Source: Starkeya sp. ORNL1
Lineage (GTDB): Bacteria > Pseudomonadota > Alphaproteobacteria > Rhizobiales > Xanthobacteraceae
Reading direction: 5' to 3'
Length of the DNA: 64,000 nucleotides
Assembly (NCBI RefSeq): GCF_012971745.1
Contig: NZ_CP048834.1
Span: 1,674,001 to 1,738,000, forward strand
The position numbers were made by a program, and so were the translations under genes. How positions within the stretch are numbered: position 1 is the first letter of the stretch; every line of letters begins with the position of its first letter. The notes under the pieces were generated by a model, which was not told the origin of the DNA, did no database searches, and saw only the letters and a program-made list of their open reading frames with translations. Positions 1 to 64,000 of the stretch are shown here, in pieces.

Positions 1-90
1 CTTCAGATAATACAGCAGCAAGCTCGGCCAGCGCCCGCTCAGCACCTGCATGGCCTCTTCGATCGGGCAGCGGGAGACGAGATCTTTCAT
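1..90 (-). CDS. HxlR-family transcriptional regulator, N-terminal part (runs off the window)
   Basis: Reading leftward from the ATG at 88-90 gives 30 codons with no stop before the window edge. They include CPIEEAMQVLSGRW, the N-terminal signature of HxlR winged-helix regulators: a Cys followed by a helix and the G(G/R)KW-like turn. An in-frame stop lies just upstream of this ATG, so the start is well fixed. It is divergent from the glutathione S-transferase gene at 204, the usual arrangement for HxlR proteins, which often control a neighbouring oxidoreductase or detoxification gene. Control of the transferase is inference. The C-terminal two thirds lie outside the window. Confidence 0.8.
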   Translation of the reverse strand, partial: MKDLVSRCPIEEAMQVLSGRWPSLLLYYLK

Positions 91-110
91 GAACTTGGCC
101 AGGTTTGTTC

Positions 111-136
111 TGGTTACAGATTAGTGCGTAATTTAC
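111..136. promoter_or_regulatory. possible operator between divergent hxlR-like gene and GST
   Basis: The short divergent spacer contains TTAC at 114-117 and GTAA at 128-131, an inverted repeat separated by ten bases, followed by a further TTAC. It sits where a shared operator would be expected. The arms are short, so this is only a candidate. Confidence 0.25.
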
Positions 137-203
137 ATGGGACCATCGATCCCTAGATTCCAGCCTCGCTGCGCAGCGATCCCCCTCATCAGGCAGAGAG
201 AGC

Positions 204-908
204 ATGGAACCTATCCTGATATACGGCTTCCCGTCGGGAAGTTCGATGGGGCTCGTCGCGGCGTTCGAGCGCCTTGGCCAGCCCTACCGCCTCACCCGCG
301 TCGACATGCTGAGCGAGATGAAGAACGACGCCTTTGCCCGCCTCAGTGGCCGGCAGGAGACGCCGGTGCTCATCACCGAGGACGGTCGGGTGCTGACCGA
401 GACCATGGCGATCGCGCTGTGGCTGGAGGCGCGCGATAACGAGCGGCGCATCAGCTTCGCGCCCGGCAGCCCGCAGGCCGACCGCATGCACCAGCTGATC
501 GGCTTCGTGAATACCGGCTTCACCAACGCCTTCTCCCCGCTCTGGGTCGCGTTCGAGATGGAAGACGCCGCGCCGGCGACGCTCGAGGTGCTGCGCGCTT
601 ATGGCCGCAAGGCGGTGACGGACCGCCATGAGAAGCTGGAGGCGATGATCGGCGACAGTGCCTTCCTCATCGGCGACCGGCTGACGCTCGCCGATACCAC
701 GCTGATCGGCGTCGCCCGCTGGGCCGAGTTCCACCAGGCGGTGGATGGCGACGCCTATCCGAAGCTCGCCGCGCTGCGCCGGCGGATCGAGGCGGAGCCC
801 GAGGTGCAGTTCGCCCTCGCGCTCGAGGATGGCGAAACGCCGGCGGGTAATGGCGCGTTGCGCGGGCATGTGCCGCTCAAGGAGGTGCTGGAGCGGTTTG
901 CCGAGTGA
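204..908 (+). CDS. glutathione S-transferase family protein
   Basis: The 234-residue product has the GST length and two-domain plan. An N-terminal thioredoxin-like domain (about 1-80) starts ILIYGFPSGSS and carries the cis-proline turn QETPVLI that binds the glutathione backbone, then an ES/ET-type gamma-glutamyl site (LTETMAIALWL). An all-helical domain (about 90-215) includes the conserved N-capping stretch LADTTLIGVARW. It is likely a soluble cytoplasmic enzyme conjugating or reducing electrophiles; the substrate cannot be read from sequence. A purine-rich ribosome site (aggcagagag) precedes the ATG. The divergent HxlR gene may regulate it. Confidence 0.85.
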   Translation: MEPILIYGFPSGSSMGLVAAFERLGQPYRLTRVDMLSEMKNDAFARLSGRQETPVLITEDGRVLTETMAIALWLEARDNERRISFAPGSPQADRMHQLIGFVNTGFTNAFSPLWVAFEMEDAAPATLEVLRAYGRKAVTDRHEKLEAMIGDSAFLIGDRLTLADTTLIGVARWAEFHQAVDGDAYPKLAALRRRIEAEPEVQFALALEDGETPAGNGALRGHVPLKEVLERFAE

Positions 909-927
909 GCTTCCTCCGCACCACAGT

Positions 928-1028
928 CGTCATCCCGGCCGCAGCGAAGCGCAGAGCCGGGATCGCGTGAAGTCCCGCTCGGCACCTTCGCGCGATCCCG
1001 GCTCGGCCTTCGGCCGTCCGGGATGACG
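928..1028. repeat. palindromic intergenic repeat, 'GTCATCCCGG' family
   Basis: Between two convergent genes, CGTCATCCCGG...GAGCCGGGATCGCG is followed by the inverted CGCGATCCCGGCTC...CCGGGATGACG. The roughly 100 bp dyad could fold into a long hairpin with two inner hairpins. It is distinct in sequence from the 'CATCCTTCGAGG' repeat seen elsewhere in the window. Confidence 0.75.
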
Positions 1029-1042
1029 ATGGGTGTGGCGGG

Positions 1043-2410
1043 TTAGGATGACGGGGTGCTCTTGCTCCCCGCCTCCACCGCCCGGCGCTTCATCAGCTCG
1101 CGCTCGCGGCAATTGCCGGCCAGCAGCGCGGCCGCTTCGAACGCGGCGCGGGCCTGCTCGAAGCGGGCGAGGCGGAACAGCAGATCGCCGCGCACGCCCG
1201 GAAGCAGATGGTAGCGCGCCAAAGCCGGCTCGCTCAGCAGCCGATCGGCGATGGCGAGCCCGGCGGCCGGCCCCTCGGCCATGCCGACCGCTACCGCGCG
1301 GTTGAGCTCGACCACCGGCGACGGCGCCACGTGCGCCAGCTCGGCATAGAGCGCGGCGATGCGCGGCCAGTCGGTCTCGTCGGCGCGCGCCGCCCGCGCA
1401 TGGCAGGCGATGATGGCGCCCTGCAGCGCATGGAAGCCCCCGGCCCCGCCGAGCGCCTTCGCCCGCGCCAGCGCCGCGAGGCCGCGCCTTATCTGCAGCT
1501 GGTCCCACAGCGCGCGGTTCTGATCCATCAGCAGGATCGGCTCGCCGGTGGCATCGGTGCGGGCGCGGGTGCGCGAGGCATTCAGCTCCATCAGCGCCAG
1601 CAGGCCGTGGGCTTCGGGCTCGTTCGGGGCGATATTGGTGAGCACGCGGCCCATGCGCAGCGCCTCGTTGCAGAGCTGCGGGCGCATCCAGTCATCGCCC
1701 TTGGCGGCGGTGTAGCCCTCATTGAAGATGAGATAGACCACCTCCAGCACCGAGGAGAGCCGCGCCTTCAGCTCTTCGCCGTGCGGCGTCTCGTAGGACA
1801 GGCCGGATTCGGCGAGCGTGCGCTTGGCGCGCACGATGCGCTGGGAGACGGTGGTCTCCGGCACCAGGAAGGCGCGGGCGATCTCATCTGTGGTCAGCCC
1901 GCAAATCATGCGCAGCGCGAGAGCGGCGCGGGCCTCGCGGGAGAGCAGCGGGTGACAGGCGGTGAAGATGAGCCGCAGCAATTCGTCGCCGATATCGTCA
2001 TCCAATGGGGCGTCGAAATCCGGCATCGCCTGCTGTTCGTCCTCCAGTTCGCGTGCCACCTCGCCATGCTTGCGCGCCAGCATCTGGCCGCGGCGCAGAT
2101 GATCGAGCGCGCGGTGCTTGGCAGTCGCCATCAGCCACGCGCCGGGGTGCTCCGGCACGCCCGATTGCGGCCAGCGCTCCAGTGCGATCAGCAGGGCTTC
2201 CTGGGTCAGGTCTTCGGCCAGCGGCACGTCGCGCAGCATCCGCGCCAGGCGGGTGATCAGGCGCGGCTGTTCGATGCGCCACACCGCGAGGATGGCGCGG
2301 TGGGTGCCGGCAAGCCGAGTGTCGGCGGCGGGCGGCGCGTGCACCTGCGCCGCCGACAGGTCGGGTTCGCGCTGCGCCTCAGGCGACAGCGGAGCGCTGC
2401 AGCTCTTCAT
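1043..2410 (-). CDS. ECF RNA polymerase sigma factor with long C-terminal extension (ECF42-like)
   Basis: The 455-residue protein has sigma region 2 near residues 45-110 (VPLAEDLTQEALLIALERWP) and region 4 near 170-205 (TTDEIARAFLVPETTVSQRI). About 230 further residues are helical and Ala-rich (LLALMELNASR, ALYAELAHVAPSPVVELNRA). This matches the ECF42 type, in which a TPR-like C-terminal domain replaces a classical anti-sigma factor. It immediately follows the DGPF/YCII gene with a 32-base overlap, the hallmark partner of this class. It probably redirects polymerase to the DGPF operon; the signal is unknown. Confidence 0.88.
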   Translation of the reverse strand: MKSCSAPLSPEAQREPDLSAAQVHAPPAADTRLAGTHRAILAVWRIEQPRLITRLARMLRDVPLAEDLTQEALLIALERWPQSGVPEHPGAWLMATAKHRALDHLRRGQMLARKHGEVARELEDEQQAMPDFDAPLDDDIGDELLRLIFTACHPLLSREARAALALRMICGLTTDEIARAFLVPETTVSQRIVRAKRTLAESGLSYETPHGEELKARLSSVLEVVYLIFNEGYTAAKGDDWMRPQLCNEALRMGRVLTNIAPNEPEAHGLLALMELNASRTRARTDATGEPILLMDQNRALWDQLQIRRGLAALARAKALGGAGGFHALQGAIIACHARAARADETDWPRIAALYAELAHVAPSPVVELNRAVAVGMAEGPAAGLAIADRLLSEPALARYHLLPGVRGDLLFRLARFEQARAAFEAAALLAGNCRERELMKRRAVEAGSKSTPSS

Positions 2411-2774
2411 GGATGTCGGCGCAATTCTCGGCCATCACGCGCACCTCGCAGGTGCCTTCCCAGCCCGGCATCAGATCCTTGTGCAACTGCATGAAGCCCT
2501 GCGCCGAGGCGACGGCCTCCTCCATGTTCTTCAGATCGAACACCGCATAGCCGCCGATGAATTCCTTGGCCTCCACATAGGGCCCGTCAATGGTCTTGAG
2601 CTGGCCACCCTTAAGCTGGACCCGCGCGCCGGCCATCGGAAGCGGCAGCAGGCCGCCGCTATCGACCATGCGGCCGGCCTTGATCTCCTCCTCGCTGAGC
2701 TTGCCGATGGCCTCCATCAGCTCGGGCGACGGCGGAGACATATCGGCGGAGGTGACGATGAACATGAAGCGCAT
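2379..2774 (-). CDS. YCII-related DGPF-domain protein, partner of the ECF sigma factor
   Basis: The 131-residue protein starts MRFMFIVTSADMSPPSPELM and has the ferredoxin-like YCII/DGPF layout, with GPYVEAKEFIGGYAVFDLKN near residues 65-85 in place of the DGPF core. These small cytoplasmic proteins are encoded beside ECF42 sigma factors and have no proven biochemical role. It is the first gene of a two-gene unit: its 3' end overlaps the sigma start at 2410, implying coupled translation. Good ribosome-site spacing (gaggaaacatc) supports the ATG at 2772-2774. Confidence 0.85.
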   Translation of the reverse strand: MRFMFIVTSADMSPPSPELMEAIGKLSEEEIKAGRMVDSGGLLPLPMAGARVQLKGGQLKTIDGPYVEAKEFIGGYAVFDLKNMEEAVASAQGFMQLHKDLMPGWEGTCEVRVMAENCADIHEELQRSAVA

Positions 2775-2989
2775 GTGATGTTTCCTCTGTTCGAGAGCAC
2801 CGGACGGGGTCGCTCATCTGGACGACGAACGGGACCGCCGCAGATCGACAGGCGGCACGAAAAAATTCGCCGGGCACCCTAGCCCAATCTGTCGCCGCTG
2901 TCGGCGCCGACATCACGCAACGTAAGTCTCGATAGGCATGGCACCGCCGGCAATGCTATCTGCGCATCCAGTTCAAACATGGAGACCGC

Positions 2990-3385
2990 GTGGTGACGGA
3001 CCGGATCGCGACCCTGCAACCCTATCTGCTGAGCCTGCTTCGCGTGGTCTCGGCGCTGGTGCTGTTCAGCTTCGGCACCCAGAAGATCCTCGGCTTCCCG
3101 GTGGCGCCGCAGGTGCCGCCGATGGGATCGCTGCCCTGGATCGCCGGCGTGCTGGAGCTCACCCTCGGCTTCCTGCTGCTAGTGGGCTGGCAGACCCGCA
3201 TCGTCGCCTTCGTGCTCTCCGGGCTGATGGCGTTTGCCTATTTCATCGGCCACGCACCGCGCGATTTCTTCCCCTCGCTGAATGGCGGCGTCGCCGCCAT
3301 CCTGTTCTGCTTCGTCTTCCTCTATCTGGTCAGCGCCGGCGGCGGGCGCATCAGTGTCGACGCGCTGAGCGAACGCCGCACCTGA
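2990..3385 (+). CDS. DoxX-family membrane protein
   Basis: The 131-residue product has four hydrophobic segments: LLRVVSALVLFSFG, WIAGVLELTLGFLLLVG, IVAFVLSGLMAFAYFI and VAAILFCFVFLYLV. The DoxX motif is spread over KILGF after segment 1 and the Gly-rich GVLELTLGFLL in segment 2. DoxX/DoxD relatives are small inner-membrane proteins linked to quinone-dependent redox chemistry; the actual reaction here is unknown. The start is GTG at 2990 or the adjacent GTG at 2993; a GGAG at 2981 supports either. Confidence 0.82.
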   Translation: MVTDRIATLQPYLLSLLRVVSALVLFSFGTQKILGFPVAPQVPPMGSLPWIAGVLELTLGFLLLVGWQTRIVAFVLSGLMAFAYFIGHAPRDFFPSLNGGVAAILFCFVFLYLVSAGGGRISVDALSERRT

Positions 3386-3475
3386 GCAACGCACGGCACG
3401 TTGCGGGCGTTTCTGCTAGGCTCCAGCTTCTGCGCAGGGGTCCGCGGGGGCGGGCGGGCGCAGCCGGGCATCGGC

Positions 3476-4753
3476 ATGGCAGAGCAAGGCGCGCAGATCC
3501 GGCCGCCGCAGGTCCGTCGCGGCACGACGCTGACGGCGGCCATACTGGCGCTCGGCCTGGTGATACTGGCGTGCGGCCTCATCGCCGCCCTCGCCTTCAC
3601 GCAGATCCGCGGCGATGTCGCGCGCGCCGCCGCCGGCCAGACCGCCGCCATCGCTGAAAGGCTGAGCCAGAGCAGCGCCGCGCTGGAAGGCGTGGCGCCG
3701 AGCCTGTTCGCCGGGGCGGTCGACCCGGCGGCGCGGGGTCAGTCGGGGCCGCAGGTCCGCACCCAGCAGCAAAACATGCAGCAGCTGATCGACGAGCTCG
3801 CCGCCCATCTCGGGACCGGCGAGCCGGTCGCAATCCTGCGCGCTTCGTCGGCCGAGCTGTTCGAGACCATCGATCGGCTCGCCCCCGCCATCGCCTCCAG
3901 GGCCACGGCCGAGGCGAAGCTCCGGCAAGGGCTGGCGGCAGTGGCCACGGTGTTCGAGGAGGCAGCGGCGCTCTCCGGCCAGCCGCGCGGCGCGCCGATT
4001 GCCCGCTGGCTCGACGAGGCGCGCGGCGCCACCGGCGACATCTTCGCCGCGCTCGCCGCCACCGACGGCGCCGGTATGGACGGCCCCGCCGCCGCCGCCG
4101 GGGTGGTGCTTTCCCATGCCGGGGAGATCGCCGATGCGGCCGGCGGCGAGACCGCGGCCGGCAGCCGCGCGGCGGCGCCCGCCTTGCCGGGGCTGCAGAC
4201 CCGCCTCGACGAGGCGGTGACCGGGAGCGACGGCGTATTCGCGGCGCAGCGCCAGATCCGCGATCTCGACGGCCAGATCCGGCAATTGCTCGGCCGCAAC
4301 GCCGCGGCGGCGACGCGGCTGACCGGCGCGGTGGATGGCTTGACGCAGACGGCGCGCGCGGGAGACGAGACCGCGCCGGCAGTGACGCGCAATTGGTGGC
4401 TCGAAGCGCTGATGCTGGCCGGCGCACTCGGTGCCATGGGCGGCGCGATCTATGCGCAGCTGGGCGTGGTGCGCCGGCTGTGGGCGACGGAAAGCCCGCC
4501 CGCAGCCGAGCCGTCGCCGGTCGAGGCGGTGGCGGAAAGCCCACCGGCCCCCACCGAGATCGTCGCGAGCGCTCCCGAGCCGAAGCCGGCCGAGGACGCC
4601 GCGCCGGCGGTGATCGAAACCGCCCAGCCGACGCCGGCCGAGGATGCCAAGCCCGAAATCATCGAAACCGCCGAGCCGGCCGCCGAGGCCGCGGACGAGG
4701 CGAAGCCGCTCATCGGCCCGCCGGCGAGCCCGAGCATTGCCGCGTCGTCCTGA
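3476..4753 (+). CDS. hypothetical two-TM protein with periplasmic helical domain and Pro/Ala/Glu-rich tail
   Basis: From the ATG at 3476 the product is 425 residues. A first membrane helix lies near residues 20-40 (AAILALGLVILACGLIAALAF). About 270 residues of Ala- and Gln-rich helix-forming sequence follow, then a second helix (WWLEALMLAGALGAMGGAIY). The cytoplasmic tail is repetitive, with EPKPAEDAAPAVIETAQ followed by PTPAEDAKPEIIETAE. The layout resembles a methyl-accepting chemotaxis sensor without HAMP or signalling domain. An upstream in-frame start at 3401 would add a poorly composed leader, so 3476 is preferred. Function unknown. Confidence 0.7.
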   Translation: MAEQGAQIRPPQVRRGTTLTAAILALGLVILACGLIAALAFTQIRGDVARAAAGQTAAIAERLSQSSAALEGVAPSLFAGAVDPAARGQSGPQVRTQQQNMQQLIDELAAHLGTGEPVAILRASSAELFETIDRLAPAIASRATAEAKLRQGLAAVATVFEEAAALSGQPRGAPIARWLDEARGATGDIFAALAATDGAGMDGPAAAAGVVLSHAGEIADAAGGETAAGSRAAAPALPGLQTRLDEAVTGSDGVFAAQRQIRDLDGQIRQLLGRNAAAATRLTGAVDGLTQTARAGDETAPAVTRNWWLEALMLAGALGAMGGAIYAQLGVVRRLWATESPPAAEPSPVEAVAESPPAPTEIVASAPEPKPAEDAAPAVIETAQPTPAEDAKPEIIETAEPAAEAADEAKPLIGPPASPSIAASS

Positions 4754-4775
4754 GTGCCGGGCTCGCACCCAACAA

Positions 4776-5096
4776 CGTCATCCTGAGGCGCGAGCGACAG
4801 CGAGCCTCGAAGGATGCTGAAGCCGGGCCACATCGCTCGCTCGCGAACATCCTTCGAGGCCCAGCTTCGTTAGGCACCTCAGAGCCTGACTCAAAATAGA
4901 CGACCTCATCCTGAGGTGCCGCCGCAGGCGGCCTCGAAGGATGCTGAAACAGAGCGCCTGTGACCGCCAACGAGCATCCTTCGAGGCTCGGGCCCTGCCC
5001 GAGCACCCCCGCGGTTGGCCCATGGGCCAACCGCCAGGGATGAGGTGGTTCTGGTATCGCAGACGAGTTTTCGAGTCAGGCTCCCAGGATGACGTG
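4776..5096. repeat. complex intergenic repeat: dyad repeat copies with a nested MITE-like insertion
   Basis: The spacer begins CGTCATCCTGAGGCGCGAGC...CTCGAAGGATG, then has the inverse arm CATCCTTCGAGG...CACCTCAG. At 4882 this arm is broken by the element described next; the arm's continuation, CAGGATGACGTGG, appears only after 5083. No gene was recognised here. Confidence 0.75.
4882..5083. mobile_element. MITE-like element, copy 1 (no coding capacity)
   Basis: Terminal inverted repeats are GAGCCTGACTCAAAA (4882-4896) and TTTTCGAGTCAGGCTC (5068-5083). The 202 bp between contains no transposase and itself carries dyad-repeat arms. It interrupts the palindromic repeat at CACCTCA/CCAGGATGACG, which fits a three-base TNA-type target with one change. 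The ends resemble IS5/IS427-group termini, so mobilisation in trans is possible. Confidence 0.6.
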
Positions 5097-5271
5097 GCTC
5101 CGGCCCCATGCCACTGGCAGCCACAGGCGGGCTCGCTTATATTCGCCTTGTCCAAGGAGCCACTGATGGCCTTGCCTCTCCGACACTGACGGCCCGCCCG
5201 TCCCCCCTCTCGCCGCGACGACGGGAGAGGTGTGCCTGCCTCTCCCCGCGCCGCGCGCCGAGGAGGCTGGC

Positions 5272-5478
5272 ATGGCCAGGCAGGACGAGAATCCCGAAAC
5301 CGAACCTTCCACCGACCCCAGGCAGAGCGAAGCCGAGCGCAAGCGGCGCTTTGCCAATGCTCTGGCCCGGGCAGAGTTCGGCCGCTTCTATTGGAACGAT
5401 GAGCTGGAGAGCCGCCTGCAAGGCGCGCTGGTGCCTCCCGGCAACGGGGCGCGCAAGCGACCACGCCGCGGCGGGTAG
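5272..5478 (+). CDS. small hypothetical protein, 68 aa
   Basis: The ATG at 5272 follows a strong ribosome site (gaggaggctggc). The 68-residue product is highly charged: an acidic N-terminus (RQDENPETEPSTDPRQSEAE), a central helix-like RRFANALARAEFGRFYWNDE, and a basic tail ending RKRPRRGG. No signal peptide or membrane segment is present. The family was not recognised. The ribosome site and amphipathic middle favour a real gene. Confidence 0.5.
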   Translation: MARQDENPETEPSTDPRQSEAERKRRFANALARAEFGRFYWNDELESRLQGALVPPGNGARKRPRRGG

Positions 5479-5618
5479 CGGCGCCTGAGCCGGCGGGCCG
5501 GAGGCGCAAACGTAAAAGTCATCCTGCCCGCTGGCAGCCAGCTCTGGTTGCCAGCGGCAAGCTATGCCTATGCTCCCCCGAATACCGGGCGGCCGCGGAG
5601 CCCCCCGGCCTTGGGGGG

Positions 5619-6632
5619 ATGGGGATGTCGGGAACGAGAGGCGCGCTGTCGCGGCGCGCGGTGGTGATCGGGCTCGGCGCCGGTCTCGCCGGGATCGGCC
5701 GCGCGCAGGCCGAGCCGCAGGAATTGCAGATCGACCAGTTGAAGCCCGGCCAGTTCAGCTGGCACCCGGAGCGCGCGCCGGGCGGACCGATCGCCATCGT
5801 GGTCTCGCTGCCGGACCAGCGGGTCTATGTCTATCGCAACGGGGTGCGCATCGCGGTCTCCACCTGCTCCACCGGCAAGAAGGGGCACGAGACGCCGACT
5901 GGCGTGTTCACCATCCTGGAGAAGGACAAGGACCACCACTCCTCGATCTATAACAACGCGCCGATGCCGAACATGAACCGGCTGACCTGGTCGGGCGTCG
6001 CGCTGCATGCCGGCAACCTGCCGGGCTATCCGGCCTCGCATGGCTGCGTGCGGCTGCCGATGGCGTTCTCGCAGAAGCTGTTCGGCATCACCCGCATCGG
6101 CACGCCGGTGATCATCGCCGATGCCGCCACCTACCCGACCGCGGTGATCCATCCCGGCATGGTGCTCTCGGCCGACGCCGCGAAGGCGTTCGACGGCGTG
6201 GCGGCGGCTGCGAAGAAGCAGGCGGCCAAGCCCGTGCCGGCCAACCAGATCCCGGCAACCTCGATCATGGTTTCGAGCGCCGACCAGCGCATCATCATCC
6301 TCGACGACGGCAAGCAGGTGGCCGAGGGCGCGGTGACCATCACCAATCCGGACAAGCCGCTCGGCAACCATGTGTTCATCCTCTCCAGCGTCGACACCGA
6401 CGACAAGGAGCTGCGCTGGCAGACCATCGGCTATTACGACAATGACCAGCGTTCCCCGGAGCCGATGGAGCTGGTGACGATCCAGCGCATCCGCACCACG
6501 CAAGCGGTGGTCGACGCCATGACCGCCCGCATGCACCCCGGCACGGTGATGGTGACCGTGGACGTGCCCTTGAGCGCCGACACCCGGACGGGGAAGGATT
6601 TCGTGATCATCACGAACGACGCGGGGAGTTAG
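5619..6632 (+). CDS. L,D-transpeptidase (YkuD domain), exported
   Basis: The 337-residue protein has an N-terminal twin-Arg-like signal (SRRAVVIGLGAGLAGIGRAQA). Its YkuD catalytic domain spans about residues 55-170 with the signature HAGNLPGYPASHGCVRLP; the Cys of SHGCVR is the nucleophile and the His residues its partners. Such enzymes make 3-3 peptidoglycan cross-links or anchor proteins to peptidoglycan in the periplasm. The C-terminal 160 residues include the segment YYDNDQRSPEPMELVTIQRI, which is repeated downstream as gene fragments. Starts at 5619 and 5625 are both possible behind a GGGGGG-rich leader. It is convergent with the SH3-like gene, 9 bp apart. Confidence 0.9.
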   Translation: MGMSGTRGALSRRAVVIGLGAGLAGIGRAQAEPQELQIDQLKPGQFSWHPERAPGGPIAIVVSLPDQRVYVYRNGVRIAVSTCSTGKKGHETPTGVFTILEKDKDHHSSIYNNAPMPNMNRLTWSGVALHAGNLPGYPASHGCVRLPMAFSQKLFGITRIGTPVIIADAATYPTAVIHPGMVLSADAAKAFDGVAAAAKKQAAKPVPANQIPATSIMVSSADQRIIILDDGKQVAEGAVTITNPDKPLGNHVFILSSVDTDDKELRWQTIGYYDNDQRSPEPMELVTIQRIRTTQAVVDAMTARMHPGTVMVTVDVPLSADTRTGKDFVIITNDAGS

Positions 6633-6641
6633 CGGCGCGCC

Positions 6642-7766
6642 TCAATCGCCGTCGACCACGACATCCGGCACCACGAAGCGCTCGGTACCGTTTACCGTCA
6701 CCACGGTGTTGTCGCTCTCGCGGGCGCTCACCACCGCGCTGCCGTCGCTGGTGGTGACGAGGCCGTGGCTGAAGCGCAGCGTGCGCCTGGAGCCATCGGG
6801 AAAGCTGATCTCCACGCTCGCCCGCCCCTGCCCGGCGCGCGTCACGCCGAAGCGGCAGGCGCGCACCGCCTTGTCGCCCGGCAGGCGGCAATCCACCTCG
6901 CCGGTGGCGTTGAATTGCGTGCCCGCCACCTTGGCATCGGCACTCGCCTTGGCGTCAGAAGCCTTGGCATTGGCCTTGGGCGCGGCCTCGCCCGCCGCCT
7001 CACGCAGATAGCGCCCGCTGGCCCAGCCGACCGTATTGGCATCGCCCTGGAGCTGCACCTTGCACCAGCGCGCGCCGGCAACGGGCCGGCAGCCCATATT
7101 GCGCACCACGGCGCCCTCATTCAGCGTGACGAGGACAGCATCCGTCGCCGAGGGACCGGAGCGGATGTTCAGCGTATCGCCCGGCACCAGCCCGGCCACC
7201 TGCCAGAAATCCGGCCCGCCGGCGAAGCCATCGGCAAAATCGGTCTTCGGCAGCGGCGGCATGGCGGCGACCTGCGGCGCGCCCGGCTGCGGCGCGCGCC
7301 CGCTGCCGGAGCCGATGCTGAAATCGATGGTGTAGTCGGCGCTCTCGTTCCGCCGGGCGGCGGCGCGCACCAGATAGACCTGGACGACATAAATGCCGTC
7401 CGCCGGCAGAGCGCCGGTGAAATCGCTGCCCGACACCGAGCCGACGAACAGCGCCATGTCGCTGCCGGGCGCGTTCACGTTGAAATTGGCGCTCGGATTG
7501 CGGGCGCGGAAGGTGACGGTCATGGTCTGCCCGGCGCGGGCGCCGAGCCGGTATTCCACCGAGTTGTTGCCGCGCACGCTGCCCTGATAGGAGGCCGAAC
7601 TCGCCCCCGCCGCGAACTTCACCTCGACCCGGCTCACCTCGTCGGCCGCGCGCAGCGGCTGGGTGCCCGAAAGCGCAAGGGCGGCGAGCGCGCCAACAAG
7701 CGCGAGCGCACGCCGCAGCGCAGGTGGGAAAATGCGAGCCGGCGGGACAAGGCAGGCGAGCGGCAT
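6642..7766 (-). CDS. secreted protein with an SH3b-like domain
   Basis: The 374-residue product has a signal peptide (ALRRALALVGALAALALSG, then ALRAADE) and a beta-rich region (about 45-150) resembling inhibitor or pre-peptidase C-terminal type domains. An SH3b-like module at about 185-255 (LNIRSGPSATDAVLVTLNEG, then GARWCKVQLQG and GWASGRYL) follows; this fold usually binds peptidoglycan peptides. A linker of NAKASDAKASADAKV repeats leads to a C-terminal beta domain with two Cys. A periplasmic role near the cell wall fits the convergent L,D-transpeptidase; the functional link is inference. Confidence 0.75.
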   Translation of the reverse strand: MPLACLVPPARIFPPALRRALALVGALAALALSGTQPLRAADEVSRVEVKFAAGASSASYQGSVRGNNSVEYRLGARAGQTMTVTFRARNPSANFNVNAPGSDMALFVGSVSGSDFTGALPADGIYVVQVYLVRAAARRNESADYTIDFSIGSGSGRAPQPGAPQVAAMPPLPKTDFADGFAGGPDFWQVAGLVPGDTLNIRSGPSATDAVLVTLNEGAVVRNMGCRPVAGARWCKVQLQGDANTVGWASGRYLREAAGEAAPKANAKASDAKASADAKVAGTQFNATGEVDCRLPGDKAVRACRFGVTRAGQGRASVEISFPDGSRRTLRFSHGLVTTSDGSAVVSARESDNTVVTVNGTERFVVPDVVVDGD

Positions 7767-7867
7767 GGCGTCCTCCTCACGTTCCGGCGGAGGGTAGCTC
7801 GCGGCAGGGTTGCCGTCGAATGTTTGAAATTGGGGTATGCGGGTGGGCGGCGCGGCTTGCGCCGGCC

Positions 7868-8071
7868 GGCTATTACGACAATGGCCAGCGCTCTCCGGAG
7901 CCGATGGAGCTGGTGACCATCCAGCGCATCCGCACCACGCAAGCCGTGGTCGACGCCGTGACCGCCCGCATGCACCCAGGCACGGTGATGGCGACCGTGG
8001 ACGTGCCGCTAAGCGCGGACACGCGGAAGGGGAAGGATTTCGTGATTATCACGAATGAGGTGGGGAGTTGA
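7868..8071 (+). pseudogene. duplicated 3' end of the L,D-transpeptidase gene, copy 1
   Basis: The 204 bases from GGC TAT TAC to the stop match 6429-6632 codon for codon, with only scattered changes, mostly synonymous (YYDNGQRSPEPMELVTIQRI here). Nothing upstream encodes the catalytic domain, so this is a tail fragment without its own start. It marks the left edge of the low-GC accessory region. Confidence 0.88.
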
Positions 8072-9123
8072 GGGAGGGGGGCGAGCGGCACACCGCTAAG
8101 TTGACTCTCTCCTGTCTTTGATGAATTCTTTTGTATGGGGGAGACATGCTGGTCATCTCATTCGCGGACGCAATCCTAGATTCGGCAAGGTATACAAGGC
8201 GGCATTTGTTGCTTGGCAACGGCTTCAGCATCGCTTGTCGCGCGGACATTTTTCACTACGGATCATTGTTCGCCCAAGCGGATTTTTCTGACGTTCCTGA
8301 GGTCCGGGCTGTTTTCAAAGGTTTAGAAACACAAGACTTTGAAGTAGCAATCAGAGCGCTCGAAGGTGCGTTGCGAATCCTACCAGCCTATGTAGCTGAC
8401 AGTGCTGCGCCTCAGGCTATGATGGCTAGACACGCTGAAGCACTAAAAGATATTCTCGTTCAAACCATTGCAGCAAATCACCCTGCAATCCCTGGCGACA
8501 TCCCTGACGAGAAGTTTTGGGCTTGTCGTAAATTCCTGTCGAATTTCTTGGCTCCACAGCAGGGGCAGGTTTTCAGCCTCAACTATGATCTATTGCTATA
8601 CTGGACGCTTATGCACGAGGATAAGCCCTTCGAAGGGCCCATTCAACTTAACAAGAATGACGGATTTGGGAATTCTGAGGGAGACCCACTAGCAGATTAT
8701 GTTGTCTGGCAGGGCGAGGTCGGCGCCCATAGTGCATCTGTCCATTTTCTCCATGGAGCTCTTCATCTTTTTGACTCAGGATCAGAACTAAAGAAATATA
8801 CATGGGTACGAAAAGGGATACCTCTAATACAACAAGCTCGAGCCGCCATCGCCACAAACGCGTTTCCGCTATTTGTTGCCGAAGGAACGAACATACAGAA
8901 AAAGAACAAGATCAGGCACAACGCCTATCTTTATCAAGGATTCAAACAACTTACGGCTAACGCGGAGACCATAAAACATTGCTTTTTTATCTTCGGTCAC
9001 TCTTTGGCGCAAAACGACGACCACATACTTCATCGCTTAGCCCGAGGCCGATTCGCACATCTCTATGTTGGGATCTATGGCGACCCACTTGCGTTTGACA
9101 ATACGCGAATCATGAGACGAGCC

Positions 9124-9575
9124 TTAGGTGACCGACTCATAACTTCGCAGCCAGATGCGAATTGAAGCGAGCTGGATTGAGGCGAGGAAATTGTCGTCTC
9201 GCTTGTCGTAGCGGGTGGCGACGGCCCTGAAGTGTTTGAGTTTGTTGAAGAAGCGCTCGACAGCGTTGCGTTGGCGGTAGAGCCAGGCGCTGAAGGCGAG
9301 GGTTTTGACCCTGTTGGGCATGGCGCGAACGTTGGCCCATGCGCCGCGCCCAGCCATCTCGTCTCGCAAGGCGTCGCTGTCATAAGCCCTGTCGGCGAGA
9401 AGGATGTTTCCCGGCTCGACCGCGTCCAGCATGTCGGTGGCCGAGCGCCCGTCGTGAGCTTGGCCCTCGGTGAGCTTCAGGCGGATCGGGCGGCCTTCGG
9501 CGTCGACGAGCGCGTGGATCTTGGTGGTCAGGCCGCCGCGCGAGCGACCCATGCAACGGGATCGCTCGTCTTTTT
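9124..9575 (-). CDS. IS5-family transposase OrfB (C-terminal catalytic part, made by -1 frameshift)
   Basis: Downstream of the slippery A-run the -1 frame reads GRSRGGLTTKIHALVDAEGR, ILLADRAYDSDALRDE and RNAVERFFNKLKHFRAVATR. These are the second Asp and the YREK-type Glu/Arg/Lys signature of the DDE transposase. It ends WLRSYESVT, the usual C-terminus of IS427-group elements. No good independent start lies near the junction, so an OrfAB fusion is the likely active protein. The frame is intact; activity is unknown. Confidence 0.8.
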
Positions 9576-9893
9576 TTGGCCGTTGGCGGCATGCTGGTGA
9601 ACGCGGATCGACGAGGCGTCGATCATCTGGATATCGCCATCGTAAGCAGCTGATACGGCTTTCAGAATGCGCGCCCAGTGGCCGGCCTTGCGCCACCGGT
9701 TGAAGCGGTTCACGCAGGTCGTATGAGGGCCATAGCGCGAAGGGATATCGGCCCATGGCGCCCCGGTGCGCAGGCGCCAGAAGATGCCGTTCAGAACGCG
9801 ACGGTCATCCACGCGTGCAACCCCGCGCACCTTCGTCGGCAGAAGTGGCTCGATCACCGACCACTCGAAATCCGTCAGGTCAAATCGCGCCAT
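9528..9893 (-). CDS. IS5-family transposase OrfA
   Basis: From MARFDLTDFEWSVIEPLLP the frame encodes the N-terminal DUF4096-type helix-turn-helix region (GIFWRLRTGAPWADIPSRYG) that recognises IS ends, plus the first catalytic Asp segment (YDGDIQMIDASSIRVHQHAA). It reaches a run of seven A (complement of 9568-9574), where ribosomes can slip by -1 into orfB. Unslipped, it ends with a basic Ala-rich tail. An alternative ATG four codons upstream exists. Confidence 0.8.
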   Translation of the reverse strand: MARFDLTDFEWSVIEPLLPTKVRGVARVDDRRVLNGIFWRLRTGAPWADIPSRYGPHTTCVNRFNRWRKAGHWARILKAVSAAYDGDIQMIDASSIRVHQHAANGQKKTSDPVAWVARAAA

Positions 9894-10153
9894 CTCAACC
9901 TCCAACGCTGAGATCAGTGAATCAGAACACCGGGCCGCAGGGAATCCCCTTATGGGTATGTGACCTAGAGTTGGCTCAGCTTCGTAGCGACCGATACCCT
10001 CTTGAGGTCACCTTTTACGATGCCGAGTCCGCCAAGGTATGGGGATAGACTATCAATGCTCACCCTTCGCTTAAACTCGATGGCAACAACTGCGAACTAA
10101 GAGAAGAATACAAGCTCGGACTTTGCGGTGGCCCTTACGAGTGCCCATTCGTC

Positions 10154-10285
10154 CACGACAATGACGAGCGCCGCATCGAGATGAAACCTAGTGACGATCC
10201 AGCGCAATTGCTTCACGCAGCGCGCTTGGAGACCCTGATCGCCCACATATACCCTGGCACCGTGACAGCGGAGGTGTCGGACGCC
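10154..10285 (+). pseudogene. decayed second copy of the L,D-transpeptidase gene tail
   Basis: ACGACAATGAC(G)AGCG at 10155-10170 and GTGACGATCCAGCGCA at 10191-10206 match the transpeptidase gene at about 6436-6495. A weaker match follows at ACCCTGGCACCGTGA. Indels have shifted the frame: the first half follows one frame and IAHIYPGTVTAEVSDA another. No start or catalytic domain is present. Upstream bases 10049-10153 hold no recognisable gene. Confidence 0.5.
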
Positions 10286-10540
10286 ACGGAGCGACAATTC
10301 TCCCCGTAAGAGGCGCCAAGCTGGTTCAGTTCATATCGCCCGACCGCGCAATCCGCATATCGAGACCAATATCCGTATTGCGAACTGTGGCCGCGACCGC
10401 ACCAAGCCGCTGTCGCCATGCCAACGGGAAATGTTCTAGCTCAAGAATTCCGAGAACTCTCCGACGACGACAAAATCACCATTGACAGCCACAGCTTGAA
10501 TCGCTCACTATCCTCACGCAACCTACGTGAGATTAGTGAC

Positions 10541-11119
10541 ATGCGAGTTTCGATCCAAAAATTGACGGGCGACACGGTTTGCGCTGGCGCGCACGTTGGC
10601 CACTTGGTGCTGGTCAAACTTCTTGGCGAAGTGAACCGCGAGCACAGCGTGCCGGAATTGGTGTTCCTTGATTTTGCCGACGTCGAAATAGCTACCGCGA
10701 GCTTCCTCCGCGAGAGCGTGCTCGCCTTCCGGGACTTCGTTCGGCAGCAACGCCCCACATATTATCCGCTACTCGCCAACGCGAACGTCCAAGTCAGCGA
10801 GGAGCTAAAGATGCTTCTCGACCTTCAAGGTGGTGCACTTTTGGCGTGTGAGCTGGACATCGGCAACCAAACAACCAATATTCAGCTTCTCGGACGCCTC
10901 GAAGGCAAACAGCAACTCGCGTTTAAGTTAGTGGGCGAGCGCGGCGAGACCGATGCGGCGCAATTGCAGCTCGAGTTCGGTGAGAATGAAGGCGTAAAGC
11001 AGACTGCATGGAACAACCGTCTCGCTGCATTGGCAGCTTCTGGCCTAATCATTGAAACAAGCCGAGGCCGAGCGAAGCGGTATCGCTCACTATTAGGTGG
11101 GGTTTACGATGGGTGTTGA
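10541..11119 (+). CDS. STAS-like (DUF4325) domain protein with C-terminal winged-helix region; operon gene 1
   Basis: From the ATG at 10541 the product is 192 residues. Residues about 20-65 contain ELVFLDFADVEIATASFLRE, matching the DUF4325 STAS-like core: a beta-strand ending in DF-x-V, then an SFL helix. STAS-like domains of this kind usually work with GHKL ATPases, and one is encoded by gene 4. The C-terminal 70 residues (TAWNNRLAALAASGLIIETS, then RGRAKRYRSLL) look like a winged helix, suggesting DNA binding. An in-frame ATG at 10418 would add 41 residues but has no clear ribosome site. The 3' end overlaps the next gene by 11 bases. Codon use is less GC-rich than in the chromosome around it. 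Confidence 0.65.
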   Translation: MRVSIQKLTGDTVCAGAHVGHLVLVKLLGEVNREHSVPELVFLDFADVEIATASFLRESVLAFRDFVRQQRPTYYPLLANANVQVSEELKMLLDLQGGALLACELDIGNQTTNIQLLGRLEGKQQLAFKLVGERGETDAAQLQLEFGENEGVKQTAWNNRLAALAASGLIIETSRGRAKRYRSLLGGVYDGC

Positions 11120-11453
11120 CTTCATTGAAAAGGTTAAACGCACTTTCGAGAAACACCTTGATCTTCAGCGGGCGAAGTTAGCGACGGCGGATCTCTTTAC
11201 CCGAACTCCGATTGAGAACCGCCCGGCGTTTTCTGCTGATCTCGTCGGACGCTTTGTTCCGAAGGTCGGTATGGAGTTGATAGCCGAGGTCGATGGTCAA
11301 ACACTTGTGTTGAGTAATGACCAAACCGTCGTCGCCCGCGGCACTGTTCCGCCTTCAATTCTACAGGCCGTTGAGGACTCTTGCGGTGTCGCAACCGCAA
11401 TAGTGCAGGAAGTGCATGAATTCTCCGGTGTTGTAGAGGTTACCCTGTGCTAA
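11109..11453 (+). CDS. small unknown protein, 114 aa; operon gene 2
   Basis: The ATG at 11109 lies inside the end of the preceding gene (ATGGGTGTTGA overlap). The product begins with a helix (GVDFIEKVKRTFEKHLDLQR) and continues with alternating hydrophobic strands (VGMELIAEVDGQTLVLSNDQ; TAIVQEVHEFSGVVEVTLC), suggesting a small beta domain. There is no signal peptide, membrane helix or catalytic motif. The family was not recognised. Its stop TAA shares its last base with the next ATG (TAATG), so translation is coupled and the protein is probably needed in fixed ratio with its neighbours. Confidence 0.6.
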   Translation: MGVDFIEKVKRTFEKHLDLQRAKLATADLFTRTPIENRPAFSADLVGRFVPKVGMELIAEVDGQTLVLSNDQTVVARGTVPPSILQAVEDSCGVATAIVQEVHEFSGVVEVTLC

Positions 11454-12622
11454 TGACCTCCCCTGCTCTCGACCATGCGACGTCGAATGAGACCGCTAAC
11501 AGCGCGCGTACTCTACGACGGGAACGCCGCCTTTGGGATCAACCTTGGTCGACACTTTCACTCGGCTGCACCGCGTGTAGACAGGTCGATGAGTGTGGAG
11601 GCTTACACACAAAGGCGCCGTTACTTGATTGCATGGGCCTCTGTTGTGGCAGACCCGCGACCTGTAGCAAGGTTTGCCGTGCGAAACCTGCCGATTTTGT
11701 CGCGCGTGTTCGAGAGATAGGCGGGTTTAATCTCTCCAATACACCGCGCGGCCCATTACTTGCGTCACCGACGCTACCAAAGATGATTCCGGTTATCTAC
11801 CACGGAAACAAGCGAACGGAGGTTTATTCCGGCGGAGTAGTCGCGCTTTCGCTTTATGCCTTGCTGAGCAAGGCGACCGGCGACCTCAAATTCATGTCGC
11901 GCGAGCAGTTGTGTGACGCATTCAGGATTTCTACAGATACGACCATCGTTCTCACAGGCACCCACCAGGATCCGCCGCTGGAGCGTTGGTGGTCGTACGG
12001 CGAGGCGAAAACCGAAGAAATCATCGGCTTGCTTCGCGGACTTGGGATCAAACTGGTTACAACGCCAAATTACAGCCTTTTTGCCAACGCGCCCCGTTGG
12101 GACGATATGCACTCTATGAAGCGGATCGCTCTGACGTTTGCACAGTTCGTCCGCGGCGGAATTCCGGCCGCCCTCCATGTGAACGGCCGAACAGCAAAGG
12201 ACTTCTGGAGGTGGCGCGACTTCCTGTGCGAGCGCCCTGAGATCACGCACCTGGCCTACGAGTTCGGGACTGGCGCCGGACGAGCGGCACGGTCGCCGCA
12301 ACACGCCGAGTGGCTTACAGAACTGGCGCGATCCGTCGATCGACCACTCCACATTCTCGTTCGCGGCGGCCTTGATGTGTTGCCAACGCTTGCTGCTTCA
12401 TTCGCCGGCGTGACCTTGCTCGACACGTCTGCGTTTATGAAGACGATGAATCGCCAGTGCGCTGTTCCGGAAGGGAATAGGAACGTGAGGTGGGAGCTAT
12501 CGCCGACGGCTACCAACGATGAGCTTGAAAGGTTGTTTATCCACAATGTGACTGCACTGAACGATATCGCCTGCTTGCTCACATCGCCTTCGCGCGGCGA
12601 ATTAATAGCCTCGGGCTCCTAA
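11453..12622 (+). CDS. Cys-rich DUF4417-like protein; operon gene 3
   Basis: The 389-residue product has eight Cys between residues 39 and 75 (CTACRQVDEC, then CMGLCCGRPATCSKVC), a dense metal or Fe-S ligand set. The body resembles DUF4417: IPVIYHGNKR; TTPNYSLFANAPRWDDMHSM; RIALTFAQFVRGGIPAALHV; a Trp-rich WRWRDFLCERPE helix; and strand-helix alternation of a TIM-barrel-like fold (THLAYEFGTGAG). No substrate is known for the family. Starts are ATG at 11453 or GTG at 11447. It is coupled at both ends by TAATG junctions. The assignment to DUF4417 is by pattern recognition and needs a profile search. Confidence 0.6.
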   Translation: MTSPALDHATSNETANSARTLRRERRLWDQPWSTLSLGCTACRQVDECGGLHTKAPLLDCMGLCCGRPATCSKVCRAKPADFVARVREIGGFNLSNTPRGPLLASPTLPKMIPVIYHGNKRTEVYSGGVVALSLYALLSKATGDLKFMSREQLCDAFRISTDTTIVLTGTHQDPPLERWWSYGEAKTEEIIGLLRGLGIKLVTTPNYSLFANAPRWDDMHSMKRIALTFAQFVRGGIPAALHVNGRTAKDFWRWRDFLCERPEITHLAYEFGTGAGRAARSPQHAEWLTELARSVDRPLHILVRGGLDVLPTLAASFAGVTLLDTSAFMKTMNRQCAVPEGNRNVRWELSPTATNDELERLFIHNVTALNDIACLLTSPSRGELIASGS

Positions 12623-13419
12623 TGGAACTCGAATCTCGCGTACTGAATTTTGCGGCCGTAGATGACCTAGGCTTTGCCGGGGCGAAAGGGAGGCTGGAGA
12701 AACTGCCATCAAACCTCTCCTTTACGAGCCACCAGATAGGACCTTTGCTTGAACTGCGACATCTTCAAGGTAGCGGCACGATTCCCAGTGCACGTCCTTG
12801 GTGGCTAAATGTCGGGGGACTCGATGAACTAATGCGGGCAATCGCGGGAGACGAGCGGCAATGGTTCTGCCGGATCAATCGCGCCATGGGCATGATGAAA
12901 CTCGACGCCACACCTCGACCGCAGGAGTGGACAGACTTCGCGATGAACATGAAGCGCGCTGGCGTACTCGCAGGCCTCTCTTCCGATTGGGCGGCGCAGA
13001 TGACGGCTGCACTCCGCGAATTGGAATCGAATATCCACGAACACTCGGGGGCCGTAGGAACCGGGCTCATAGCCTATCGCGGAGCGCCGGGGGAGTTCGA
13101 GTTCGTCGTCGCTGATCTCGGCTTAGGACTCTTGGCAACGCTACGCGAGGCGCCAGACTATGCACTACTGACTGATCATGGAGAAGCTTTACGCTTAGCC
13201 TTAACCGACGGAGCGTCGCGACTTGGAGCAGGCCTAGGTCGCGGTTATGGATTTCGGCCTCTATTCACTGGATTAGCGAACCGTCGAGCGTCGTTGCGCT
13301 TTCGGTCCGGGACCGCATCTTTGACAATTGACGGAACGAGCCCCTCATTGGTTCATGCCCGTCTCGCAACTAAAGCATTCGTTCGAGGCTTCTTTGCTTC
13401 AATAAGCTGCTCAATTTGA
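12622..13419 (+). CDS. GHKL (HATPase_c) ATPase; operon gene 4
   Basis: The ATG overlaps the previous stop (TAATG). In 265 residues the C-terminal half shows the Bergerat ATP fold: N-box LRELESNIHEHS (Asn at 137), G1 box VADLGLGLL (163-171) and G2 box GAGLGRGYGF (202-211), followed by a terminal strand pair RASLRFRSGTASLTIDG. There is no DHp histidine, sensor or membrane segment, so it is not a classical histidine kinase. It resembles soluble ATPases or anti-sigma-type kinases that pair with STAS-like partners, here gene 1. The N-terminal 120 residues are unassigned. What it phosphorylates or remodels is unknown. Confidence 0.75.
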   Translation: MELESRVLNFAAVDDLGFAGAKGRLEKLPSNLSFTSHQIGPLLELRHLQGSGTIPSARPWWLNVGGLDELMRAIAGDERQWFCRINRAMGMMKLDATPRPQEWTDFAMNMKRAGVLAGLSSDWAAQMTAALRELESNIHEHSGAVGTGLIAYRGAPGEFEFVVADLGLGLLATLREAPDYALLTDHGEALRLALTDGASRLGAGLGRGYGFRPLFTGLANRRASLRFRSGTASLTIDGTSPSLVHARLATKAFVRGFFASISCSI

Positions 13420-13624
13420 TCTCGATCCGACATACAATTTTTAAAATTGGGGTCGAAAAATATACTGAAACATCATCAGCGATCAATTGGCGCCACTTAC
13501 TCGCGCTTTGGTAAGCTGGCCGGCATCTCGCCTTCAGACGAATTCATCTTGCTTGCAGGGTTAGATATTTTTCTTACACTCGACCATCCGCGATGAGTGT
13601 TTTACGAGATGTCACTCGCCGCCA
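13420..13624 (+). other. right edge of the island; short open frame continuing after the ATPase stop
   Basis: Immediately after the ATPase stop the same frame stays open for 58 codons to a TGA at 13594-13596 (FGKLAGISPSDEFILLAGLD is part of it). There is no good start codon. It may be chance, a readthrough tail or a remnant. High-GC chromosomal sequence resumes at about 13620. Confidence 0.3.
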
Positions 13625-15625
13625 TCAAGCCGCCGCCCCGCTCTCCTCCCCGACCCGCTCCACGCCGCGCGCCGGCTCCCCGGCCTCGCCTCCAGCAGCC
13701 GGCCCCTCGCCCACACCCTCCTCGCCCGCCGCACGCAGCGTCTCGCGGGCGCGGTCGGCTTCGCGCTGGCGTTCCCACATGGAGTGGTAGAGCCCGCGCT
13801 TGCGCATCAGTTCGAGGTGGGTGCCGCGCTCGGTGATCCTGCCCTGCGCCAGCACAATGATCTCGTCGGCGCTCACCACGGTGGAGAGCCGGTGCGCGAT
13901 CACCAAAGTGGTGCGGCCGCGGGAGACGCGGTCCAGCGCGTCCTGGATCTCGCGCTCGGTGTGGCTGTCGAGCGCGGAGGTGGCCTCATCAAGCAGCAGG
14001 ATCGGCGGGGCCTTCAATATGGTGCGGGCGATGGCGACGCGCTGCTTCTCGCCGCCGGAGAGCTTCAGCCCGCGCTCGCCCACCTCGGTGGCGAAGCCCT
14101 TGGGCGTGGTGCGGATGAAGGTGTCGATCTGCGCCAGCTCCGCCGCGCCTTCGATCGCCTGTTCCGGCGCGCTGTGCCGGCCGTAATGGATGTTGTAGCC
14201 CAGCGTGTCGTTGAACAGCACGGTATCCTGCGGCACCATGCCGATGACGGCGCGCAGGCTCTCCTGCGTCACGTCGCGAATGTCCTGGCCGTCAATGGTG
14301 ATGCGGCCGGCATTCACGTCGTAGAAGCGGAACAGCAGGCGCGAAATGGTGGACTTGCCGGCGCCCGAGGGGCCGACGATCGCCACCGTGCGCCCGGCCG
14401 GCACCTCGAAGGAGATGCCCTTGAGGATCTCGCGGTCCGGATCATAGGAAAAGCGCACATCCTCGAAGCGCACCGCGCCGCCCTGCGCCTGCAAGGGCCT
14501 GGCGCCGGGCTTGTCCTCGATCTCCGGCGGGCGGGCGAGGATGGCGAACATCGCCTCGATGTCGATGAGCGATTGCTTGATCTCGCGATAGATCATGCCG
14601 AGGAAGTTCAGCGGCTGATAGAGCTGCACCATCATGGCGTTGATCATCACGAAGGAGCCGACCGACTGGCGCCCGGCGCGGATGTCGAGCACGCACAGCA
14701 CCATCGCCGCGGTGAGGCCGAGGGTGAAGATCACCGCCTGCCCGGCATTCAGCCAGGCCAGCGAGGTGTAGGTGTGGGTGGTGGCGCGCTCGTACTTCGC
14801 CATGGAGCGGTCATAGCGCTCCGCCTCCCAGCCCTCGGCGCCGAAATACTTCACCGTCTCGTAATTGAGCAGCGAATCCACCGCCTTGGCATTGGCGTCG
14901 GTGTCGCTCTCATTCATCGCGGCGCGGATGCCCATGCGCCATTCGGTGAGCATGAAGGTGAAGACGGTGTAGCCGATGATCATCGCCACCGTGACCAGCA
15001 CATAGCGCCAGTCGAACACCCAGAGCAGCACGCCCACCACCATGATGAATTCGAGGATGGTGGGGGCGAGGTTCAGCACCGTCATGCGCACGATGGTCTC
15101 GATGCCGTTGCGCGAACGCTCCAGCACGCGGGTGAGTCCGCCGGTCTTGCGCTCCAGATGGAAGCGCAGCGACAGCGCGTGCATGTGCTGGAAGGTCTCC
15201 AGCGCGAGGCGGCGCACCGCATGCACCGCCACCTTGGCGAACAGGCCGTCGCGCCACTGGGTGATGGCGGCCATGACGATGCGGGCGAAGCCATAGGCCA
15301 GCGTCAGCCACACCGGGATCGCCACCAGCCAGCCGAGCTGGTCGGTGGAGACGTTGGCGCCCTCGCCGTGCGCCACCGCATCGGTCGCCCATTTGAAGAC
15401 GAAGGGCGTCGACATGGTGGCGACCTTGGCCAGCACCATGAGGATGAGGCCCCACAGCACGCTGGCGCGCAGGTCCGCCCGGTCGCGCGGCCAGAGGTAA
15501 GGCATCAGCCCGCGCAGCGCGAGCCAGAGGCTGCCGCGCGGCTCTACGGAGGGATAGGCGGCCGGCTGGGGGCCTGGTTGCGACGTGGCGGCGGGCGCCG
15601 GGTTGGCGCTGACAGGGGCATTCAT
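13625..15625 (-). CDS. ABC exporter, Atm1/HMT1 type (permease fused to ATPase)
   Basis: The 666-residue half-transporter has a Pro/Ala-rich cytosolic N-terminus and six membrane helices (about 50-350). The ABCB7/Atm1 segment LLNYETVKYFGAEGWEAERY is present. Its ATPase domain has Walker A GPSGAGKST, Q-loop VPQDTVLF, signature LSGGEKQR, Walker B ILLLDEAT and switch His IAHRLST. Atm1-type proteins export glutathione-linked sulfur or metal species and support Fe-S and heavy-metal homeostasis. It is co-transcribed with the upstream ArsR gene through an ATGA overlap. A Gly/Glu/Ala-rich tail is longer than usual. Confidence 0.9.
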   Translation of the reverse strand: MNAPVSANPAPAATSQPGPQPAAYPSVEPRGSLWLALRGLMPYLWPRDRADLRASVLWGLILMVLAKVATMSTPFVFKWATDAVAHGEGANVSTDQLGWLVAIPVWLTLAYGFARIVMAAITQWRDGLFAKVAVHAVRRLALETFQHMHALSLRFHLERKTGGLTRVLERSRNGIETIVRMTVLNLAPTILEFIMVVGVLLWVFDWRYVLVTVAMIIGYTVFTFMLTEWRMGIRAAMNESDTDANAKAVDSLLNYETVKYFGAEGWEAERYDRSMAKYERATTHTYTSLAWLNAGQAVIFTLGLTAAMVLCVLDIRAGRQSVGSFVMINAMMVQLYQPLNFLGMIYREIKQSLIDIEAMFAILARPPEIEDKPGARPLQAQGGAVRFEDVRFSYDPDREILKGISFEVPAGRTVAIVGPSGAGKSTISRLLFRFYDVNAGRITIDGQDIRDVTQESLRAVIGMVPQDTVLFNDTLGYNIHYGRHSAPEQAIEGAAELAQIDTFIRTTPKGFATEVGERGLKLSGGEKQRVAIARTILKAPPILLLDEATSALDSHTEREIQDALDRVSRGRTTLVIAHRLSTVVSADEIIVLAQGRITERGTHLELMRKRGLYHSMWERQREADRARETLRAAGEEGVGEGPAAGGEAGEPARGVERVGEESGAAA

Positions 15626-16044
15626 CAGGCGGATATCCGTTTCCCGGACATCAGCGAGGGGTGCGGATCGGGCATGGACTGCCGATCGGGCACGGATGCC
15701 GATGCCGTTTGCCTACAATTGGGGTCGGTGGGCCGATTTGCGAGAGGTGCGGCCCATTCGCCGAGCAGCGGGCCGAGCGCGGCGGCGAGTTCCGCGCACA
15801 CCGCGCGATCCAGGCAATAGCAGGAGCGCGGGCCGTCAATGGTGCCGGTGATGAGGCCGGCTTCCTTCAGAACTTTAAGATGCTGGGAGACGGTGGATTG
15901 CGCCAGCGGCAGCCCGCGCACGATCTCGCCGCACTGGCACTTCTCGGCCCGCGCCAGCGCGCGAAGGATGGCGAGCCGCGCCGGGTGGCCGAGCGCGCGC
16001 AGGCGCAAGGCGAGAAGGTCGTCAGTGTCGGGCGTGTCGGTCAT
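15625..16044 (-). CDS. ArsR-family winged-helix regulator upstream of the Atm1-type exporter
   Basis: The 139-residue product has the ArsR core: [20 protein letters not shown], then [20 protein letters not shown], with recognition helix [15 protein letters not shown] and wing GPRSCYCLD. Cys at the start of alpha-3 (CQC) and in the wing (CYC) could form a thiol metal or redox sensor. Its stop overlaps the exporter start, so it most likely represses its own operon and responds to the exported metal or sulfur stress. The effector is inference. The C-terminal 40 residues are low complexity. Confidence 0.85.
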
Positions 16045-16203
16045 CGTCCATCGGCGATAGACGATGATGATGACGGGGGCAAGGCGCTCTATCGCCGGGG
16101 GCGTTACCTCGCCCTGAATCCGCCCTGCGGCTATGCTTGGTGCGAGTCACAATGAAGGCATGGGATGCTTGACGCTTCCATGCCGCGCTGCAACATGGTG
16201 GTC

Positions 16204-16815
16204 ATGTCAACGATAAAGAATATCTGCGTCTATTGTGGCGCTGCTCCCGGGGACGATCCCGTCTTCCTCCAGACCGCCATCGAATTCGGCCAGATCCTCG
16301 CCCGCGAGAATATCCGCCTGATCTATGGCGGCGGCGGCGTCGGGCTGATGGGCGCGGTGGCGCGCGCCTGCGCCGAGGCCGGCGGGCGTGTCACCGGCAT
16401 CATCCCGGATTTCCTGATCGGCAAGGAACAGGCGTTCGACCACGCCCATGAACTCGTCGTCACCCAGGACATGCATGAGCGCAAGCGCCTGATGTTCGAG
16501 CGGGCCGATGCGTTCGTGGCGCTGCCCGGCGGCGTCGGCACGCTGGAGGAGCTGGTGGAACAACTCACCTGGGTTCAGCTCAACCGGCATTCCAAGCCGG
16601 TAATGGTGCTGAACGTCGCCAATTTCTGGGATCCGCTGCTCGGCCTGTTCGACCACATGCAGTCCAGCGGCTTCGTGAACATCGCCCGCCCGGTGCGCCT
16701 CTTGGTGGCGCACAATGCCCGCGCCGTGCTGCCGAAGCTGCGCACCGCGGTGTCGAACGTCGCCGAGGGCGAGCTGCACGATGCGGCGGCGGAACAGGTG
16801 ATGGACCGGATGTGA
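16204..16815 (+). CDS. LOG-family (TIGR00730) protein, putative cytokinin riboside 5'-monophosphate phosphoribohydrolase
   Basis: The Rossmann-like protein of about 203 residues has IRLIYGGGGVGLMGAVARAC and the diagnostic PGGVGTLEELVEQLTW, the nucleotide-binding and catalytic motifs of LOG enzymes. It opens with KNICVYCGAAPGDDP. LOG proteins hydrolyse nucleoside monophosphates such as AMP or cytokinin nucleotides to base plus ribose phosphate. ATGs at 16165, 16189, 16195 and 16204 are in frame; family alignment favours 16195 or 16204. It is divergent from the ArsR-exporter pair. Confidence 0.88.
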   Translation: MSTIKNICVYCGAAPGDDPVFLQTAIEFGQILARENIRLIYGGGGVGLMGAVARACAEAGGRVTGIIPDFLIGKEQAFDHAHELVVTQDMHERKRLMFERADAFVALPGGVGTLEELVEQLTWVQLNRHSKPVMVLNVANFWDPLLGLFDHMQSSGFVNIARPVRLLVAHNARAVLPKLRTAVSNVAEGELHDAAAEQVMDRM

Positions 16816-16839
16816 GGCGCGGGGGTCGCCCTGCTTCAA

Positions 16840-16939
16840 CATCCTTCGAGGCCCGGCTGTGCCGGGCACCTCAGGATGAGGTTCACTTGAAAAGAACCGC
16901 CTCATCCTGAGGTGCCGCCGCAGGCGGCCTCGAAGGATG
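16840..16939. repeat. dyad repeat 'CATCCTTCGAGG' family
   Basis: CATCCTTCGAGGCCCGGCTG...CACCTCAGGATGAG, a short spacer, then the inverse CTCATCCTGAGGTGCC...CCTCGAAGGATG. It lies between convergent genes. The inner hairpins differ in the two arms (CCCGGC/GCCGGG and GCCGCC/GGCGGC). Confidence 0.85.
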
Positions 16940-16956
16940 ATGAGGCAGAGATCGCT

Positions 16957-19161
16957 TTAAGACCCCTCCGGCCGCCCACCCAGATTCTGCAGCGCCAGCA
17001 CCGCGTTCGCGAACTCGATGCCGACTTCGGGGAAGGCGCGGAACATGCGCTTGAGCGCCTCGCGCTGGATGTAGCTCGGCTTGTTCGGCTTCACGGTGAA
17101 CTTGAAGCGCACCACGATGGCGCTGTCGGTGATGTCGGCGACGCCCTGCATCTTCAGGGGCATCAGGATCTCGTCCTTCATCTCCGGGTCGTCCATCATC
17201 TCCACGCCGATCTTCTTCACCACCTTGCGCAGCTTCTCGAGATCGGTGTTGGGCATGAAGCGGAGATTGAACTTCGCGGTGGTCCAGTCGCGGCTGAAAT
17301 TGGTGATCTGGCCGAGCTGGCCGAACGGGATGGTGTGGATCTGCCCGCTCTGGTGGCGCAGCTTCAGGGAGCGCATGGTGAAGCCCTCCACCGTGCCCTT
17401 GCCCTTGCCGACATCGATGTACTCGCCGACCCGGAACGCGTCGTCGACCAGGTAGAACACGCCGGAGACGATGTCCTTCACCAAAGTCTGGCTGCCGAAG
17501 GAGATGGCGAGGCCGACCACCGAGGCGCCGGCGATCAGCGCGGTGATGTTGATGCCGAGCTGCGAGAGCACGGTCAGCGTCACCAATATGGCGAGCGTCG
17601 CATAGAGCACCACGCGCACCAGCGGCACCAGCGTGCCGGCCCGGCTGCTCTCCACCACCGCCGGGGTGTCGCCGTCCGGATCCTCGGCGCCCGGCATCAC
17701 CGGCTTGTAGGCGCGCGCGGCATAGCGATCGGTGAGGTAGCGAATGGCCTCGAACGAGCAATAGGAGACGAAAGCCGTGGTGCCCACCGCGAGCACGCCG
17801 GCGGTGACGCGGCCGGTGTCCATCATGCTCGCCAGCGCCAGCACGTCGAGGATCCACACCTCGGCGAGATAGAGGCCGGCGATCATGAACACGGCGAAGC
17901 GCAGGCAGCGCGCCACCACATCGGGCAGATGCGGCGCGCCGTCGGCGGCCCGCGCATGGGGGCCGCGCACCAGCCGCGTCACCTTGCCGGTCACCGCTTC
18001 CATCAGCAAAAGCCCGATGACGACGTTCAGCGTCGTCACCAGCGCCTCGGGCACCATGGTCTGGTCCATCACCGCGCCATGGATGCGGGCGATGCCCAGT
18101 ATCAGGAAGAACGGGATCGCCACCGCGATCCAGTGCTGGGAGATGCCGGCGATCACCGGGTGCGGCTCGGCGCGGCGCGACAGGCCGAGGAAGAAGCGCG
18201 CGGCGGGATGGCGCTGGCGCACCGCGCCGATGATGAAAGCGGCGACCACGACGAGCGCCTCGAGGATCTCGGCCAGCGCGGTCACATCCTCCGGCGCGCC
18301 GATGGCGGTGAGCACCCGGGTGATGCCGCGGCTGACCAGCACCATGGCGACGACGATGCCGATGGCGCGGAAGATGGCGGAGGCGTCATCGTCGCTGATC
18401 TCGACGAGACGCGCCGGCCGCAGCTTGGGGCGCAGCGCGGCGCGGAACACGAACATGTAGAGCAGCCAGGAGAATACGCTGAGCAGCACCAGCGAGGCGA
18501 AGCGCGATTGCGGCAGCGTGCCGGGGAACCACACCGAGAGCAGGCCGTGGCTCACCAGCCAGGCGGCGATCAGGCCGAGCGCATCAAGCAGCGCGAGGAG
18601 CGCCAGCGCGCCGACGCCGCGCGAACCATGCATGTGCGCGGCAAGGCTCCGGCGCAGCGGATCGGTGATGATGCGCGCCGCGGCATCGGCGGCGATCACC
18701 AGCACGCCGGCAAGCAGCAGCAGCGCCAGATAGGAGCCGAGCGGGCGCTCGCCTTCCATCGAGGTGAGCATGCCAGGCACGCGGGCGAGTTCGTCGCCGA
18801 GCGCGGGCAAGGCCATGAAGATGGAGCCGGCGCGCGCGAAGCGGCGGACATAGTCCTCATCCATGGAATCGTCGGCCATCATCGGCGCGTCGGCGGTGGG
18901 CTTGGCCTTCCCGGCGGGCGTGGTGGCCGGGGCCGCGGCTGGGGTGGCGGGCGACAGGCCCTCGGCCCTCAGCCGGCGCACCACCTCGGTGCTGATGCGA
19001 TCCACCAGCGCGTCGGTCTCAGCCTGGGTGAGGCCGGCCGCGGGGGCCGCGGGTTCCGGCGATGTTTGCGCGGGGGATGGGGTGGCGGTGAAGAGCGCGA
19101 GAAGCAGCAGCAGCGGCGCTGCCAGCCGCGTGATGTTGTTAGCCGTATTTACGCACCGCAT
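16957..19161 (-). CDS. mechanosensitive ion channel, MscS family (large, multi-TM)
   Basis: The 734-residue protein has a signal peptide (LAAPLLLLLALFTATPSPA), an acidic periplasmic stretch and about ten membrane helices. The MscS core begins near residue 535: ITALIAGASVVGLAISFGSQ, then TLVKDIVSGVFYLVDDAFRV, the pore-lining TM3 and first strand of the beta-domain. A C-terminal alpha/beta portion follows (NTDLEKLRKVVKKIG). It would sit in the inner membrane and open on hypo-osmotic shock to release solutes. The extra N-terminal helices resemble YbiO/YnaI-type members. It is monocistronic, flanked by dyad repeats on both sides. Confidence 0.9.
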   Translation of the reverse strand: MRCVNTANNITRLAAPLLLLLALFTATPSPAQTSPEPAAPAAGLTQAETDALVDRISTEVVRRLRAEGLSPATPAAAPATTPAGKAKPTADAPMMADDSMDEDYVRRFARAGSIFMALPALGDELARVPGMLTSMEGERPLGSYLALLLLAGVLVIAADAAARIITDPLRRSLAAHMHGSRGVGALALLALLDALGLIAAWLVSHGLLSVWFPGTLPQSRFASLVLLSVFSWLLYMFVFRAALRPKLRPARLVEISDDDASAIFRAIGIVVAMVLVSRGITRVLTAIGAPEDVTALAEILEALVVVAAFIIGAVRQRHPAARFFLGLSRRAEPHPVIAGISQHWIAVAIPFFLILGIARIHGAVMDQTMVPEALVTTLNVVIGLLLMEAVTGKVTRLVRGPHARAADGAPHLPDVVARCLRFAVFMIAGLYLAEVWILDVLALASMMDTGRVTAGVLAVGTTAFVSYCSFEAIRYLTDRYAARAYKPVMPGAEDPDGDTPAVVESSRAGTLVPLVRVVLYATLAILVTLTVLSQLGINITALIAGASVVGLAISFGSQTLVKDIVSGVFYLVDDAFRVGEYIDVGKGKGTVEGFTMRSLKLRHQSGQIHTIPFGQLGQITNFSRDWTTAKFNLRFMPNTDLEKLRKVVKKIGVEMMDDPEMKDEILMPLKMQGVADITDSAIVVRFKFTVKPNKPSYIQREALKRMFRAFPEVGIEFANAVLALQNLGGRPEGS

Positions 19162-19295
19162 GTCCAGGCCCGTCCCTCGCCGCCGCGACGCGGCGTCCCC
19201 TTACCCCAGTCCAGCTTACCTTATGATGTCGGGGCCTATGAGGGGGTTAAGGCGATCAACGTGCGACAACCAAGTAAGAGGGCGCTCGGCTCGGG

Positions 19296-19393
19296 CATCC
19301 TTCGAGGCCCGGCTTTGCCGGGCACCTCAGGATGAGGTCGCTTTTAATAGAACCACCTCATCCTGAGGTGCCGCGAAGCGGCCTCGAAGGATG
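19296..19393. repeat. dyad repeat 'CATCCTTCGAGG' family
   Basis: A full two-armed copy lies between mscS and cimA. The left arm has a CCCGGCTTTGCCGGG inner hairpin and the right arm a shortened GCCGCGAAGCGGC. Confidence 0.85.
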
Positions 19394-19409
19394 CTGCAGC
19401 CGTGCAACC

Positions 19410-21005
19410 TCACGCCGCCGCTCCGCTCTTCACCAGCTTCCACACGATGCTGTCGCTCAGCGCCTGGAACGAGGCGTCGATGATGTTCGGGGAGACGCCG
19501 ACCGTGGTCCAGCGCTCGCCGGTCTCGTCGGCGCTCTCCAGCAGCACGCGGGTCACCGCCTCGGTGCCGCCGTCGAGGATGCGCACGCGGTAGTCGGTGA
19601 GCTTGAGGCCGGCGATCAGCGGCTGGTACTTGCCGAGATCCTTGCGCAAGGCGAGGTCCAGCGCGTTCACCGGGCCGTTGCCCTCGGCGGCAGAGATCAT
19701 CACCTCCTCGCCGATGCGCACCTTCACGATGGCCTCGGCCACTGTCACCATCTCGCCGCGCACATTGTAGCGGCGCTCGACGCTGACGCTGAAGCGCTCC
19801 ACGGTGAAATAGTCCGGCACGCCGCCGAGGATGCGCCGGGCCAGCAGCGCGAAGGAGGCGTCGGCCGCTTCATAGGCATAGCCGCCGGCCTCGCGGGTCT
19901 TCACCTCGTCCAGCAGGCGGGAGAGGCGCGGATCGTCCTTCTTGACCGGGATGCCGAGGCGGTCGAGCTCGGCCAGCACGTTGGAGCGGCCGGCCTGGTC
20001 GGACACCATCACCCGGCGGCGATTGCCGACGCGCTCCGGCGGTACGTGCTCATAGGTCGCCGGGTCCTTCATGATCGCCGAGGCATGGATGCCGGCCTTG
20101 GTGGCGAAGGCGCTGGCGCCGACATAGGGCGCGTGCGGATCCGGCGCGCGGTTCAGCATCTCGTCCAGCGTGCGGGAGAGATGGGTCAGCTCTTCGAGGC
20201 GGGCGGTGGGCACGCCGGTCTCGAAACGATCGGCGAAATCCGGTTTCAGCAGCAGCGTCGGGATCAGCGTGCACAGGTTCGCATTGCCGCAGCGCTCGCC
20301 GAGGCCGTTCAGCGTGCCCTGGATCTGCCGGGCGCCGGCGCGCACCGCGGCCAGCGAATTCGCCACCGCCTGGCCGGTGTCGTCATGGGCATGGATGCCG
20401 AGATGCTCGCCGGGCACGGATTGCGCAACCTCGGTGATGATGGCCTCGATCTCGTGGGGCAGCGTGCCACCATTGGTGTCGCACAGCACCACCCAGCGGG
20501 CGCCGGCCTCATAGGCGGCCTGGGCGCAGGCCAGCGCGTAGTCGGGCTTCTCCTTGAAGCCGTCGAAGAAATGCTCGCAATCGACCAGCACCTCGCGCCC
20601 CGCCGCTTTCGCAGCCGTGACGCTGTCGCGAATGGCGGCGAGGTTCTCGCCCTCCTCCGCCTGCAGCGCGACGCGGACCTGATAGGCCGAGGCCTTGGCG
20701 ACGAGGCAGACCGCGTCGGCCTTGGCATCGAGCGTCGCGTTGAGGCCGGGATCGTTCGCGGCTGAGCGCCCCGGACGGCGGGTCATGCCGAAGGCGGTGA
20801 GCCGCGCCGGGCTCTCGCGCGCCTCGGCGAACAAAGCGGTGTCGGTGGGGTTGGCGCCGGGATAGCCGGCCTCGACATAATCCAGCCCGAGCCGGCCGGA
20901 GAGTTCGATCAGGCGCAGCTTATCGGCCAGCGTGAAGTCGACGCCGTTCATCTGCTGGCCGTCGCGCAGCGTGGTGTCGAACAGATAGAGCCGCTCGCGG
21001 GTCAT
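19410..21005 (-). CDS. cimA: citramalate synthase
   Basis: The 531-residue protein belongs to the isopropylmalate synthase superfamily. A catalytic TIM barrel (about 1-280) has LYLFDTTLRDGQQ, LDYVEAGYPGANPTD and metal-binding HLGIHAHDDTGQAV. A linker and a C-terminal LeuA dimer/regulatory domain (about 400-520, ALRKDLGKYQPLIAGLKLTD, YRVRILDG) follow. The length and GQQMNGVDFT favour the CimA/TIGR00977 group over LeuA. It condenses pyruvate with acetyl-CoA to (R)-citramalate, opening the threonine-independent route to isoleucine. No leader attenuator was seen. It is single-gene between repeats. Confidence 0.9.
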   Translation of the reverse strand: MTRERLYLFDTTLRDGQQMNGVDFTLADKLRLIELSGRLGLDYVEAGYPGANPTDTALFAEARESPARLTAFGMTRRPGRSAANDPGLNATLDAKADAVCLVAKASAYQVRVALQAEEGENLAAIRDSVTAAKAAGREVLVDCEHFFDGFKEKPDYALACAQAAYEAGARWVVLCDTNGGTLPHEIEAIITEVAQSVPGEHLGIHAHDDTGQAVANSLAAVRAGARQIQGTLNGLGERCGNANLCTLIPTLLLKPDFADRFETGVPTARLEELTHLSRTLDEMLNRAPDPHAPYVGASAFATKAGIHASAIMKDPATYEHVPPERVGNRRRVMVSDQAGRSNVLAELDRLGIPVKKDDPRLSRLLDEVKTREAGGYAYEAADASFALLARRILGGVPDYFTVERFSVSVERRYNVRGEMVTVAEAIVKVRIGEEVMISAAEGNGPVNALDLALRKDLGKYQPLIAGLKLTDYRVRILDGGTEAVTRVLLESADETGERWTTVGVSPNIIDASFQALSDSIVWKLVKSGAAA

Positions 21006-21213
21006 GCGCCTGTTCCACGGAAAAAGCCGGGCCGGGGCGAAGCATAGGCCATTCGGCCGAGCTTATGATTCCGATTCAGCCGGCTCGCAATCCGATTCCG
21101 CGGCGGGGCCTGCGGGCGCTGAGAGTTTGATTCAAGTGCGCGGGGAAAGCCGAGTCGGGGGAATCGGTTAGGCGCGGGGGTTGATGTGGAGATCCGGGGG
21201 TGCTCGGCGTGAG

Positions 21214-21313
21214 CATCCTTCGAGGCCGGCCGAGGGCCGGCACCTCAGGATGACGTAGCTCTGTTAAAGGAACGTCATCGCTGAGGTGCGAGCGCAGCGA
21301 GCCTCGAAGGATG
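21214..21313. repeat. dyad repeat 'CATCCTTCGAGG' family
   Basis: A full copy lies in the 21006-21334 gap between cimA and cysS. The left inner hairpin is GCCGGCCGAGGGCCGGC and the right arm is CGAGCGCAGCGAG. The rest of this gap shows no recognised gene. Confidence 0.85.
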
Positions 21314-21334
21314 TTGAAGCAGAAGGCCCCGCCC

Positions 21335-22729
21335 CTACCGCTTCGGCTCCCACGTCGTGGTGCCGTCCTTGTTGTCCTTCAGCGCCACGCCGAGCGCGAG
21401 GAGCTCGTCGCGGATGCGGTCGGAGGCGGCCCAGTCGCGGGCCTGGCGGGCGGCGATGCGCTCGGCGATGCGGGCCTCGATGGCGGCCTCGTCGATCGCC
21501 AGCGCCGGGGCGCGTTCAGTGGCCCACATGCGGAACGCGCCGGGCTCGAAGCCGAGGAAGGCCAGCGTGCCGGCCAGCGCCTTCTTGCCGGCATGGTCCT
21601 TCAAGGCGTGCATCTCGGCGATCGCCTTGGGGGTGTTGAGGTCGTCGGCCAGCGCTTCCAGCACCGCCGGCGCCGGGCGGGGATAGGCGTCGTCGGCCGC
21701 GGCGTCGAACCACTGTTCCAGCGTCTTTGCGCTCTCTTCCAGCCCCTTCAGCGTCCAGTCGATCGGCTGGCGATAATGGGAGCGCAGCATGTTGAGGCGC
21801 AGCACCTCGCCGGGCCAGTCATTCAAGAGGTCGCGGATGGTGACGAAGTTGCCGAGCGACTTCGACATCTTCTCGCCTTCCACCTGCAGGAAGCCGTTAT
21901 GCATCCACACCTTGGCCATGACGCCGGTGTGGAAGGCGCAGCGCGACTGCGCCACCTCGTTCTCATGGTGCGGGAAGACCAGGTCGATGCCGCCGCCATG
22001 GATGTCGAAGGTCTCGCCGAGGTGCTTCCAGCTCATGGCGGAGCACTCGATGTGCCAGCCGGGACGGCCGGGCACCGCGATACCGGCGGGCGAGGCCCAG
22101 CCCGGCTCGCCGTCCTTGGACGGTTTCCACAGCACGAAGTCCATGGCGTCGCGCTTGTAGGGCGCGACATCGACGCGGGCGCCGGCGATCATCTCGTCGA
22201 GCGGGCGGCGCGAGAGCTGGCCATACTCCGGCATCGAGGGCACCGAGAACAGCACATGGCCCTCGGCGACATAAGCGTGGCCGGAGACGACGAGCCGCTC
22301 GATCAGCTCGCGCATCTCGCCGATATGCTCGGTGGCGCGCGGCTCGACATCGGGGTGCAGCACGCCGAGCGCCTCGATATCGTCGTGGAACTGCGCCTCG
22401 GTCTGCGCCGTCACCTTCGCGATGGCCTCGTTCAGCGGCAGATCGGGATATTCCGCGCAGGCGCGGTTGTTGATCTTGTCGTCGACGTCCGTGATGTTGC
22501 GGACGTATTTGACATGGCCGTCGCCATAGAGATGGCGCAGCACCCGGTAGAGCAGGTCGAAGACGATGACCGGCCGGGCATTGCCGATATGGGCGAAGTC
22601 ATAAACGGTCGGTCCGCAGACATACATGCGCACATGCGCCGGATCGAACGGAGTGAACTCCTCCTTCGTCCGGGTGAGCGTGTTGTACAGCTTGAGCTCC
22701 GGAAGACCCGGCTTTGACCCGCCCGCCAT
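21335..22729 (-). CDS. cysS: cysteinyl-tRNA synthetase
   Basis: The 464-residue class I synthetase has [18 protein letters not shown], where the Cys is a zinc ligand and HIGN is the HIGH motif. The further zinc-site and ATP motifs [15 protein letters not shown] and [10 protein letters not shown] are present, as is KMSKSLGN for adenylate formation. A C-terminal helical anticodon region follows ([20 protein letters not shown]). It charges tRNA-Cys in the cytoplasm. The length is standard for bacteria. The start [20 protein letters not shown] is conventional. Confidence 0.95.
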
Positions 22730-23065
22730 TTATCGCCTCTATGCCTGCCGGCCCACCTTGGTCGGCCGGCGTCTGTCGTCCCTTTGGCCGCCCGCGTCAA
22801 GGGCGGTCAAGGCTTTGTGGGCACAACCCTACCGGGATGCAGTGCGCTTCCGCTGCCACAGGACGGGCAAATCGGCAAAGTCCGTGCCCCGCCGGATTGA
22901 CCCTTTCCGGCCGACGCAGTTAACCAAGCCTGACGAAGGGGGAGAGATGAACGAACGCCACCGAGGTTGTTCATCATCTATTCAAACCTGTTAAGCCATG
23001 TTCCTGCCACACCGTCGCCAAAAGCGAAGCTGAACCGCAACCCACTCGAAACATCCGAACCCGTC
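22730..23065. other. intergenic region without a recognised gene
   Basis: These 336 bases separate divergent cysS and a small secreted-protein gene. They presumably hold both promoters. A short ATG frame at 22946 behind GGGGGAGAG has a good ribosome site but ends within about 14 codons. No repeat copy is present. Confidence 0.4.
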
Positions 23066-23383
23066 ATGTCGATCCGTCGCGCGCTTCTCGTCGCCACCCT
23101 TTTCCTCGCCCCGAGCATGGCCTTGGCGGGCGGGTCCAAGATCTTCCTGATCGATTCGTCGGACGGGTACGGCATCGACACCTGTGTCGCCAGCGGCGCC
23201 CCCTGCGGCGCGGCCATGGCTGGCGCCTGGTGCCGGGCGCACGACTTCAAGGCCGCGGTGAGCTTCGGCCGGGTGCAGAGCGACGCGGTCGCCACCCCGA
23301 TCTCCACCGGCTCCACCGCTTCGAGCCGCCCCGCCTGCTACGGCAATTCGTGCGCCGAGATGGTGGCGATCACCTGCGAGTAG
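23066..23383 (+). CDS. small secreted hypothetical protein, 105 aa
   Basis: The ATG at 23066 gives a clear signal peptide (SIRRALLVATLFLAPSMALA, cut before GG). The mature part of about 83 residues has six Cys (DTCVASGAPCGAAMAGAWCR; ACYGNSCAEMVAITCE), probably disulfide-bonded in the periplasm. Proteins of this layout are common in Hyphomicrobiales without assigned function. A longer in-frame start at 22967 would bury the signal peptide. A good intrinsic terminator follows. Confidence 0.7.
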   Translation: MSIRRALLVATLFLAPSMALAGGSKIFLIDSSDGYGIDTCVASGAPCGAAMAGAWCRAHDFKAAVSFGRVQSDAVATPISTGSTASSRPACYGNSCAEMVAITCE

Positions 23384-23426
23384 TGCGGTCGGGGTTTTCC
23401 CGGTCTCGATCGTCCAGAGAATTCCG

Positions 23427-23456
23427 AAATCCCCGGCCTTGTGTCGGGGATTTTGA
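23427..23456 (+). terminator. Rho-independent terminator
   Basis: AAATCCCCG, a nine-base loop, then CGGGGATTTTGATT form a GC-rich stem with a T-rich tail, about 45 bases after the stop of the small secreted protein. Confidence 0.7.
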
Positions 23457-23481
23457 TTCGTGGTGCGGTGTCCTGCTTCAG

Positions 23482-23578
23482 CATCCTTCGAGGCCCGGCT
23501 CTGCCGGGCGCCTCAGGATGACGTCGCTTTTAGAACCACGTCATCCTGAGGTGCTCGCGCAGCGAGCCTTGAAGGATG
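23482..23578. repeat. dyad repeat 'CATCCTTCGAGG' family
   Basis: A full copy between convergent genes. The left inner hairpin is CCCGGCTCTGCCGGG and the right arm carries CTCGCGCAGCGAG. One base differs from consensus in the last arm (CCTTGAAGGATG). Confidence 0.85.
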
Positions 23579-23598
23579 CTGAAGCAGAGCGCCCTGCC

Positions 23599-24132
23599 CT
23601 ACCTCACAAAGTCCCCGCATTTCGGCGCGTCGGTGCCGGCGCCCCAGGGCATGATCGGCACCGCGGAGGTCGAGTTCTTCGGGCTGCCTTCGATTAGCTT
23701 GTCGGAATAAACCAGATACACCAGCACGTTGCGCTTCACGTCGCAGCCGCGCACGATCTGCATCTTCTTGAAGATCAGCGAGCGGCTCTCGCGATAGACC
23801 ACGTCGCCCTGCTCGAACTTTCCGGTGAAGCTGATCGGGCCGATCTGCCGGCAGGCGATGGAGATGTCGGACACCTCCTCGGCGACGCCGAGCATGCCCT
23901 TCACCCCGCCCTTCTCCGGCACGGTGTAGTGACAGGCGACGCCGTTCACCACCGGATCGTCGATGCCATAGACCGCGAGCTTGTCGTCCGGGGTCAGGAA
24001 TTTCCACACCGTCGACTTCCTGAAGATCAGGTCCGGTCCGTCCGCGAAGGCGGGCGCCGTGGCACAGCCGACGCCGAGCGCGAGGGCTATGCCGGCAAAA
24101 GCGGCGCGGGCAAAATTCAGGCGGGCGATCAT
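23599..24132 (-). CDS. creA: CreA family periplasmic protein
   Basis: From the ATG at 24130-24132 the 177-residue product has a signal peptide (FAGIALALGVGCATAPAFA) and the CreA-family pattern: IFRKSTVWKFLTPDDKLAVY, DDPVVNGVACHYTVPEKGG, EVSDISIACRQIGPI, and FKKMQIVRGCDVKRNVLVYL. It is likely periplasmic; the family has no proven activity. An in-frame upstream start would lengthen the N-terminus by 38 basic residues with poor composition. The name creA reflects family membership, not linkage to creBCD. Confidence 0.88.
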   Translation of the reverse strand: MIARLNFARAAFAGIALALGVGCATAPAFADGPDLIFRKSTVWKFLTPDDKLAVYGIDDPVVNGVACHYTVPEKGGVKGMLGVAEEVSDISIACRQIGPISFTGKFEQGDVVYRESRSLIFKKMQIVRGCDVKRNVLVYLVYSDKLIEGSPKNSTSAVPIMPWGAGTDAPKCGDFVR

Positions 24133-24337
24133 CTTGCGTTGTCTCCGGTTCCGGCGGCGCTGCGCATATGGTAGGTCGGCGGCGCGGCGGAAAGGCCGGG
24201 CGCGATCGAGGCGTGGCGACAAAGCCCCACACTTCGAAACATCCACACTTTGGCCAAGCTTGCCGCGCTCATTGCCTCACCTTGCGGAGAGCCGCGGGCC
24301 AAGGCGGTCACGATTCGAGCTTTGAGACGACGCGCGC

Positions 24338-25480
24338 ATGATGATGAGACCCGAACCGTTCCGGCATGGCTCGTTGCGTGCTCTCGCAGCGCTGGCGTTG
24401 TGCCTGGCGGGCGCCCCTGCGATCGCCCAGCAGTCCTATCCCGGCCAGCCGCCGCAGCAGCAACAGCCGGGCTATCCGGACCAGGGCGGCAATGACCGCT
24501 CGTCCGCCTGCATCCGGCTCGAAGGCCAACTCGCCCAGCTCAATCGCGGCGGCGGGGCGCGGCCGAACCTCGATGCGACCATCGCCAAGCAGCGCTCCAC
24601 GGTGGACAACCTTTCCGCCCAGGTGCGGCAGATGGGCTGCGACAAGCGCGGCTTCCTGATCTTCCAGCCGCAATTGCCGCCGCAGTGCGAGGCGCTCAAC
24701 AACCAGCTGACGCAGGCCCGCACCGCGCTCGACCGCACCATGATGCAGGCGCGCGGCGACCAGGGCGCCAATGACGACCAGCGCCGGCAGCTGGTCTATG
24801 CGCTGGCGCAGAATGATTGCGGCCCGCAATACCGTGCCGCGCTCGGCACCGGCGGTGGCGGCCAGAGCGCCAATGGCGGCGACCGCCGGCCGCGCAATTT
24901 CTTCGAGCAGCTGTTCGGCGTGCCGCGCAGCGGCGGCGAGGAAGAGGCCGGGCCGATCGACCAGGCCCCGCTCGACATCCCCCAGGTCTCGACCTACCGC
25001 ACGGTGTGCGTGCGCACCTGCGATGGCTTCTTCTTCCCGATCTCGTTCGCGGCGACGCCGGCGCGCTTCCCGACCGACGAGCAGATGTGCCAGCGCCAGT
25101 GCCCGGGCACCGAGGCGCGGCTGTTCGCCTATCGCAATCCGGGCGGCGATATCGAGCAGGCGGTGGCGGTGAACGGCCAGCCTTATTCGTCGCTGCCGAA
25201 CGCGCTGCTGTTCAAGAAGGAATTCGTGCCGTCCTGTTCATGCCGGGGTGCCGGCCAGAGCTGGGCGCAGGCGCTCTCCGGCGCCGAAGGCGCCGCCGAC
25301 CCGACGCTGCGCAAGGGCGACATCGTAGTGACCGAGGACAAGGCGCGCGAAATGGCGCAGCCGCGTCCCGCGACCCCGCCGCCGGCCGCTGCGGCGCCGA
25401 AGCCCGCCGCGCCGAAGCCGGCTGCACCCCGTCCCGCCGCACCCGCTCCGGGCTTCGCGCCGCCGGGAACGGTGCAGTAG
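24338..25480 (+). CDS. DUF2865 domain-containing secreted protein
   Basis: The 380-residue product starts with three Met, then a signal peptide (LRALAALALCLAGAPAIA) and a Gln/Pro-rich segment. It contains the DUF2865 core TYRTVCVRTCDGFFFPISFA (about residue 220) with paired Cys (MCQRQCPG; PSCSCRG). The N-terminal third is a likely coiled coil (LEGQLAQLNRGG; STVDNLSAQVRQMGC). The tail is Pro/Ala/Lys repeats (AAPKPAAPKPAAPRPAAPAP) typical of cell-wall-spanning proteins. DUF2865 is largely confined to Hyphomicrobiales. Exact role unknown. Confidence 0.85.
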   Translation: MMMRPEPFRHGSLRALAALALCLAGAPAIAQQSYPGQPPQQQQPGYPDQGGNDRSSACIRLEGQLAQLNRGGGARPNLDATIAKQRSTVDNLSAQVRQMGCDKRGFLIFQPQLPPQCEALNNQLTQARTALDRTMMQARGDQGANDDQRRQLVYALAQNDCGPQYRAALGTGGGGQSANGGDRRPRNFFEQLFGVPRSGGEEEAGPIDQAPLDIPQVSTYRTVCVRTCDGFFFPISFAATPARFPTDEQMCQRQCPGTEARLFAYRNPGGDIEQAVAVNGQPYSSLPNALLFKKEFVPSCSCRGAGQSWAQALSGAEGAADPTLRKGDIVVTEDKAREMAQPRPATPPPAAAAPKPAAPKPAAPRPAAPAPGFAPPGTVQ

Positions 25481-25497
25481 GGGTCGTCCTGCGTGAG

Positions 25498-25595
25498 CAT
25501 CCTTCGAGGCCCGGCGATGCCGGGCACCTCAGGATGAAGTTGATTTTATAAGTGCAACCTCATCCTGAGGTGCCGCGCAGCGGCCTCGAAGGATG
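25498..25595. repeat. dyad repeat 'CATCCTTCGAGG' family
   Basis: A full copy between the convergent DUF2865 and gltX genes. The left inner hairpin is GCCCGGCGATGCCGGGC and the right is GCCGCGCAGCGGC. Its right end abuts the gltX stop. Confidence 0.85.
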
Positions 25596-25596
25596 T

Positions 25597-26949
25597 TCAA
25601 GCAGATCGGCCGCGCAACCTCACCCCAGCCTTCGCCCGCCCGATCAGCGGCAGCAGCGCCTTCAGCTCCGGGCCGCTTTCCTCGCCGGTCAGCGCCAGGC
25701 GCAGCGGGTGGAACAGCGCGCGCCCGCTTCGCCCGGCGGCCGGCTTCACGGCGGCGATCCAGCGCGGATAGACCTCATTGTCCCACGGCTCCTCCGGCAG
25801 CAGACCGGCGGCGAGGTTGAGGAAATCCGCATCCTCCGGCGCCACCACGGGCGCCAGCGGGCCTTCGACTACGCACCACCATTTGGCGGCGTCAGCCAGC
25901 GTCGCCAGATTGCCGCGCACCGCCAGCCAGAACGGCTCCCCGCCGCCGATACCCGACGCCGCAAGCCGCGCCGCCACCGCCGCATAGGGCAGATGGTGCA
26001 GCGTCGCCGCGGTCAGCGCGGAGAGCTCGGTCGGATCGAAGCGCGCCGGGGCGCGGGAGACCTTGGCGAAGTCGAGCCTGGCGGCCAGCGCATCGAGATC
26101 GGCCACCGGCTCCACCGCCAGCGAGGTGCCGGTGAGCACGGCAAGCGACGCCACCGCCAGCGCCTCTTCCCCGGCCTCGCGCAGCGCACGCAGCGAGAGA
26201 TGGCCGAGCCGCTTCGACAGCCCCTCACCGCTCGGCAGGGTCAGCAGATTGTGGTGGGCAAAGGTCGGCGGCACCGCGCCCAGCGCCTCGATGATCTCGA
26301 TCTGCACGCCGGTATTGGTGACGTGGTCCTCGCCGCGGACGACATGCGTCACCCCCATCTCGATATCGTCGACCACCGAGGTCGGCGTGTAGAGATAGGA
26401 GCCGTCCTCGCGCACCAGCACCGGATCGGACAGCGTGGCGGTGTCAACGTCGCAGCGCCCGCGCACCATGTCGTCCCAGACCACATGCCGGCCATCCAGC
26501 TTGAAGCGCCAGTGCGGGCGGCGCCCCTCGGCTTCCAGCTGCGCGCGCTCGGTGTCGGTAAGCGCGAGGGCGGCGCGGTCATAGAGCGGCGGCAGGTTGC
26601 GCCGGCGCCGGCTGAGGCGCTTCGTCTCCAGTTCCTCCTCGGTCTCATAGGCCGGATAGAGCCGGCCGATGGCCTTCAGCTTCTCCATCGCGGCGTCGTA
26701 GCGATCGGTGCGCTTCGACTGATGCTCGACACGATCCGGCGGAATGCCGAGCCAGTCGAGATCCTCGGCGATGGCGTCGGCGAATTCAGCTGTCGAGCGC
26801 GCGAGGTCGGTGTCGTCATAGCGCAGGATGAAGATGCCGCCCTGCTGCCGCGCGAACAGCGCGTTGTAGAGCGCGGTGCGGGCATTGCCGACATGCAGCA
26901 AGCCGGTCGGCGACGGGGCGAAGCGGAGGACGGGCGCAGGGTTCGACAT
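25597..26949 (-). CDS. gltX: glutamyl-tRNA synthetase
   Basis: The 450-residue class I synthetase has [20 protein letters not shown] (the HIGH-motif region, here HVGN), [21 protein letters not shown] and the KMSKS equivalent GLSKRLG. The C-terminal helical domain reads the anticodon ([17 protein letters not shown]). It charges tRNA-Glu, and in alphaproteobacteria one of two GltX copies may also serve tRNA-Gln via transamidation. This shorter form with an HVGN-type motif may be the second copy; that is inference. Start [16 protein letters not shown]. Confidence 0.92.
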
Positions 26950-27017
26950 GGTCCGCCTTATCGCCGAGGCCGGGCCGGCTTACAACCGCGCTCGCGCGTC
27001 ACTTGCGCGCCCATCCG

Positions 27018-27821
27018 TCACTTGCGGATCGAAAGGCCGAGATTCTTCGCGGCTTCCAGATTCTTCGCGGCTTCCAGCCCGACCAGTCCGATCAGCCTGG
27101 CCGAATCGACATCGGCGCCCTTGAAGTCGGCGCCGGCCACATCAGCGCCGGTGAAGTCGGCCCCGGCGGCCTCCATGCCGACGAGCGAGGCGCTCGTCAG
27201 ATTGGCGCCGCGAAGGGTCGCAAAGTTGAGCTGGGCACGGGAGAGATTGGCGGCTTCGAGATCGGCGCCGTCGAGATTGGCCGAGTTCAGCACGCCGCGC
27301 ATCAGGCCCATCGACTGGTTGCGCATGTCGGCGCTGAAATTCACGCCGGCGAGCCTGGCCCCGCTGAAATCGGCGCGGGAGAAATCCCCGGCGATGCGTG
27401 CGCCGGCGAGATCGGCACCATTGAACCGGCCATCCTGCGCCTGCGTACCGAACAGGCTCGCCTTCCTCAGGCTGGCGCCGGAAAGATCGATCTTCATCAT
27501 CCAGGCCTGATCGAACTGCGCGCCATCGAGCTCCGCCCCCGCGAGCTTCGTGCCGTTGAGCAGCGCGACACGGAAGTTCGCCCCGGTGAGATCGAGGCCG
27601 GACAGATCGAGGCCATTGAGCCGGCGCCCGGCGAGATCGACCGGCTGGCCCGGCTTCGCCGCGGCGATCAACGCCACGACATCGGCGCGGCTCAGCTCGG
27701 CCGTCGTCATCTGCGGCGAGTTCAGATCGAGGTGGCGCAGCATGTCCTGCGCGCCGGCGGGCGCGAGCGCCAGGCATCCGGCGAGCAGCGTCGCAATCCC
27801 GATTGCCAGCGGCGTCTTCAC
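27018..27821 (-). CDS. secreted pentapeptide-repeat protein
   Basis: A GTG start at 27819-27821 with GAGGGCGCGCC upstream gives a signal peptide (KTPLAIGIATLLAGCLALAP). About 30 pentapeptide units A(D/N)LXX follow (LSGLDLTGANFRVALLNGTK; GADFTGADVAGADFKGADVD), forming a right-handed quadrilateral beta-helix of some 150 residues. The ATG at 27914 would add 31 residues before the signal. The C-terminus has an exact 18-base tandem duplication (27042-27077), giving EAAKNLEAAKNL. Ligand unknown; export argues against the DNA-mimic role of Qnr proteins. Confidence 0.82.
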   Translation of the reverse strand: MKTPLAIGIATLLAGCLALAPAGAQDMLRHLDLNSPQMTTAELSRADVVALIAAAKPGQPVDLAGRRLNGLDLSGLDLTGANFRVALLNGTKLAGAELDGAQFDQAWMMKIDLSGASLRKASLFGTQAQDGRFNGADLAGARIAGDFSRADFSGARLAGVNFSADMRNQSMGLMRGVLNSANLDGADLEAANLSRAQLNFATLRGANLTSASLVGMEAAGADFTGADVAGADFKGADVDSARLIGLVGLEAAKNLEAAKNLGLSIRK

Positions 27822-27933
27822 GGCGCGCCCTCGCGGAACCACAGGAAAGACGAGTGATAACATCGGGGTGTGGGATGGGCGCATCACGACTGCGGGATGC
27901 GGTGGCTCAAGCAATGCCGTGGCTCGGCTTGGA

Positions 27934-28033
27934 CATCCTTCGAGGCCCGGCTTTGCCGGGCACCTCAGGATGACGTGGTTCTTTCAAAAGCAACGTCATC
28001 CTGAGGCGCGAGCGCAGCGAGCCTCGAAGGATG
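27934..28033. repeat. dyad repeat 'CATCCTTCGAGG' family
   Basis: A full copy between the pentapeptide gene and nadE. The left arm is CCCGGCTTTGCCGGG and the right is CGAGCGCAGCGAG. Confidence 0.85.
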
Positions 28034-28049
28034 CCCAAGCAGCGCGCCC

Positions 28050-29723
28050 CTACACCGACTCCCGGAACCGGTTCGTGATCGGATACCGGCGATCCCGCCC
28101 GAAATTGCGCGTCGTCACCTTCACACCGGGCGCGGCCTGGCGGCGCTTGTATTCGGCAAGGTTCAGCATGCGCTCGACCCGCGCCACCAAGGCGGCGTCG
28201 AAGCCCTCCGACACGATCGCCGAGACCGGCAGTTCCTGCTCCACCAGCCGCTCCAAGATCGCGTCCAGCACCTCGTAGGGCGGCAGGCTGTCCTGATCCT
28301 TCTGGTTCTCGCGCAGTTCCGCGGTCGGCGGCTTGGTGATGATGTTCTCGGGGATCACCACGCCGTCCGGGCCCAAAGCATTGGCCGGCTTCCAGCCATT
28401 GCGCAGCGTGCAGAGCCGAAACACCTCGGTCTTGTAGAGATCCTTCAGCGGGTTGTAGCCGCCATTCATGTCGCCATAGAGCGTGGCATAGCCGGTCGAC
28501 ATCTCCGACTTGTTGCCGGTGGTCACCACCATGGCGCCGAACTTGTTGGAGATCGACATCAGTATGGTGCCGCGGGCGCGGGACTGCAGGTTCTCCTCGG
28601 TGACATCGCGCGCGCGCCCGGCGAACAGCGGCGCCATCACCTGCTCCAGCCCCTCCACCGCATCGACGATCGGCACGATGTCATAGCGGCAGCCCAGTGC
28701 CTCGGCGACGCCGGCGGCATCGGACAGCGATTCGTTCGAGGTGAAGCGATAGGGCAGCATCACGCAATGCACGCGGTCCTTGCCCAGCGCATCGACCGCC
28801 ATGGTGGCGGCCAGCGCGGAATCGATGCCGCCAGACAGGCCCAGCACCACGCCGGGGAAACGGTTCTTCTCGACATAATCGCGCAGGCCCAGCACGCAGG
28901 CGGCGTAATCCGCCTCGTCGCCCTCGAGCAGCGGGGCGCGCGCGCCCTCCTCGCAGCGCCAGCCATCGGCCCAGCGCTCCCAGCGGGTGAGGCGCACGCG
29001 CTCCTGAAAATTGGGGAGTTGCACGGCCAGCGTGCGGTCGGCGTTCAGCACGAAGGAGCCGCCGTCGAACACCAGCTCGTCCTGGCCGCTCACCTGGTTG
29101 ATGTAAGCGAGCGGCAGGCCGCTCTCGACCACGCGGGCCACCGCGACATTGGTCCGCTCCTCATAGACGGTGCGGCGATAGGGCGAGCCATTGGGGATGA
29201 GCAGCATCTCGGCGCCGGTTTCCGACAGGCACTCGATGACGTCGGCCGACCAGATGTCCTCGCACACCGGCACGCCGATGCGCACGCCCTTGAACGGGAT
29301 CGGCCCCGGCATCGGGCCGGCGGCGAACACCCGCTTCTCGTCGAACGGGCCGTAATTCGGCAGGTCGACCTTGAAGCGCACCGCGGCGACGCGGCCATCC
29401 TCCAGCAGCACGGCGGCATTATAAAGCTTGCCGCCATCGACCCATGGGGCGCCGATCAGCACCGCCGGGCCGCCATCGGCGGTGTCCGCGGCGAAGGCCT
29501 CGATCGCCTCGCGGCAGGCGCGCTGGAAGGCCGGCTTCAGCACCAGGTCTTCCGGGGGATAGCCAGCGATGAACAGCTCGGTGAACATGATGAGCTCGGC
29601 GCCCTGCGAGGCGGCGTCGGCACGGGCGTCGCGCGCTTTCGCAAGGTTGCCGGCGACATCGCCGACCACCGGATTGAGCTGCGCAAAGGCGATGAAAAGC
29701 TGATCGACAGGGGCGCTGGACAT
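28050..29723 (-). CDS. nadE: glutamine-dependent NAD+ synthetase
   Basis: The 557-residue two-domain enzyme has an N-terminal nitrilase/glutaminase domain (about 1-260) with the Glu-Lys-Cys set in FTELFIAGYPPEDL, VKADLP-like KVDLPNYGPFDEKRVF and GVPVCEDIW. A C-terminal synthetase domain follows, with P-loop VLGLSGGIDSALAATMAVDA, SNKFGAMVVTTGNKSEMSTG and GYATLYGDMNGGYNPLKDLYK in adjoining segments. It amidates nicotinate adenine dinucleotide with ammonia channelled from glutamine, the last step of NAD synthesis. Length is standard. Confidence 0.95.
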   Translation of the reverse strand: MSSAPVDQLFIAFAQLNPVVGDVAGNLAKARDARADAASQGAELIMFTELFIAGYPPEDLVLKPAFQRACREAIEAFAADTADGGPAVLIGAPWVDGGKLYNAAVLLEDGRVAAVRFKVDLPNYGPFDEKRVFAAGPMPGPIPFKGVRIGVPVCEDIWSADVIECLSETGAEMLLIPNGSPYRRTVYEERTNVAVARVVESGLPLAYINQVSGQDELVFDGGSFVLNADRTLAVQLPNFQERVRLTRWERWADGWRCEEGARAPLLEGDEADYAACVLGLRDYVEKNRFPGVVLGLSGGIDSALAATMAVDALGKDRVHCVMLPYRFTSNESLSDAAGVAEALGCRYDIVPIVDAVEGLEQVMAPLFAGRARDVTEENLQSRARGTILMSISNKFGAMVVTTGNKSEMSTGYATLYGDMNGGYNPLKDLYKTEVFRLCTLRNGWKPANALGPDGVVIPENIITKPPTAELRENQKDQDSLPPYEVLDAILERLVEQELPVSAIVSEGFDAALVARVERMLNLAEYKRRQAAPGVKVTTRNFGRDRRYPITNRFRESV

Positions 29724-29800
29724 GAGTGAGATGTAGCGCCGCGAACGGGCTACCGCAACGCGCTCCGGCGCCGCAATGCGCGACGCGCGGGGCAGATCCG

Positions 29801-30181
29801 CTATTCCGCGGCCACCAGTTCGGGGCCCCCGCTTTCGGCAGCGGGCTGCCGGGTGCCGAGCCGATCACGGCCCCATTGGGCGAGGCCGAGCACCATGGGG
29901 CGGAGCTTCTCGCCCTCCTCGGTCAGGCGATAGCCGACCTGCGGCGGCACGGTGGGATAGACGCGGCGGGCGATGATGCCGTCGGCCTCCAGCTCGCGCA
30001 GGGCCTTGGCGAGGATGCGCTGGGTGACGTTCGGCATGCGCCGGCGCAACTCGCTGAAACGCAGTTCGCCATTGAGCAGATGGAAGATGGTGCCGCCCTT
30101 CCATTTGGCGCCGATGATCTCAAGGCTCGCCTCGACCGGGCAGCCGGTGCCGCAGCTATAATCCTCGTGACGCTTGGCCAT
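29801..30181 (-). CDS. HxlR-family transcriptional regulator
   Basis: The 126-residue protein has the HxlR pattern CGTGCPVEASLEIIGAKWKG, recognition-helix region RFSELRRRMPNVTQRILAKA and wing RRVYPTVPPQVGYRLTEEGE. Two Cys at the N-terminus (CGTGC) may sense thiol-reactive compounds as in YodB/HypR relatives. It is divergent from the MDR alcohol dehydrogenase at 30493, a common HxlR target type, although a dyad repeat sits in the spacer. Regulation of that gene is inference. Confidence 0.9.
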   Translation of the reverse strand: MAKRHEDYSCGTGCPVEASLEIIGAKWKGGTIFHLLNGELRFSELRRRMPNVTQRILAKALRELEADGIIARRVYPTVPPQVGYRLTEEGEKLRPMVLGLAQWGRDRLGTRQPAAESGGPELVAAE

Positions 30182-30263
30182 GGTGGTCTCCGTCTCGCAA
30201 GCCGGCTGATATTAGGGGCTGCGTGCGAAATATGGGAGCGGCCTCGGGTGGCGCTCGGCTTCA

Positions 30264-30361
30264 ACATCCTTCGAGGCTCGCTGCGCGAGCACCTCAGGAT
30301 GACGTCGCTTTTGTAACCCCGTCATCCTGAGGTGCCCGGCGAAGACGGGCCTCGAAGGATG
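30264..30361. repeat. dyad repeat 'CATCCTTCGAGG' family
   Basis: A full copy in a divergent spacer between the hxlR-like gene and the alcohol dehydrogenase gene. This is unusual, because most copies lie downstream of genes. The right inner hairpin is GCCCGGCGAAGACGGGC. Confidence 0.85.
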
Positions 30362-30492
30362 CTGAAGCAGAAAAACCCGGTTCCATTCCTGATACCACCC
30401 GACAAAATCGTGCCGTCTTGCGCAATCCCGCGCCGTGGCGACATTGGGCGGGAAACTGCAACACGCGCCATCGGGCGCCGGAGACCCGTGCC

Positions 30493-31497
30493 ATGAAAGC
30501 CGTCGGCTATAGCGAATCGCTGCCCATCACCGCGGAGAAGTCACTGTTCGACTTCGAAACCGCCAAGCCCACACCCGGCCCGCGCGACCTGTTGGTCAAT
30601 GTGAAGGCGGTCTCGGTCAATCCGGTCGATACCAAGGTGCGGATGCGCCGGCAGGGTACGCCGGATGCGCCGGTTATCCTCGGCTGGGACGCCACCGGCG
30701 TGGTCGAGGCGGTGGGCTCAGGCGTCACGTTCTTCAAGCCCGGCGACGAGGTGTTCTATGCCGGCACGCTGATGCGGCCGGGCACCAATGCCGAATATCA
30801 CCTGGTGGACGAGCGCATCGTCGGCCTGAAGCCGAAAAGCCTTGGGTTCGCGGACGCCGCGGCGCTGCCGCTCACCGCGGTCACCGCGTGGGAAGCGCTG
30901 TTCGACCGGCTCGAAGTGCCGAAGACCGGCGGCGGCAAGCTGCTGATCATCGGCGCCGCGGGCGGGGTCGGCTCGCTTGCGGTGCAGTTTGCCCGCCAGC
31001 TCACCGACCTCACCGTGATCGGCACCGCCTCGCGCCCGGAAAGCGCGAAATGGGTGACCGAGCTCGGCGCCCATGCGGTGATCGATCACTCGAAGCCGCT
31101 GACCGAGGGGCTGGCGGCGGCCGGCCTTGGCGAGGTGGATTATGCGTTCAGCCTCACCAATACCGACCAGCATTGGGCCGAGATCGTCAAGGCGATGCGC
31201 CCGCAGGGCAAGATCGCGCTGATCGACGACCCGAAGACGCTCGACGCGCTGCCGCTGAAGGGCAAGAGCCTGTCGCTGCACTGGGAGCTGATGTTCACCC
31301 GCTCGATGTTCGAGACGCCGGACATGGACGCCCAGCACCGCATGCTGAACGAGGTGTCGAAGCTGGTCGACGCGGGGACTGTGAAGACCACGATCGGCGC
31401 CAATTTCGGCACGATCAACGCCGCGAACCTCAAGCGCGCGCACGCGGCGCTGGAGAGCGGCACGTCGATCGGGAAGGTCGTGCTGGAGGGGTTTTGA
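30493..31497 (+). CDS. zinc-binding alcohol dehydrogenase / quinone oxidoreductase family (MDR)
   Basis: From MKAVGYSESLPITAE the 334-residue product matches the medium-chain dehydrogenase plan. A GroES-like domain (VKAVSVNPVDTKVRMRRQG; GWDATGVVEAVGSGV) precedes a Rossmann domain with LLIIGAAGGVGSLAVQFARQ and the NADPH-side TASRPESAKWVTELGAHAVI. It lacks the structural-zinc Cys cluster, so it is closer to NADPH:quinone reductases despite the family name. The start at 30493 is preferred over upstream 30418, which adds a non-conserved leader. The divergent HxlR regulator likely responds to its quinone or aldehyde substrates. Confidence 0.88.
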   Translation: MKAVGYSESLPITAEKSLFDFETAKPTPGPRDLLVNVKAVSVNPVDTKVRMRRQGTPDAPVILGWDATGVVEAVGSGVTFFKPGDEVFYAGTLMRPGTNAEYHLVDERIVGLKPKSLGFADAAALPLTAVTAWEALFDRLEVPKTGGGKLLIIGAAGGVGSLAVQFARQLTDLTVIGTASRPESAKWVTELGAHAVIDHSKPLTEGLAAAGLGEVDYAFSLTNTDQHWAEIVKAMRPQGKIALIDDPKTLDALPLKGKSLSLHWELMFTRSMFETPDMDAQHRMLNEVSKLVDAGTVKTTIGANFGTINAANLKRAHAALESGTSIGKVVLEGF

Positions 31498-31513
31498 GGG
31501 GTCGCTGGGCGGG

Positions 31514-31608
31514 CATCCTTCGAGGCTCGCTGCGCTCGAACATCAGGATGACGTCGCTTTTATAACCACGTCATCCTGAGGTGCCGCCGCAGGCGGCCTC
31601 GAAGGATG
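31514..31608. repeat. dyad repeat 'CATCCTTCGAGG' family
   Basis: A copy between convergent genes. The left arm ends GAACATCAGGATGA rather than CACCTCAGGATGA, a small divergence; the right arm has the GCCGCCGCAGGCGGC hairpin. Confidence 0.8.
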
Positions 31609-31621
31609 CTGAAGCAAAGCG

Positions 31622-33220
31622 TCACCCCGTCTTCAGCCCCACCACATCGCGCAGATATCCGACCACCGCGCATTCCGACCAATCGGCGCGGTGGAGGCCG
31701 AGATAGCCGTCCGGCCGTACCAGCCAGAGCCCGCCGGGCTCGCCGAACACGGTGCGGAACGCGCCGGCGGCATCGTGGATGAGTTCCACCCCCGGCGGCT
31801 CCTCGACCACTGCGTCACCGGGCGCGATGGCGATGACGCGGACCAGGTCCGGGAACATGGTGCGCAAGGTGTTGGCGCCGGCCTCGACCTTCCAGGTGTC
31901 GCCATCGACGAGCGGCGCCAGCAGCACGTGGCGGGTGCCGCGCAGCAGCTCGAACAGCCGCAGCGGGAAGCCGAAGCCGGAGCGGCGCAGGCCCGGCACA
32001 TCCGGCACGCGGTCGCCCGGGCGGAGATTCGCACTGCCCGGCCCGGCGCTGAGCGGGCCGCCGGCATAGGAGACCAGCACTTGCGTGTCGGCCAGCCGGT
32101 CGGGCGGGGCCTTGCGGCCCTCATGGCCGAGATTGACGGTGGCCTCGGTGGTGCGGGCGACGACATCGGCGGCGACCGGGCGGCGCTCGGCCTCATAGCT
32201 GTCGAGCAGCGCCTCGGCGGCATGCCCTCGCGTCACCAAAGCGAGCTTCCAGGCGAGGTTATAGGCGTCCTGGATGCCGGTGTTCATGCCCTGCCCGCCG
32301 GTCGGCGGATGGATGTGGCAGGCATCGCCGGCAATGAAGACCTTGCCGACCCGATACTTGTCGGCGAGCCGCATGCTGATGCGGAAGATGGACGACCAGC
32401 GCAGGTCGGAGAATGTCGCGTGCGTCGGCAGCAGCCGGTCGGCCACCGCCTGCAGATCGTCGAGCGTGGCGCCGGGGCGATCGGCCTGGATGCCATGGTC
32501 GGTGCCGCTGCCGGACGGCGCGGCGAGCCGCTCCGGCGCCGGCATGGAGACGCGGTAGCGGCCGCGCTCGGGCAGCGGGACGGCGACCAGGAAATCCGGC
32601 GCGGCATCTTCCACCGGCACGATAGCCCGCAATGTCATGCCGCGAGCGAGATCCCAGTCGATATGGACATCGCCGAGCATGAACTCGGACGGGAAGGCGT
32701 CGCCTTCGAAACCGATGCCGAGCGCCTTGCGCACCGCGCTGTGGGCGCCATCGCAGCCGACGACATGGCGGAAGCGCGCGTTCATCCGGCCGCCCGAAGT
32801 GTCGAGTTCGACATCGACGCCATCGGCGTCCTGGCTGAGGCCGGCCAGCGCGATGCCGCGCTCGACGGTTATGCCGTAGCTGGCGAGATGGGCGGTCAGC
32901 ACCGCCTCGGTGGCGTATTGCGGCACGCCCAGTGCGGCGAACGGCAGGTCGCTGAGGTCGAGCGTCAGCTCCTTCACCGGAGCGCCGGGCAGGATCAGCC
33001 GCATGCCGGTGAGCCAGAGGCCGGCATCGACCAACTCGCGGACGACGCCCATGTCCTCCATGACTTCGAGCGTGCGCGGCGTGACGCCGATGGCGCGGCA
33101 GTAAGGCGATGGGGCGTCGAGCTGGTCGATGATGCGCGGGCGCACGCCATGGCGCGCCAGTTCGCAGGCCAGTGTCAGCCCGACTGGGCCGGCACCTATC
33201 ACGAGTATGTCGGACGCCAT
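31622..33220 (-). CDS. FAD-dependent aromatic monooxygenase (PheA/TfdB, PF01494 family)
   Basis: From MASDILVIGAGPVGLTLACE the 532-residue enzyme has the N-terminal dinucleotide fold, the DG motif VVGCDGAHSAVRKALGIGFE and the FAD-ribityl GD motif FIAGDACHIHPPTGGQGMNT, then GIQDAYNLAWKLALV. A C-terminal thioredoxin-like domain follows (PLRLFELLRGTRHVLLAPLV). Such flavoproteins hydroxylate phenols or polyketide-like aromatics with NAD(P)H and O2; the substrate is not deducible. An ATG two codons upstream is also possible. No catabolic operon surrounds it. Confidence 0.88.
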   Translation of the reverse strand: MASDILVIGAGPVGLTLACELARHGVRPRIIDQLDAPSPYCRAIGVTPRTLEVMEDMGVVRELVDAGLWLTGMRLILPGAPVKELTLDLSDLPFAALGVPQYATEAVLTAHLASYGITVERGIALAGLSQDADGVDVELDTSGGRMNARFRHVVGCDGAHSAVRKALGIGFEGDAFPSEFMLGDVHIDWDLARGMTLRAIVPVEDAAPDFLVAVPLPERGRYRVSMPAPERLAAPSGSGTDHGIQADRPGATLDDLQAVADRLLPTHATFSDLRWSSIFRISMRLADKYRVGKVFIAGDACHIHPPTGGQGMNTGIQDAYNLAWKLALVTRGHAAEALLDSYEAERRPVAADVVARTTEATVNLGHEGRKAPPDRLADTQVLVSYAGGPLSAGPGSANLRPGDRVPDVPGLRRSGFGFPLRLFELLRGTRHVLLAPLVDGDTWKVEAGANTLRTMFPDLVRVIAIAPGDAVVEEPPGVELIHDAAGAFRTVFGEPGGLWLVRPDGYLGLHRADWSECAVVGYLRDVVGLKTG

Positions 33221-33321
33221 CCCCACCTCCCGTTTTCGGGATCTTGGTAGTGGGAATGCTGCCGGGATGGAAGGGGAAGTTACGAGATTTGAATCATGTC
33301 GAGGGAGGCGCCCGGCGTGAG

Positions 33322-33360
33322 CATCCTTCGAGGCTCACTGCGTTCGCACCCCCGGATATT
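33322..33360. repeat. half copy of the 'CATCCTTCGAGG' dyad repeat
   Basis: CATCCTTCGAGGCTCACTGC...CGCACCCCCGGAT is a single degenerate arm without its inverse partner. It is followed directly by another repeat family. Confidence 0.6.
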
Positions 33361-33383
33361 GAAGCAAGGCGACGCCTGACTTT

Positions 33384-33547
33384 CCCTCTCCCCGTTGGGG
33401 AGAGGTGGCCCGCGGAGCGGGTCGGTGAGGGGCTTCGACGCGCGATCCCCCTCACCCCAACCCTCTCCGTCAAAGTCGGATATATCCGACTTTGACTTTC
33501 TAGAGTGCTGAACTCGGCAACAGCCGAGTTCAGTGCGGGGAGAGGGA
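33384..33547. repeat. 'CCCTCTCCCC' palindromic repeat carrying a 67-bp double-hairpin insert
   Basis: The repeat starts CCCTCTCCCCGTTGGGGAGAGG, continues CCCCTCACCCCAACCCTCTCC, and should close with CGGGGAGAGGG. Between these last two, at about 33469-33535, lies an insert with a perfect 28-bp palindrome centred on GATATATC (33469-33496) and a second hairpin, CTGAACTCGGC/GCCGAGTTCAG (33508-33533). A related short hairpin occurs at 57109-57131. Confidence 0.75.
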
Positions 33548-33554
33548 GCTTGGT

Positions 33555-34940
33555 TCACTCCGCAGCGGCGATGACCGGACGGGCCTTGCCGGCGCGTTCC
33601 TGCTTCAGCAACTCAGCGACGAGGAAGGCCATCTCGATGGCCTGCTCGGCATTGAGCCGCGGGTCGCAATAGGTGTGGTAGCGGTCCTTCAGGTCCGCGT
33701 CCGAGATCGCCCGCGCGCCGCCGGTGCATTCGGTGACGTTCTTGCCGGTCATCTCAAGATGCACGCCGCCGGCATAGGTGCCCTCGGCCTGATGCACGGC
33801 GAAGAAGTCCTTCACCTCGCGCAGGATCTGGTCGAACGGCCGGGTCTTGTAGCCGGACGCCGCCTTGATGGTGTTGCCGTGCATCGGGTCGGACGACCAC
33901 ACCACCGTGCGGCCTTCCCGCTTCACCGCACGCACCAGCGCCGGCAGGCTGTCGCCCACCTTGTCGGCGCCGAAGCGGCCGATCAGGGTCAGGCGGCCGG
34001 CCTCGTTGTCCGGGTTCAGCGCGTCGATGAGGCGGAGCAGATCGTCCGGCTTCAGCGACGGGCCGCACTTCAGGCCGATCGGGTTCTTCACGCCGCGGCA
34101 GTATTCCACGTGGGCGTGGTCGAACTGGCGGGTGCGATCGCCGATCCAGATCATGTGGCCGGAAGTGGCGTACCAGTCACCGCTGGTCGAATCCACGCGC
34201 GTCATCGCCTGCTCGAAGCCGAGAAGCAGCGCCTCGTGGCTGGTGAACAGGTCGGTGGTGCGCATCTCCGGATGGTTCTCCGGATCGATGCCGATGGCGC
34301 GCATGAAGTCGAGCGCCTCGGTGATGCGATCAGCGAGCGCCTGGTAGCGGCCGGACTGCGGCGAATCCTTGATGAAGCCGAGCATCCACTGGTGGGCGTT
34401 GCCGAGGCTGGCATAGCCACCGTTCGCGAAGGCGCGCAGCAGGTTCAGCGTCGCCGCCGACTGGCGGTACGCTTCGAGCTGGCGGCGCGGATCGGGGATG
34501 CGCGCTTCCGGGGTGAAGTCGATGTCGTTGACGATGTCGCCGCGGTACGACGGCAGCTCGACATCGCCGATCTTCTCCATCGGCGCCGAGCGCGGCTTGG
34601 CGAACTGGCCGGCGACGCGGCCGATCTTCACCACCGGGGAGGCGCCGGCATAGGTCAGCACCACCGCCATCTGCAGGAAGACGCGGAAGAAGTCGCGGAT
34701 ATTGTCGGCCGAATGCTCGGCGAAGCTCTCGGCGCAGTCACCGCCCTGCAGCAGGAAGGCTTCCCCTTTGGCCACCTTGGCGAGGTCACGCTTCAGGCGG
34801 CGGGCCTCACCTGCAAAAACGAGCGGCGGAAAGCTGGCAAGCTGACGCTCCACGGAAGCCAGGGCCTCCATGTCGGGATATTCCGGCACCTGCTGAATGG
34901 GCTTGGCCCTCCAGCTATCCGGCGTCCAGCGCTCAGCCAT
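33555..34940 (-). CDS. class II 3-deoxy-7-phosphoheptulonate (DAHP) synthase
   Basis: The 461-residue protein starts [20 protein letters not shown], typical of plant-type (class II) DAHP synthases. It carries [29 protein letters not shown], the PEP/E4P and metal-binding residues in [20 protein letters not shown], and [20 protein letters not shown] and [17 protein letters not shown]. It condenses PEP with erythrose-4-phosphate to open the shikimate pathway. Class II enzymes are feedback-regulated differently from AroFGH. Length matches the family. It is single-gene. Confidence 0.94.
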
Positions 34941-35147
34941 CTTCGCCTCCTCACGATTATTGCCGCCGGGGCGAGCTGATATGAGCCCGGGCGGGAAAGG
35001 CGGGCCTTATACACCTAAGGGCAAGAACAATACCAGACCACGGATGCAGGGTGGATGTTGCATTTGTGAGAAGGTGTTGCGCGTTTGGCGTACCCACCTT
35101 TGGCGATGCGGTGAGGCCGAGGGAAGGAAGAAGACGCTCTGCTTGAA

Positions 35148-35248
35148 CATCCTTCGAGGCCCGGCGTCGCCGGGCACCTCAGGATGACGTCGTGTTTAAA
35201 AGAACCACGTCATCCTGAGGTGCGAGCGTCAGCGAGCCTCGAAGGATG
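35148..35248. repeat. dyad repeat 'CATCCTTCGAGG' family
   Basis: A full copy within the 34941-35265 gap between two same-strand genes. The left inner hairpin is GCCCGGCGTCGCCGGGC. The rest of this gap holds no recognised gene. Confidence 0.85.
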
Positions 35249-35265
35249 TCCAAGCAGTACGCCCG

Positions 35266-36744
35266 CTACTTCGCCGCCGGCACGCCTTCGCGCATCTGCG
35301 ACTCCACCGCGTCCTCGTCGACCATCGGCTCCTCGCCGTGCATCGGCAGCGTGTCGGGCGCCGGCATGTCGCTTGACGGGTCCTTGGTGCGCAGCGTCAC
35401 CAGCTCTTCCGCCGTGCTCGGGTGCAGCGCCATGGTGCGGTCGAAATCGGCCTTGGTGGCGTTGGCGGTGAGCGCGACGCCGACCAGCTGGATCATCTCG
35501 CCGGCGCCTTCGCCGATGATGTGCACGCCCAGCACCTTGTCGGTGCGCTGGTCGACCACGAGCTTCATGAACACCCGCGACGTGCGGCCCGACAGCGTCG
35601 CCTTCAGCGGGCGAAAATCGGTCTTGTAGATGTCGAGCCGGTATCCCTTGGCCCGCGCGTCAGCCTCCGTCAGCCCGACCACGCCGATTTCCGGCTCGGT
35701 GAACACCGCGGTCGGGATCAGCGAATGGTCGACGGTCCAGGGATGGGTGCCGAACACGGTGTCGGCGAAGGCGTGGCCCTCGCGGATCGCCACCGGGGTC
35801 AGCGCCACGCGGTCGGTGACATCGCCGACCGCATAGATGGAGGGCACGCTGGAGCGCGAGCGCGCATCCACCGCCACCGCGCCCTTCATGTCCAGCTCGA
35901 CGCCGACCGCGTCCAGCCCCAGCCCGATGGTGTTCGGGACCCGGCCGATGGCCAGCATCACCTGCTCGGCCTCGAGCGCGCGGCCGTCATTCAGCAGCAC
36001 GCGGCGGCCGTGCGGGGTCTCCTCGATGGCATCGATGGTGACGCCGAACTCGAAGGTGACGCCGTTCGCCGCCAGCTCGCCGGCGATGCGCTCGCGGATC
36101 TCCTCGTCGAAGCCGCGCAGCACCTTGTCGCCGCGATGCACCACGGTGACCCTGGTGCCGAGATCGGCGAGCAGGCTGGCGAATTCCAGCGCGATGTAGC
36201 CGCCGCCCTGGATGATAATGCTTTCCGGCTGCGTCTCCAGATGGAACATCTCGTTGGAGGTGATGCCGAGATGGCAGCCGGGGAAATCCAGCCCGCGATT
36301 GGGGCGCCCGCCGGTGGCGATGAGGATGGTGGCCGCCGTGATCCGCGTGCCGTCGGCAAGGCGCACGGTGTGCGGGTCCTCGATCGCCGCGCGCTGCTTG
36401 ATGATCTCGACATGGCTGCGCGCGAGATTGGTGCCATAGGCCGCCTCCAGCCGGGCGATCTCCCGGTCCTTGTTGGCGATCAGCGTCTTCCAGTCGAAGC
36501 GCGCGCCTTCCACGATCCAGCCAAAGCCGGCGGCGTCCTCGAACTCGTGGGCATAGCGGCCGGCATAGACCAGCAGCTTCTTCGGCACGCAGCCGCGGAT
36601 CACGCAGGTGCCGCCGACGCGGTACTCCTCGGCGATCTTCACCCGCGCGCCGTGATTGGCGGCGATGCGCGCGGCGCGCACCCCGCCGGAACCGGCGCCG
36701 ATGACGAACAGGTCGACATCATGGATGGAGTCGGACGCGGACAT
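35266..36744 (-). CDS. gor: glutathione-disulfide reductase
   Basis: From MSASDSIHDVDLFVIGAGSG the 492-residue flavoprotein has the redox-active disulfide GGTCVIRGCVPKKLLVYAGR, an NADPH-binding Rossmann segment (IIIQGGGYIALEFASLLADL), YAVGDVTDRVALTPVAIREG at the FAD ribityl site, and the C-terminal catalytic His-Glu pair in ALHPSTAEELVTLR. It reduces oxidised glutathione with NADPH. The C-terminus runs about 35 residues past the catalytic His, as in plant-like/TIGR01424 GORs. The start at 36744 is preferred over 36810, where a nonconserved leader would be added. Confidence 0.92.
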   Translation of the reverse strand: MSASDSIHDVDLFVIGAGSGGVRAARIAANHGARVKIAEEYRVGGTCVIRGCVPKKLLVYAGRYAHEFEDAAGFGWIVEGARFDWKTLIANKDREIARLEAAYGTNLARSHVEIIKQRAAIEDPHTVRLADGTRITAATILIATGGRPNRGLDFPGCHLGITSNEMFHLETQPESIIIQGGGYIALEFASLLADLGTRVTVVHRGDKVLRGFDEEIRERIAGELAANGVTFEFGVTIDAIEETPHGRRVLLNDGRALEAEQVMLAIGRVPNTIGLGLDAVGVELDMKGAVAVDARSRSSVPSIYAVGDVTDRVALTPVAIREGHAFADTVFGTHPWTVDHSLIPTAVFTEPEIGVVGLTEADARAKGYRLDIYKTDFRPLKATLSGRTSRVFMKLVVDQRTDKVLGVHIIGEGAGEMIQLVGVALTANATKADFDRTMALHPSTAEELVTLRTKDPSSDMPAPDTLPMHGEEPMVDEDAVESQMREGVPAAK

Positions 36745-36956
36745 GAGATCACCCCTCGGATTAGCCGCTTCCATGTCTGCGCGGCCGATCGCATCGTCAA
36801 GCCGACGCATGGCTGATGCGGGGTTTTCTCATCCTTAAGTCACGCCAGCCAAGTGCTCGACACCTTACGCTGCGCGCACTAGCTTGCCTCTCCATCGGGA
36901 AGGCGGCCCGCCGCGCGGTCAAAGCGGCGCGGACTGTCCCCAATCGGGAGGACCAC

Positions 36957-37928
36957 ATGTTGCATTCATTCCGCGCCCCGCTGCTCGCCATCACGCTGGC
37001 GGCCGGTGCGCTCGCCCCGGGCTCCGCGCTCGCGCAGGTCAGCGAACTCAAGATCATGGCCCCGGCGGCGCCGGGCGGCGGCTGGGACCAGACCGCGCGC
37101 GCCATGCAGCAGACGCTGCAGGGCGAGAAGATCGTGCCGAACGTGCAGGTGCAGAACGTGCCCGGCGCCGGCGGCACCATCGGCCTCGCGCAGTTCGTCA
37201 ACAGCGCCAAGGGCGATCCGAACCAGCTGATCGTCGGCGGCTATGTGATGGTGGGCGCCATCATCACCAACAAGTCGCCGGTGAACCTTTCCCAGGTGAC
37301 GCCGATCGCCCGCCTCACCGGCGAGTTCGAAGCCATCGCGGTGCCGGCCAATTCGCCGCTGAAGTCGATGGCCGACCTGGTCAAGGCGCTGAAGGCGGAT
37401 CCGCAGAAGGTGTCCTGGGCCGGCGGCTCGGCCGGCGGCACCGACCACATCGCGGCGGGCCTGATCGCCAAAGCCATCGGCGTCGACCCGACCAAGGTGA
37501 ACTACATCGCCTTCTCCGGCGGCGGCGAATCCCTCGCCTCCATCCTCGGCGGCAAGGTGACGGTCGGCATTTCCAGCCTCTCGGAATTCGACGCCCAGGC
37601 CAAGGCCGGCAAGCTGCGCATCCTCGCCGTGTCGAGCGCCGAGCGCCTGCCGGACGCCAAGGACATCCCGACCTTGAAGGAGAGCGGCGTCGACGTCGAG
37701 ATCCAGAACTGGCGCATGGTCGCCGCGGCTCCGGGCATCACCGCCGAGCAGAAGGCGACGCTGTCCGGCATCGTCGAGAAGATGGCGAAGTCCAAGACCT
37801 GGATCGACACGCTGAAGGCCAAGGGCTGGGCCGACACCTATCTCGCCGGCCCCGCCTTCGAGGCCCAGCTCGCCAAGGACATCGCCTCGACGCAGACCAT
37901 CCTGAAGGACGTCGGCCTGGCGAACTGA
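36957..37928 (+). CDS. tctC: tripartite tricarboxylate transporter substrate-binding protein (TctC)
   Basis: A strong site GGGAGG precedes the ATG. The 323-residue product has a signal peptide ([20 protein letters not shown], cut after ALA) and the Bug/TctC fold: [20 protein letters not shown], the ligand loop; [19 protein letters not shown]; and [20 protein letters not shown]. It binds a carboxylate such as a tricarboxylate in the periplasm and delivers it to TctBA, encoded just downstream. The exact ligand is unknown. A terminator-like hairpin and a dyad repeat separate it from tctB, which may allow excess TctC to be made. Confidence 0.93.
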
Positions 37929-37951
37929 GGGCGCTGACGGCTTGAGATGTG

Positions 37952-37974
37952 ACGGCCGGGCGGGTCCCGGCCGT
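37952..37974 (+). terminator. hairpin after tctC, possible partial terminator
   Basis: ACGGCCGGG, loop cgggt, CCCGGCCGT, then CCGTGCTTTC. A nine-pair GC stem lies 24 bases after the tctC stop with only a short T run. It may attenuate readthrough into tctBA or stabilise tctC mRNA. Confidence 0.45.
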
Positions 37975-37995
37975 CCGTGCTTTCATCTGCTTCAG

Positions 37996-38093
37996 CATCC
38001 TTCGAGGCTCGCTGCGCTCGCACCTCAGGATGAGGTTGTTTTCACATACGACCTCATCCTGAGGTGCCGGCCACCGGCCGGCCTCGAAGGATG
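37996..38093. repeat. dyad repeat 'CATCCTTCGAGG' family
   Basis: A full copy lying inside the tctC-tctB interval. The right inner hairpin is GCCGGCCACCGGCCGGC. Its location within a transport operon is unusual. Confidence 0.85.
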
Positions 38094-38221
38094 CCCACGC
38101 AAAGCGGTTCCTTCCGCAACAACCCACAGAAGAACGCATCCTTACCCTGCGGGAGCCCCTTCCGTAGAGGATGGCGCGCACCCTAAGCTCCGATCCCGCC
38201 TGCCCTTCCGGGAACCCCATC

Positions 38222-38707
38222 ATGAGCGACCTGCCCTCCCCTTCATCCAAGCCCGCCCCCGACAAGGCCGGCTTCGTCATCGCTTTCGGCCTCGCCATCC
38301 TCGCCTTGGTGGTGGGATGGGACGCCTGGCGGCTGTCCTCGGTGGCGGCGCATTCGTCGGTAGGCCCCGCGGCCTTCCCCACCATCATCGCCGCCGGCCT
38401 CGCCTTGCTCGCCGTGGCGAACGCGGTGGAAGCGATGAAGGGCGTGGAGGAAGAGCGCCCGCATGACGAGGTCATGCCCATGGCCTGGGTGCTGGCCGGC
38501 CTGCTCGGGCAGATCGCGCTGTTGCCGTTCCTCGGCTTCTCCATCGCCACCGGCTGGCTGTTCGCCGCCACCTCCAAGGGCTTCGGGCGCGGGCCGGTGT
38601 GGGCGCATTTCCTCGCCGGCACCATCATCTGCTTCGTGATCTACGTCATCTTCGCCAAGGGCCTGCAGCTGTCGCTGCCGGCCGGCCCGCTCGAAAAGCT
38701 GATCTGA
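38222..38707 (+). CDS. tctB: tripartite tricarboxylate transporter small membrane subunit (TctB)
   Basis: From MSDLPSPSSKPAPDKAGFVI the 161-residue protein has four membrane helices (FVIAFGLAILALVVGWDAW; AAFPTIIAAGLALLAVANAV; VLAGLLGQIALLPFLGFSIA; IICFVIYVIFAKGLQL) and the TctB opening VGPAAFPTIIA. It partners TctA in the inner membrane. The gap to tctA is only 12 bases. An upstream in-frame start at 38171 is unlikely. Confidence 0.9.
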   Translation: MSDLPSPSSKPAPDKAGFVIAFGLAILALVVGWDAWRLSSVAAHSSVGPAAFPTIIAAGLALLAVANAVEAMKGVEEERPHDEVMPMAWVLAGLLGQIALLPFLGFSIATGWLFAATSKGFGRGPVWAHFLAGTIICFVIYVIFAKGLQLSLPAGPLEKLI

Positions 38708-38719
38708 GGGCGCCGCGCA

Positions 38720-40231
<1,512 letters not shown>

Positions 40232-40247
40232 GGGCGTCCTGCGTGGG

Positions 40248-40345
40248 CATCCTTCGAGGCTCGCTACGCTCGCACCTCAGGATGACGTGGTTCTCATACG
40301 CGACGTCATCCTGAGGTGCCCGGCAAAGCCGGGCCTCGAAGGATG
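40248..40345. repeat. dyad repeat 'CATCCTTCGAGG' family
   Basis: A full copy 16 bases after the tctA stop. The right arm has the GCCCGGCAAAGCCGGGC hairpin. Confidence 0.85.
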
Positions 40346-40370
40346 CTCACGCGGGCGACCCCAGAACGCA

Positions 40371-40404
40371 AAAAAAGGCCCGGCACAGCGTGCCGGGCCT
40401 TTTT
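40371..40404. terminator. bidirectional Rho-independent terminator
   Basis: AAAAAAGGCCCGGCAC, agc, GTGCCGGGCCTTTTT: a perfect ten-base GC-rich stem flanked by A and T runs, so it can end transcription in both directions. It sits between convergent tctA and the DUF2059 gene. Confidence 0.9.
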
Positions 40405-40424
40405 GGTGTGAAGCGCAGAACACG

Positions 40425-40988
40425 TCAGATCGTGTAGCCGCGCTTCTTCATCTCTTCGCGCACCTTGGTCTCGACCTCGCGGGCGAGCTTGGCGCTCCAG
40501 GTCTGGACGCCGCGCATGCCGCCATCGAGGATGACCTGGCGGCGTTCCACCAGCTTCTTGCCGACCGGCGTGCCGTAGAAGGCGATCAGTTCCTTCAGCT
40601 CGGCCTCGCTGAACTGGGCGGCGTAAGTGCGGGCCAGCACGTCGGTGATCTCGCCGCGGCGGCCCTCATATTGCGGGATCAGCTGGGTCGCGACCTCGCG
40701 CAGGTCGCGGATCAGGTCCGGATTGGCCTGCACGAAGCCGCCCGCGGTCTGTTCGATGACGCCCGGGATCAGGGAGTCGAAGCTCTTGCCCTCGCCATTG
40801 ACGTCGAGCAGTTGCCGGGCGAGCGCGATCTGCGCCGCGCTCGGCTCCGGCGCCTTGGGCGCGGCCGCCGCGCCGGGCGCGGGTGCGGTCTGGGCGAAGG
40901 CAGGCGCCGCCGCGACCACGGTGAGAGCGGTGAGGCCGATGCCGATCAGGCCGCGCAGGCCGGCCTTTCCGCCCAATGATACGCGCAT
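40425..40988 (-). CDS. DUF2059 domain-containing secreted protein
   Basis: From the ATG at 40986-40988 (ribosome site GAGGGAGA) the 187-residue product has a signal peptide (GLIGIGLTALTVVAAAPAFA) and an Ala/Pro-rich linker. The DUF2059 helical domain follows: IALARQLLDVNGEGKSFDSL; LARTYAAQFSEAELKELIAF; YGTPVGKKLVERRQVILDGG. The family is periplasmic with unknown function. It is 22 bases downstream of rpiA on the same strand, so the two are probably co-transcribed. Confidence 0.88.
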   Translation of the reverse strand: MRVSLGGKAGLRGLIGIGLTALTVVAAAPAFAQTAPAPGAAAAPKAPEPSAAQIALARQLLDVNGEGKSFDSLIPGVIEQTAGGFVQANPDLIRDLREVATQLIPQYEGRRGEITDVLARTYAAQFSEAELKELIAFYGTPVGKKLVERRQVILDGGMRGVQTWSAKLAREVETKVREEMKKRGYTI

Positions 40989-41010
40989 GAAAATCTCCCT
41001 CGCCAAATGC

Positions 41011-41712
41011 TCAGCCGCGTTCCAGCACGGTGACGCCGCCGGGGCCTGCGAGCATGACACGGCTCGCAAGCCCGATGAAAAGCCCATGTTCCACAACGCC
41101 GGGCACCTCCGCCAGACGCGCCGCCAGCAGAGCGGGGTCGGCAATGGCGCCATAAGCGGCGTCGAGGATCAGGTGTCCCTGATCCGTGACGAAAACATGG
41201 CCGTCGGCGCCGCGACGCAGCGTGAGCAGCCCGTGACAGCCCGCCGCGCGCGCCGCCTTGTCGATGCCGCGGCGGATGGCCGCGACGCCGAAATCCACCA
41301 CCTCGATCGGCAGCGGGAACTTGCCGAGCGTGTCGACCTTCTTGCTGGCATCGGCGATGACGATCATCTGCTGTGCCGCGGAAGCCACGATCTTCTCGCG
41401 CAGCAGCGCGCCGCCGCCGCCCTTGATCAGCGCGAGATCCGGCCCGACCTCGTCGGCGCCGTCGATGCACAGGTCCAGCGCCGGATATTCGTCGAGCGTG
41501 CCGAGCGGGATGCCGAGCGCTTCCGCCTGCTTGCGGGTCGCCTCCGAGGTCGGCACGCCGACCACGTCGAGCCCCTCGGCGACACGGGCGCCGAGCAGCT
41601 CGACCAGATGGCGCGCGGTCGAGCCGGTGCCGAGCCCCAGCTTCATGCCGGAGCGGACCAGATCGAGCGCGCGCGCGGCGGCCTCGCGTTTCAGCAGTTC
41701 GGCGTCAGACAT
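41011..41712 (-). CDS. rpiA: ribose-5-phosphate isomerase A
   Basis: The 233-residue protein carries the RpiA set: [20 protein letters not shown] (phosphate loop), [40 protein letters not shown] with catalytic Asp, [16 protein letters not shown], and [12 protein letters not shown]. It interconverts ribose-5-phosphate and ribulose-5-phosphate in the pentose phosphate pathway. It is first in a pair with the DUF2059 gene. Confidence 0.95.
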
Positions 41713-41843
41713 CTCATGTTCCCAATATCGACGCGCTGCCTAGCGCCGAACGGGCGCGAGGACAAGCGCGCGAATGGTTTTAGAGGTGCGACGGGGCGAC
41801 CTTGTGGCCTTATGGTTGCTATGGGCGGGGCGTTGCGGGCGAG

Positions 41844-41941
41844 CATCCTTCGAGGCTCGCTGCGCTCGCACCTCAGGATGACGTTCATCTAAAAAGCCAC
41901 GTCATCCTGAGGTGCCCGGCAAAGCCGGGCCTCGAAGGATG
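41844..41941. repeat. dyad repeat 'CATCCTTCGAGG' family
   Basis: A full copy between rpiA and the next minus-strand gene. The left arm is GCTCGCTGCGCTCGC type and the right is GCCCGGCAAAGCCGGGC type. Confidence 0.85.
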
Positions 41942-41958
41942 CTGAAGCAGAGCGCCCC

Positions 41959-42417
41959 TTACTTCGCCGGCGGGGTGCACACCACGCTGGCCTCGGTGCC
42001 GCCGCCGGCCTTCGGCATGTCGCGCACATAGCACACGCTCATCTCGCCGGTGTCGCGATTGACCCGGAACACGCCGGTCTCGCCGGAATAGAGGGTGGAG
42101 ATCAGCTCATACGAGCCCGCCTTCTGCGGCCCGGCGCTGGCATCCTTGGCAAAGCACTTGGTGACGCCGACCAGGCTGCCTTCCGGCCGCTCGAACTGGC
42201 AGGCCGACATCTCGCCGGTGGCGCTGTTCACCGAATAGATGCGATTGGCCTGCGCCGAGGGCGGCGACCGGAAGCCGTAGGCCGGCAATTGCTGGGCAGG
42301 CGATTGCTGGGCCTGCGCCGGCGCCACCGCCAGCCCCCCCGCGACCATGGACCCCACGACCAGGCCCGGCAGTAAAGCGGGCAACTTTTTGGCGAGGGGC
42401 CGGATGTTGCAGTTCAT
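41959..42417 (-). CDS. secreted hypothetical protein, 152 aa
   Basis: The ATG at 42415-42417 follows a ribosome site (ctcaggagaagatcg). The product has a signal peptide (LPALLPGLVVGSMVAGGLAV, ending PAQA) and two similar motifs, RIYSVNSATGEMSACQFERP and FRVNRDTGEMSVCYVRD, indicating an internal duplication of a short beta unit with one Cys each. It ends SVVCTPPAK. The family was not named, but similar 'TGEMSxC' proteins occur in related bacteria. An upstream extension to 42801 is antisense to gph and not real. Confidence 0.7.
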   Translation of the reverse strand: MNCNIRPLAKKLPALLPGLVVGSMVAGGLAVAPAQAQQSPAQQLPAYGFRSPPSAQANRIYSVNSATGEMSACQFERPEGSLVGVTKCFAKDASAGPQKAGSYELISTLYSGETGVFRVNRDTGEMSVCYVRDMPKAGGGTEASVVCTPPAK

Positions 42418-42586
42418 CGATCTTCTCCTGAGAGCGCCGCCGATTCCCATCCTGTCACGGCCGTGCGAGATTTGCAGCGACGCGTGTCGGATGGACGCGG
42501 CACGCTGGACAGCAAAAGCGGCAGGATTGTAGGCAAGAGGCGGGGCGCCAAAGCCGCGCCAAGGATTTTCGCCGAGGAGATTGTTC

Positions 42587-43297
42587 ATGGTCGATCGTGC
42601 CACCGCGCCTGCCGTCATCGCCTTCGATCTCGATGGCACCCTGGTCGACACTGCACCCGATCTGCTCGACACGCTCGACGTGGTGCTGGACGAGGCCGGC
42701 GCACCCCGCCTGGCGCGCGAGGACACCCGCAAGATGATCGGCGCCGGCGCCCGCGCGCTGGTGCAGCGCGGCCTCGATGCCGCCGGCATCCGTCTCGACA
42801 AGCCGGAAGCCGACCAGCTCTATGAGCGCTTCCTGGAGCATTACGCCGCCCACATCGCCGACAGTTCCGCGCCCTTCCCCGGGCTGATCCCGGCGCTCGA
42901 TGCGCTCACCGCGCAGGGCCATGTGCTGGCGGTGTGCACCAACAAGCTGGAATATCTCTCGCGCCTGCTGCTGGATCGTCTCGGCCTCACCGAGCGCTTC
43001 GCGGTGATCGCCGGCGCCGATACCTTCAAGGTGCACAAGCCGGACGCCGGCCACCTGATCGGAACCATCGAGCGCGCCGGCGGCCATGTGGAGCGCGCCG
43101 TCATGGTGGGCGACAGCGTCACCGACGTGCTCACCGCCCGCAACGCCCGGGTGCCGGTGATCGTGGTGCCATTCGGCTACACCGACACCCCGGCCGCCGA
43201 GCTGGGTGGCGACGTGCTGATCGAGCATTTCGACCTGCTGCCGCAGACCGTGGAGCGCCTGCTCTCCCCGGCCGGATGGCGCGCGGCGCGGGCTTGA
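42587..43297 (+). CDS. gph: phosphoglycolate phosphatase (HAD superfamily)
   Basis: The 236-residue HAD hydrolase has motif I VIAFDLDGTLVDTAPDLLDT, a helical cap, motif II VLAVCTNKLE, the motif III Lys in ADTFKVHKPDAGHLI, and motif IV MVGDSVTDVLTARNARVPVI. It dephosphorylates 2-phosphoglycolate from oxidised DNA ends or Rubisco side reactions. Other HAD substrates are possible. The ATG at 42587 is preferred to TTG at 42581. Confidence 0.88.
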   Translation: MVDRATAPAVIAFDLDGTLVDTAPDLLDTLDVVLDEAGAPRLAREDTRKMIGAGARALVQRGLDAAGIRLDKPEADQLYERFLEHYAAHIADSSAPFPGLIPALDALTAQGHVLAVCTNKLEYLSRLLLDRLGLTERFAVIAGADTFKVHKPDAGHLIGTIERAGGHVERAVMVGDSVTDVLTARNARVPVIVVPFGYTDTPAAELGGDVLIEHFDLLPQTVERLLSPAGWRAARA

Positions 43298-43307
43298 TCA
43301 AACAGCC

Positions 43308-43588
43308 ACCTCATCCTGAGGTGCCGGCCAGAGGCCGGCCTCGAAGGATGGCCGTCCCCGATGGCCGCGCTCTGCGTGAGCATCCTTCGAGGCTCGCTCC
43401 GCTCGCACCTCAGAGCCTGATTCAAAATTCGACTTATCCGTTGAGGGAGCCACCTTTCCACCCTCATCCCCGGACTTGATCCGGGGATCCAGACTTCAAC
43501 CGGGTGCATGCGGAGGGGCTGGATCCCCGGATCAAGTCCGGGGGTGAGGGCCAATTGGAGTTTTCGGTCAGGCTCTCAGGATGACGTG
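43308..43588. repeat. dyad repeat with nested MITE-like insertion
   Basis: The arm CACCTCATCCTGAGGTGCC...CCTCGAAGGATG is followed by CATCCTTCGAGGCTCGCTCC...CACCTCA, then the insert at 43413-43575, then TCAGGATGACGTGG, the continuation of the broken arm. Confidence 0.8.
43413..43575. mobile_element. MITE-like element, copy 2
   Basis: Termini GAGCCTGATTCAAAATT and AGTTTTCGGTCAGGCTC are inverted repeats, and TCA flanks both sides as a target duplication. The 163 bp interior holds another palindrome, CCCCGGACTTGATCCGGGGA (43469-43488) and its inverse at 43522-43541. It has no coding capacity. Confidence 0.7.
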
Positions 43589-43622
43589 GCTGGTTATCGA
43601 CAGGCACAACCCACCACCGCGC

Positions 43623-43651
43623 TTGACGCCTCCGGGCCGACACTCTAAATC
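43623..43651 (+). promoter_or_regulatory. candidate promoter for tRNA-Val
   Basis: TTGACG (43623-43628), 17 bases, then TAAATC (43646-43651), about 43 bases upstream of the tRNA. The spacing is ideal for a housekeeping sigma factor. Confidence 0.5.
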
Positions 43652-43693
43652 CTGCCGCCTCGATGGCGACGTGTCGGTTCGCATGAACCAGAC

Positions 43694-43768
43694 GGGCGAT
43701 TAGCTCAGCGGGAGAGCACTCCCTTCACACGGGAGGGGTCGCAGGTTCAATCCCTGCATCGCCCACCA
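43694..43768 (+). tRNA. tRNA-Val (anticodon CAC)
   Basis: The 75 bases fold as a tRNA. The acceptor stem is GGGCGAT/ATCGCCC, the D arm GCTC-AGCGGGA-GAGC, the anticodon stem CTCCC/GGGAG with loop TTCACAC (anticodon CAC, reading GUG), and the T arm GCAGG-TTCAATC-CCTGC. CCA is encoded. No integrase or repeated tRNA end was found directly downstream, but the next 3 kb is an eroded accessory region. Confidence 0.96.
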
Positions 43769-44034
43769 TCATTTGCCTTCATTTTCAATGAGGCGCGACC
43801 ATCACCCCGAGAGGTCGGTTTGCACAGACGTGCGAACATATGCGCAACTCGGCAGGCAAATCCGTGGAAAATCCGTGGACTGCGTTCATGGACCGTTCCG
43901 ACCCCCTGGCCGCTTCGGCGTTGAACCTGGGCGAAGCGGAAGCTTCGAAGGCACTAGCTTTACGGAAATGTAAATTGCGGGCGCATGCCCAATGAAGCAA
44001 CCATCGAGCGACGTTCTATAAGAGCGATAGGCCG

Positions 44035-44196
44035 ATGGGAATTCTGGGGAAGAGGCGGTACACGCCTCCGACGCTCAAGAAGTCGACGGTATTGTCGTCC
44101 GTAACCGCGGCACCAGTGTCGCGTTCCGGATCTCGTCCGTCCACAAAGCATGAGACGCAAACAGCAGCCACCGGTAAGACCAGCGGCGCCGAGTGA
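44035..44196 (+). CDS. putative RiPP precursor-like peptide 1 (lasso-type leader signature), 53 aa
   Basis: The ATG at 44035 gives a 53-residue peptide whose N-terminal half reads YTPPTLKKSTVLSSVTA. This fits the lasso-leader pattern YxxPxLxxx(G)xxxxxT, with Thr in place of the usual Gly. The remaining 28 residues are Ser/Thr/Arg-rich (PVSRSGSRPSTKHETQTAAT) and end GKTSGAE. No B/C maturation enzymes are nearby. It may be a decayed or orphan precursor. Its TGA overlaps a GTG that opens the next frame (GTGA). Confidence 0.45.
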   Translation: MGILGKRRYTPPTLKKSTVLSSVTAAPVSRSGSRPSTKHETQTAATGKTSGAE

Positions 44197-44537
44197 CGAA
44201 CGGCTCGATGGGCCGTGGAAACGCCGGCGGAAGCGCCAGGCGCCCGCCTGCGACTTGGCGTACCGATGGCGTGAAGCCCTATGAGATCGTCACCCGCCGC
44301 ATCACGGTGTTCAACATCGACGTGACGCAGGTGGAGGGCGGCTGCTGGGTATATGGCGGGCACTTCTGGCCGAAGCGGACGCCAGGGATTTCCGCCCGGT
44401 CACGCCGGAAGAACAGTCCGATGATCGAACAAAATCACCTGCAAGGAACATTGCAATGGTATCGGAAGCTTGGGGATAGCTGCTATTGCGCAACACTTAG
44501 GGAAGGTTGTGCTCAAGCGGCAGCTGATCTTCATTGA
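44193..44537 (+). CDS. uncertain ORF between the two RiPP-like peptides, 114 aa
   Basis: A GTG overlapping the previous stop opens a 114-codon frame with VKPYEIVTRRITVFNIDVTQ then VEGGCWVYGGHFWPKR, which looks protein-like in its middle. Its ends are low quality. It could be a small partner protein, or a remnant in a decaying region. No family was recognised. Confidence 0.3.
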   Translation: MTNGSMGRGNAGGSARRPPATWRTDGVKPYEIVTRRITVFNIDVTQVEGGCWVYGGHFWPKRTPGISARSRRKNSPMIEQNHLQGTLQWYRKLGDSCYCATLREGCAQAAADLH

Positions 44538-44599
44538 CGGGCATCGAAACCGCTCGCAACCTTCGCTGGCTAAGATTGTAGCGATTTGGGGGCCTACCT

Positions 44600-44701
44600 A
44601 TGAAGCCGTATACCGCACCTCGCCTGATCAAGTCCGGCACGCTTTCCTCTGTCACCGCCGGCGCCAACTTCTCCGGGAAGAAGGCGAAGCCGATCCAGTG
44701 A
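44600..44701 (+). CDS. putative RiPP precursor-like peptide 2 (lasso-type leader signature), 33 aa
   Basis: The ATG at 44600 encodes 33 residues starting MKPYTAPRLIKSGTLSSVTA. This exactly fits YxxPxLxxxGxxxxxT, the leader motif recognised by PqqD-like RRE proteins in lasso peptide systems. The remainder, GANFSGKKAKPIQ, starts with Gly but lacks the Asp/Glu at position 7-9 needed for a lasso ring, so the product is not a standard lasso peptide. A strong hairpin terminator follows 9 bases after the stop, supporting an expressed transcript. Confidence 0.55.
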   Translation: MKPYTAPRLIKSGTLSSVTAGANFSGKKAKPIQ

Positions 44702-44709
44702 CGATTGAA

Positions 44710-44744
44710 CCGCTCACCCGGCCACGCGCCGGGTGAGCGGCTTT
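44710..44744 (+). terminator. intrinsic terminator after RiPP-like peptide 2
   Basis: CCGCTCACCCGGC, loop CACGC, GCCGGGTGAGCGG, then CTTTC: a perfect 13-pair stem. Confidence 0.75.
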
Positions 44745-44791
44745 CACGGCCCCGCCTGGCATGGCACCGGTTGCGCCGCCAGGCTGGAGGG

Positions 44792-44830
44792 ATATGCAAC
44801 GTCTACAGCCTCGCCACGAATCCGTAGGCG
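44792..44830 (+). pseudogene. remnant of an SRAP (SOS-response-associated peptidase, YedK-like) gene start
   Basis: ATA-TGC onward reads ICNVYSLATNP, stop, then AIIRI. SRAP proteins begin MCNxYSxTTN with catalytic Cys2, so this looks like the first 15 codons with the initiator Met changed to Ile and a nonsense codon at 44825. Nothing further of the family is legible. The rest of 44738-45093 shows no gene. Confidence 0.35.
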
Positions 44831-45093
44831 ATCATTCGCATCACCACCGCTCTCCGTGGCTTCCTTTTCGGCTGGCTATTCTTCGCGCCGGTCGTCGTCT
44901 TCGTTCGCAGCGAAGTCCTGCTTCGGAAAAAGCGCCACCCAACCTTCAGGCCGGGTGGCGCAAGTGCTTGCGTATGGGCCCCGGACGGGAAGAACCGGAG
45001 CCCGGATCAACGCACCGTCACAGGCCCGGTTTCAGCACATGCCTGTGTTGCGGCTCACGCTCCAGGCGGGATCGGGATTCCCCTCACCGCGCG

Positions 45094-45588
45094 CTACCTG
45101 GCGCGCAGGCGAAGGTCGCCGATGCCGACCGCGAGATTGACGCCGGTCTTGCCCTCGACGCTGACCGGCTGCAACGCGATGGTGTTGCCGGAGCCGCCCA
45201 CAAGGGCGTTGGCGCCGGCGCCGAGACCCCAGGCCGCCGCCGCCGATGCGCCGACATAGTTTCCGGCCAGCGCGCCCGGAGCGGGATTGGCGGTCGGAGC
45301 GAGCACGCCCCAGAGCAGCACGCTGCGGGTCGTCACGCCGAGATCGACGCCCCAGCGGCTCATCGTGCCTTCATAGTGCGTGCGGTAGCCGCGCCTGGAG
45401 CGGAAGGTGCATTCCAGCGTACGGCGCGAGCCGATGACAAAGCTGACCGAGGGCCCGGCATGGCACTCAAGGTTGCCGGCGGCGACGCGGCGGATCTGGG
45501 CGCTCGCGGGGGTCGCCATGATGCCGGCGGCGCCGGCGAGCAGGGCGACGCACAGAATGGCGCGCGTGAGGGAAGTCCGTATCATCAT
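45094..45588 (-). CDS. DUF992 domain-containing secreted protein
   Basis: The 164-residue product has a signal peptide (ILCVALLAGAAGIMATPASA) and the DUF992 pattern: AAGNLECHAGPSVSFVIGSR, RTLECTF, YEGTMSRWGVDLGVTTRSVL, WGVLAPTANPAPGALAGNYV, and SIALQP-like NTIALQPVSVEGKTGVNLAV. The two Cys are probably paired. The family is restricted mainly to Hyphomicrobiales; a periplasmic or surface role is assumed. The ATG at 45586-45588 (MMIRTS) is preceded by aaggagat. Confidence 0.88.
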   Translation of the reverse strand: MMIRTSLTRAILCVALLAGAAGIMATPASAQIRRVAAGNLECHAGPSVSFVIGSRRTLECTFRSRRGYRTHYEGTMSRWGVDLGVTTRSVLLWGVLAPTANPAPGALAGNYVGASAAAAWGLGAGANALVGGSGNTIALQPVSVEGKTGVNLAVGIGDLRLRAR

Positions 45589-45684
45589 CCAATCTCCTTG
45601 GGGTCTTTGCCCAAGGCATCAGAGCCACCCCGGCGCGGGATGCGCAATCGGTAAAATGGCGTTCCTGAGCGTCACGCGGGGCAA

Positions 45685-46320
45685 CTAAATGCCCCCTGTC
45701 ACAAGTTTGGCGCTCGCAGCGAGCGCGAGAAACAGCATGATGATCCCCGAGGCGATATCGAAGACCCTCAGGCGCTGCTCATGCTGAATGACGACGCCCA
45801 TGAACTTGCCGACGCACGCGTATCCGAGACACCCGGCGGAACTCATGATCATGAGGCCGAGCACGAAGTCCTCGCGAGCACCGACGCTCGCAAAGGACTG
45901 GCCGACGAACGCGGGGATCAACAGGCGCTCCAGATAGGTAAGCGGATTGGTCCACACGAACGTCAGCACGCGACGGATGCATTGTACCGCGTCGGGTTCG
46001 AAGGCCGCGCCGGCGCACCTCTCCAGCGTCAGTGACAGTCTCAGCTTTCGGCAAGCCTGATAGGCGATCAGGGCAACGCCGGCCCAGGACAACGCCGTGC
46101 GGACGCTGCCACCTGCCGAACCCAGCATTCCGGTCAGGATCTGGGATGAGCTCAACAGCACCAGAAAGCTCAAGCACGTCGTGGTGGCTACGAGTGTAAC
46201 GCGCCCTCGCGCCAGCCCTTCGCGCAGGATCATGGCACTGTTCGGCCCGAGGGATACTATTGACGCCGCACCAATTGCGATGCCAACCCAGAATGCATTG
46301 ATCTCAGTCTCGAACGTCAT
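45685..46320 (-). CDS. LysE-family amino-acid exporter
   Basis: From MTFETEINAFWVGIAIGAAS the 211-residue protein has six hydrophobic segments and the LysE/ArgO motif SLGPNSAMILREGLARGRVT after helix 1 (GPQNxFVLRQGL in the family). It probably exports a basic or other amino acid from the cytoplasm; the substrate is not determinable. No LysG-type regulator lies beside it. An upstream ATG at 46356 would add 12 residues. Confidence 0.82.
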   Translation of the reverse strand: MTFETEINAFWVGIAIGAASIVSLGPNSAMILREGLARGRVTLVATTTCLSFLVLLSSSQILTGMLGSAGGSVRTALSWAGVALIAYQACRKLRLSLTLERCAGAAFEPDAVQCIRRVLTFVWTNPLTYLERLLIPAFVGQSFASVGAREDFVLGLMIMSSAGCLGYACVGKFMGVVIQHEQRLRVFDIASGIIMLFLALAASAKLVTGGI

Positions 46321-46479
46321 CGCAGGCCCCCACGAATTGGTCATGGGGCGAGGCAAATCCTCTCACCGTGAGTCCAGCGTGAACTGTCTCGAAGCGGCGT
46401 TGGACTTCGAATGGCGATTTACTTGACGGAACTGGTCACAGAGAGACCGGCGCGTCGTCTGGTTCGACGCGCCCCACAT

Positions 46480-46575
46480 CGCGCGGCGGCCCAGATCTCG
46501 CAGACGATCCCGGCGGCCGGCTGCTGGCGCCGCACGAGCCCGACGCCCTGGCCTGCAAGCTGACGGGCGGGGCAT
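46480..46575 (-). pseudogene. possible remnant of a nitronate monooxygenase C-terminus
   Basis: One minus-strand frame reads LAGQGVGLVRRQQPAAGIVC then EIWAAAR, reminiscent of the AGQGVGLI...PAAEIVxxI end of 2-nitropropane dioxygenase-like enzymes. No start, upstream domain or proper stop is present. Assignment rests on 32 codons. Confidence 0.3.
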
Positions 46576-46622
46576 GGGCCCTGCTCGGGAGCCCGCTGTT
46601 CCTTCCGCCGGCGGCCGACCGC

Positions 46623-47159
46623 TCAATCGATGATGTTCACCCGCCTGACTTCCCAGGTGCGCGATGGATGATTGTCGCAATTGTACTGGAGGCCCTCGAC
46701 ATTGTTGGCCGTGCTCACGCCACCGGCAATGGTCAGGCATTTGCCGGTCTGCAGGTTCACGAGCTTGTAGATGCCGCCGCTTGCCACCTGCTGCAACGTC
46801 CAGCGGCGCGAGCGATCATCGTCGCAATTATACTGGAGGGCGCGCACGTTGTTTTCGGTGCTTCGTCCGCCGGCAATGGTCAGGCACTTGCCGGTCTGCA
46901 GGTTGGCGATCTTGTAGACACCGTTCGAGCCAATCAGTCGCCAGCGGCGCGAAGGATGGCTGTCGCAGATATACTGCACCGTTCCCAGATTGTTCGCGGT
47001 GCTCACTCCCCCGGCAATGGTGAGGCATTTGCGGGTCTGCACGTTGATCAGCATCCACTGATCTGCCGCCGATGCATCGCGCGGGGCGGCTACCAGCAGC
47101 AACCCGGCCGCCAGAAGACTGGATGCAATGAATCGGAAAGCCCGTAAAAGTGCACGCAT
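46623..47159 (-). CDS. secreted ricin-type beta-trefoil lectin, three repeats
   Basis: A 178-residue protein with a signal peptide (FIASSLLAAGLLLVAAPRDA). Three near-identical units of 44-46 residues follow, each with KCLTIAGG(V/R)ST(A/E)NN, LQYNCD or VQYICD, and the QxW-like SRRWRL / SRRWTL / SRTWEV. This is a complete beta-trefoil of the RICIN family, likely binding sugars outside the cell or in the periplasm. There is no attached enzyme or toxin. The high identity between units suggests recent internal duplication. Confidence 0.85.
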   Translation of the reverse strand: MRALLRAFRFIASSLLAAGLLLVAAPRDASAADQWMLINVQTRKCLTIAGGVSTANNLGTVQYICDSHPSRRWRLIGSNGVYKIANLQTGKCLTIAGGRSTENNVRALQYNCDDDRSRRWTLQQVASGGIYKLVNLQTGKCLTIAGGVSTANNVEGLQYNCDNHPSRTWEVRRVNIID

Positions 47160-47459
47160 GATCCCTCTCCCAGGACATGGCTACAGCAACCGGCAACTGA
47201 TGTTCTTAGTATCACAAGTGAATATTGATTTCACGCGGCGCATCTTGCCTGAACAATTCGTAGCAAAGCTGATGTATCTAATCCAAGCTGTTGAAATGAC
47301 GTAGGGTTTGATTTGCACAGGCCGATCCCTGCGATTTCCGGGGCGCACCGCCTGCCCGGATGAACGCGCGCTGACAGGCGCGTTCAGGTGCGATTGCACC
47401 GCCGGCCCCTAGAAGGCCGCGATGCCGCCTGCCGGCATGAACCAATCGTGGGGACCATT
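47160..47459. other. intergenic region, AT-richer promoter area
   Basis: The region lies between divergent lectin and a small secreted-protein gene. It includes AT-rich DNA at 47205-47320 and an inverted repeat TGAACGCGC/GCGCGTTCA at 47361-47386. No gene was recognised. Confidence 0.4.
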
Positions 47460-47816
47460 ATGCTCCGTGCCGCCTTGCTTCCGCTCGCCGCCGCCCTCGT
47501 GCTCGGCGCCTTTGCCGCTGCACCGGCGATGGGCGAGACCGCTGTCCGCCTGTTCAAGATCGTCACGGTAAAGGACGAGATCATCGTCGGGCTGACCCCG
47601 ACCGATGCCGCCCGCCTCGGAGCCGAGGATGCCGGCGCCATCGCCGCCGGCCTCAGCACGCCCGGCGGGCTCACCGTGTGGCGCTTCGCGGTGCGCAAGA
47701 ACGCGGCGGGCGGGCTCGAATATGCGCCGCTGGACCGCGTCGCGCTGCTGCCGCACGAATCGCTCCGGGTCGAGCCGTACAAGGCGGCGATCCCGGTGAT
47801 CGCGCCGCAGCCATGA
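47460..47816 (+). CDS. small secreted hypothetical protein, 118 aa
   Basis: The ATG at 47460 gives a signal peptide (LPLAAALVLGAFAAAPAMG) and a mature domain with FKIVTVKDEIIVGLTPTDAA and LTVWRFAVRKNAAGGLEYAP. The pattern is of a short beta-rich periplasmic protein. Similar proteins are found beside small two-TM genes in related bacteria. Its TGA overlaps the next ATG (ATGA), so the two are coupled. Confidence 0.65.
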   Translation: MLRAALLPLAAALVLGAFAAAPAMGETAVRLFKIVTVKDEIIVGLTPTDAARLGAEDAGAIAAGLSTPGGLTVWRFAVRKNAAGGLEYAPLDRVALLPHESLRVEPYKAAIPVIAPQP

Positions 47817-48004
47817 GGTACCTCATCGCAGGTGTGCTGATCGTGCTCGGCGGCGGCTGGACCTGGTTCGTCACCATGGCCGCGCAAATGGTCTCGCGCT
47901 CCATCCGCCCGATGGAGGACATTCTGATGCCCGCGCTGCCCGGCATCTTCCTGATACTGGTGGGGGTGTTCATCCTGATGCGGCGGCGTTCGCGCCAGCC
48001 CTGA
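47813..48004 (+). CDS. small two-TM membrane protein, 63 aa
   Basis: The ATG overlaps the previous stop by four bases. The 63 residues contain two membrane helices (YLIAGVLIVLGGGWTWFVTM; LPGIFLILVGVFILMRR) joined by a short polar loop, ending RRRSRQP. It is coupled to the secreted protein upstream, suggesting a joint envelope role. Family unknown. Confidence 0.65.
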   Translation: MRYLIAGVLIVLGGGWTWFVTMAAQMVSRSIRPMEDILMPALPGIFLILVGVFILMRRRSRQP

Positions 48005-48296
48005 AGCATCGTCGCACCCGATGGGCGGCTGGCCGGAAGGTCGGGGCCAGCGCGCCGCCTATTCCTGCGAAAATCTCGCGCTATTCGGCGAACCGGCCAA
48101 GTCGCCACGAAAGGCGGCCGGCATGGTTAACTTGGCCGAGCGAAGCACGCGCGGCGCCGATTTTTAGGCTATATTCTGGTCTGCCGATATTTCGCGCACG
48201 GCGTGAGCCGAACACGCTTTTATATTGAACGAACGCTAGGAACGGCTCAAGCTGGCGGAAGCTGACACCATCGTGCCAGTGCTGGGGGGAGTTTCC

Positions 48297-50750
48297 ATGC
48301 GGTATCGCGGACATCGCCTGATCACCCTGACATCCGCCGCACTGGTGATCTTCGGCCAGATCGGGCCGGGCTTCGCGCAGTCGGCCCGACCGGCCGCGGC
48401 GACGCAGAAGGCGGCGACGCCCGCCCCCGCCCCAACTCCCGCACCCTGGCCGCGCGTGGTCGATGGCGAGGGCTTCGAGATCACCATCTACCAGCCGCAG
48501 GTCGACAAATGGGCGGGCGACCTGCTGGAGGCGCGCGCCGCGGTGTCGGTGTCGCGCGAGGCGACTCCCGAACCGGCGCTCGGCGTGATCTGGCTCACCG
48601 CCCGCACCCAGGTCGATCGCGCCAACGGCCTCGTCGCGCTGGACGACATCACCATCACCAAGGCCGCCTTCCCGACCGACGCCGGCAATACCGAGACCTA
48701 TCTCGCCGCGGTGCGCGACGAGGCGCCGACCGGCGTGCGCACCATCTCGCTGGCTCGCCTGCAGGCCAGCCTCGCAGTGGCGGACGACACGCAGGACGCC
48801 GCCAAGGCGGTGCCGGTGAAGAACGCGGTGCCACGCATCATCTACAGCGAAGGTCCGGCGATGCTGGTGCTGGTCGACGGCAAGCCGGACCTGCGCGACG
48901 TGGCCGGCACCAAGCTGCTGCGCATCATCAACACCCGGGCGCTGATCGTGCTCGACCAGCTGAGCGGCAAATATTATCTGCGCGCGCTGAAGGGCTGGCG
49001 CGAGGCGGCGAGCCTCGACGGGCCGTGGCAGGTCGCGGCCAAGCCGCCCGCTTCGCTCGCCACCGCGCTGAAGGCGGCCGGCAGCCAGGTCGATCCGATG
49101 GACACGCCGGCGCCGGAGATCGCCGATGCGGTCGCGGCCGGCGAAGTGCCGACCATGTATGTCAGCCAGGTGCCGACCGAGCTGGTGCAGACCGAAGGCA
49201 AGCCGGAACTCGCGCCGATCCCCGGCACCCAGCTGCTCTATGTGAACAACACGCAGAGCCAGATCGTCGTCGATGTGGGCTCGCAGGACTATTATGTGCT
49301 GATCGCCGGGCGCTGGTTCCGCACCAAGTCGCTCGCTAGCGGCCCCTGGGACTATATCGCCAACGACAAGCTGCCGGCCGACTTTGCCAAAATCCCGGAG
49401 AACCATCCCAAGGCCGACGTGCTCGCCTCGGTCAGCGGCACCCCGCAGGCGCAGGCAGCGCTGATCGACAACCAGATTCCGCAGACCGCCTCGGTGGACC
49501 GCAAGAAGGCCAAGGCGAATGTGCGCTATGACGGCGCGCCGAAGCTGCAGCCGATCGAGGGCACCGCGCTGGAATATGTGGTGAACTCGCCGGTCCCGGT
49601 GATCAAGGTCGACGCCAACAGCTATTACGCGGTGGAAAATGGCGTGTGGTTCGTCGCCACCAGCGTCAATGGTCCGTGGAGCGTGGCGGCCGAGGTGCCG
49701 GCGGTGATCTACACCATCCCGGCGAGCTCGCCCTTGCACTATGTCACCTATGTCAGGGTCTATGGTTCGAGCGGCGACATCGTCTATGTCGGCTACACGC
49801 CCGGCTATTACGGCACCGTGGTGTCGCCGACCGGGGTCGTGGTCTATGGCACCGGCTATTATTATCCCTCGTGGACCGGCAGCTACTGGTACCCCTACCC
49901 CGCGACCTATGGCTATGGCGCCGCCTTCGCCTGGGGCGCGGTGGCGGGCTTCACGCTCGGCGCCATCGCCGGCGCGGCCTGGTATGGCGGCGCCTGGGGC
50001 TGGAATCGCTGGCGCGGCGATGTCGATATCAACATCAACCGGAACGTCGATTTCAACCGGAACAATGTCTACAACCGGTGGAACAACAACGCCGTCCATA
50101 GCCGCGTCGACAACCGCATCGACCGCAATTTCGGGCCGGACGGACGTGGCTCCGACCGGCGCGGCCCGGACGGGCGCAACAACCTCGCCGACCGCGCCAA
50201 TGACGCGCGCAACCGGCCGGGAGATCGCCCGGGCCAGGGCGATCGTCCGGGCCAGGGCGATCGTCCGGGCCAGGGCGATCGCAACCGGCCGGCCCAGTGG
50301 GACCGCCCGGGTCAGGGCGATCGCAACAAACCCGGCCAGGGCGACCGCGCCGGCAAGGGCGACCGCCCCGGCGCCGACCGCGCCGCGAGCAAGGGCAAGG
50401 GTGCTGGCGACCGCGCCAAGCAAGGTTCCGCCAATCGCGCGCCGTCAAAGCCGAAGCCGGCCGCGAATGACCGCTATGCCGGCCGCGACGGCAATGTCTA
50501 CAAGCGCGGCGCGCAGGGCTGGGAAGGTCCGCAGGGCCGCCCGCCGGGAGCCGACGAGCTTCGCAACCTCAACCGCAGCGAGGGCGCGCGCTTCAATGGC
50601 GGCCAGATGGAGCGCTCACACTTCAGCGGGGGCGGCTATGGTGGCGGCGGCGGATATCGCGGCGGCGGCGGTCCGCGCGGCGGGTTCAGTGGTGGCGGCG
50701 GAGGGGGGTTCCCTCGTGGTGGCGGTGGCGGCGGCCGCGGCCGGCGCTGA
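48297..50750 (+). CDS. large secreted protein with Tyr-rich core and Gly/Arg-rich repetitive tail
   Basis: From the ATG at 48297 (ribosome site GGGGGGAG) the 817-residue product has a signal peptide (ITLTSAALVIFGQIGPGFA). Beta-rich repeats follow, with paired motifs ALIVLDQLSGKYYLRALKGW, QIVVDVGSQDYYVLIAGRWF and VIKVDANSYYAVENGVWFVA, three copies of one unit. Next come a Tyr/Gly hydrophobic stretch (YYGTVVSPTGVVVYGTGYYY), an Asn-rich segment, tandem RPGQGD hexapeptides and a Gly-rich end. It is probably exported and surface or matrix associated. The triple unit resembles proteins seen in Hyphomicrobiales with unknown function. An upstream in-frame start at 48273 lacks support. Confidence 0.75.
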   Translation: MRYRGHRLITLTSAALVIFGQIGPGFAQSARPAAATQKAATPAPAPTPAPWPRVVDGEGFEITIYQPQVDKWAGDLLEARAAVSVSREATPEPALGVIWLTARTQVDRANGLVALDDITITKAAFPTDAGNTETYLAAVRDEAPTGVRTISLARLQASLAVADDTQDAAKAVPVKNAVPRIIYSEGPAMLVLVDGKPDLRDVAGTKLLRIINTRALIVLDQLSGKYYLRALKGWREAASLDGPWQVAAKPPASLATALKAAGSQVDPMDTPAPEIADAVAAGEVPTMYVSQVPTELVQTEGKPELAPIPGTQLLYVNNTQSQIVVDVGSQDYYVLIAGRWFRTKSLASGPWDYIANDKLPADFAKIPENHPKADVLASVSGTPQAQAALIDNQIPQTASVDRKKAKANVRYDGAPKLQPIEGTALEYVVNSPVPVIKVDANSYYAVENGVWFVATSVNGPWSVAAEVPAVIYTIPASSPLHYVTYVRVYGSSGDIVYVGYTPGYYGTVVSPTGVVVYGTGYYYPSWTGSYWYPYPATYGYGAAFAWGAVAGFTLGAIAGAAWYGGAWGWNRWRGDVDININRNVDFNRNNVYNRWNNNAVHSRVDNRIDRNFGPDGRGSDRRGPDGRNNLADRANDARNRPGDRPGQGDRPGQGDRPGQGDRNRPAQWDRPGQGDRNKPGQGDRAGKGDRPGADRAASKGKGAGDRAKQGSANRAPSKPKPAANDRYAGRDGNVYKRGAQGWEGPQGRPPGADELRNLNRSEGARFNGGQMERSHFSGGGYGGGGGYRGGGGPRGGFSGGGGGGFPRGGGGGGRGRR
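50221..50360 (+). repeat. tandem 18-bp coding repeats (RPGQGD units)
   Basis: Units of CGCCCGGGCCAGGGCGAT type repeat three times exactly and then with variation (RPAQWD, KPGQGD). This makes an Arg/Pro/Gly/Gln/Asp low-complexity linker inside the large secreted protein, a likely site of copy-number change. Confidence 0.8.
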
Positions 50751-50771
50751 ACCTCATACGTTCGCTCTGGC

Positions 50772-50795
50772 GCCGGCGACCTCCGGGTCGCCGGC
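50772..50795. terminator. hairpin between convergent genes, terminator-like
   Basis: GCCGGCGAC, ctccgg, GTCGCCGGC: a nine-pair stem ending at the DUF3175 stop. There is no T run, so termination strength is uncertain. Confidence 0.45.
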
Positions 50796-51080
50796 TCAGT
50801 GGCCGAACTGTTTGCGCAGCTCGCCCTTCGCCGCTTCCAGCGTCTCGCGTTTCGACGAGGAAAGATGGCGTCCGGCCCTGTTGATGTAGAAGCTCAGCAT
50901 CGACATGGCGGATCGAAACGGGGAGGACTTCCTCCGCTCGCTTTCCTCCGCTGATTTCTTGAGGGATTTGGCGATCTTCTCGGGATCGTCGGCTTCGAAT
51001 ATGTGTTCTTGCAGGTCCATCGCGTCGCTGTATCGGGTGACGTCGGCGGACCATTGCTCGTTAGAATGGCTCATACTCAT
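50796..51080 (-). CDS. DUF3175 domain-containing protein
   Basis: From MSMSHSNEQWSADVTRYSDA the 94-residue protein matches DUF3175 end to end: WSADVTRYSDAMDLQEHIFE, DDPEKIAKSLKKSAEESERR, KSSPFRSAMSMLSFYINRAG and RHLSSSKRETLEAAKGELRK. It is soluble, basic and helical; the family has no assigned function. The ATG at 51074 is a second choice. Confidence 0.85.
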   Translation of the reverse strand: MSMSHSNEQWSADVTRYSDAMDLQEHIFEADDPEKIAKSLKKSAEESERRKSSPFRSAMSMLSFYINRAGRHLSSSKRETLEAAKGELRKQFGH

Positions 51081-51323
51081 TCTCTCATCACTTCCAAGCC
51101 ACGGGATACTAACGCGCTCGCAGGTCGGGCGTTCCTCCGCGGTGCGATCACTGCGGTGCGACTGGGGCCGTGGCCCTGCCAGGACGGCGGCGCGGTCGGG
51201 CGCGGCCGGCATTTACGCGTCCCTTATGCGCGCAGTGGCAAATGCCAATCGCAAGCTGATACGGGGTGCGCCACATATACTTCACCCACCGTGGCTGGGG
51301 CCGATGCGGGATGGAGTTGGGAG

Positions 51324-51488
51324 ATGTCGCTTCACAGGATCACGCTCTGCGTCAAGCGCTTCATGCAGATCATTGACGAGGAAGTGGCCGATGCGGCCGA
51401 GATGAATGCCCGCGCCTACGGCGCCGGCGACCACCGCAAGGCGCCTGCGGCGGCGCGGCATGGTCACGCCACGCTGTTCGGCGCCTGA
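51324..51488 (+). CDS. small hypothetical protein, 54 aa
   Basis: ATG at 51324 behind TTGGGAG. The product SLHRITLCVKRFMQIIDEEV followed by ADAAEMNARAYGAGDHRKAP has an amphipathic helix start and a His/Ala-rich end. No domain was recognised. Confidence 0.4.
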   Translation: MSLHRITLCVKRFMQIIDEEVADAAEMNARAYGAGDHRKAPAAARHGHATLFGA

Positions 51489-51601
51489 GGCCTGCTGGCT
51501 CGCCGGCGGCAATGCCGGAATTGCGTTGCATTTTCTGGTGGTTGCGCCACGATGGTGGTGGTCGCGAACCGTCGCGTGCGACCGATTCCAGGAACCGCAC
51601 C

Positions 51602-51889
51602 ATGCCGACCATCGCCCAGCTTGTCGTATGGATCATCGTCGGCCTGGTTGGCGGCACCCTTGCCGGCCTCGCCACCACCTGGACCACCAAAGGCTACGGC
51701 ATGGGCCGCAATCTCGTGATCGGGCTGATCGGCGCGGTCATTGGCGGCTTGCTGTTCCGGCTGCTCGGCCTGTGGCCGGGGCTCGACCAGATCTCGATCT
51801 CGCTGCGCGACGTGGTCTCCGCCTTCCTCGGCTCGCTCATCGTGCTCGGCGCGCTCTGGGCCTGGCAGCGCTGGGGGCGCACGGCCTAG
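51602..51889 (+). CDS. GlsB/YeaQ/YmgE-family membrane protein
   Basis: From MPTIAQLVVWIIVGLVGGTL the 95-residue protein has three membrane helices (VVWIIVGLVGGTLAGLATT; LVIGLIGAVIGGLLFRLLGL; VSAFLGSLIVLGALWAWQRW) and the family's GxIGxxIGG-like Gly motif. Such proteins are small inner-membrane stress-associated proteins of unknown mechanism. Confidence 0.85.
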   Translation: MPTIAQLVVWIIVGLVGGTLAGLATTWTTKGYGMGRNLVIGLIGAVIGGLLFRLLGLWPGLDQISISLRDVVSAFLGSLIVLGALWAWQRWGRTA

Positions 51890-51894
51890 CCAGA

Positions 51895-51922
51895 GTGACC
51901 CGTCCGGATCTGAACGGGTCAC
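51895..51922. terminator. hairpin between convergent genes, terminator-like
   Basis: GTGACCCGT, ten-base loop, ACGGGTCAC. It lies six bases after the GlsB-family stop. Confidence 0.5.
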
Positions 51923-51974
51923 CTTAGGTTCAGCAAAGCCGCCGCACCGCGGCGGTCATGCCGCCTGTCCCAGC

Positions 51975-53603
51975 CTATTTACCGGCCTGCGCGGCGATAG
52001 CGGCTTCGATCTGCTCCTTTACGGCTCCCATATTGAAGCTCGCGCCCTTCTGCATCGGCGGGAATTCGATGAAGGTCTGCGCAGCCTTCGCCACCTCCTG
52101 CTGCACGAAGACGAAGCGCCAGAACTCATAGGCAAACCAGTTGTAATAGGCGAGCGAGCCGACGGCGCCGCTGGGCATGCCGGTGCGCTCATAAGGATCG
52201 AGCCGAAGATTGACCAGGATCGGCCAGTCGACCTTCACGGTCGCGCCGAGCCAGCCGCCGGGCTGGTCGGTGAAGCGATACTTGAAGTCGTCGATGCGGA
52301 CCGCGCTCAGCGTGCCCTCGGTGAAATAGAAGATCTCGTGCCGCTTCGACGGACCCTTTCCTGTAATCACGTCCATCTGGTTGTAGCCGTCCAGATGCAC
52401 CTTGAAGGTCCGGTCGCCGATCGTCTTGCCCTTGAGCAATTCGCTGGTCACGTCGGGATTGCCGGCCGCAGCCACGAGGGTCGGGAACCAGTCGAGGCCG
52501 GAAAAGATGCCGTTCTCGACCTTGCCGGCGGGAACCTTGCCGGGCCAGCGGATGATCGCCGGGACCCGGAAGCCGCCTTCAAGCGCAGTGCCCTTGCCGC
52601 CGGCAAACGGGGTCTGCCCGCCATCGGGCCAGGTGAAGTTCTCGGCGCCATTGTCGGTGGTGAACACCACGATGGTGTTGTCGTCGACGCCATTGTCCTT
52701 CAGGTACTTCATGACGGAGCCGACGATATCGTCGAGCTGGGCCATGCCGGCTTCCTCGATGCTCCAGCCGTTTTCCGGCGTGCGCATGGCTTCATACTTG
52801 TCGGACAGATGGGTCACGACATGCATGCGGGTGGGGTTCAGCCAGACGAAGAACGGCTTCTTGTCCGTCCGCGCCTTGTCCATGAATTTCAGGGTGTTAT
52901 CGAGGATCTCGTCGTCCACCGTCTTCATCCGCTCGGGATAGAGCGTGCCGGCGTCCTCGATGCGCTGCCTGCCGATCTTGCCCCAGCGCGGCTGCACGGT
53001 CGCATCGTCATCGGCCGTCGCCCATGAATGCACCATGTTGCGCGGGCCGACGGTGTCCTTCAGCGCCGGCGGGTAGTTGCGATGCGATGGGTCTTCCATC
53101 GCGTCGAGATGGTAGAGATAGCCGAAGAACTCGTCGAAGCCGTGCACCGTCGGCAGGAACTCGTTCAGGTCGCCGAGATGGTTCTTGCCGAACTGCCCGG
53201 TGCTGTAGCCGAGCGGCTTGAGCGCCTGGGCGATGGTGATGGCTTCGGCGGGAATGCCGATGGTGGAGCCGGCCTGGCCGACCGTCGTCAGGCCGGTGCG
53301 GATCGGCAGTTCGCCGGTGATGAAGTTGCACCGGCCCGCCGTGCAGCTCGCCTCCGCATAGTAATCGGTGAAGCGAATACCCTCATTGGCGAGCCGATCG
53401 AGGTTGGGCGTGCGCCCCGCCATGATGCCCTGATTATAGACGCCGATGTTCGACCAGCCGACATCATCGCCCATGATGACGACGATGTTCGGTGGAGCGC
53501 TTGCCGGCGCCTGGGCCGAGGCCATCCCGGTCAACGCCGTCGCGAGCAGGAGCCCGCCGGCCATGCTGCCGAATGCGCGCGTGAATCTGGACCTTGTCGT
53601 CAT
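51975..53603 (-). CDS. arylsulfatase (sulfatase family), exported
   Basis: From the ATG at 53601-53603 (GGGAGG upstream) the 542-residue enzyme has a signal peptide (SMAGGLLLATALTGMASA). It has metal-binding IVVIMGDDVGWSNIGVYNQG and the formylglycine site ASCTAGRCNFITGELP; CTAGR fits C-x-(A/P)-x-R, so an FGE-type maturase is needed. Other active-site pieces are GKNHLGDLNEFLPTVHGFDE and TTDNGAENFTWPDGGQTPFA. It releases sulfate from aryl or alkyl esters in the periplasm. No sulfate or FGE genes are adjacent. The longer frame to 53825 lacks support. Confidence 0.93.
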   Translation of the reverse strand: MTTRSRFTRAFGSMAGGLLLATALTGMASAQAPASAPPNIVVIMGDDVGWSNIGVYNQGIMAGRTPNLDRLANEGIRFTDYYAEASCTAGRCNFITGELPIRTGLTTVGQAGSTIGIPAEAITIAQALKPLGYSTGQFGKNHLGDLNEFLPTVHGFDEFFGYLYHLDAMEDPSHRNYPPALKDTVGPRNMVHSWATADDDATVQPRWGKIGRQRIEDAGTLYPERMKTVDDEILDNTLKFMDKARTDKKPFFVWLNPTRMHVVTHLSDKYEAMRTPENGWSIEEAGMAQLDDIVGSVMKYLKDNGVDDNTIVVFTTDNGAENFTWPDGGQTPFAGGKGTALEGGFRVPAIIRWPGKVPAGKVENGIFSGLDWFPTLVAAAGNPDVTSELLKGKTIGDRTFKVHLDGYNQMDVITGKGPSKRHEIFYFTEGTLSAVRIDDFKYRFTDQPGGWLGATVKVDWPILVNLRLDPYERTGMPSGAVGSLAYYNWFAYEFWRFVFVQQEVAKAAQTFIEFPPMQKGASFNMGAVKEQIEAAIAAQAGK

Positions 53604-54171
53604 GGTCGAGCCTCCCGGGATCCTATGGATCTGATTGTTTGCGCCGGCAGGAACCGTCTCGCCCTGCCGGGGGAAACGTGAGAATTCGGTCGCCCCGGTA
53701 CGTTCTCCTGACGCACCGTAGGAGTATCCAGAGCAAGGCAGGTCAGTATCAGGCTTTCGAATGCGTACGTATTGTTGACCAATTGGCCGAAAACGTATTC
53801 GCCTCGCTCGAGCTTGGCTATTCAAGCTCGAGCGGCCCAGATGGTCGCAGCTCTCAAGTTTACGGAACGCAACTTAGTCTATGAGCTGATCAACCAGTGA
53901 TTATGGTAATCTTATCGCGCGAGAAGAGCCAGCGGCGGGGGAAGAAAAAGACGGTTCCCGGCTTGGGAGCTGCGCGGGGTATCGTGCCGGGGTCGGCAGT
54001 CGGGTAAAATGGACCGTTTCCACCGTCATGGCCGGCGTGTACCGGCCATCCACGGTTGCGCCCTCGTCGCGCCCGTGGATCCCCGGGACAAGCCCGGGGA
54101 GGACGGGGTGGCGCGGGTCGATTGTCGGACTGCGGGCCGGGCCCGGAGGCGTTTCCCTCGCCGCTCAACCC
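53604..54171. other. intergenic region with hairpin and repeat, no recognised gene
   Basis: It contains a perfect inverted repeat GCTCGAGCTTG/CAAGCTCGAGC (53806-53833). A short protein-like frame (GQYQAFECVRIVDQLAENVF) lies at about 53740-53800, with no start. At 54023-54110 there is a palindromic repeat of the 'CGTCATGGCCGG...CCCCGGGACAAGCCCGGGGA' type. A promoter for the sulfatase must lie at the left end. Confidence 0.5.
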
Positions 54172-55221
54172 TCAACCCTGGAACGGGATCGTCCGTCCGG
54201 GCTGCTTGGCCTGTTCCTTGGTGTAGGACACGCCGTGCACCTTGATGCCCTGGGCGTTCAGGAGCGTGATGATGCCGCCCTTGTTGGAGAGCGCCACCGG
54301 CGGCTTCATCTCGACCACCAGCGTCGCCCCGGCGGGGATCGAGCCGGACAGCAGCATCATGTTCTTCTGCTTGTCCTTGATCTGCCAGCCGGTGAGGTCG
54401 ATGGCGACGTCGGCGGTGTTAAGCAGCGTCACCGTCTCGCGCTCCGGGGTGCGCACGTCGTTCACATAGGCGGCGATGACGCGGATCAGGCCGTCCGGCA
54501 CGTCGAAGGGCGGGATACGGTCGCGGTCGATCGGCGTCGCCGGGCCGCCCACGGGGGCGCCGTCAGTGGGGGTGATGGCGGTGCCGGCCTGGTCGTCGGA
54601 GTGCCAGGTCTGGCTCTGGAACTTCAGGAACACCGCGACCCACTGCTTCTCGGTGGGGAACTGGAAGATCAGCCCGCCATCCTGCCAGGGGCCGTTCTGG
54701 TCGGCGAACCTGCCGGGCGGGTTGCCCTGGTTGAAATGGATGTCATGGATGCCGCGGCCCGGCTTGAAGCCGAAATACTTGTCGGCCTTGTTGTTCTCCG
54801 GCCCCCAGGTCTCGCCGAAGGCATAGATCATCGAGTCCTCATCGGACATCGCACGCTGCACATAGGCGTCGATCTTCTCGTTGAGGTCGTTGTCCGGCCC
54901 CGCGGCGGAGAGCGGCAGCGGCTTCAATTCCCAGGGCTGCATGAGATTGGCGCGGATGAAATCCAGCGCAACGCCGCCCGGCCGGCTCTCAGTGGGGTGC
55001 AACCCCTCCTCCAGATCGGCCAACTGGTCGGTGATCGGATGCTCGAAGCTGGAGCGCACCAGGAACTGCACCTCGCTGCCATCCTGCGAGCGCACATTGA
55101 TGGCGATGCGGTGCAGCGTGCCGTTCTCCGAGACCAGCACCTGGTAATGCGGGCTGGCGCCGGTGGCGAGACGGTTATTGATCGGCCGGCCCTTCAGCAC
55201 GGCATAATTCTTGAGCGGCAT
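54172..55221 (-). CDS. DUF2278-family protein with C-terminal lamin-tail-like domain
   Basis: The 349-residue protein starts MPLKNYAVLKGRPINNRLAT and has DUF2278 (YukJ) features over about 1-225: SPHYQVLVSENGTLHRIAIN, GIHDIHFNQGNP, FQFPTEKQWVAVFLKFQSQT. A beta-sandwich end (about 250-345: ERETVTLLNTADVAIDLTGW, QIKDKQKNMML, GGIITLLNAQGIKVHGVSYT) matches the lamin-tail (LTD) fold. There is no signal peptide. DUF2278 proteins are uncharacterised; LTDs often accompany extracellular or nuclease proteins. Confidence 0.85.
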   Translation of the reverse strand: MPLKNYAVLKGRPINNRLATGASPHYQVLVSENGTLHRIAINVRSQDGSEVQFLVRSSFEHPITDQLADLEEGLHPTESRPGGVALDFIRANLMQPWELKPLPLSAAGPDNDLNEKIDAYVQRAMSDEDSMIYAFGETWGPENNKADKYFGFKPGRGIHDIHFNQGNPPGRFADQNGPWQDGGLIFQFPTEKQWVAVFLKFQSQTWHSDDQAGTAITPTDGAPVGGPATPIDRDRIPPFDVPDGLIRVIAAYVNDVRTPERETVTLLNTADVAIDLTGWQIKDKQKNMMLLSGSIPAGATLVVEMKPPVALSNKGGIITLLNAQGIKVHGVSYTKEQAKQPGRTIPFQG

Positions 55222-55990
55222 GGTCGCATCCTCCGCAAGCGCTACAACTGGAACTCAGGGGATGAGCAAACGCCCGCGACCGAGGCGCAGCATGCCCTGC
55301 CGCGCCTTCCATGCCGTTGCGGGGCCCCCCGACCCCACACGAACAATAGAGGTGGCGGGCGGCACGTACAACCTGAGAATACATCAATAAAAAATGCTAC
55401 CCGGCAAACAAATCGACCCACCACCTCGCATCACCGTGCGGGTCGACAAGCCAAGGCCGCGACAGGCGCGCGATCCGCGACCAATTGATCAACTCAAATC
55501 GCACGCTGAAGAATAGCGCATGCAAGCAACACCTCATCGCCGCATTCATTACCACAATATCGACGTAAGCGACTCATAGACAGTAGACTGCAGCTCAAAA
55601 CAGGTCCGATGATATATATGATATTATTCACTTCGGAAATGATACTATAACTGCTGAAGTTCCGCGAAAAGGCGATCACGCAGTGGCGACGCGGTAATCG
55701 CGTCGCGCAAGAACACACACTCCCATCTGAAAAAGGTATTCAAGGATGACGAGACTGATCTTGCCGATGACATTGGACCTGACGAAATCGCGCGGAACGC
55801 CCGCGCCAGTCTGACAGGCAGACCCACACCACCTCAACCACCCCCCTCGCTCTACGAAGCCTCACATTTCGCGATGCACAATCTTTGTGCGCAACCACTC
55901 GCGCCCCGGCGCGTTGAGCGAGGTGCGTCGTTCGGCAGCAGGCCCGGCAAGAGGCCGGCCGCGACGCCCCCAACCGGAGCCAGCCCGCCC
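55222..55990. other. 769-bp gap without a recognised gene, AT-rich in the middle
   Basis: Between divergent DUF2278 and glycosyltransferase genes lies a stretch (about 55490-55760) much richer in A/T than its surroundings, including GATGATATATATGATATTAT. One frame directly before the glycosyltransferase is open for over 100 bases (DDETDLADDIGPDEIARNAR) without a start. It could be an eroded gene plus regulatory DNA. No repeat copy is present. Confidence 0.4.
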
Positions 55991-57085
55991 ATGCGCATAG
56001 CCCAGATTGCCCCGCTCGCCGAACGTTGCCCGCCGCTTTTCTATGGCGGCACCGAACGCATCGTTTCCTTCCTCACCGAAGAACTGGTCGCACAGGGACA
56101 TGAGGTAACGCTGTTCGCCAGCGGCGATTCCGTCACCTCCGCCAAGCTCGTGCCGTGCGCGCCGAAGGCGCTGCGGCTCGACCCCGGCGTGCGCGATCCC
56201 CTCGCCTATCATTTCTCGATGCTGGAAGAGGTTCGTCGGCGCGCACACGAATTCGACGTGTTGCATTTCCACATCGACTATCTTCACTTCCAGATGAGTC
56301 GTGACTTCGTCAATCGCACCGTGACCACGCTGCACGGAAGGCTGGACATGCCGGATGTCCACCCGCTGTTCGCGGCCTATCGCCATGTGCCGCTGGCATC
56401 GATCTCGCAATTCCAGCGCAAGCCGATGCCGCCCGGGCTGAACTGGGCGGGCAATATCTATCACGGCCTGCCCCCGCATCTGCTGCCGTTCAGCGCAGCG
56501 GGAAAAGGCGGCTACCTCGCCTTTCTCGGCCGCATCTCGCCGGAAAAGCGCCCCGACCGCGCCATCGAGATCGCCGCGCGCGCCGGCCTGCCGCTGGTCA
56601 TCGCCGCCAAGATCGACAAGGTGGACCGCGACTATTGGCACGAGAAGATCGAGCCCCTGGTCCGCGCCAATCGGAACGTCGAATATATTGGCGAGATCAA
56701 TGAGGAGCAGAAGGCCGAATTCCTCGGCAATGCCGGCGCCCTGCTGTTCCCCATCGACTGGCCGGAGCCGTTCGGCCTGGTGATGATCGAGGCAATGTCC
56801 TGCGGTACGCCGGTGCTCGCCTTCCGCAATGGCTCGGTGCCGGAGATCATCGATCACGGCGTAACCGGTGCCATCGTCGATACCGTCGACGAGGCGGTGC
56901 AGGCGGTGCGATCCGTGCTCGCGCTCGACCGCGCCAAGGTGCGGGCGCGTTTCGACGCGCGCTTCACTTGCGCGCGGATGGCCGCGGACTATGTCAGCCT
57001 CTATCAGGGGCTCGAAGGCGTACGCGTCGAGCCCTCGCGGATTCGTCGCCTCCAGGGCGGGCACGACCTGCACGTTGTCGCCTGA
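55991..57085 (+). CDS. glycosyltransferase family 4 protein
   Basis: From MRIAQIAPLAERCPPLFYGG the 364-residue GT-B enzyme has an N-terminal acceptor domain (GGTERIVSFLTEELVAQGHE) and a C-terminal nucleotide-sugar domain: YLAFLGRISPEKRPDRAIEI; the EX7E motif in DWPEPFGLVMIEAMSCGTPV; and RNGSVPEIIDHGVTGAIVD. It transfers a sugar from a nucleotide donor, cytoplasmically. It precedes the glycogen-debranching gene by 71 bases, suggesting a shared role in alpha-glucan or osmolyte metabolism (inference). An upstream in-frame ATG at 55874 is less likely. Confidence 0.88.
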   Translation: MRIAQIAPLAERCPPLFYGGTERIVSFLTEELVAQGHEVTLFASGDSVTSAKLVPCAPKALRLDPGVRDPLAYHFSMLEEVRRRAHEFDVLHFHIDYLHFQMSRDFVNRTVTTLHGRLDMPDVHPLFAAYRHVPLASISQFQRKPMPPGLNWAGNIYHGLPPHLLPFSAAGKGGYLAFLGRISPEKRPDRAIEIAARAGLPLVIAAKIDKVDRDYWHEKIEPLVRANRNVEYIGEINEEQKAEFLGNAGALLFPIDWPEPFGLVMIEAMSCGTPVLAFRNGSVPEIIDHGVTGAIVDTVDEAVQAVRSVLALDRAKVRARFDARFTCARMAADYVSLYQGLEGVRVEPSRIRRLQGGHDLHVVA

Positions 57086-57108
57086 ACTCGGAAGGCGGAT
57101 CGTTCGAT

Positions 57109-57131
57109 CCCTCTCCCCGACGGGGAGAGGG
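57109..57131. repeat. short 'CCCTCTCCCCG' hairpin
   Basis: CCCTCTCCCCG, one base, CGGGGAGAGGG between the two genes. It is the minimal form of the repeat seen at 33384-33547. Confidence 0.6.
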
Positions 57132-57156
57132 CGCCCGTCAGAGTCCAGGAGAGCCG

Positions 57157-59373
57157 ATGCCGATGTCCAGTGCCGACGCCGTCGCGCATGCGCCCGCTCC
57201 CGCCGGCGCCGAGGCCAGCGGCCTCGATCAATACCTCGTCCCCGGCACCACCTCCTTGCAGGAGCGCCGTCCGCTCACCCTCAAGCATGGCGACACCTTC
57301 GGGGTGTTCGACCGCAATGGCGACATCATCGCCGGACCGGGCAGCCCGGATGGGCTGTACCATCGCGACACCCGCTATCTCTCGCATTTCTTCCTGACGC
57401 TGGACGGCGCGCGGCCGATGCTGCTGTCGTCCACGCTGCGCGACGACAATGCGACGCTGACCTGCGACCTCACCAATCCGGACCTGTTCGACGGCCAGGA
57501 GCAATTGATCCTGCCGCACGACCTGGTGCATCTGCGCCGCTCGCGCTTCCTGTGGCAGGGCAAGTGCTTCGAGCGCATCTCGCTGCGCAGCTTCGACGAG
57601 GAGAAGCGCACGGTGCGCCTGCTGCTCGATTTCAGCGCCGATTTCGCCGACCTGTTCGAGGTGCGCGGCACGCATCGCGAGCGGCGCGGCACGCAGAATC
57701 CGGCGCGGGTGGATCCGGCGAGCGTCGCGCTCTCCTATACCGGGCTCGACAAGGTGACGCGCACCACGACGCTGAGCTTCGACCCGAAGCCGCAGGCCCT
57801 CACCGCCCGGCGCGCGGTCTATGAGGTGGAGCTGCCGCCGCGCGAGACCCACCTCATCTTCATCGAGATCAGTTGCGGCGTGGTGGCGGCTAGCGGCGAC
57901 ACCCGCCGGCGCTTCTTCGTCGGGCTGCGCGATGCGCGGCGGGCGCTGCGCTACGCCTCCTCGCGGGCCGCCTCGGTCGCCACCTCGAACGACGTGTTCA
58001 ACGAGGCGGCACGGCGCAGCATCTCCGACATCTACACGCTGATCACCGAGAAGCCGGAGGGGCCCTACCCCTATGCCGGCATTCCCTGGTTCAGCACGGT
58101 GTTCGGCCGCGACGCCATCGTCACCGCGCTGCAGATGCTGTGGATCGATCCGAAGATCGCCAAGGGCGTGCTGCGCCACCTCGCCGCCAACCAGGCGACA
58201 ACCTTCGACGGCCCGGCCGATGCCGAGCCCGGCAAGATCCTGCACGAGGTGCGCCATGGCGAGATGGCCGAGCTCGGCGAGGTGCCGTTCCGCCGCTATT
58301 ACGGCAGCATCGATTCCACCCCGCTGTTCGTGATGCTGGCCGGCGCCTACCTCGAGCGCACCGGCGACCTCGCCACCACCCGCACGCTGTGGCCGCATGT
58401 GCTGGCGGCGCTAGCCTGGCAGGAGAGCGAGGGCGACCGCGACGGCGACGGCTTCATCGAATATGGCCGGCGCACCAGCGAGGGGCTGGTCAATCAGGGC
58501 TGGAAGGACAGCCATGATTCCATCTTCCACGCCGACGGCACGCTGGCGCGCGGGCCCATCGCGCTCGCCGAGGTGCAGGCCTATGGCTATGGCGCGCTGG
58601 TTGCTGGCTCGCAGATCGCCCACGTGCTCGGCGAGGAGCAGCGGGCCGCCGAGTTCGCCGCCAAGGCCGCGGCGCTGCGCACCCGCTTCGACGAGGCGTT
58701 CTTCGACCGCAAGCTCGACACCTATGTGCTGGCGCTCGACGGCGACAAGCGGCCCTGCCGGGTGCGCGCCTCCAATGCCGGCCATGTGCTGTACACCGGC
58801 CTTGCCTTGCCGGAGCGCGCGCTCGGCGTGGTGAGCACGCTGATGGACCCCACCTCGTTCTCCGGCTGGGGGGTGCGCACCATCGCCAATGTGGAGAAGC
58901 GCTACAATCCGATGAGCTATCACAATGGCTCGGTGTGGCCGCACGACAATGCGCTGATCGCCGCCGGCTTCGCCCGCTACGGCTTCCGCCGGCAGGCGGC
59001 GCGCATCTTCCAGGGGCTGTTCGCCGCCTCGACCTATATCGAGCTGAGGCGCCTGCCGGAGCTGTTCTGCGGCTTTCCCAAGCAGCGCAGCAACGGGCCG
59101 ACCTTCTACCCCGTCGCCTGCTCGCCGCAGGCCTGGGCGGCGGCCACGCCGCTCTCGCTGCTGCAGAGCTGCATCGGCGTGAGCTTCCGGCCGGGGAGCT
59201 GCGAGGTGGTGTTCGACCGCCCGGTGCTGCCGGACTTCCTCCATGAGGTGACGCTGCGCGGCCTCAGCTGCGCCGAGGGCGAGATCGACGTGCTGCTGCG
59301 CCAGTCGGGTGAGGAAGTGGTGGTCAGCGTGCTCCGCCGCAGCGGCGGCGTCGGGGTGGTGACGCACGCGTGA
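57157..59373 (+). CDS. amylo-alpha-1,6-glucosidase / glycogen debranching-type protein
   Basis: The 738-residue protein has an N-terminal beta domain (GDE_N_bis: LTLKHGDTFGVFDRNGDIIA, YHRDTRYLSHFFLTLDGARP). A GH15/GH133-like (alpha/alpha)6 catalytic barrel follows: GIPWFSTVFGRDAIVTALQM, EVRHGEMAELGEVPFRRYYG, LVNQGWKDSHDSIFHADGTL with likely catalytic acids, and YHNGSVWPHDNALIAAGFAR. It probably cleaves alpha-1,6 or other alpha-glucosidic bonds. Proteins of this type often adjoin a GT4 gene, as here. The ATG at 57157 follows aggagag. Confidence 0.9.
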   Translation: MPMSSADAVAHAPAPAGAEASGLDQYLVPGTTSLQERRPLTLKHGDTFGVFDRNGDIIAGPGSPDGLYHRDTRYLSHFFLTLDGARPMLLSSTLRDDNATLTCDLTNPDLFDGQEQLILPHDLVHLRRSRFLWQGKCFERISLRSFDEEKRTVRLLLDFSADFADLFEVRGTHRERRGTQNPARVDPASVALSYTGLDKVTRTTTLSFDPKPQALTARRAVYEVELPPRETHLIFIEISCGVVAASGDTRRRFFVGLRDARRALRYASSRAASVATSNDVFNEAARRSISDIYTLITEKPEGPYPYAGIPWFSTVFGRDAIVTALQMLWIDPKIAKGVLRHLAANQATTFDGPADAEPGKILHEVRHGEMAELGEVPFRRYYGSIDSTPLFVMLAGAYLERTGDLATTRTLWPHVLAALAWQESEGDRDGDGFIEYGRRTSEGLVNQGWKDSHDSIFHADGTLARGPIALAEVQAYGYGALVAGSQIAHVLGEEQRAAEFAAKAAALRTRFDEAFFDRKLDTYVLALDGDKRPCRVRASNAGHVLYTGLALPERALGVVSTLMDPTSFSGWGVRTIANVEKRYNPMSYHNGSVWPHDNALIAAGFARYGFRRQAARIFQGLFAASTYIELRRLPELFCGFPKQRSNGPTFYPVACSPQAWAAATPLSLLQSCIGVSFRPGSCEVVFDRPVLPDFLHEVTLRGLSCAEGEIDVLLRQSGEEVVVSVLRRSGGVGVVTHA

Positions 59374-59395
59374 GGGTGGGCGTCTTCTGCTTCAG

Positions 59396-59493
59396 CATCC
59401 TTCGAGGCCGCCTGCGGCGGCGCCTCAGGATGAGGTTCGTCTAAAGAACAACCTCATCCTGAGGCGCCGGCCAAAGGCCGGCCTCGAAGGATG
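59396..59493. repeat. dyad repeat 'CATCCTTCGAGG' family
   Basis: A full copy between convergent genes, with CGCCTCAGG variants in both arms. The left inner hairpin is GCCGCCTGCGGCGGC and the right is GCCGGCCAAAGGCCGGC. Confidence 0.85.
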
Positions 59494-59510
59494 CTCACAC
59501 AGAGCGCCCC

Positions 59511-59963
59511 TTACGGCGCCGGCTTGCAAGCGCCGAAAGCAGTCAGCACCGTGTCGTGATCCACCACGGTGAACGTCACCCCCGGATTGCTGCGCGAGGC
59601 CTGCATCACCCAGCCGGTGTGGCCGTCGACGCCCTGCAGGACCAGCGCGTCGCCGGCGCTTGCCACCGAGGCGATGGAGGAGATGTGCGGCAGCCCGGCC
59701 TTGCTGGTGCTGGCGAGGATCTGCTTGCCGAAATGCACCAGCATGCGGCTCGGCAGCGGCAGTTCGCCGAGCGCATTGACCGACGCGCAGCCCTTGCCCG
59801 CCTCGCAGACGAAGGCCTTCTCGAACGTGCAGTCGAGCGGCTGGGGTAGCGCGGGCGGCTCGCTCGCCACGCTCGCCGGGGCGGCCGGAGCCGGCGCGGC
59901 GGAGGTCTGCGCCAGCGCGCCGCCCGCCGCCAGGGCGAGCGCGGCACCGAAGACGAATCTCAT
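59511..59963 (-). CDS. secreted hypothetical protein, 150 aa
   Basis: The 150-residue product has a signal peptide (FVFGAALALAAGGALA), an Ala/Pro linker, then a compact domain with four Cys (DCTFEKAFVCEAGKGCASVN; AFGACKPAP). A beta pattern DALVLQGVDGHTGWVMQASR resembles lipocalin-like or META-type secreted proteins. Family not recognised; periplasmic location expected. Confidence 0.7.
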   Translation of the reverse strand: MRFVFGAALALAAGGALAQTSAAPAPAAPASVASEPPALPQPLDCTFEKAFVCEAGKGCASVNALGELPLPSRMLVHFGKQILASTSKAGLPHISSIASVASAGDALVLQGVDGHTGWVMQASRSNPGVTFTVVDHDTVLTAFGACKPAP

Positions 59964-60137
59964 CGGTTTGCCGAGTACCGCAGCGGAAACAAGCCGTTAC
60001 GGAAGCCTTTTCCTACCCCGCGCCCTGTTGCCGCACTGTGCCCGGGCTACGGTTGCAACACGGATCCCTCATCTGCACATCGATGAATGACCGGCGCCCG
60101 CGATGGATGCCGCTCCTGCAATCTCGACGAGGGTCTT

Positions 60138-61532
60138 ATGCAACAGGGATTCTTGAAGAACCGAACCGGCGCCGCGGTGGAGCAGGCCGCGATCGATGGC
60201 TTGCGCGAGCGATTTGCCGGAATCCTCATCCACCCGCACGACCCCGGCTATGATTCCGCGCGGCGCATCTGGAACGCCAGCATCGACAAGAATCCCGGCC
60301 TGATCGCCATGTGCTCGGGAACCGCCGATGTCATCCACGCCGTCGATTTTGCGCGCTCGAACGATGTGCTGGTCGCGGTGCGGAGCGGCGGCCACAATGT
60401 CGCCGGGCGCGCCTTGTGCGACGACGGCATCGTCATCGACCTCTCCGCCATGAAGGGCATCATCGTCGACCCGCAGGCGGGGACGGTGTGCGTCCAGGCC
60501 GGGGTGACGCTCGGCCAGCTCGACCGCGAGACCGCCGTGCACGGCCTCGCCGTTCCCACCGGCGTCGCCCCGCCGACCGGCATAGCCGGGCTCACCTTGG
60601 GCGGCGGCGTCGGCTGGCTGACGCGCAAATACGGCATGACCTGCGACAGCCTGCTGTCCTGCGAGGTCGTCACCGCCACCGGCGGGGTGGTGACCGCCAG
60701 CGCGGCGAGCAACCCCGACCTGTTCTGGGGCCTGCGCGGCGGCGGCGGCAATTTCGGCATCGTCACCAGCCTGCTGTTCCGCGCCCATCCGGTCGCGACC
60801 GTGCTGGGCGGACTGCTCCTCTATCCGCGGGACCAGGCGGCGGCGGTGCTCAGGCATTATCGCGATGCCATGGCATCGGCGCCGAACGAGCTGACGGCCT
60901 ATGCCGGGCTGATCTGCACCCCTGACGGCACGCCGGTGACCGGCATCATGGTGTGTTATTGCGGGGAGCTGGAAGAGGGCGAGCGCGTCCTGCATCCGCT
61001 GCGCAGCTTCGGCCCGCCGATGCTGGACATGGTGCAGCCGCTGCCGTTCGTGGAGATGCAGAAGCTCGCCTATCAGCAAGGCGAGCTGGAGACCCGCAAT
61101 TACTGGCGCTCCACCTTCCTGAAGGAGCTGAGCGATGCGGCGATCGATCTCATCGTCGAGCACGCCAACATGGCCGCCTCGCCGCTGACCGGCACCATCG
61201 TGCAGGTCCTCGGCGGCGCCGCGAGCCTGCCGGCCGGGGACGACACGGCCTATGCGCCGCGGCGCGAGCTCTACAATATCGGCATCGAAGCGCGCTGGAT
61301 CGATGCCACGGAGAATGCCGGGCATGTCGATTGGGCGCGGAATTTCGCGCGGGCGCTGGAGCGCTATTCCAGCCGGGCCTATATGCTGAACTTCCTGAGC
61401 GATGAAGGCCCGGAAGCCATACGCGATGCCTTCGGCGCCAATCATGCGCGCCTGGTGGCGCTCAAGCGCAAGTACGACCCGGAAAATTTCTTCAGGCTCA
61501 ACCAGAACATCGATCCGCAAGGCCTGGCCTGA
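60138..61532 (+). CDS. FAD-binding oxidoreductase with berberine-bridge (BBE) C-terminus
   Basis: From MQQGFLKNRTGAAVEQAAID the 464-residue flavoprotein has the PCMH FAD domain: VAVRSGGHNVAGRALCDDGI with the His that can be covalently flavinylated; GVAPPTGIAGLTLGGGVGWL; and LFWGLRGGGGNFGIVTSLLF. It ends with the BBE motif KYDPENFFRLNQNIDP. Such enzymes oxidise sugars, alkaloids or lignin-type alcohols with O2. There is no second Cys in the usual position (CDD rather than the bi-covalent set), so mono-covalent FAD is likely. Substrate unknown. ATG at 60087 is an alternative. Confidence 0.9.
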   Translation: MQQGFLKNRTGAAVEQAAIDGLRERFAGILIHPHDPGYDSARRIWNASIDKNPGLIAMCSGTADVIHAVDFARSNDVLVAVRSGGHNVAGRALCDDGIVIDLSAMKGIIVDPQAGTVCVQAGVTLGQLDRETAVHGLAVPTGVAPPTGIAGLTLGGGVGWLTRKYGMTCDSLLSCEVVTATGGVVTASAASNPDLFWGLRGGGGNFGIVTSLLFRAHPVATVLGGLLLYPRDQAAAVLRHYRDAMASAPNELTAYAGLICTPDGTPVTGIMVCYCGELEEGERVLHPLRSFGPPMLDMVQPLPFVEMQKLAYQQGELETRNYWRSTFLKELSDAAIDLIVEHANMAASPLTGTIVQVLGGAASLPAGDDTAYAPRRELYNIGIEARWIDATENAGHVDWARNFARALERYSSRAYMLNFLSDEGPEAIRDAFGANHARLVALKRKYDPENFFRLNQNIDPQGLA

Positions 61533-61665
61533 CCCCGGCGCATGACCCCGGCGCCTGACCCCGGGAGGGCCGGCCGGCCTCCCCCTGGCGCGATTGCCGG
61601 ACCGGCTGTCACGCAATTGTAGCAACCACCTGTTCCCTTCGCGCCGGTGCAACAGGAAGCTGCCA

Positions 61666-62580
61666 ATGGCCAACCGAACCGATGACGAGCTGAGCCGTAT
61701 CAAGGAAGAGATCTCGGACAGCTTCGACGAGGAGTTGGAGCTCCAGATGGAGGAAGACCGGCTCGACGAGCTGGTCGCCGAGGGCATGTCCCCGTCGGGC
61801 GAGAAAACCCTCGACCGCAAAGTGTATTTCCGCGAGCTGTTCCGCCTGCAGCACGAGCTGGTGCGGCTGCAGGACTGGGTGCAGCACAAGAAGCTGAAGG
61901 TGGTGGTGCTGTTCGAGGGCCGCGATTCCGCCGGCAAGGGCGGCGCCATCAAGCGCGTCACCCAGCGGCTCAATCCGCGGGTCTGCCGCACCGTCGCCTT
62001 GCCCGCCCCGACCGAGCGGGAGCGCGGCCAATGGTACTTCCAGCGCTATGTCCCGCATCTGCCGACCGGCGGCGAAATGGTGCTGTTCGACCGCAGCTGG
62101 TACAACCGCGCCGGCGTCGAGCGCGTGATGGGCTTCTGCACGCCGGACGAACTCGAGGAGTTCTTCCGCTCGGTGCCGGAGTTCGAGCACATGCTGGTGC
62201 GCTCCGGCATCGTGCTGCTGAAGTACTGGTTCTCCATCACCGATGAAGAGCAGGAATTCCGCTTCCGGATGCGGATCGAGGATCCGCTGAAGCAGTGGAA
62301 GCTCTCGCCCATGGACCTGGAAAGCCGGGTGCACTGGGAAGACTACACCAAGGCCAAGGAAGAGATGCTGGAGCGCACCCACACCGATGTCGCGCCGTGG
62401 TGGGTGGTGCAGGCGGTCGACAAGAAGCGGGCGCGGCTCAACTGCATCGCGCATCTGCTGGCGCAGATCCCCTATGAGGATGTGCCCAAGCCCGAATTCG
62501 AGCTGCCGGAACGGATCCGGCACGCCGACTACAGCCGCACCCCGGTGCCGGCGGAAATGTATGTGCCGGAAGTCTACTGA
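61666..62580 (+). CDS. ppk2: polyphosphate kinase 2
   Basis: From MANRTDDELSRIKEEISDSF the 304-residue protein has an acidic N-terminal helix and the PPK2 P-loop fold: Walker A VVVLFEGRDSAGKGGAIKRV, VALPAPTERERGQWYFQRYV, Walker B and lid MVLFDRSWYNRAGVERVMGF, and KYWFSITDEEQEFRFRMRIE. It transfers phosphate between polyphosphate and ADP or GDP; length and single domain fit class I. An in-frame ATG at 61594 is less likely. Confidence 0.93.
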   Translation: MANRTDDELSRIKEEISDSFDEELELQMEEDRLDELVAEGMSPSGEKTLDRKVYFRELFRLQHELVRLQDWVQHKKLKVVVLFEGRDSAGKGGAIKRVTQRLNPRVCRTVALPAPTERERGQWYFQRYVPHLPTGGEMVLFDRSWYNRAGVERVMGFCTPDELEEFFRSVPEFEHMLVRSGIVLLKYWFSITDEEQEFRFRMRIEDPLKQWKLSPMDLESRVHWEDYTKAKEEMLERTHTDVAPWWVVQAVDKKRARLNCIAHLLAQIPYEDVPKPEFELPERIRHADYSRTPVPAEMYVPEVY

Positions 62581-62721
62581 GCGCCTTCTGGCCGCATGGA
62601 TCGCACGCGACCGCTGCCGGGGCCCGGCGGCGGTCGTTGCGCGCGGATACTTGCGTAGTCATCGGTGGCGAGATTTCCCCTCGGCGTTGCGAAGGGGTCC
62701 GGCGGGCGTGGCGGTGCCGCC

Positions 62722-62805
62722 TCAGCTCCGCATCGAGCGGGCCATCAGGATGGCGGCCGCCAGCATCGCAAACACCACACCATAGGCAATATAGTCTGCC
62801 AGCAT
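62722..62805 (-). CDS. very small membrane peptide, 27 aa
   Basis: Behind gggagaaggctca an ATG (62803-62805) encodes MLADYIAYGVVFAMLAAAIL then MARSMRS: one membrane helix with a basic end, as in stand-alone small membrane proteins. The ribosome site supports it. Function unknown. Confidence 0.45.
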   Translation of the reverse strand: MLADYIAYGVVFAMLAAAILMARSMRS

Positions 62806-62965
62806 TGAGCCTTCTCCCGAGCTGCGCCAAGCATAATGCGGCCGATTACGCTGGGAAAGACATTTGCCGACTTCTCGACACAAGAATTAACGCAGGTAAA
62901 TTACTTCATATATTGAAATAATGTGCGCGGCCCGACCCTGGGCACCGCGCGCGGGCAGTCTCCAC

Positions 62966-63162
62966 GAGTTTGACTCAAAATGACCAGGTCATCCTGAGTG
63001 TCTGATCCGCAATTCGACCATGGCAGATGAAATGCGCCAGTTCCCCCGTCATCCCCGGCTTTGTTGTACCGGCCATCTCGGTCTCTGACGCGCTGCCCTG
63101 AATCGAGACCCCTGGCACAAGGCCGGGGATGACGGTCGTTCCTGCAATTACGAGTCAGACTT
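62966..63162. mobile_element. degenerate MITE-like element, copy 3, with repeat debris
   Basis: GAGTTTGACTCAAAATGA (62966) and the inverted ...GAGTCAGACTT (63152-63162) match the MITE termini with changes. Inside are GTCATCCTGAG debris and a 'GTCATCCCCGGCTTTG...AAGGCCGGGGATGAC' palindrome (63048-63133). The remainder of 62581-63247 has no larger gene. Confidence 0.5.
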
Positions 63163-63163
63163 C

Positions 63164-63193
63164 GAGGCGCCGCAAAGCGCGCCTCGAAGGATG
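63164..63193. repeat. degenerate half copy of the 'CATCCTTCGAGG' repeat
   Basis: GAGGCGCCGCAAAGCGCGCCTCGAAGGATG is one arm only, next to the MITE-like debris. It may be the arm into which that element inserted. Confidence 0.55.
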
Positions 63194-63247
63194 CTCAAGC
63201 CGGGCGCCATCTGCCCAGCCTAATCCCGGACGTTGCTGCTTTGCGAT

Positions 63248-63682
63248 CTACAGGATCGCGCGGGTCTTCAGGAATGCCAGATAGCGCGGATGCTCATTGG
63301 CGAAGATTTCCGCTCCCTCCAGAGCATAGGCGCGGATGAGTTCGTCGGCGGCACGATCAAGCTCTCCGCGACCATGGAGAACTTGACCAAATCTCAAATG
63401 CAGAAACGGATTGCCGATCGCACCAGGACACGTCATCGCGTAAGCCAACGTGTCATACGCAGACTTCATGTTGCCACCAAGAAAGCAGGCGTCGGCGATT
63501 GCTGCAAGTATCCATGTCGATGCGTTCCATTCATTTTTTGGAATTGGCACCAACTCCCAAGCCTTGCCGTATGCGCCTACAGCGTTCTTGAAGGCGCCCG
63601 CCTTTGCGAGAGCATCGCCATTGGCGCAAAATGCCTTGATCTGTTCATATACAGTATCGTCCAATTCTTTTCCGGTCGGCAT
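63248..63682 (-). CDS. TPR-like protein, 144 aa
   Basis: From the ATG at 63680-63682 the product reads as antiparallel helix pairs: ALAKAGAFKNAVGAYGKAWE, NASTWILAAIADACFLGGNM, SAYDTLAYAMTCPGAIGNPF, and GQVLHGRGELDRAADELIRA with YALEGAEIF. This is a tetratricopeptide-type solenoid of about three repeats. Its start is within three bases of the stop of the preceding (rightward-lying) gene (TAGTAATG), so the pair is coupled. In such pairs a small TPR protein is often an immunity or chaperone partner; that is speculation here. Composition is less GC-rich than neighbours. Confidence 0.7.
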   Translation of the reverse strand: MPTGKELDDTVYEQIKAFCANGDALAKAGAFKNAVGAYGKAWELVPIPKNEWNASTWILAAIADACFLGGNMKSAYDTLAYAMTCPGAIGNPFLHLRFGQVLHGRGELDRAADELIRAYALEGAEIFANEHPRYLAFLKTRAIL

Positions 63683-63684
63683 TA

Positions 63685-64000
63685 CTAGTTTTCCCTTATC
63701 CTCACGGGCTCCGGCGCGCGTGGCTCCAGATAAGTCTGTTGCAAGCGCGGGCCTTCTGGCCGATTGACGGAACTGGGTTGCAGAAAATAATTGTCGGCGT
63801 CCAGCATAAATGCGCGTACCTCGGGTGATTTTTCTCCTGTGAAACGTCCGATATCGTTCCACCACACGACGACGGGAATTCTGTGCCATATCTATGGTCG
63901 AATCGATAAGCATCCAGTCGCCGTCCGGAGCCAAAAGCTCAAGATCATGCGGGTTCCCTCGTAGTAACGGTCCCTCTACCGTGGTTCTATCTTCGTAAGA
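63685..64000 (-). pseudogene. 3' part of an unknown gene, apparently frameshifted, entering from outside the window
   Basis: One frame from the window edge reads LLRGNPHDLELLAPDGDWML then IDSTIDM. A second frame from about 63890 reads WHRIPVVVWWNDIGRFTGEK, RAFMLDADNYFLQ and ends with TAG at 63685. Each half looks coding but they are in different frames, joined near 63885-63900. A sequencing error is possible. The family was not recognised; the 5' end is outside. Confidence 0.45.

Follow-up and report, generated by a model that had tools for sequence, protein, structure and literature searches.

In the SpoIIAB/SpoIIAA and RsbW/RsbV partner switches, the substrate of a GHKL kinase is a serine in a STAS protein. 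CapK/CapS (CapKS), a kinase-repressor pair shown experimentally to be a DNA-damage switch for immune operons, and VapKSC, in which VapS lacks a winged helix and has a PIN-domain toxin as its binding partner, are described in a recent report (Chambers et al., 2026; PMC13373217). Its text names neither DUF4417 nor DUF4325 nor a four-gene set. Our literature searches found no set of the kind analyzed here and no characterized pathway with all four of its genes, in agreement with an earlier note on this DNA that had not recognized the combination as belonging to a described system.

The four genes lie in a 64,000-nt stretch of Starkeya sp. ORNL1 (NZ_CP048834.1), hereafter the window, in whose positions all coordinates are given. 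The gene set, its co-occurrence, homology, conserved residues, the palindrome across relatives and the defense-rich surroundings are established by computation. We put at about even the chance that the cassette is a self-contained, autoregulated kinase-repressor switch of CapK/CapS type, in an immune or stress operon that has genes 2 and 3 as its payload.

Layout, conservation and distribution of the four genes

All four open reading frames are on the forward strand and overlap as the earlier note had it: gene 1 (10541-11119) encodes a predicted CapS-like repressor with a STAS (DUF4325-like) and a winged-helix domain, gene 2 (11109-11453) a small protein of 114 aa with no recognized domain, gene 3 (11447-12622) a DUF4417-like, probably metal-binding enzyme in which eight cysteines are conserved, as are polar residues, and gene 4 (12622-13419) a GHKL ATPase/kinase with an N-terminal region of its own and a CapK-like kinase domain. 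Genes 1 and 2 share 11 bases (11109-11119), as claimed. The two TAATG strings that had been read as gene junctions are present (11451-11455 and 12620-12624). However, gene 3 likely does not begin at the first of them, because the aligned homologues have a common leading M-L (L2 is invariant in 32 rows), which points to a start at GTG 11447 and a 7-base overlap with gene 2. Between 8 and 14 kb the GC content is 0.49-0.61, compared with 0.64-0.73 for the 8 kb on the left and the 10 kb on the right, which bears out the low-GC island. Directly downstream of the window cassette there is no defense gene.

The four genes form one conserved, mobile unit. They occur together in 46 of 54 loci, more than expected by chance; co-occurrence is almost strict, contrary to the outcome that the earlier note had named as refuting a system, homologues that never co-occur. 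The loci were collected via gene 3, and genome searches for genes 1 and 4 served as the reverse test (in the gene 3 search and the two reverse searches, only 4, 8 and 6 first-look candidates were scored per genome); of the phylum's 398 genomes, those that bear gene 3 are the ones in which genes 1 and 4 were found. Gene 4 is inverted in 11 loci and comes first in one (L054), with the gene set still kept, and genes 2 and 3 are never lost from intact loci, except that L032 is without gene 2. Divergence is correlated for all six gene pairs (Mantel r 0.88-0.94; no permutation of 500 above 0.21) in the set of 45 loci used for divergence and residue conservation, from which L020 was left out owing to its cut gene 4. 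Among the records, plasmids H2 and H3, which have the same sequence context as H1, were dropped, and L098, having no annotation, was omitted from the CapK/CapS alignments.

Occurrence is patchy. With the own genome included in every count, the cassette is present in 4 of the 101 relatives, 2 of the 385 genomes in the class and 5 of the 398 in the phylum. Some copies are plasmid-borne. The phage records searched contained no cassette, and the viral contigs searched contained one cassette locus. A clean empty site was not found in the genomes compared: in the closest same-genus genome, window positions 2873-13719 are replaced by other DNA, short matches aside, and in two further genomes the right flank alone was found.

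Kinase, STAS protein and promoter palindrome

Gene 1 matches the CapS profile over both domains (E=6e-7, 160 columns), with its Ser54, the probable phosphorylation site here, aligned on the Ser54 phosphorylation site of CapS; the STAS part alone (E=4.4e-6) and the winged-helix part alone (E=0.002) also match. Ser54 and, in the winged-helix domain, N158 and N159 are the same in every one of the 45 loci. Against solved structures, gene 1 gave six rows, all at E 0.086 or worse, of which the fourth, the 184-residue winged-helix regulator 9z71_A (E=0.38), led to the CapS loci. The protein had been described as a DUF4325-type STAS segment with a DNA-binding-like end. The two-domain match to CapS agrees with this architecture. 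In the window copy DUF4325 (PF14213) scores below the 23-bit Pfam cut-off (E=0.043, 14 bits), while two homologous proteins pass it (28.3 and 28.8 bits). By its likeness to CapS, gene 1 probably encodes a DNA-binding repressor.

Gene 4 matches CapK in the GHKL kinase domain only (E=6.8e-11 over 82 columns). Its N137 sits in the matching N-box, at the active-site Asn (N218 in CapK), and the motif residues E133, N137, H141, D165, G167, G169, G208 and G210 are identical in all 45 loci. HATPase_c_2 is below cut-off on the window protein (E=0.16), PF13581 is carried by several gene 4 homologues among the matches listed, and the solved structures gave no match. These results uphold the earlier identification of a GHKL ATPase and, together with the placement of gene 1 with CapS, of a STAS/GHKL partner-switching pair. 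In sequence-profile comparisons the N-terminus of gene 4 matched neither the CapK STAS domain (E=0.92) nor the whole CapK N-terminus (E=0.33), so an ssDNA signal can be proposed by analogy only; W81, which 36 of the 45 loci keep, lies in a region with no alignment to the ssDNA-binding aromatic W68 of CapK.

Upstream of gene 1, a TTGACA read from the sequence (10482-10487, + strand) is probably the -35 box from which the cassette is transcribed, and a TTGAC box occurs at a similar position in most of 36 aligned relatives. A general promoter scan of the window did not report it because the window -10 is weak. A putative palindromic operator, TCACTATC-CTCACG-CAACCTA-CGTGAG-ATTAGTGA, follows at 10505-10539 (inner part 10513-10531), with the form CTCACGT-N5-ACGTGAG at the gene 1 promoter. 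Since the window copy alone is weak (1 of 60 in a shuffle test with long arms; P=0.16 with 7-base arms), support comes from 46 loci jointly: the best dyad before gene 1 averages 6.04 of 7 against 5.08 in shuffled sequences, the top of 100 shuffled means being 5.24, with shuffles that in both tests preserve base composition only and with single loci weak (P 0.03 or less in 14 of 46). In 16 other genomes, 13 sites were found at one mismatch or fewer, 10 of them at the cassette by coordinate check, against 5 for a reversed control. The own genome has 5 sites at 2 mismatches against 8 for the reversed control, which is not distinct from chance and gives no support to a regulon beyond the cassette. 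An RNA hairpin hiding the ribosome site is less likely than a DNA operator, because the inferred transcription start falls within the left arm.

We infer DNA binding, phosphorylation, a signal and an effector role of genes 2 and 3 in the following scheme. In resting cells, a gene 1 dimer would occupy the palindrome of the promoter from which it is itself expressed, holding operon expression low. The gene 4 kinase would be activated by a signal, perhaps, if CapK is a guide, ssDNA from DNA damage or phage infection, and would phosphorylate Ser54 of the gene 1 STAS domain, whereupon the dimer would dissociate and induction of the operon would follow. That all four proteins co-occur strictly and diverge in a correlated way would also fit a complex. 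In it, gene 1 would bind the gene 2/gene 3 protein and block it up to its release by the kinase, and the palindrome would only tune the operon; VapKSC, which has the same pair of domains, is a precedent (Chambers et al., 2026). We consider such a protein-level switch unlikely, as gene 1 retains the winged helix, N158 and N159 included, that the published account of VapS describes as absent, and as the palindrome stands at the gene 1 promoter.

Payload candidates and genomic neighbors

The payload of the kinase-repressor switch would be genes 2 and 3. For the window gene 2 protein Pfam returned nothing with an E-value of 1 or lower, in keeping with its earlier description as an unknown small protein, and solved structures gave only chance-level rows. 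A HIRAN domain was rejected (across 12 genomes or records, PF08797 had no cassette match), as was a BON domain, suggested by a single UniRef name among the listed homologues. The window gene 3 protein likewise drew no Pfam match at that threshold and has one chance-level structure row (E=0.33). It had been called Cys-rich and DUF4417-like: eight cysteines are indeed conserved and some homologues bear the name DUF4417 in their source records, but the Pfam family itself (PF14386) matched none of 32 aligned homologues at E up to 1 and no cassette record. DUF4417 proteins of Streptomyces plasmids (L055 and L056) share 27% and 26% identity with gene 3 and keep all eight cysteines, and Streptomyces relatives score 26.1 and 22.8 bits against a cut-off of 28.9; however, their neighbors are a ParB N-terminal protein and amidoligases, and the five Streptomyces records were left out as not the cassette. 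Gene 3 is probably a metal-binding or metal-cluster enzyme, which may act in immunity or stress.

Relatives of the cassette often adjoin defense systems, a setting that the earlier note had named as one that would support a system. With the window copy left out of the counts, 23 of the 53 related loci have a recognized defense gene as one of the two genes closest to the cassette on either side, in many cases but not in all downstream; the kinds are many (Gabija, Hma/DISARM-like, restriction, BREX, Hachiman, Kiwa and others). At 1e-10, 244 PADLOC families are matched by the 93 nearest genes, against 26 for 101 genes from 11 random control regions. Among 20 neighbors scanned singly, 15 (14 loci) match PADLOC at 1e-8 and five do not (at L004, L024 (downstream), L025, L040 and L051); the remaining neighbors at 1e-15 gave 17 families from 41 upstream genes and 26 from 47 downstream genes. 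The other 30 loci, some cut by contig ends, have no recognized defense gene close by, as would be expected of an ordinary stress or metabolic operon that rides in variable regions with no tie to immunity. Patchy occurrence, plasmid carriage and the PADLOC excess over random regions speak against this, and we hold it to be very improbable.

Alternatively, the cassette may be a portable regulator whose derepression also raises an adjoining immune operon, genes 2 and 3 being extra sensor or modulator subunits. CapKS itself acts in this manner (Chambers et al., 2026), CapW/BrxR and CapH+CapP are regulators of this kind too, and the variety of adjoining systems fits it. Where gene 4 is forward, 12 of 16 recognized downstream defense genes are on the cassette strand, which favors this reading, and the gap to the downstream gene is 44-50 bases in L006, L026 and L029. 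However, in that orientation 17 of the 38 genes nearest downstream run convergently, and are therefore unreadable from the cassette promoter, and just 7 are on the same strand within 150 bases. In the 17 loci examined, the stretch from gene 4 to the next gene on the same strand contains no CTCAC..GTGAG site at fewer than 2 mismatches, weak 2-mismatch matches occurring in L016, L031, L036, L040 and L050. The loci without a recognized defense gene and the retention of genes 2 and 3 also argue against a regulator of neighbors, which we regard as possible but rather doubtful. An undescribed, self-contained immune system is a plausible reading that we would rate a little short of even: a CapKS-type switch with its own payload, the small protein and an eight-cysteine DUF4417-like metalloenzyme, would have moved between bacterial phyla as one unit and be derepressed on infection or DNA damage.

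Comparison with described switches

The cassette resembles SpoIIAB/SpoIIAA and RsbW/RsbV in pairing a GHKL kinase with a STAS protein that has a target serine, but it has no sigma factor gene and its STAS protein carries its own winged helix. Like CapW/BrxR, CapH+CapP and RptR, local regulators of defense systems named in literature listings and in Chambers et al. (2026), it adjoins diverse defense systems; those regulators work by WYL, protease or other mechanisms, and a STAS/GHKL pair is not named for them there. With VapKSC it shares a CapK-like kinase, a STAS protein and a dedicated partner in a self-contained operon, whereas gene 1 has a winged helix and the window genes 2 and 3 have no PIN family (Pfam, E up to 1).

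The closest likeness is to CapKS (PMC13373217): a STAS-winged-helix protein with the conserved Ser54, a GHKL kinase partner, a palindrome at the promoter, mobility and diverse adjoining defense systems. The neighbors named for CapKS are Bub, CBASS and others, those of the cassette Gabija, BREX, Hachiman, Kiwa and more. CapK is an HTH-STAS-GHKL protein, whereas the gene 4 N-terminus has no match to it; capK directly precedes capS, whereas the cassette runs from gene 1 to gene 4 with the kinase last or inverted; two further conserved genes stand between the CapS-like gene and the kinase; and CapKS has palindromes with TTAA half-sites at two promoters, the cassette CTCACGT half-sites at one. Two questions become testable, whether STAS/GHKL switches bring their own effectors and what role DUF4417-like proteins have. 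Judged from sequence, the cassette would work like CapKS and yet is not CapKS, differing in gene order, operator, kinase N-terminus and two extra genes, and it would extend the CapKS logic of kinase and repressor to a unit that brings along two more conserved proteins, one of them with active-site-like residues and a cysteine cluster under strict conservation.

Arrangement and co-occurrence of the four genes

Four open reading frames, as the earlier note had described, are present on the forward strand of the window at 10541..11119 (gene 1), 11109..11453 (gene 2), 11447..12622 (gene 3) and 12622..13419 (gene 4), in a stretch of lower GC content. The 11-base overlap of genes 1 and 2 is borne out by the sequence; of the two TAATG junctions proposed, that between genes 3 and 4 stands, while genes 2 and 3 instead overlap by 7 bases when gene 3 is taken to begin at the conserved GTG at 11447.

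That note had set co-occurrence across genomes as a check, and we found the four genes to be almost inseparable. Among approximately 8,000 scored candidates for each gene, at least 589 homologues of gene 3 and at least 874 of gene 4 were obtained at E ≤ 1e-3. We collected 54 loci through gene 3, from genome contigs (39), plasmids, viral contigs (1) and further genomes, and local profile searches located all four genes in 46 of them, the window counted. Six of the eight incomplete loci lie at contig ends (L002, L019, L037, L039, L064 and L068); contig ends do not account for the other two, which lack gene 1 (L018) or genes 1 and 2 (L032). The set stays together where gene 4 is inverted (11 loci) and where it comes first (Planctomyces plasmid locus L054). 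Searches in the reverse direction, across 398 genomes of the phylum, agree: gene 3 occurs in five, gene 1 in the same five, with an additional weak match to the winged helix only in G813, and gene 4 in four of the five, the exception being G627, where gene 3 terminates near a contig end. Pairwise distances across 45 loci were correlated for every gene pair (r = 0.88–0.94; none of 500 permutations exceeded 0.21). By record title, the carriers include Alpha- and Gammaproteobacteria, Acidobacteria-type, Nitrospinae, Polyangiaceae, Solirubrobacterales and Armatimonadetes genomes and the Planctomyces plasmid, and many loci come from metagenome bins. Two cassettes whose gene 3 copies are 77% alike were seen in records of one bin (JAIEQJ01; L013 and L040). 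At L021 (9884-11088) gene 3 is broken across two frames that overlap, as a frameshift or sequencing error might produce.

The window's gene 2 and gene 3 proteins have no family match in the curated domain library, gene 3 falling below the DUF4417 cut-off and gene 2, with 169 homologues, having no recognized domain; an NCBIfam search returned a single chance-level row, for gene 2. Of 45 loci, 44 or 45 retain each of eight cysteines in gene 3, gaps being present in one row, and D175, E179, N208, H244 and E272 are invariant in all 45. Because of these conserved residues, we suggest that its product may be both a metal-cluster protein and an enzyme, and we read a putative barrel fold in its sequence. 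The cysteines are also retained in distant DUF4417 proteins of Streptomyces plasmids (L055 and L056, 7878-9011), which adjoin genes for a ParB N-terminal protein and amidoligases.

Distribution and genomic surroundings

The cassette is patchily distributed. Of 101 relatives four carry it, with no further match in the same genus, and it occurs in 2 of 385 and 5 of 398 genomes of two wider sets, its own genome counted each time. At a threshold of 1e-10, the 93 nearest genes matched 244 PADLOC families and the 71 second-nearest 117, compared with 26 families, chiefly UvrD-type helicase and ATPase rows, for 101 genes of 11 random regions. Single PADLOC scans of 20 neighbors gave 15 matches in 14 loci, including HamB, type III and IIG restriction, BrxL, HmaC, GajA, OLD-like, HerA and MkoA. 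Similarity added Gabija-type genes in six further loci (L026, L027, L028, L029, L057 and L066), and record names added DUF499/DUF1156/SNF2 (L050), a NACHT protein without a PADLOC match (L051) and a KwaB-like protein (L052). Taken together, 23 of 53 loci have a recognized defense gene nearby. L015 and L017 have 83% of gene 3 in common, yet different systems adjoin them.

In the window, the cassette genes themselves have no PADLOC match, and no defense gene lies directly downstream of them. Upstream is a DUF4917/AbiH-like protein (8131-9165, forward strand) matching the PADLOC candidate defense family PDC-S21 (E = 1.5e-111), followed by a transposase-like coding sequence that occupies two overlapping frames (9124-9905, reverse strand) and that we take to be IS5-type. 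The region 2873-13719 is a variable spot, where the closest same-genus genome (G021) has, between the genes that flank it, other DNA except for short matches. At L036, a second, weakly related GHKL gene (12520-13542; E ~4e-12) follows the cassette, and then a helicase.

Candidate operator and mode of action

A palindrome lies immediately 5′ of gene 1, 3′ of a TTGAC box. The best dyad was centered 13-26 bases upstream of the gene 1 start in 37 of 46 loci and elsewhere in nine, with a mean best score of 6.04 of 7, versus 5.08 for shuffled sequences (highest of 100 shuffled means, 5.24). Taken singly, 14 of 46 loci reached P ≤ 0.03; the window copy has P = 0.16. Sites with at most one mismatch occurred in 11 of 16 genomes, 13 in total versus 5 for the reversed control, and a coordinate check placed 10 of the 13 at the cassette. 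In the window's own genome the cassette site, with one mismatch, is among three of that kind, and allowing two mismatches gave 5 sites versus 8 for the reversed control.

The reading we favor, at about an even chance, is a switch resembling the kinase-repressor pair CapK/CapS that would act on the cassette's own operon, with genes 2 and 3 as its payload. We favor it because the gene set hardly ever comes apart, the candidate operator sits at the cassette promoter, 17 intergenic stretches contain no second operator with fewer than two mismatches, and the nearest downstream gene is convergent in 17 of 38 cases. Among the recognized downstream defense genes with gene 4 forward, 12 of 16 are on the same strand, as would suit control of neighboring genes by the cassette, a serious rival that we regard as possible, if somewhat doubtful.

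Comparison with CapK and CapS

The earlier note knew of no described system of this kind, and we found none in the open-access literature on DUF4417, DUF4325, STAS/GHKL, partner switching, defense regulators and CapK/CapS, including sections of PMC13373217 and PMC12704722; subscription papers, preprints and supplements lay outside this scope. Sections of PMC13373217 describe CapS as a STAS-winged-helix repressor, CapK as an ssDNA-activated kinase that phosphorylates CapS Ser54, and capS as directly following capK in all 443 capK homologues.

Six CapKS loci were retrieved, among them the paper's CapS accession WP_001567865.1, and profiles were built from five of the six; negative-control comparisons all gave E ≥ 0.09. 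In the curated family library, the proposed domain calls for genes 1 and 4 drew only a weak DUF4325 match (E = 0.043) and an HATPase_c_2 match at E = 0.16. The kinase part of gene 4 (12622-13419) also matches phage family phrog_3364 (E = 7.4e-10), whose function is not known. Gene 4 differs from CapK in its N-terminal part, which matched no part of CapK in the profile comparison, and resembles it in the kinase domain (E = 6.8e-11, 82 columns), with N137 invariant in 45 of 45 loci. Gene 1 resembles CapS through both STAS and winged helix (E = 6e-7, probability 92, 160 columns), and its Ser54 aligns with Ser54 of CapS; T52 and S54 are invariant in all 45 loci, and position 53 is variable.
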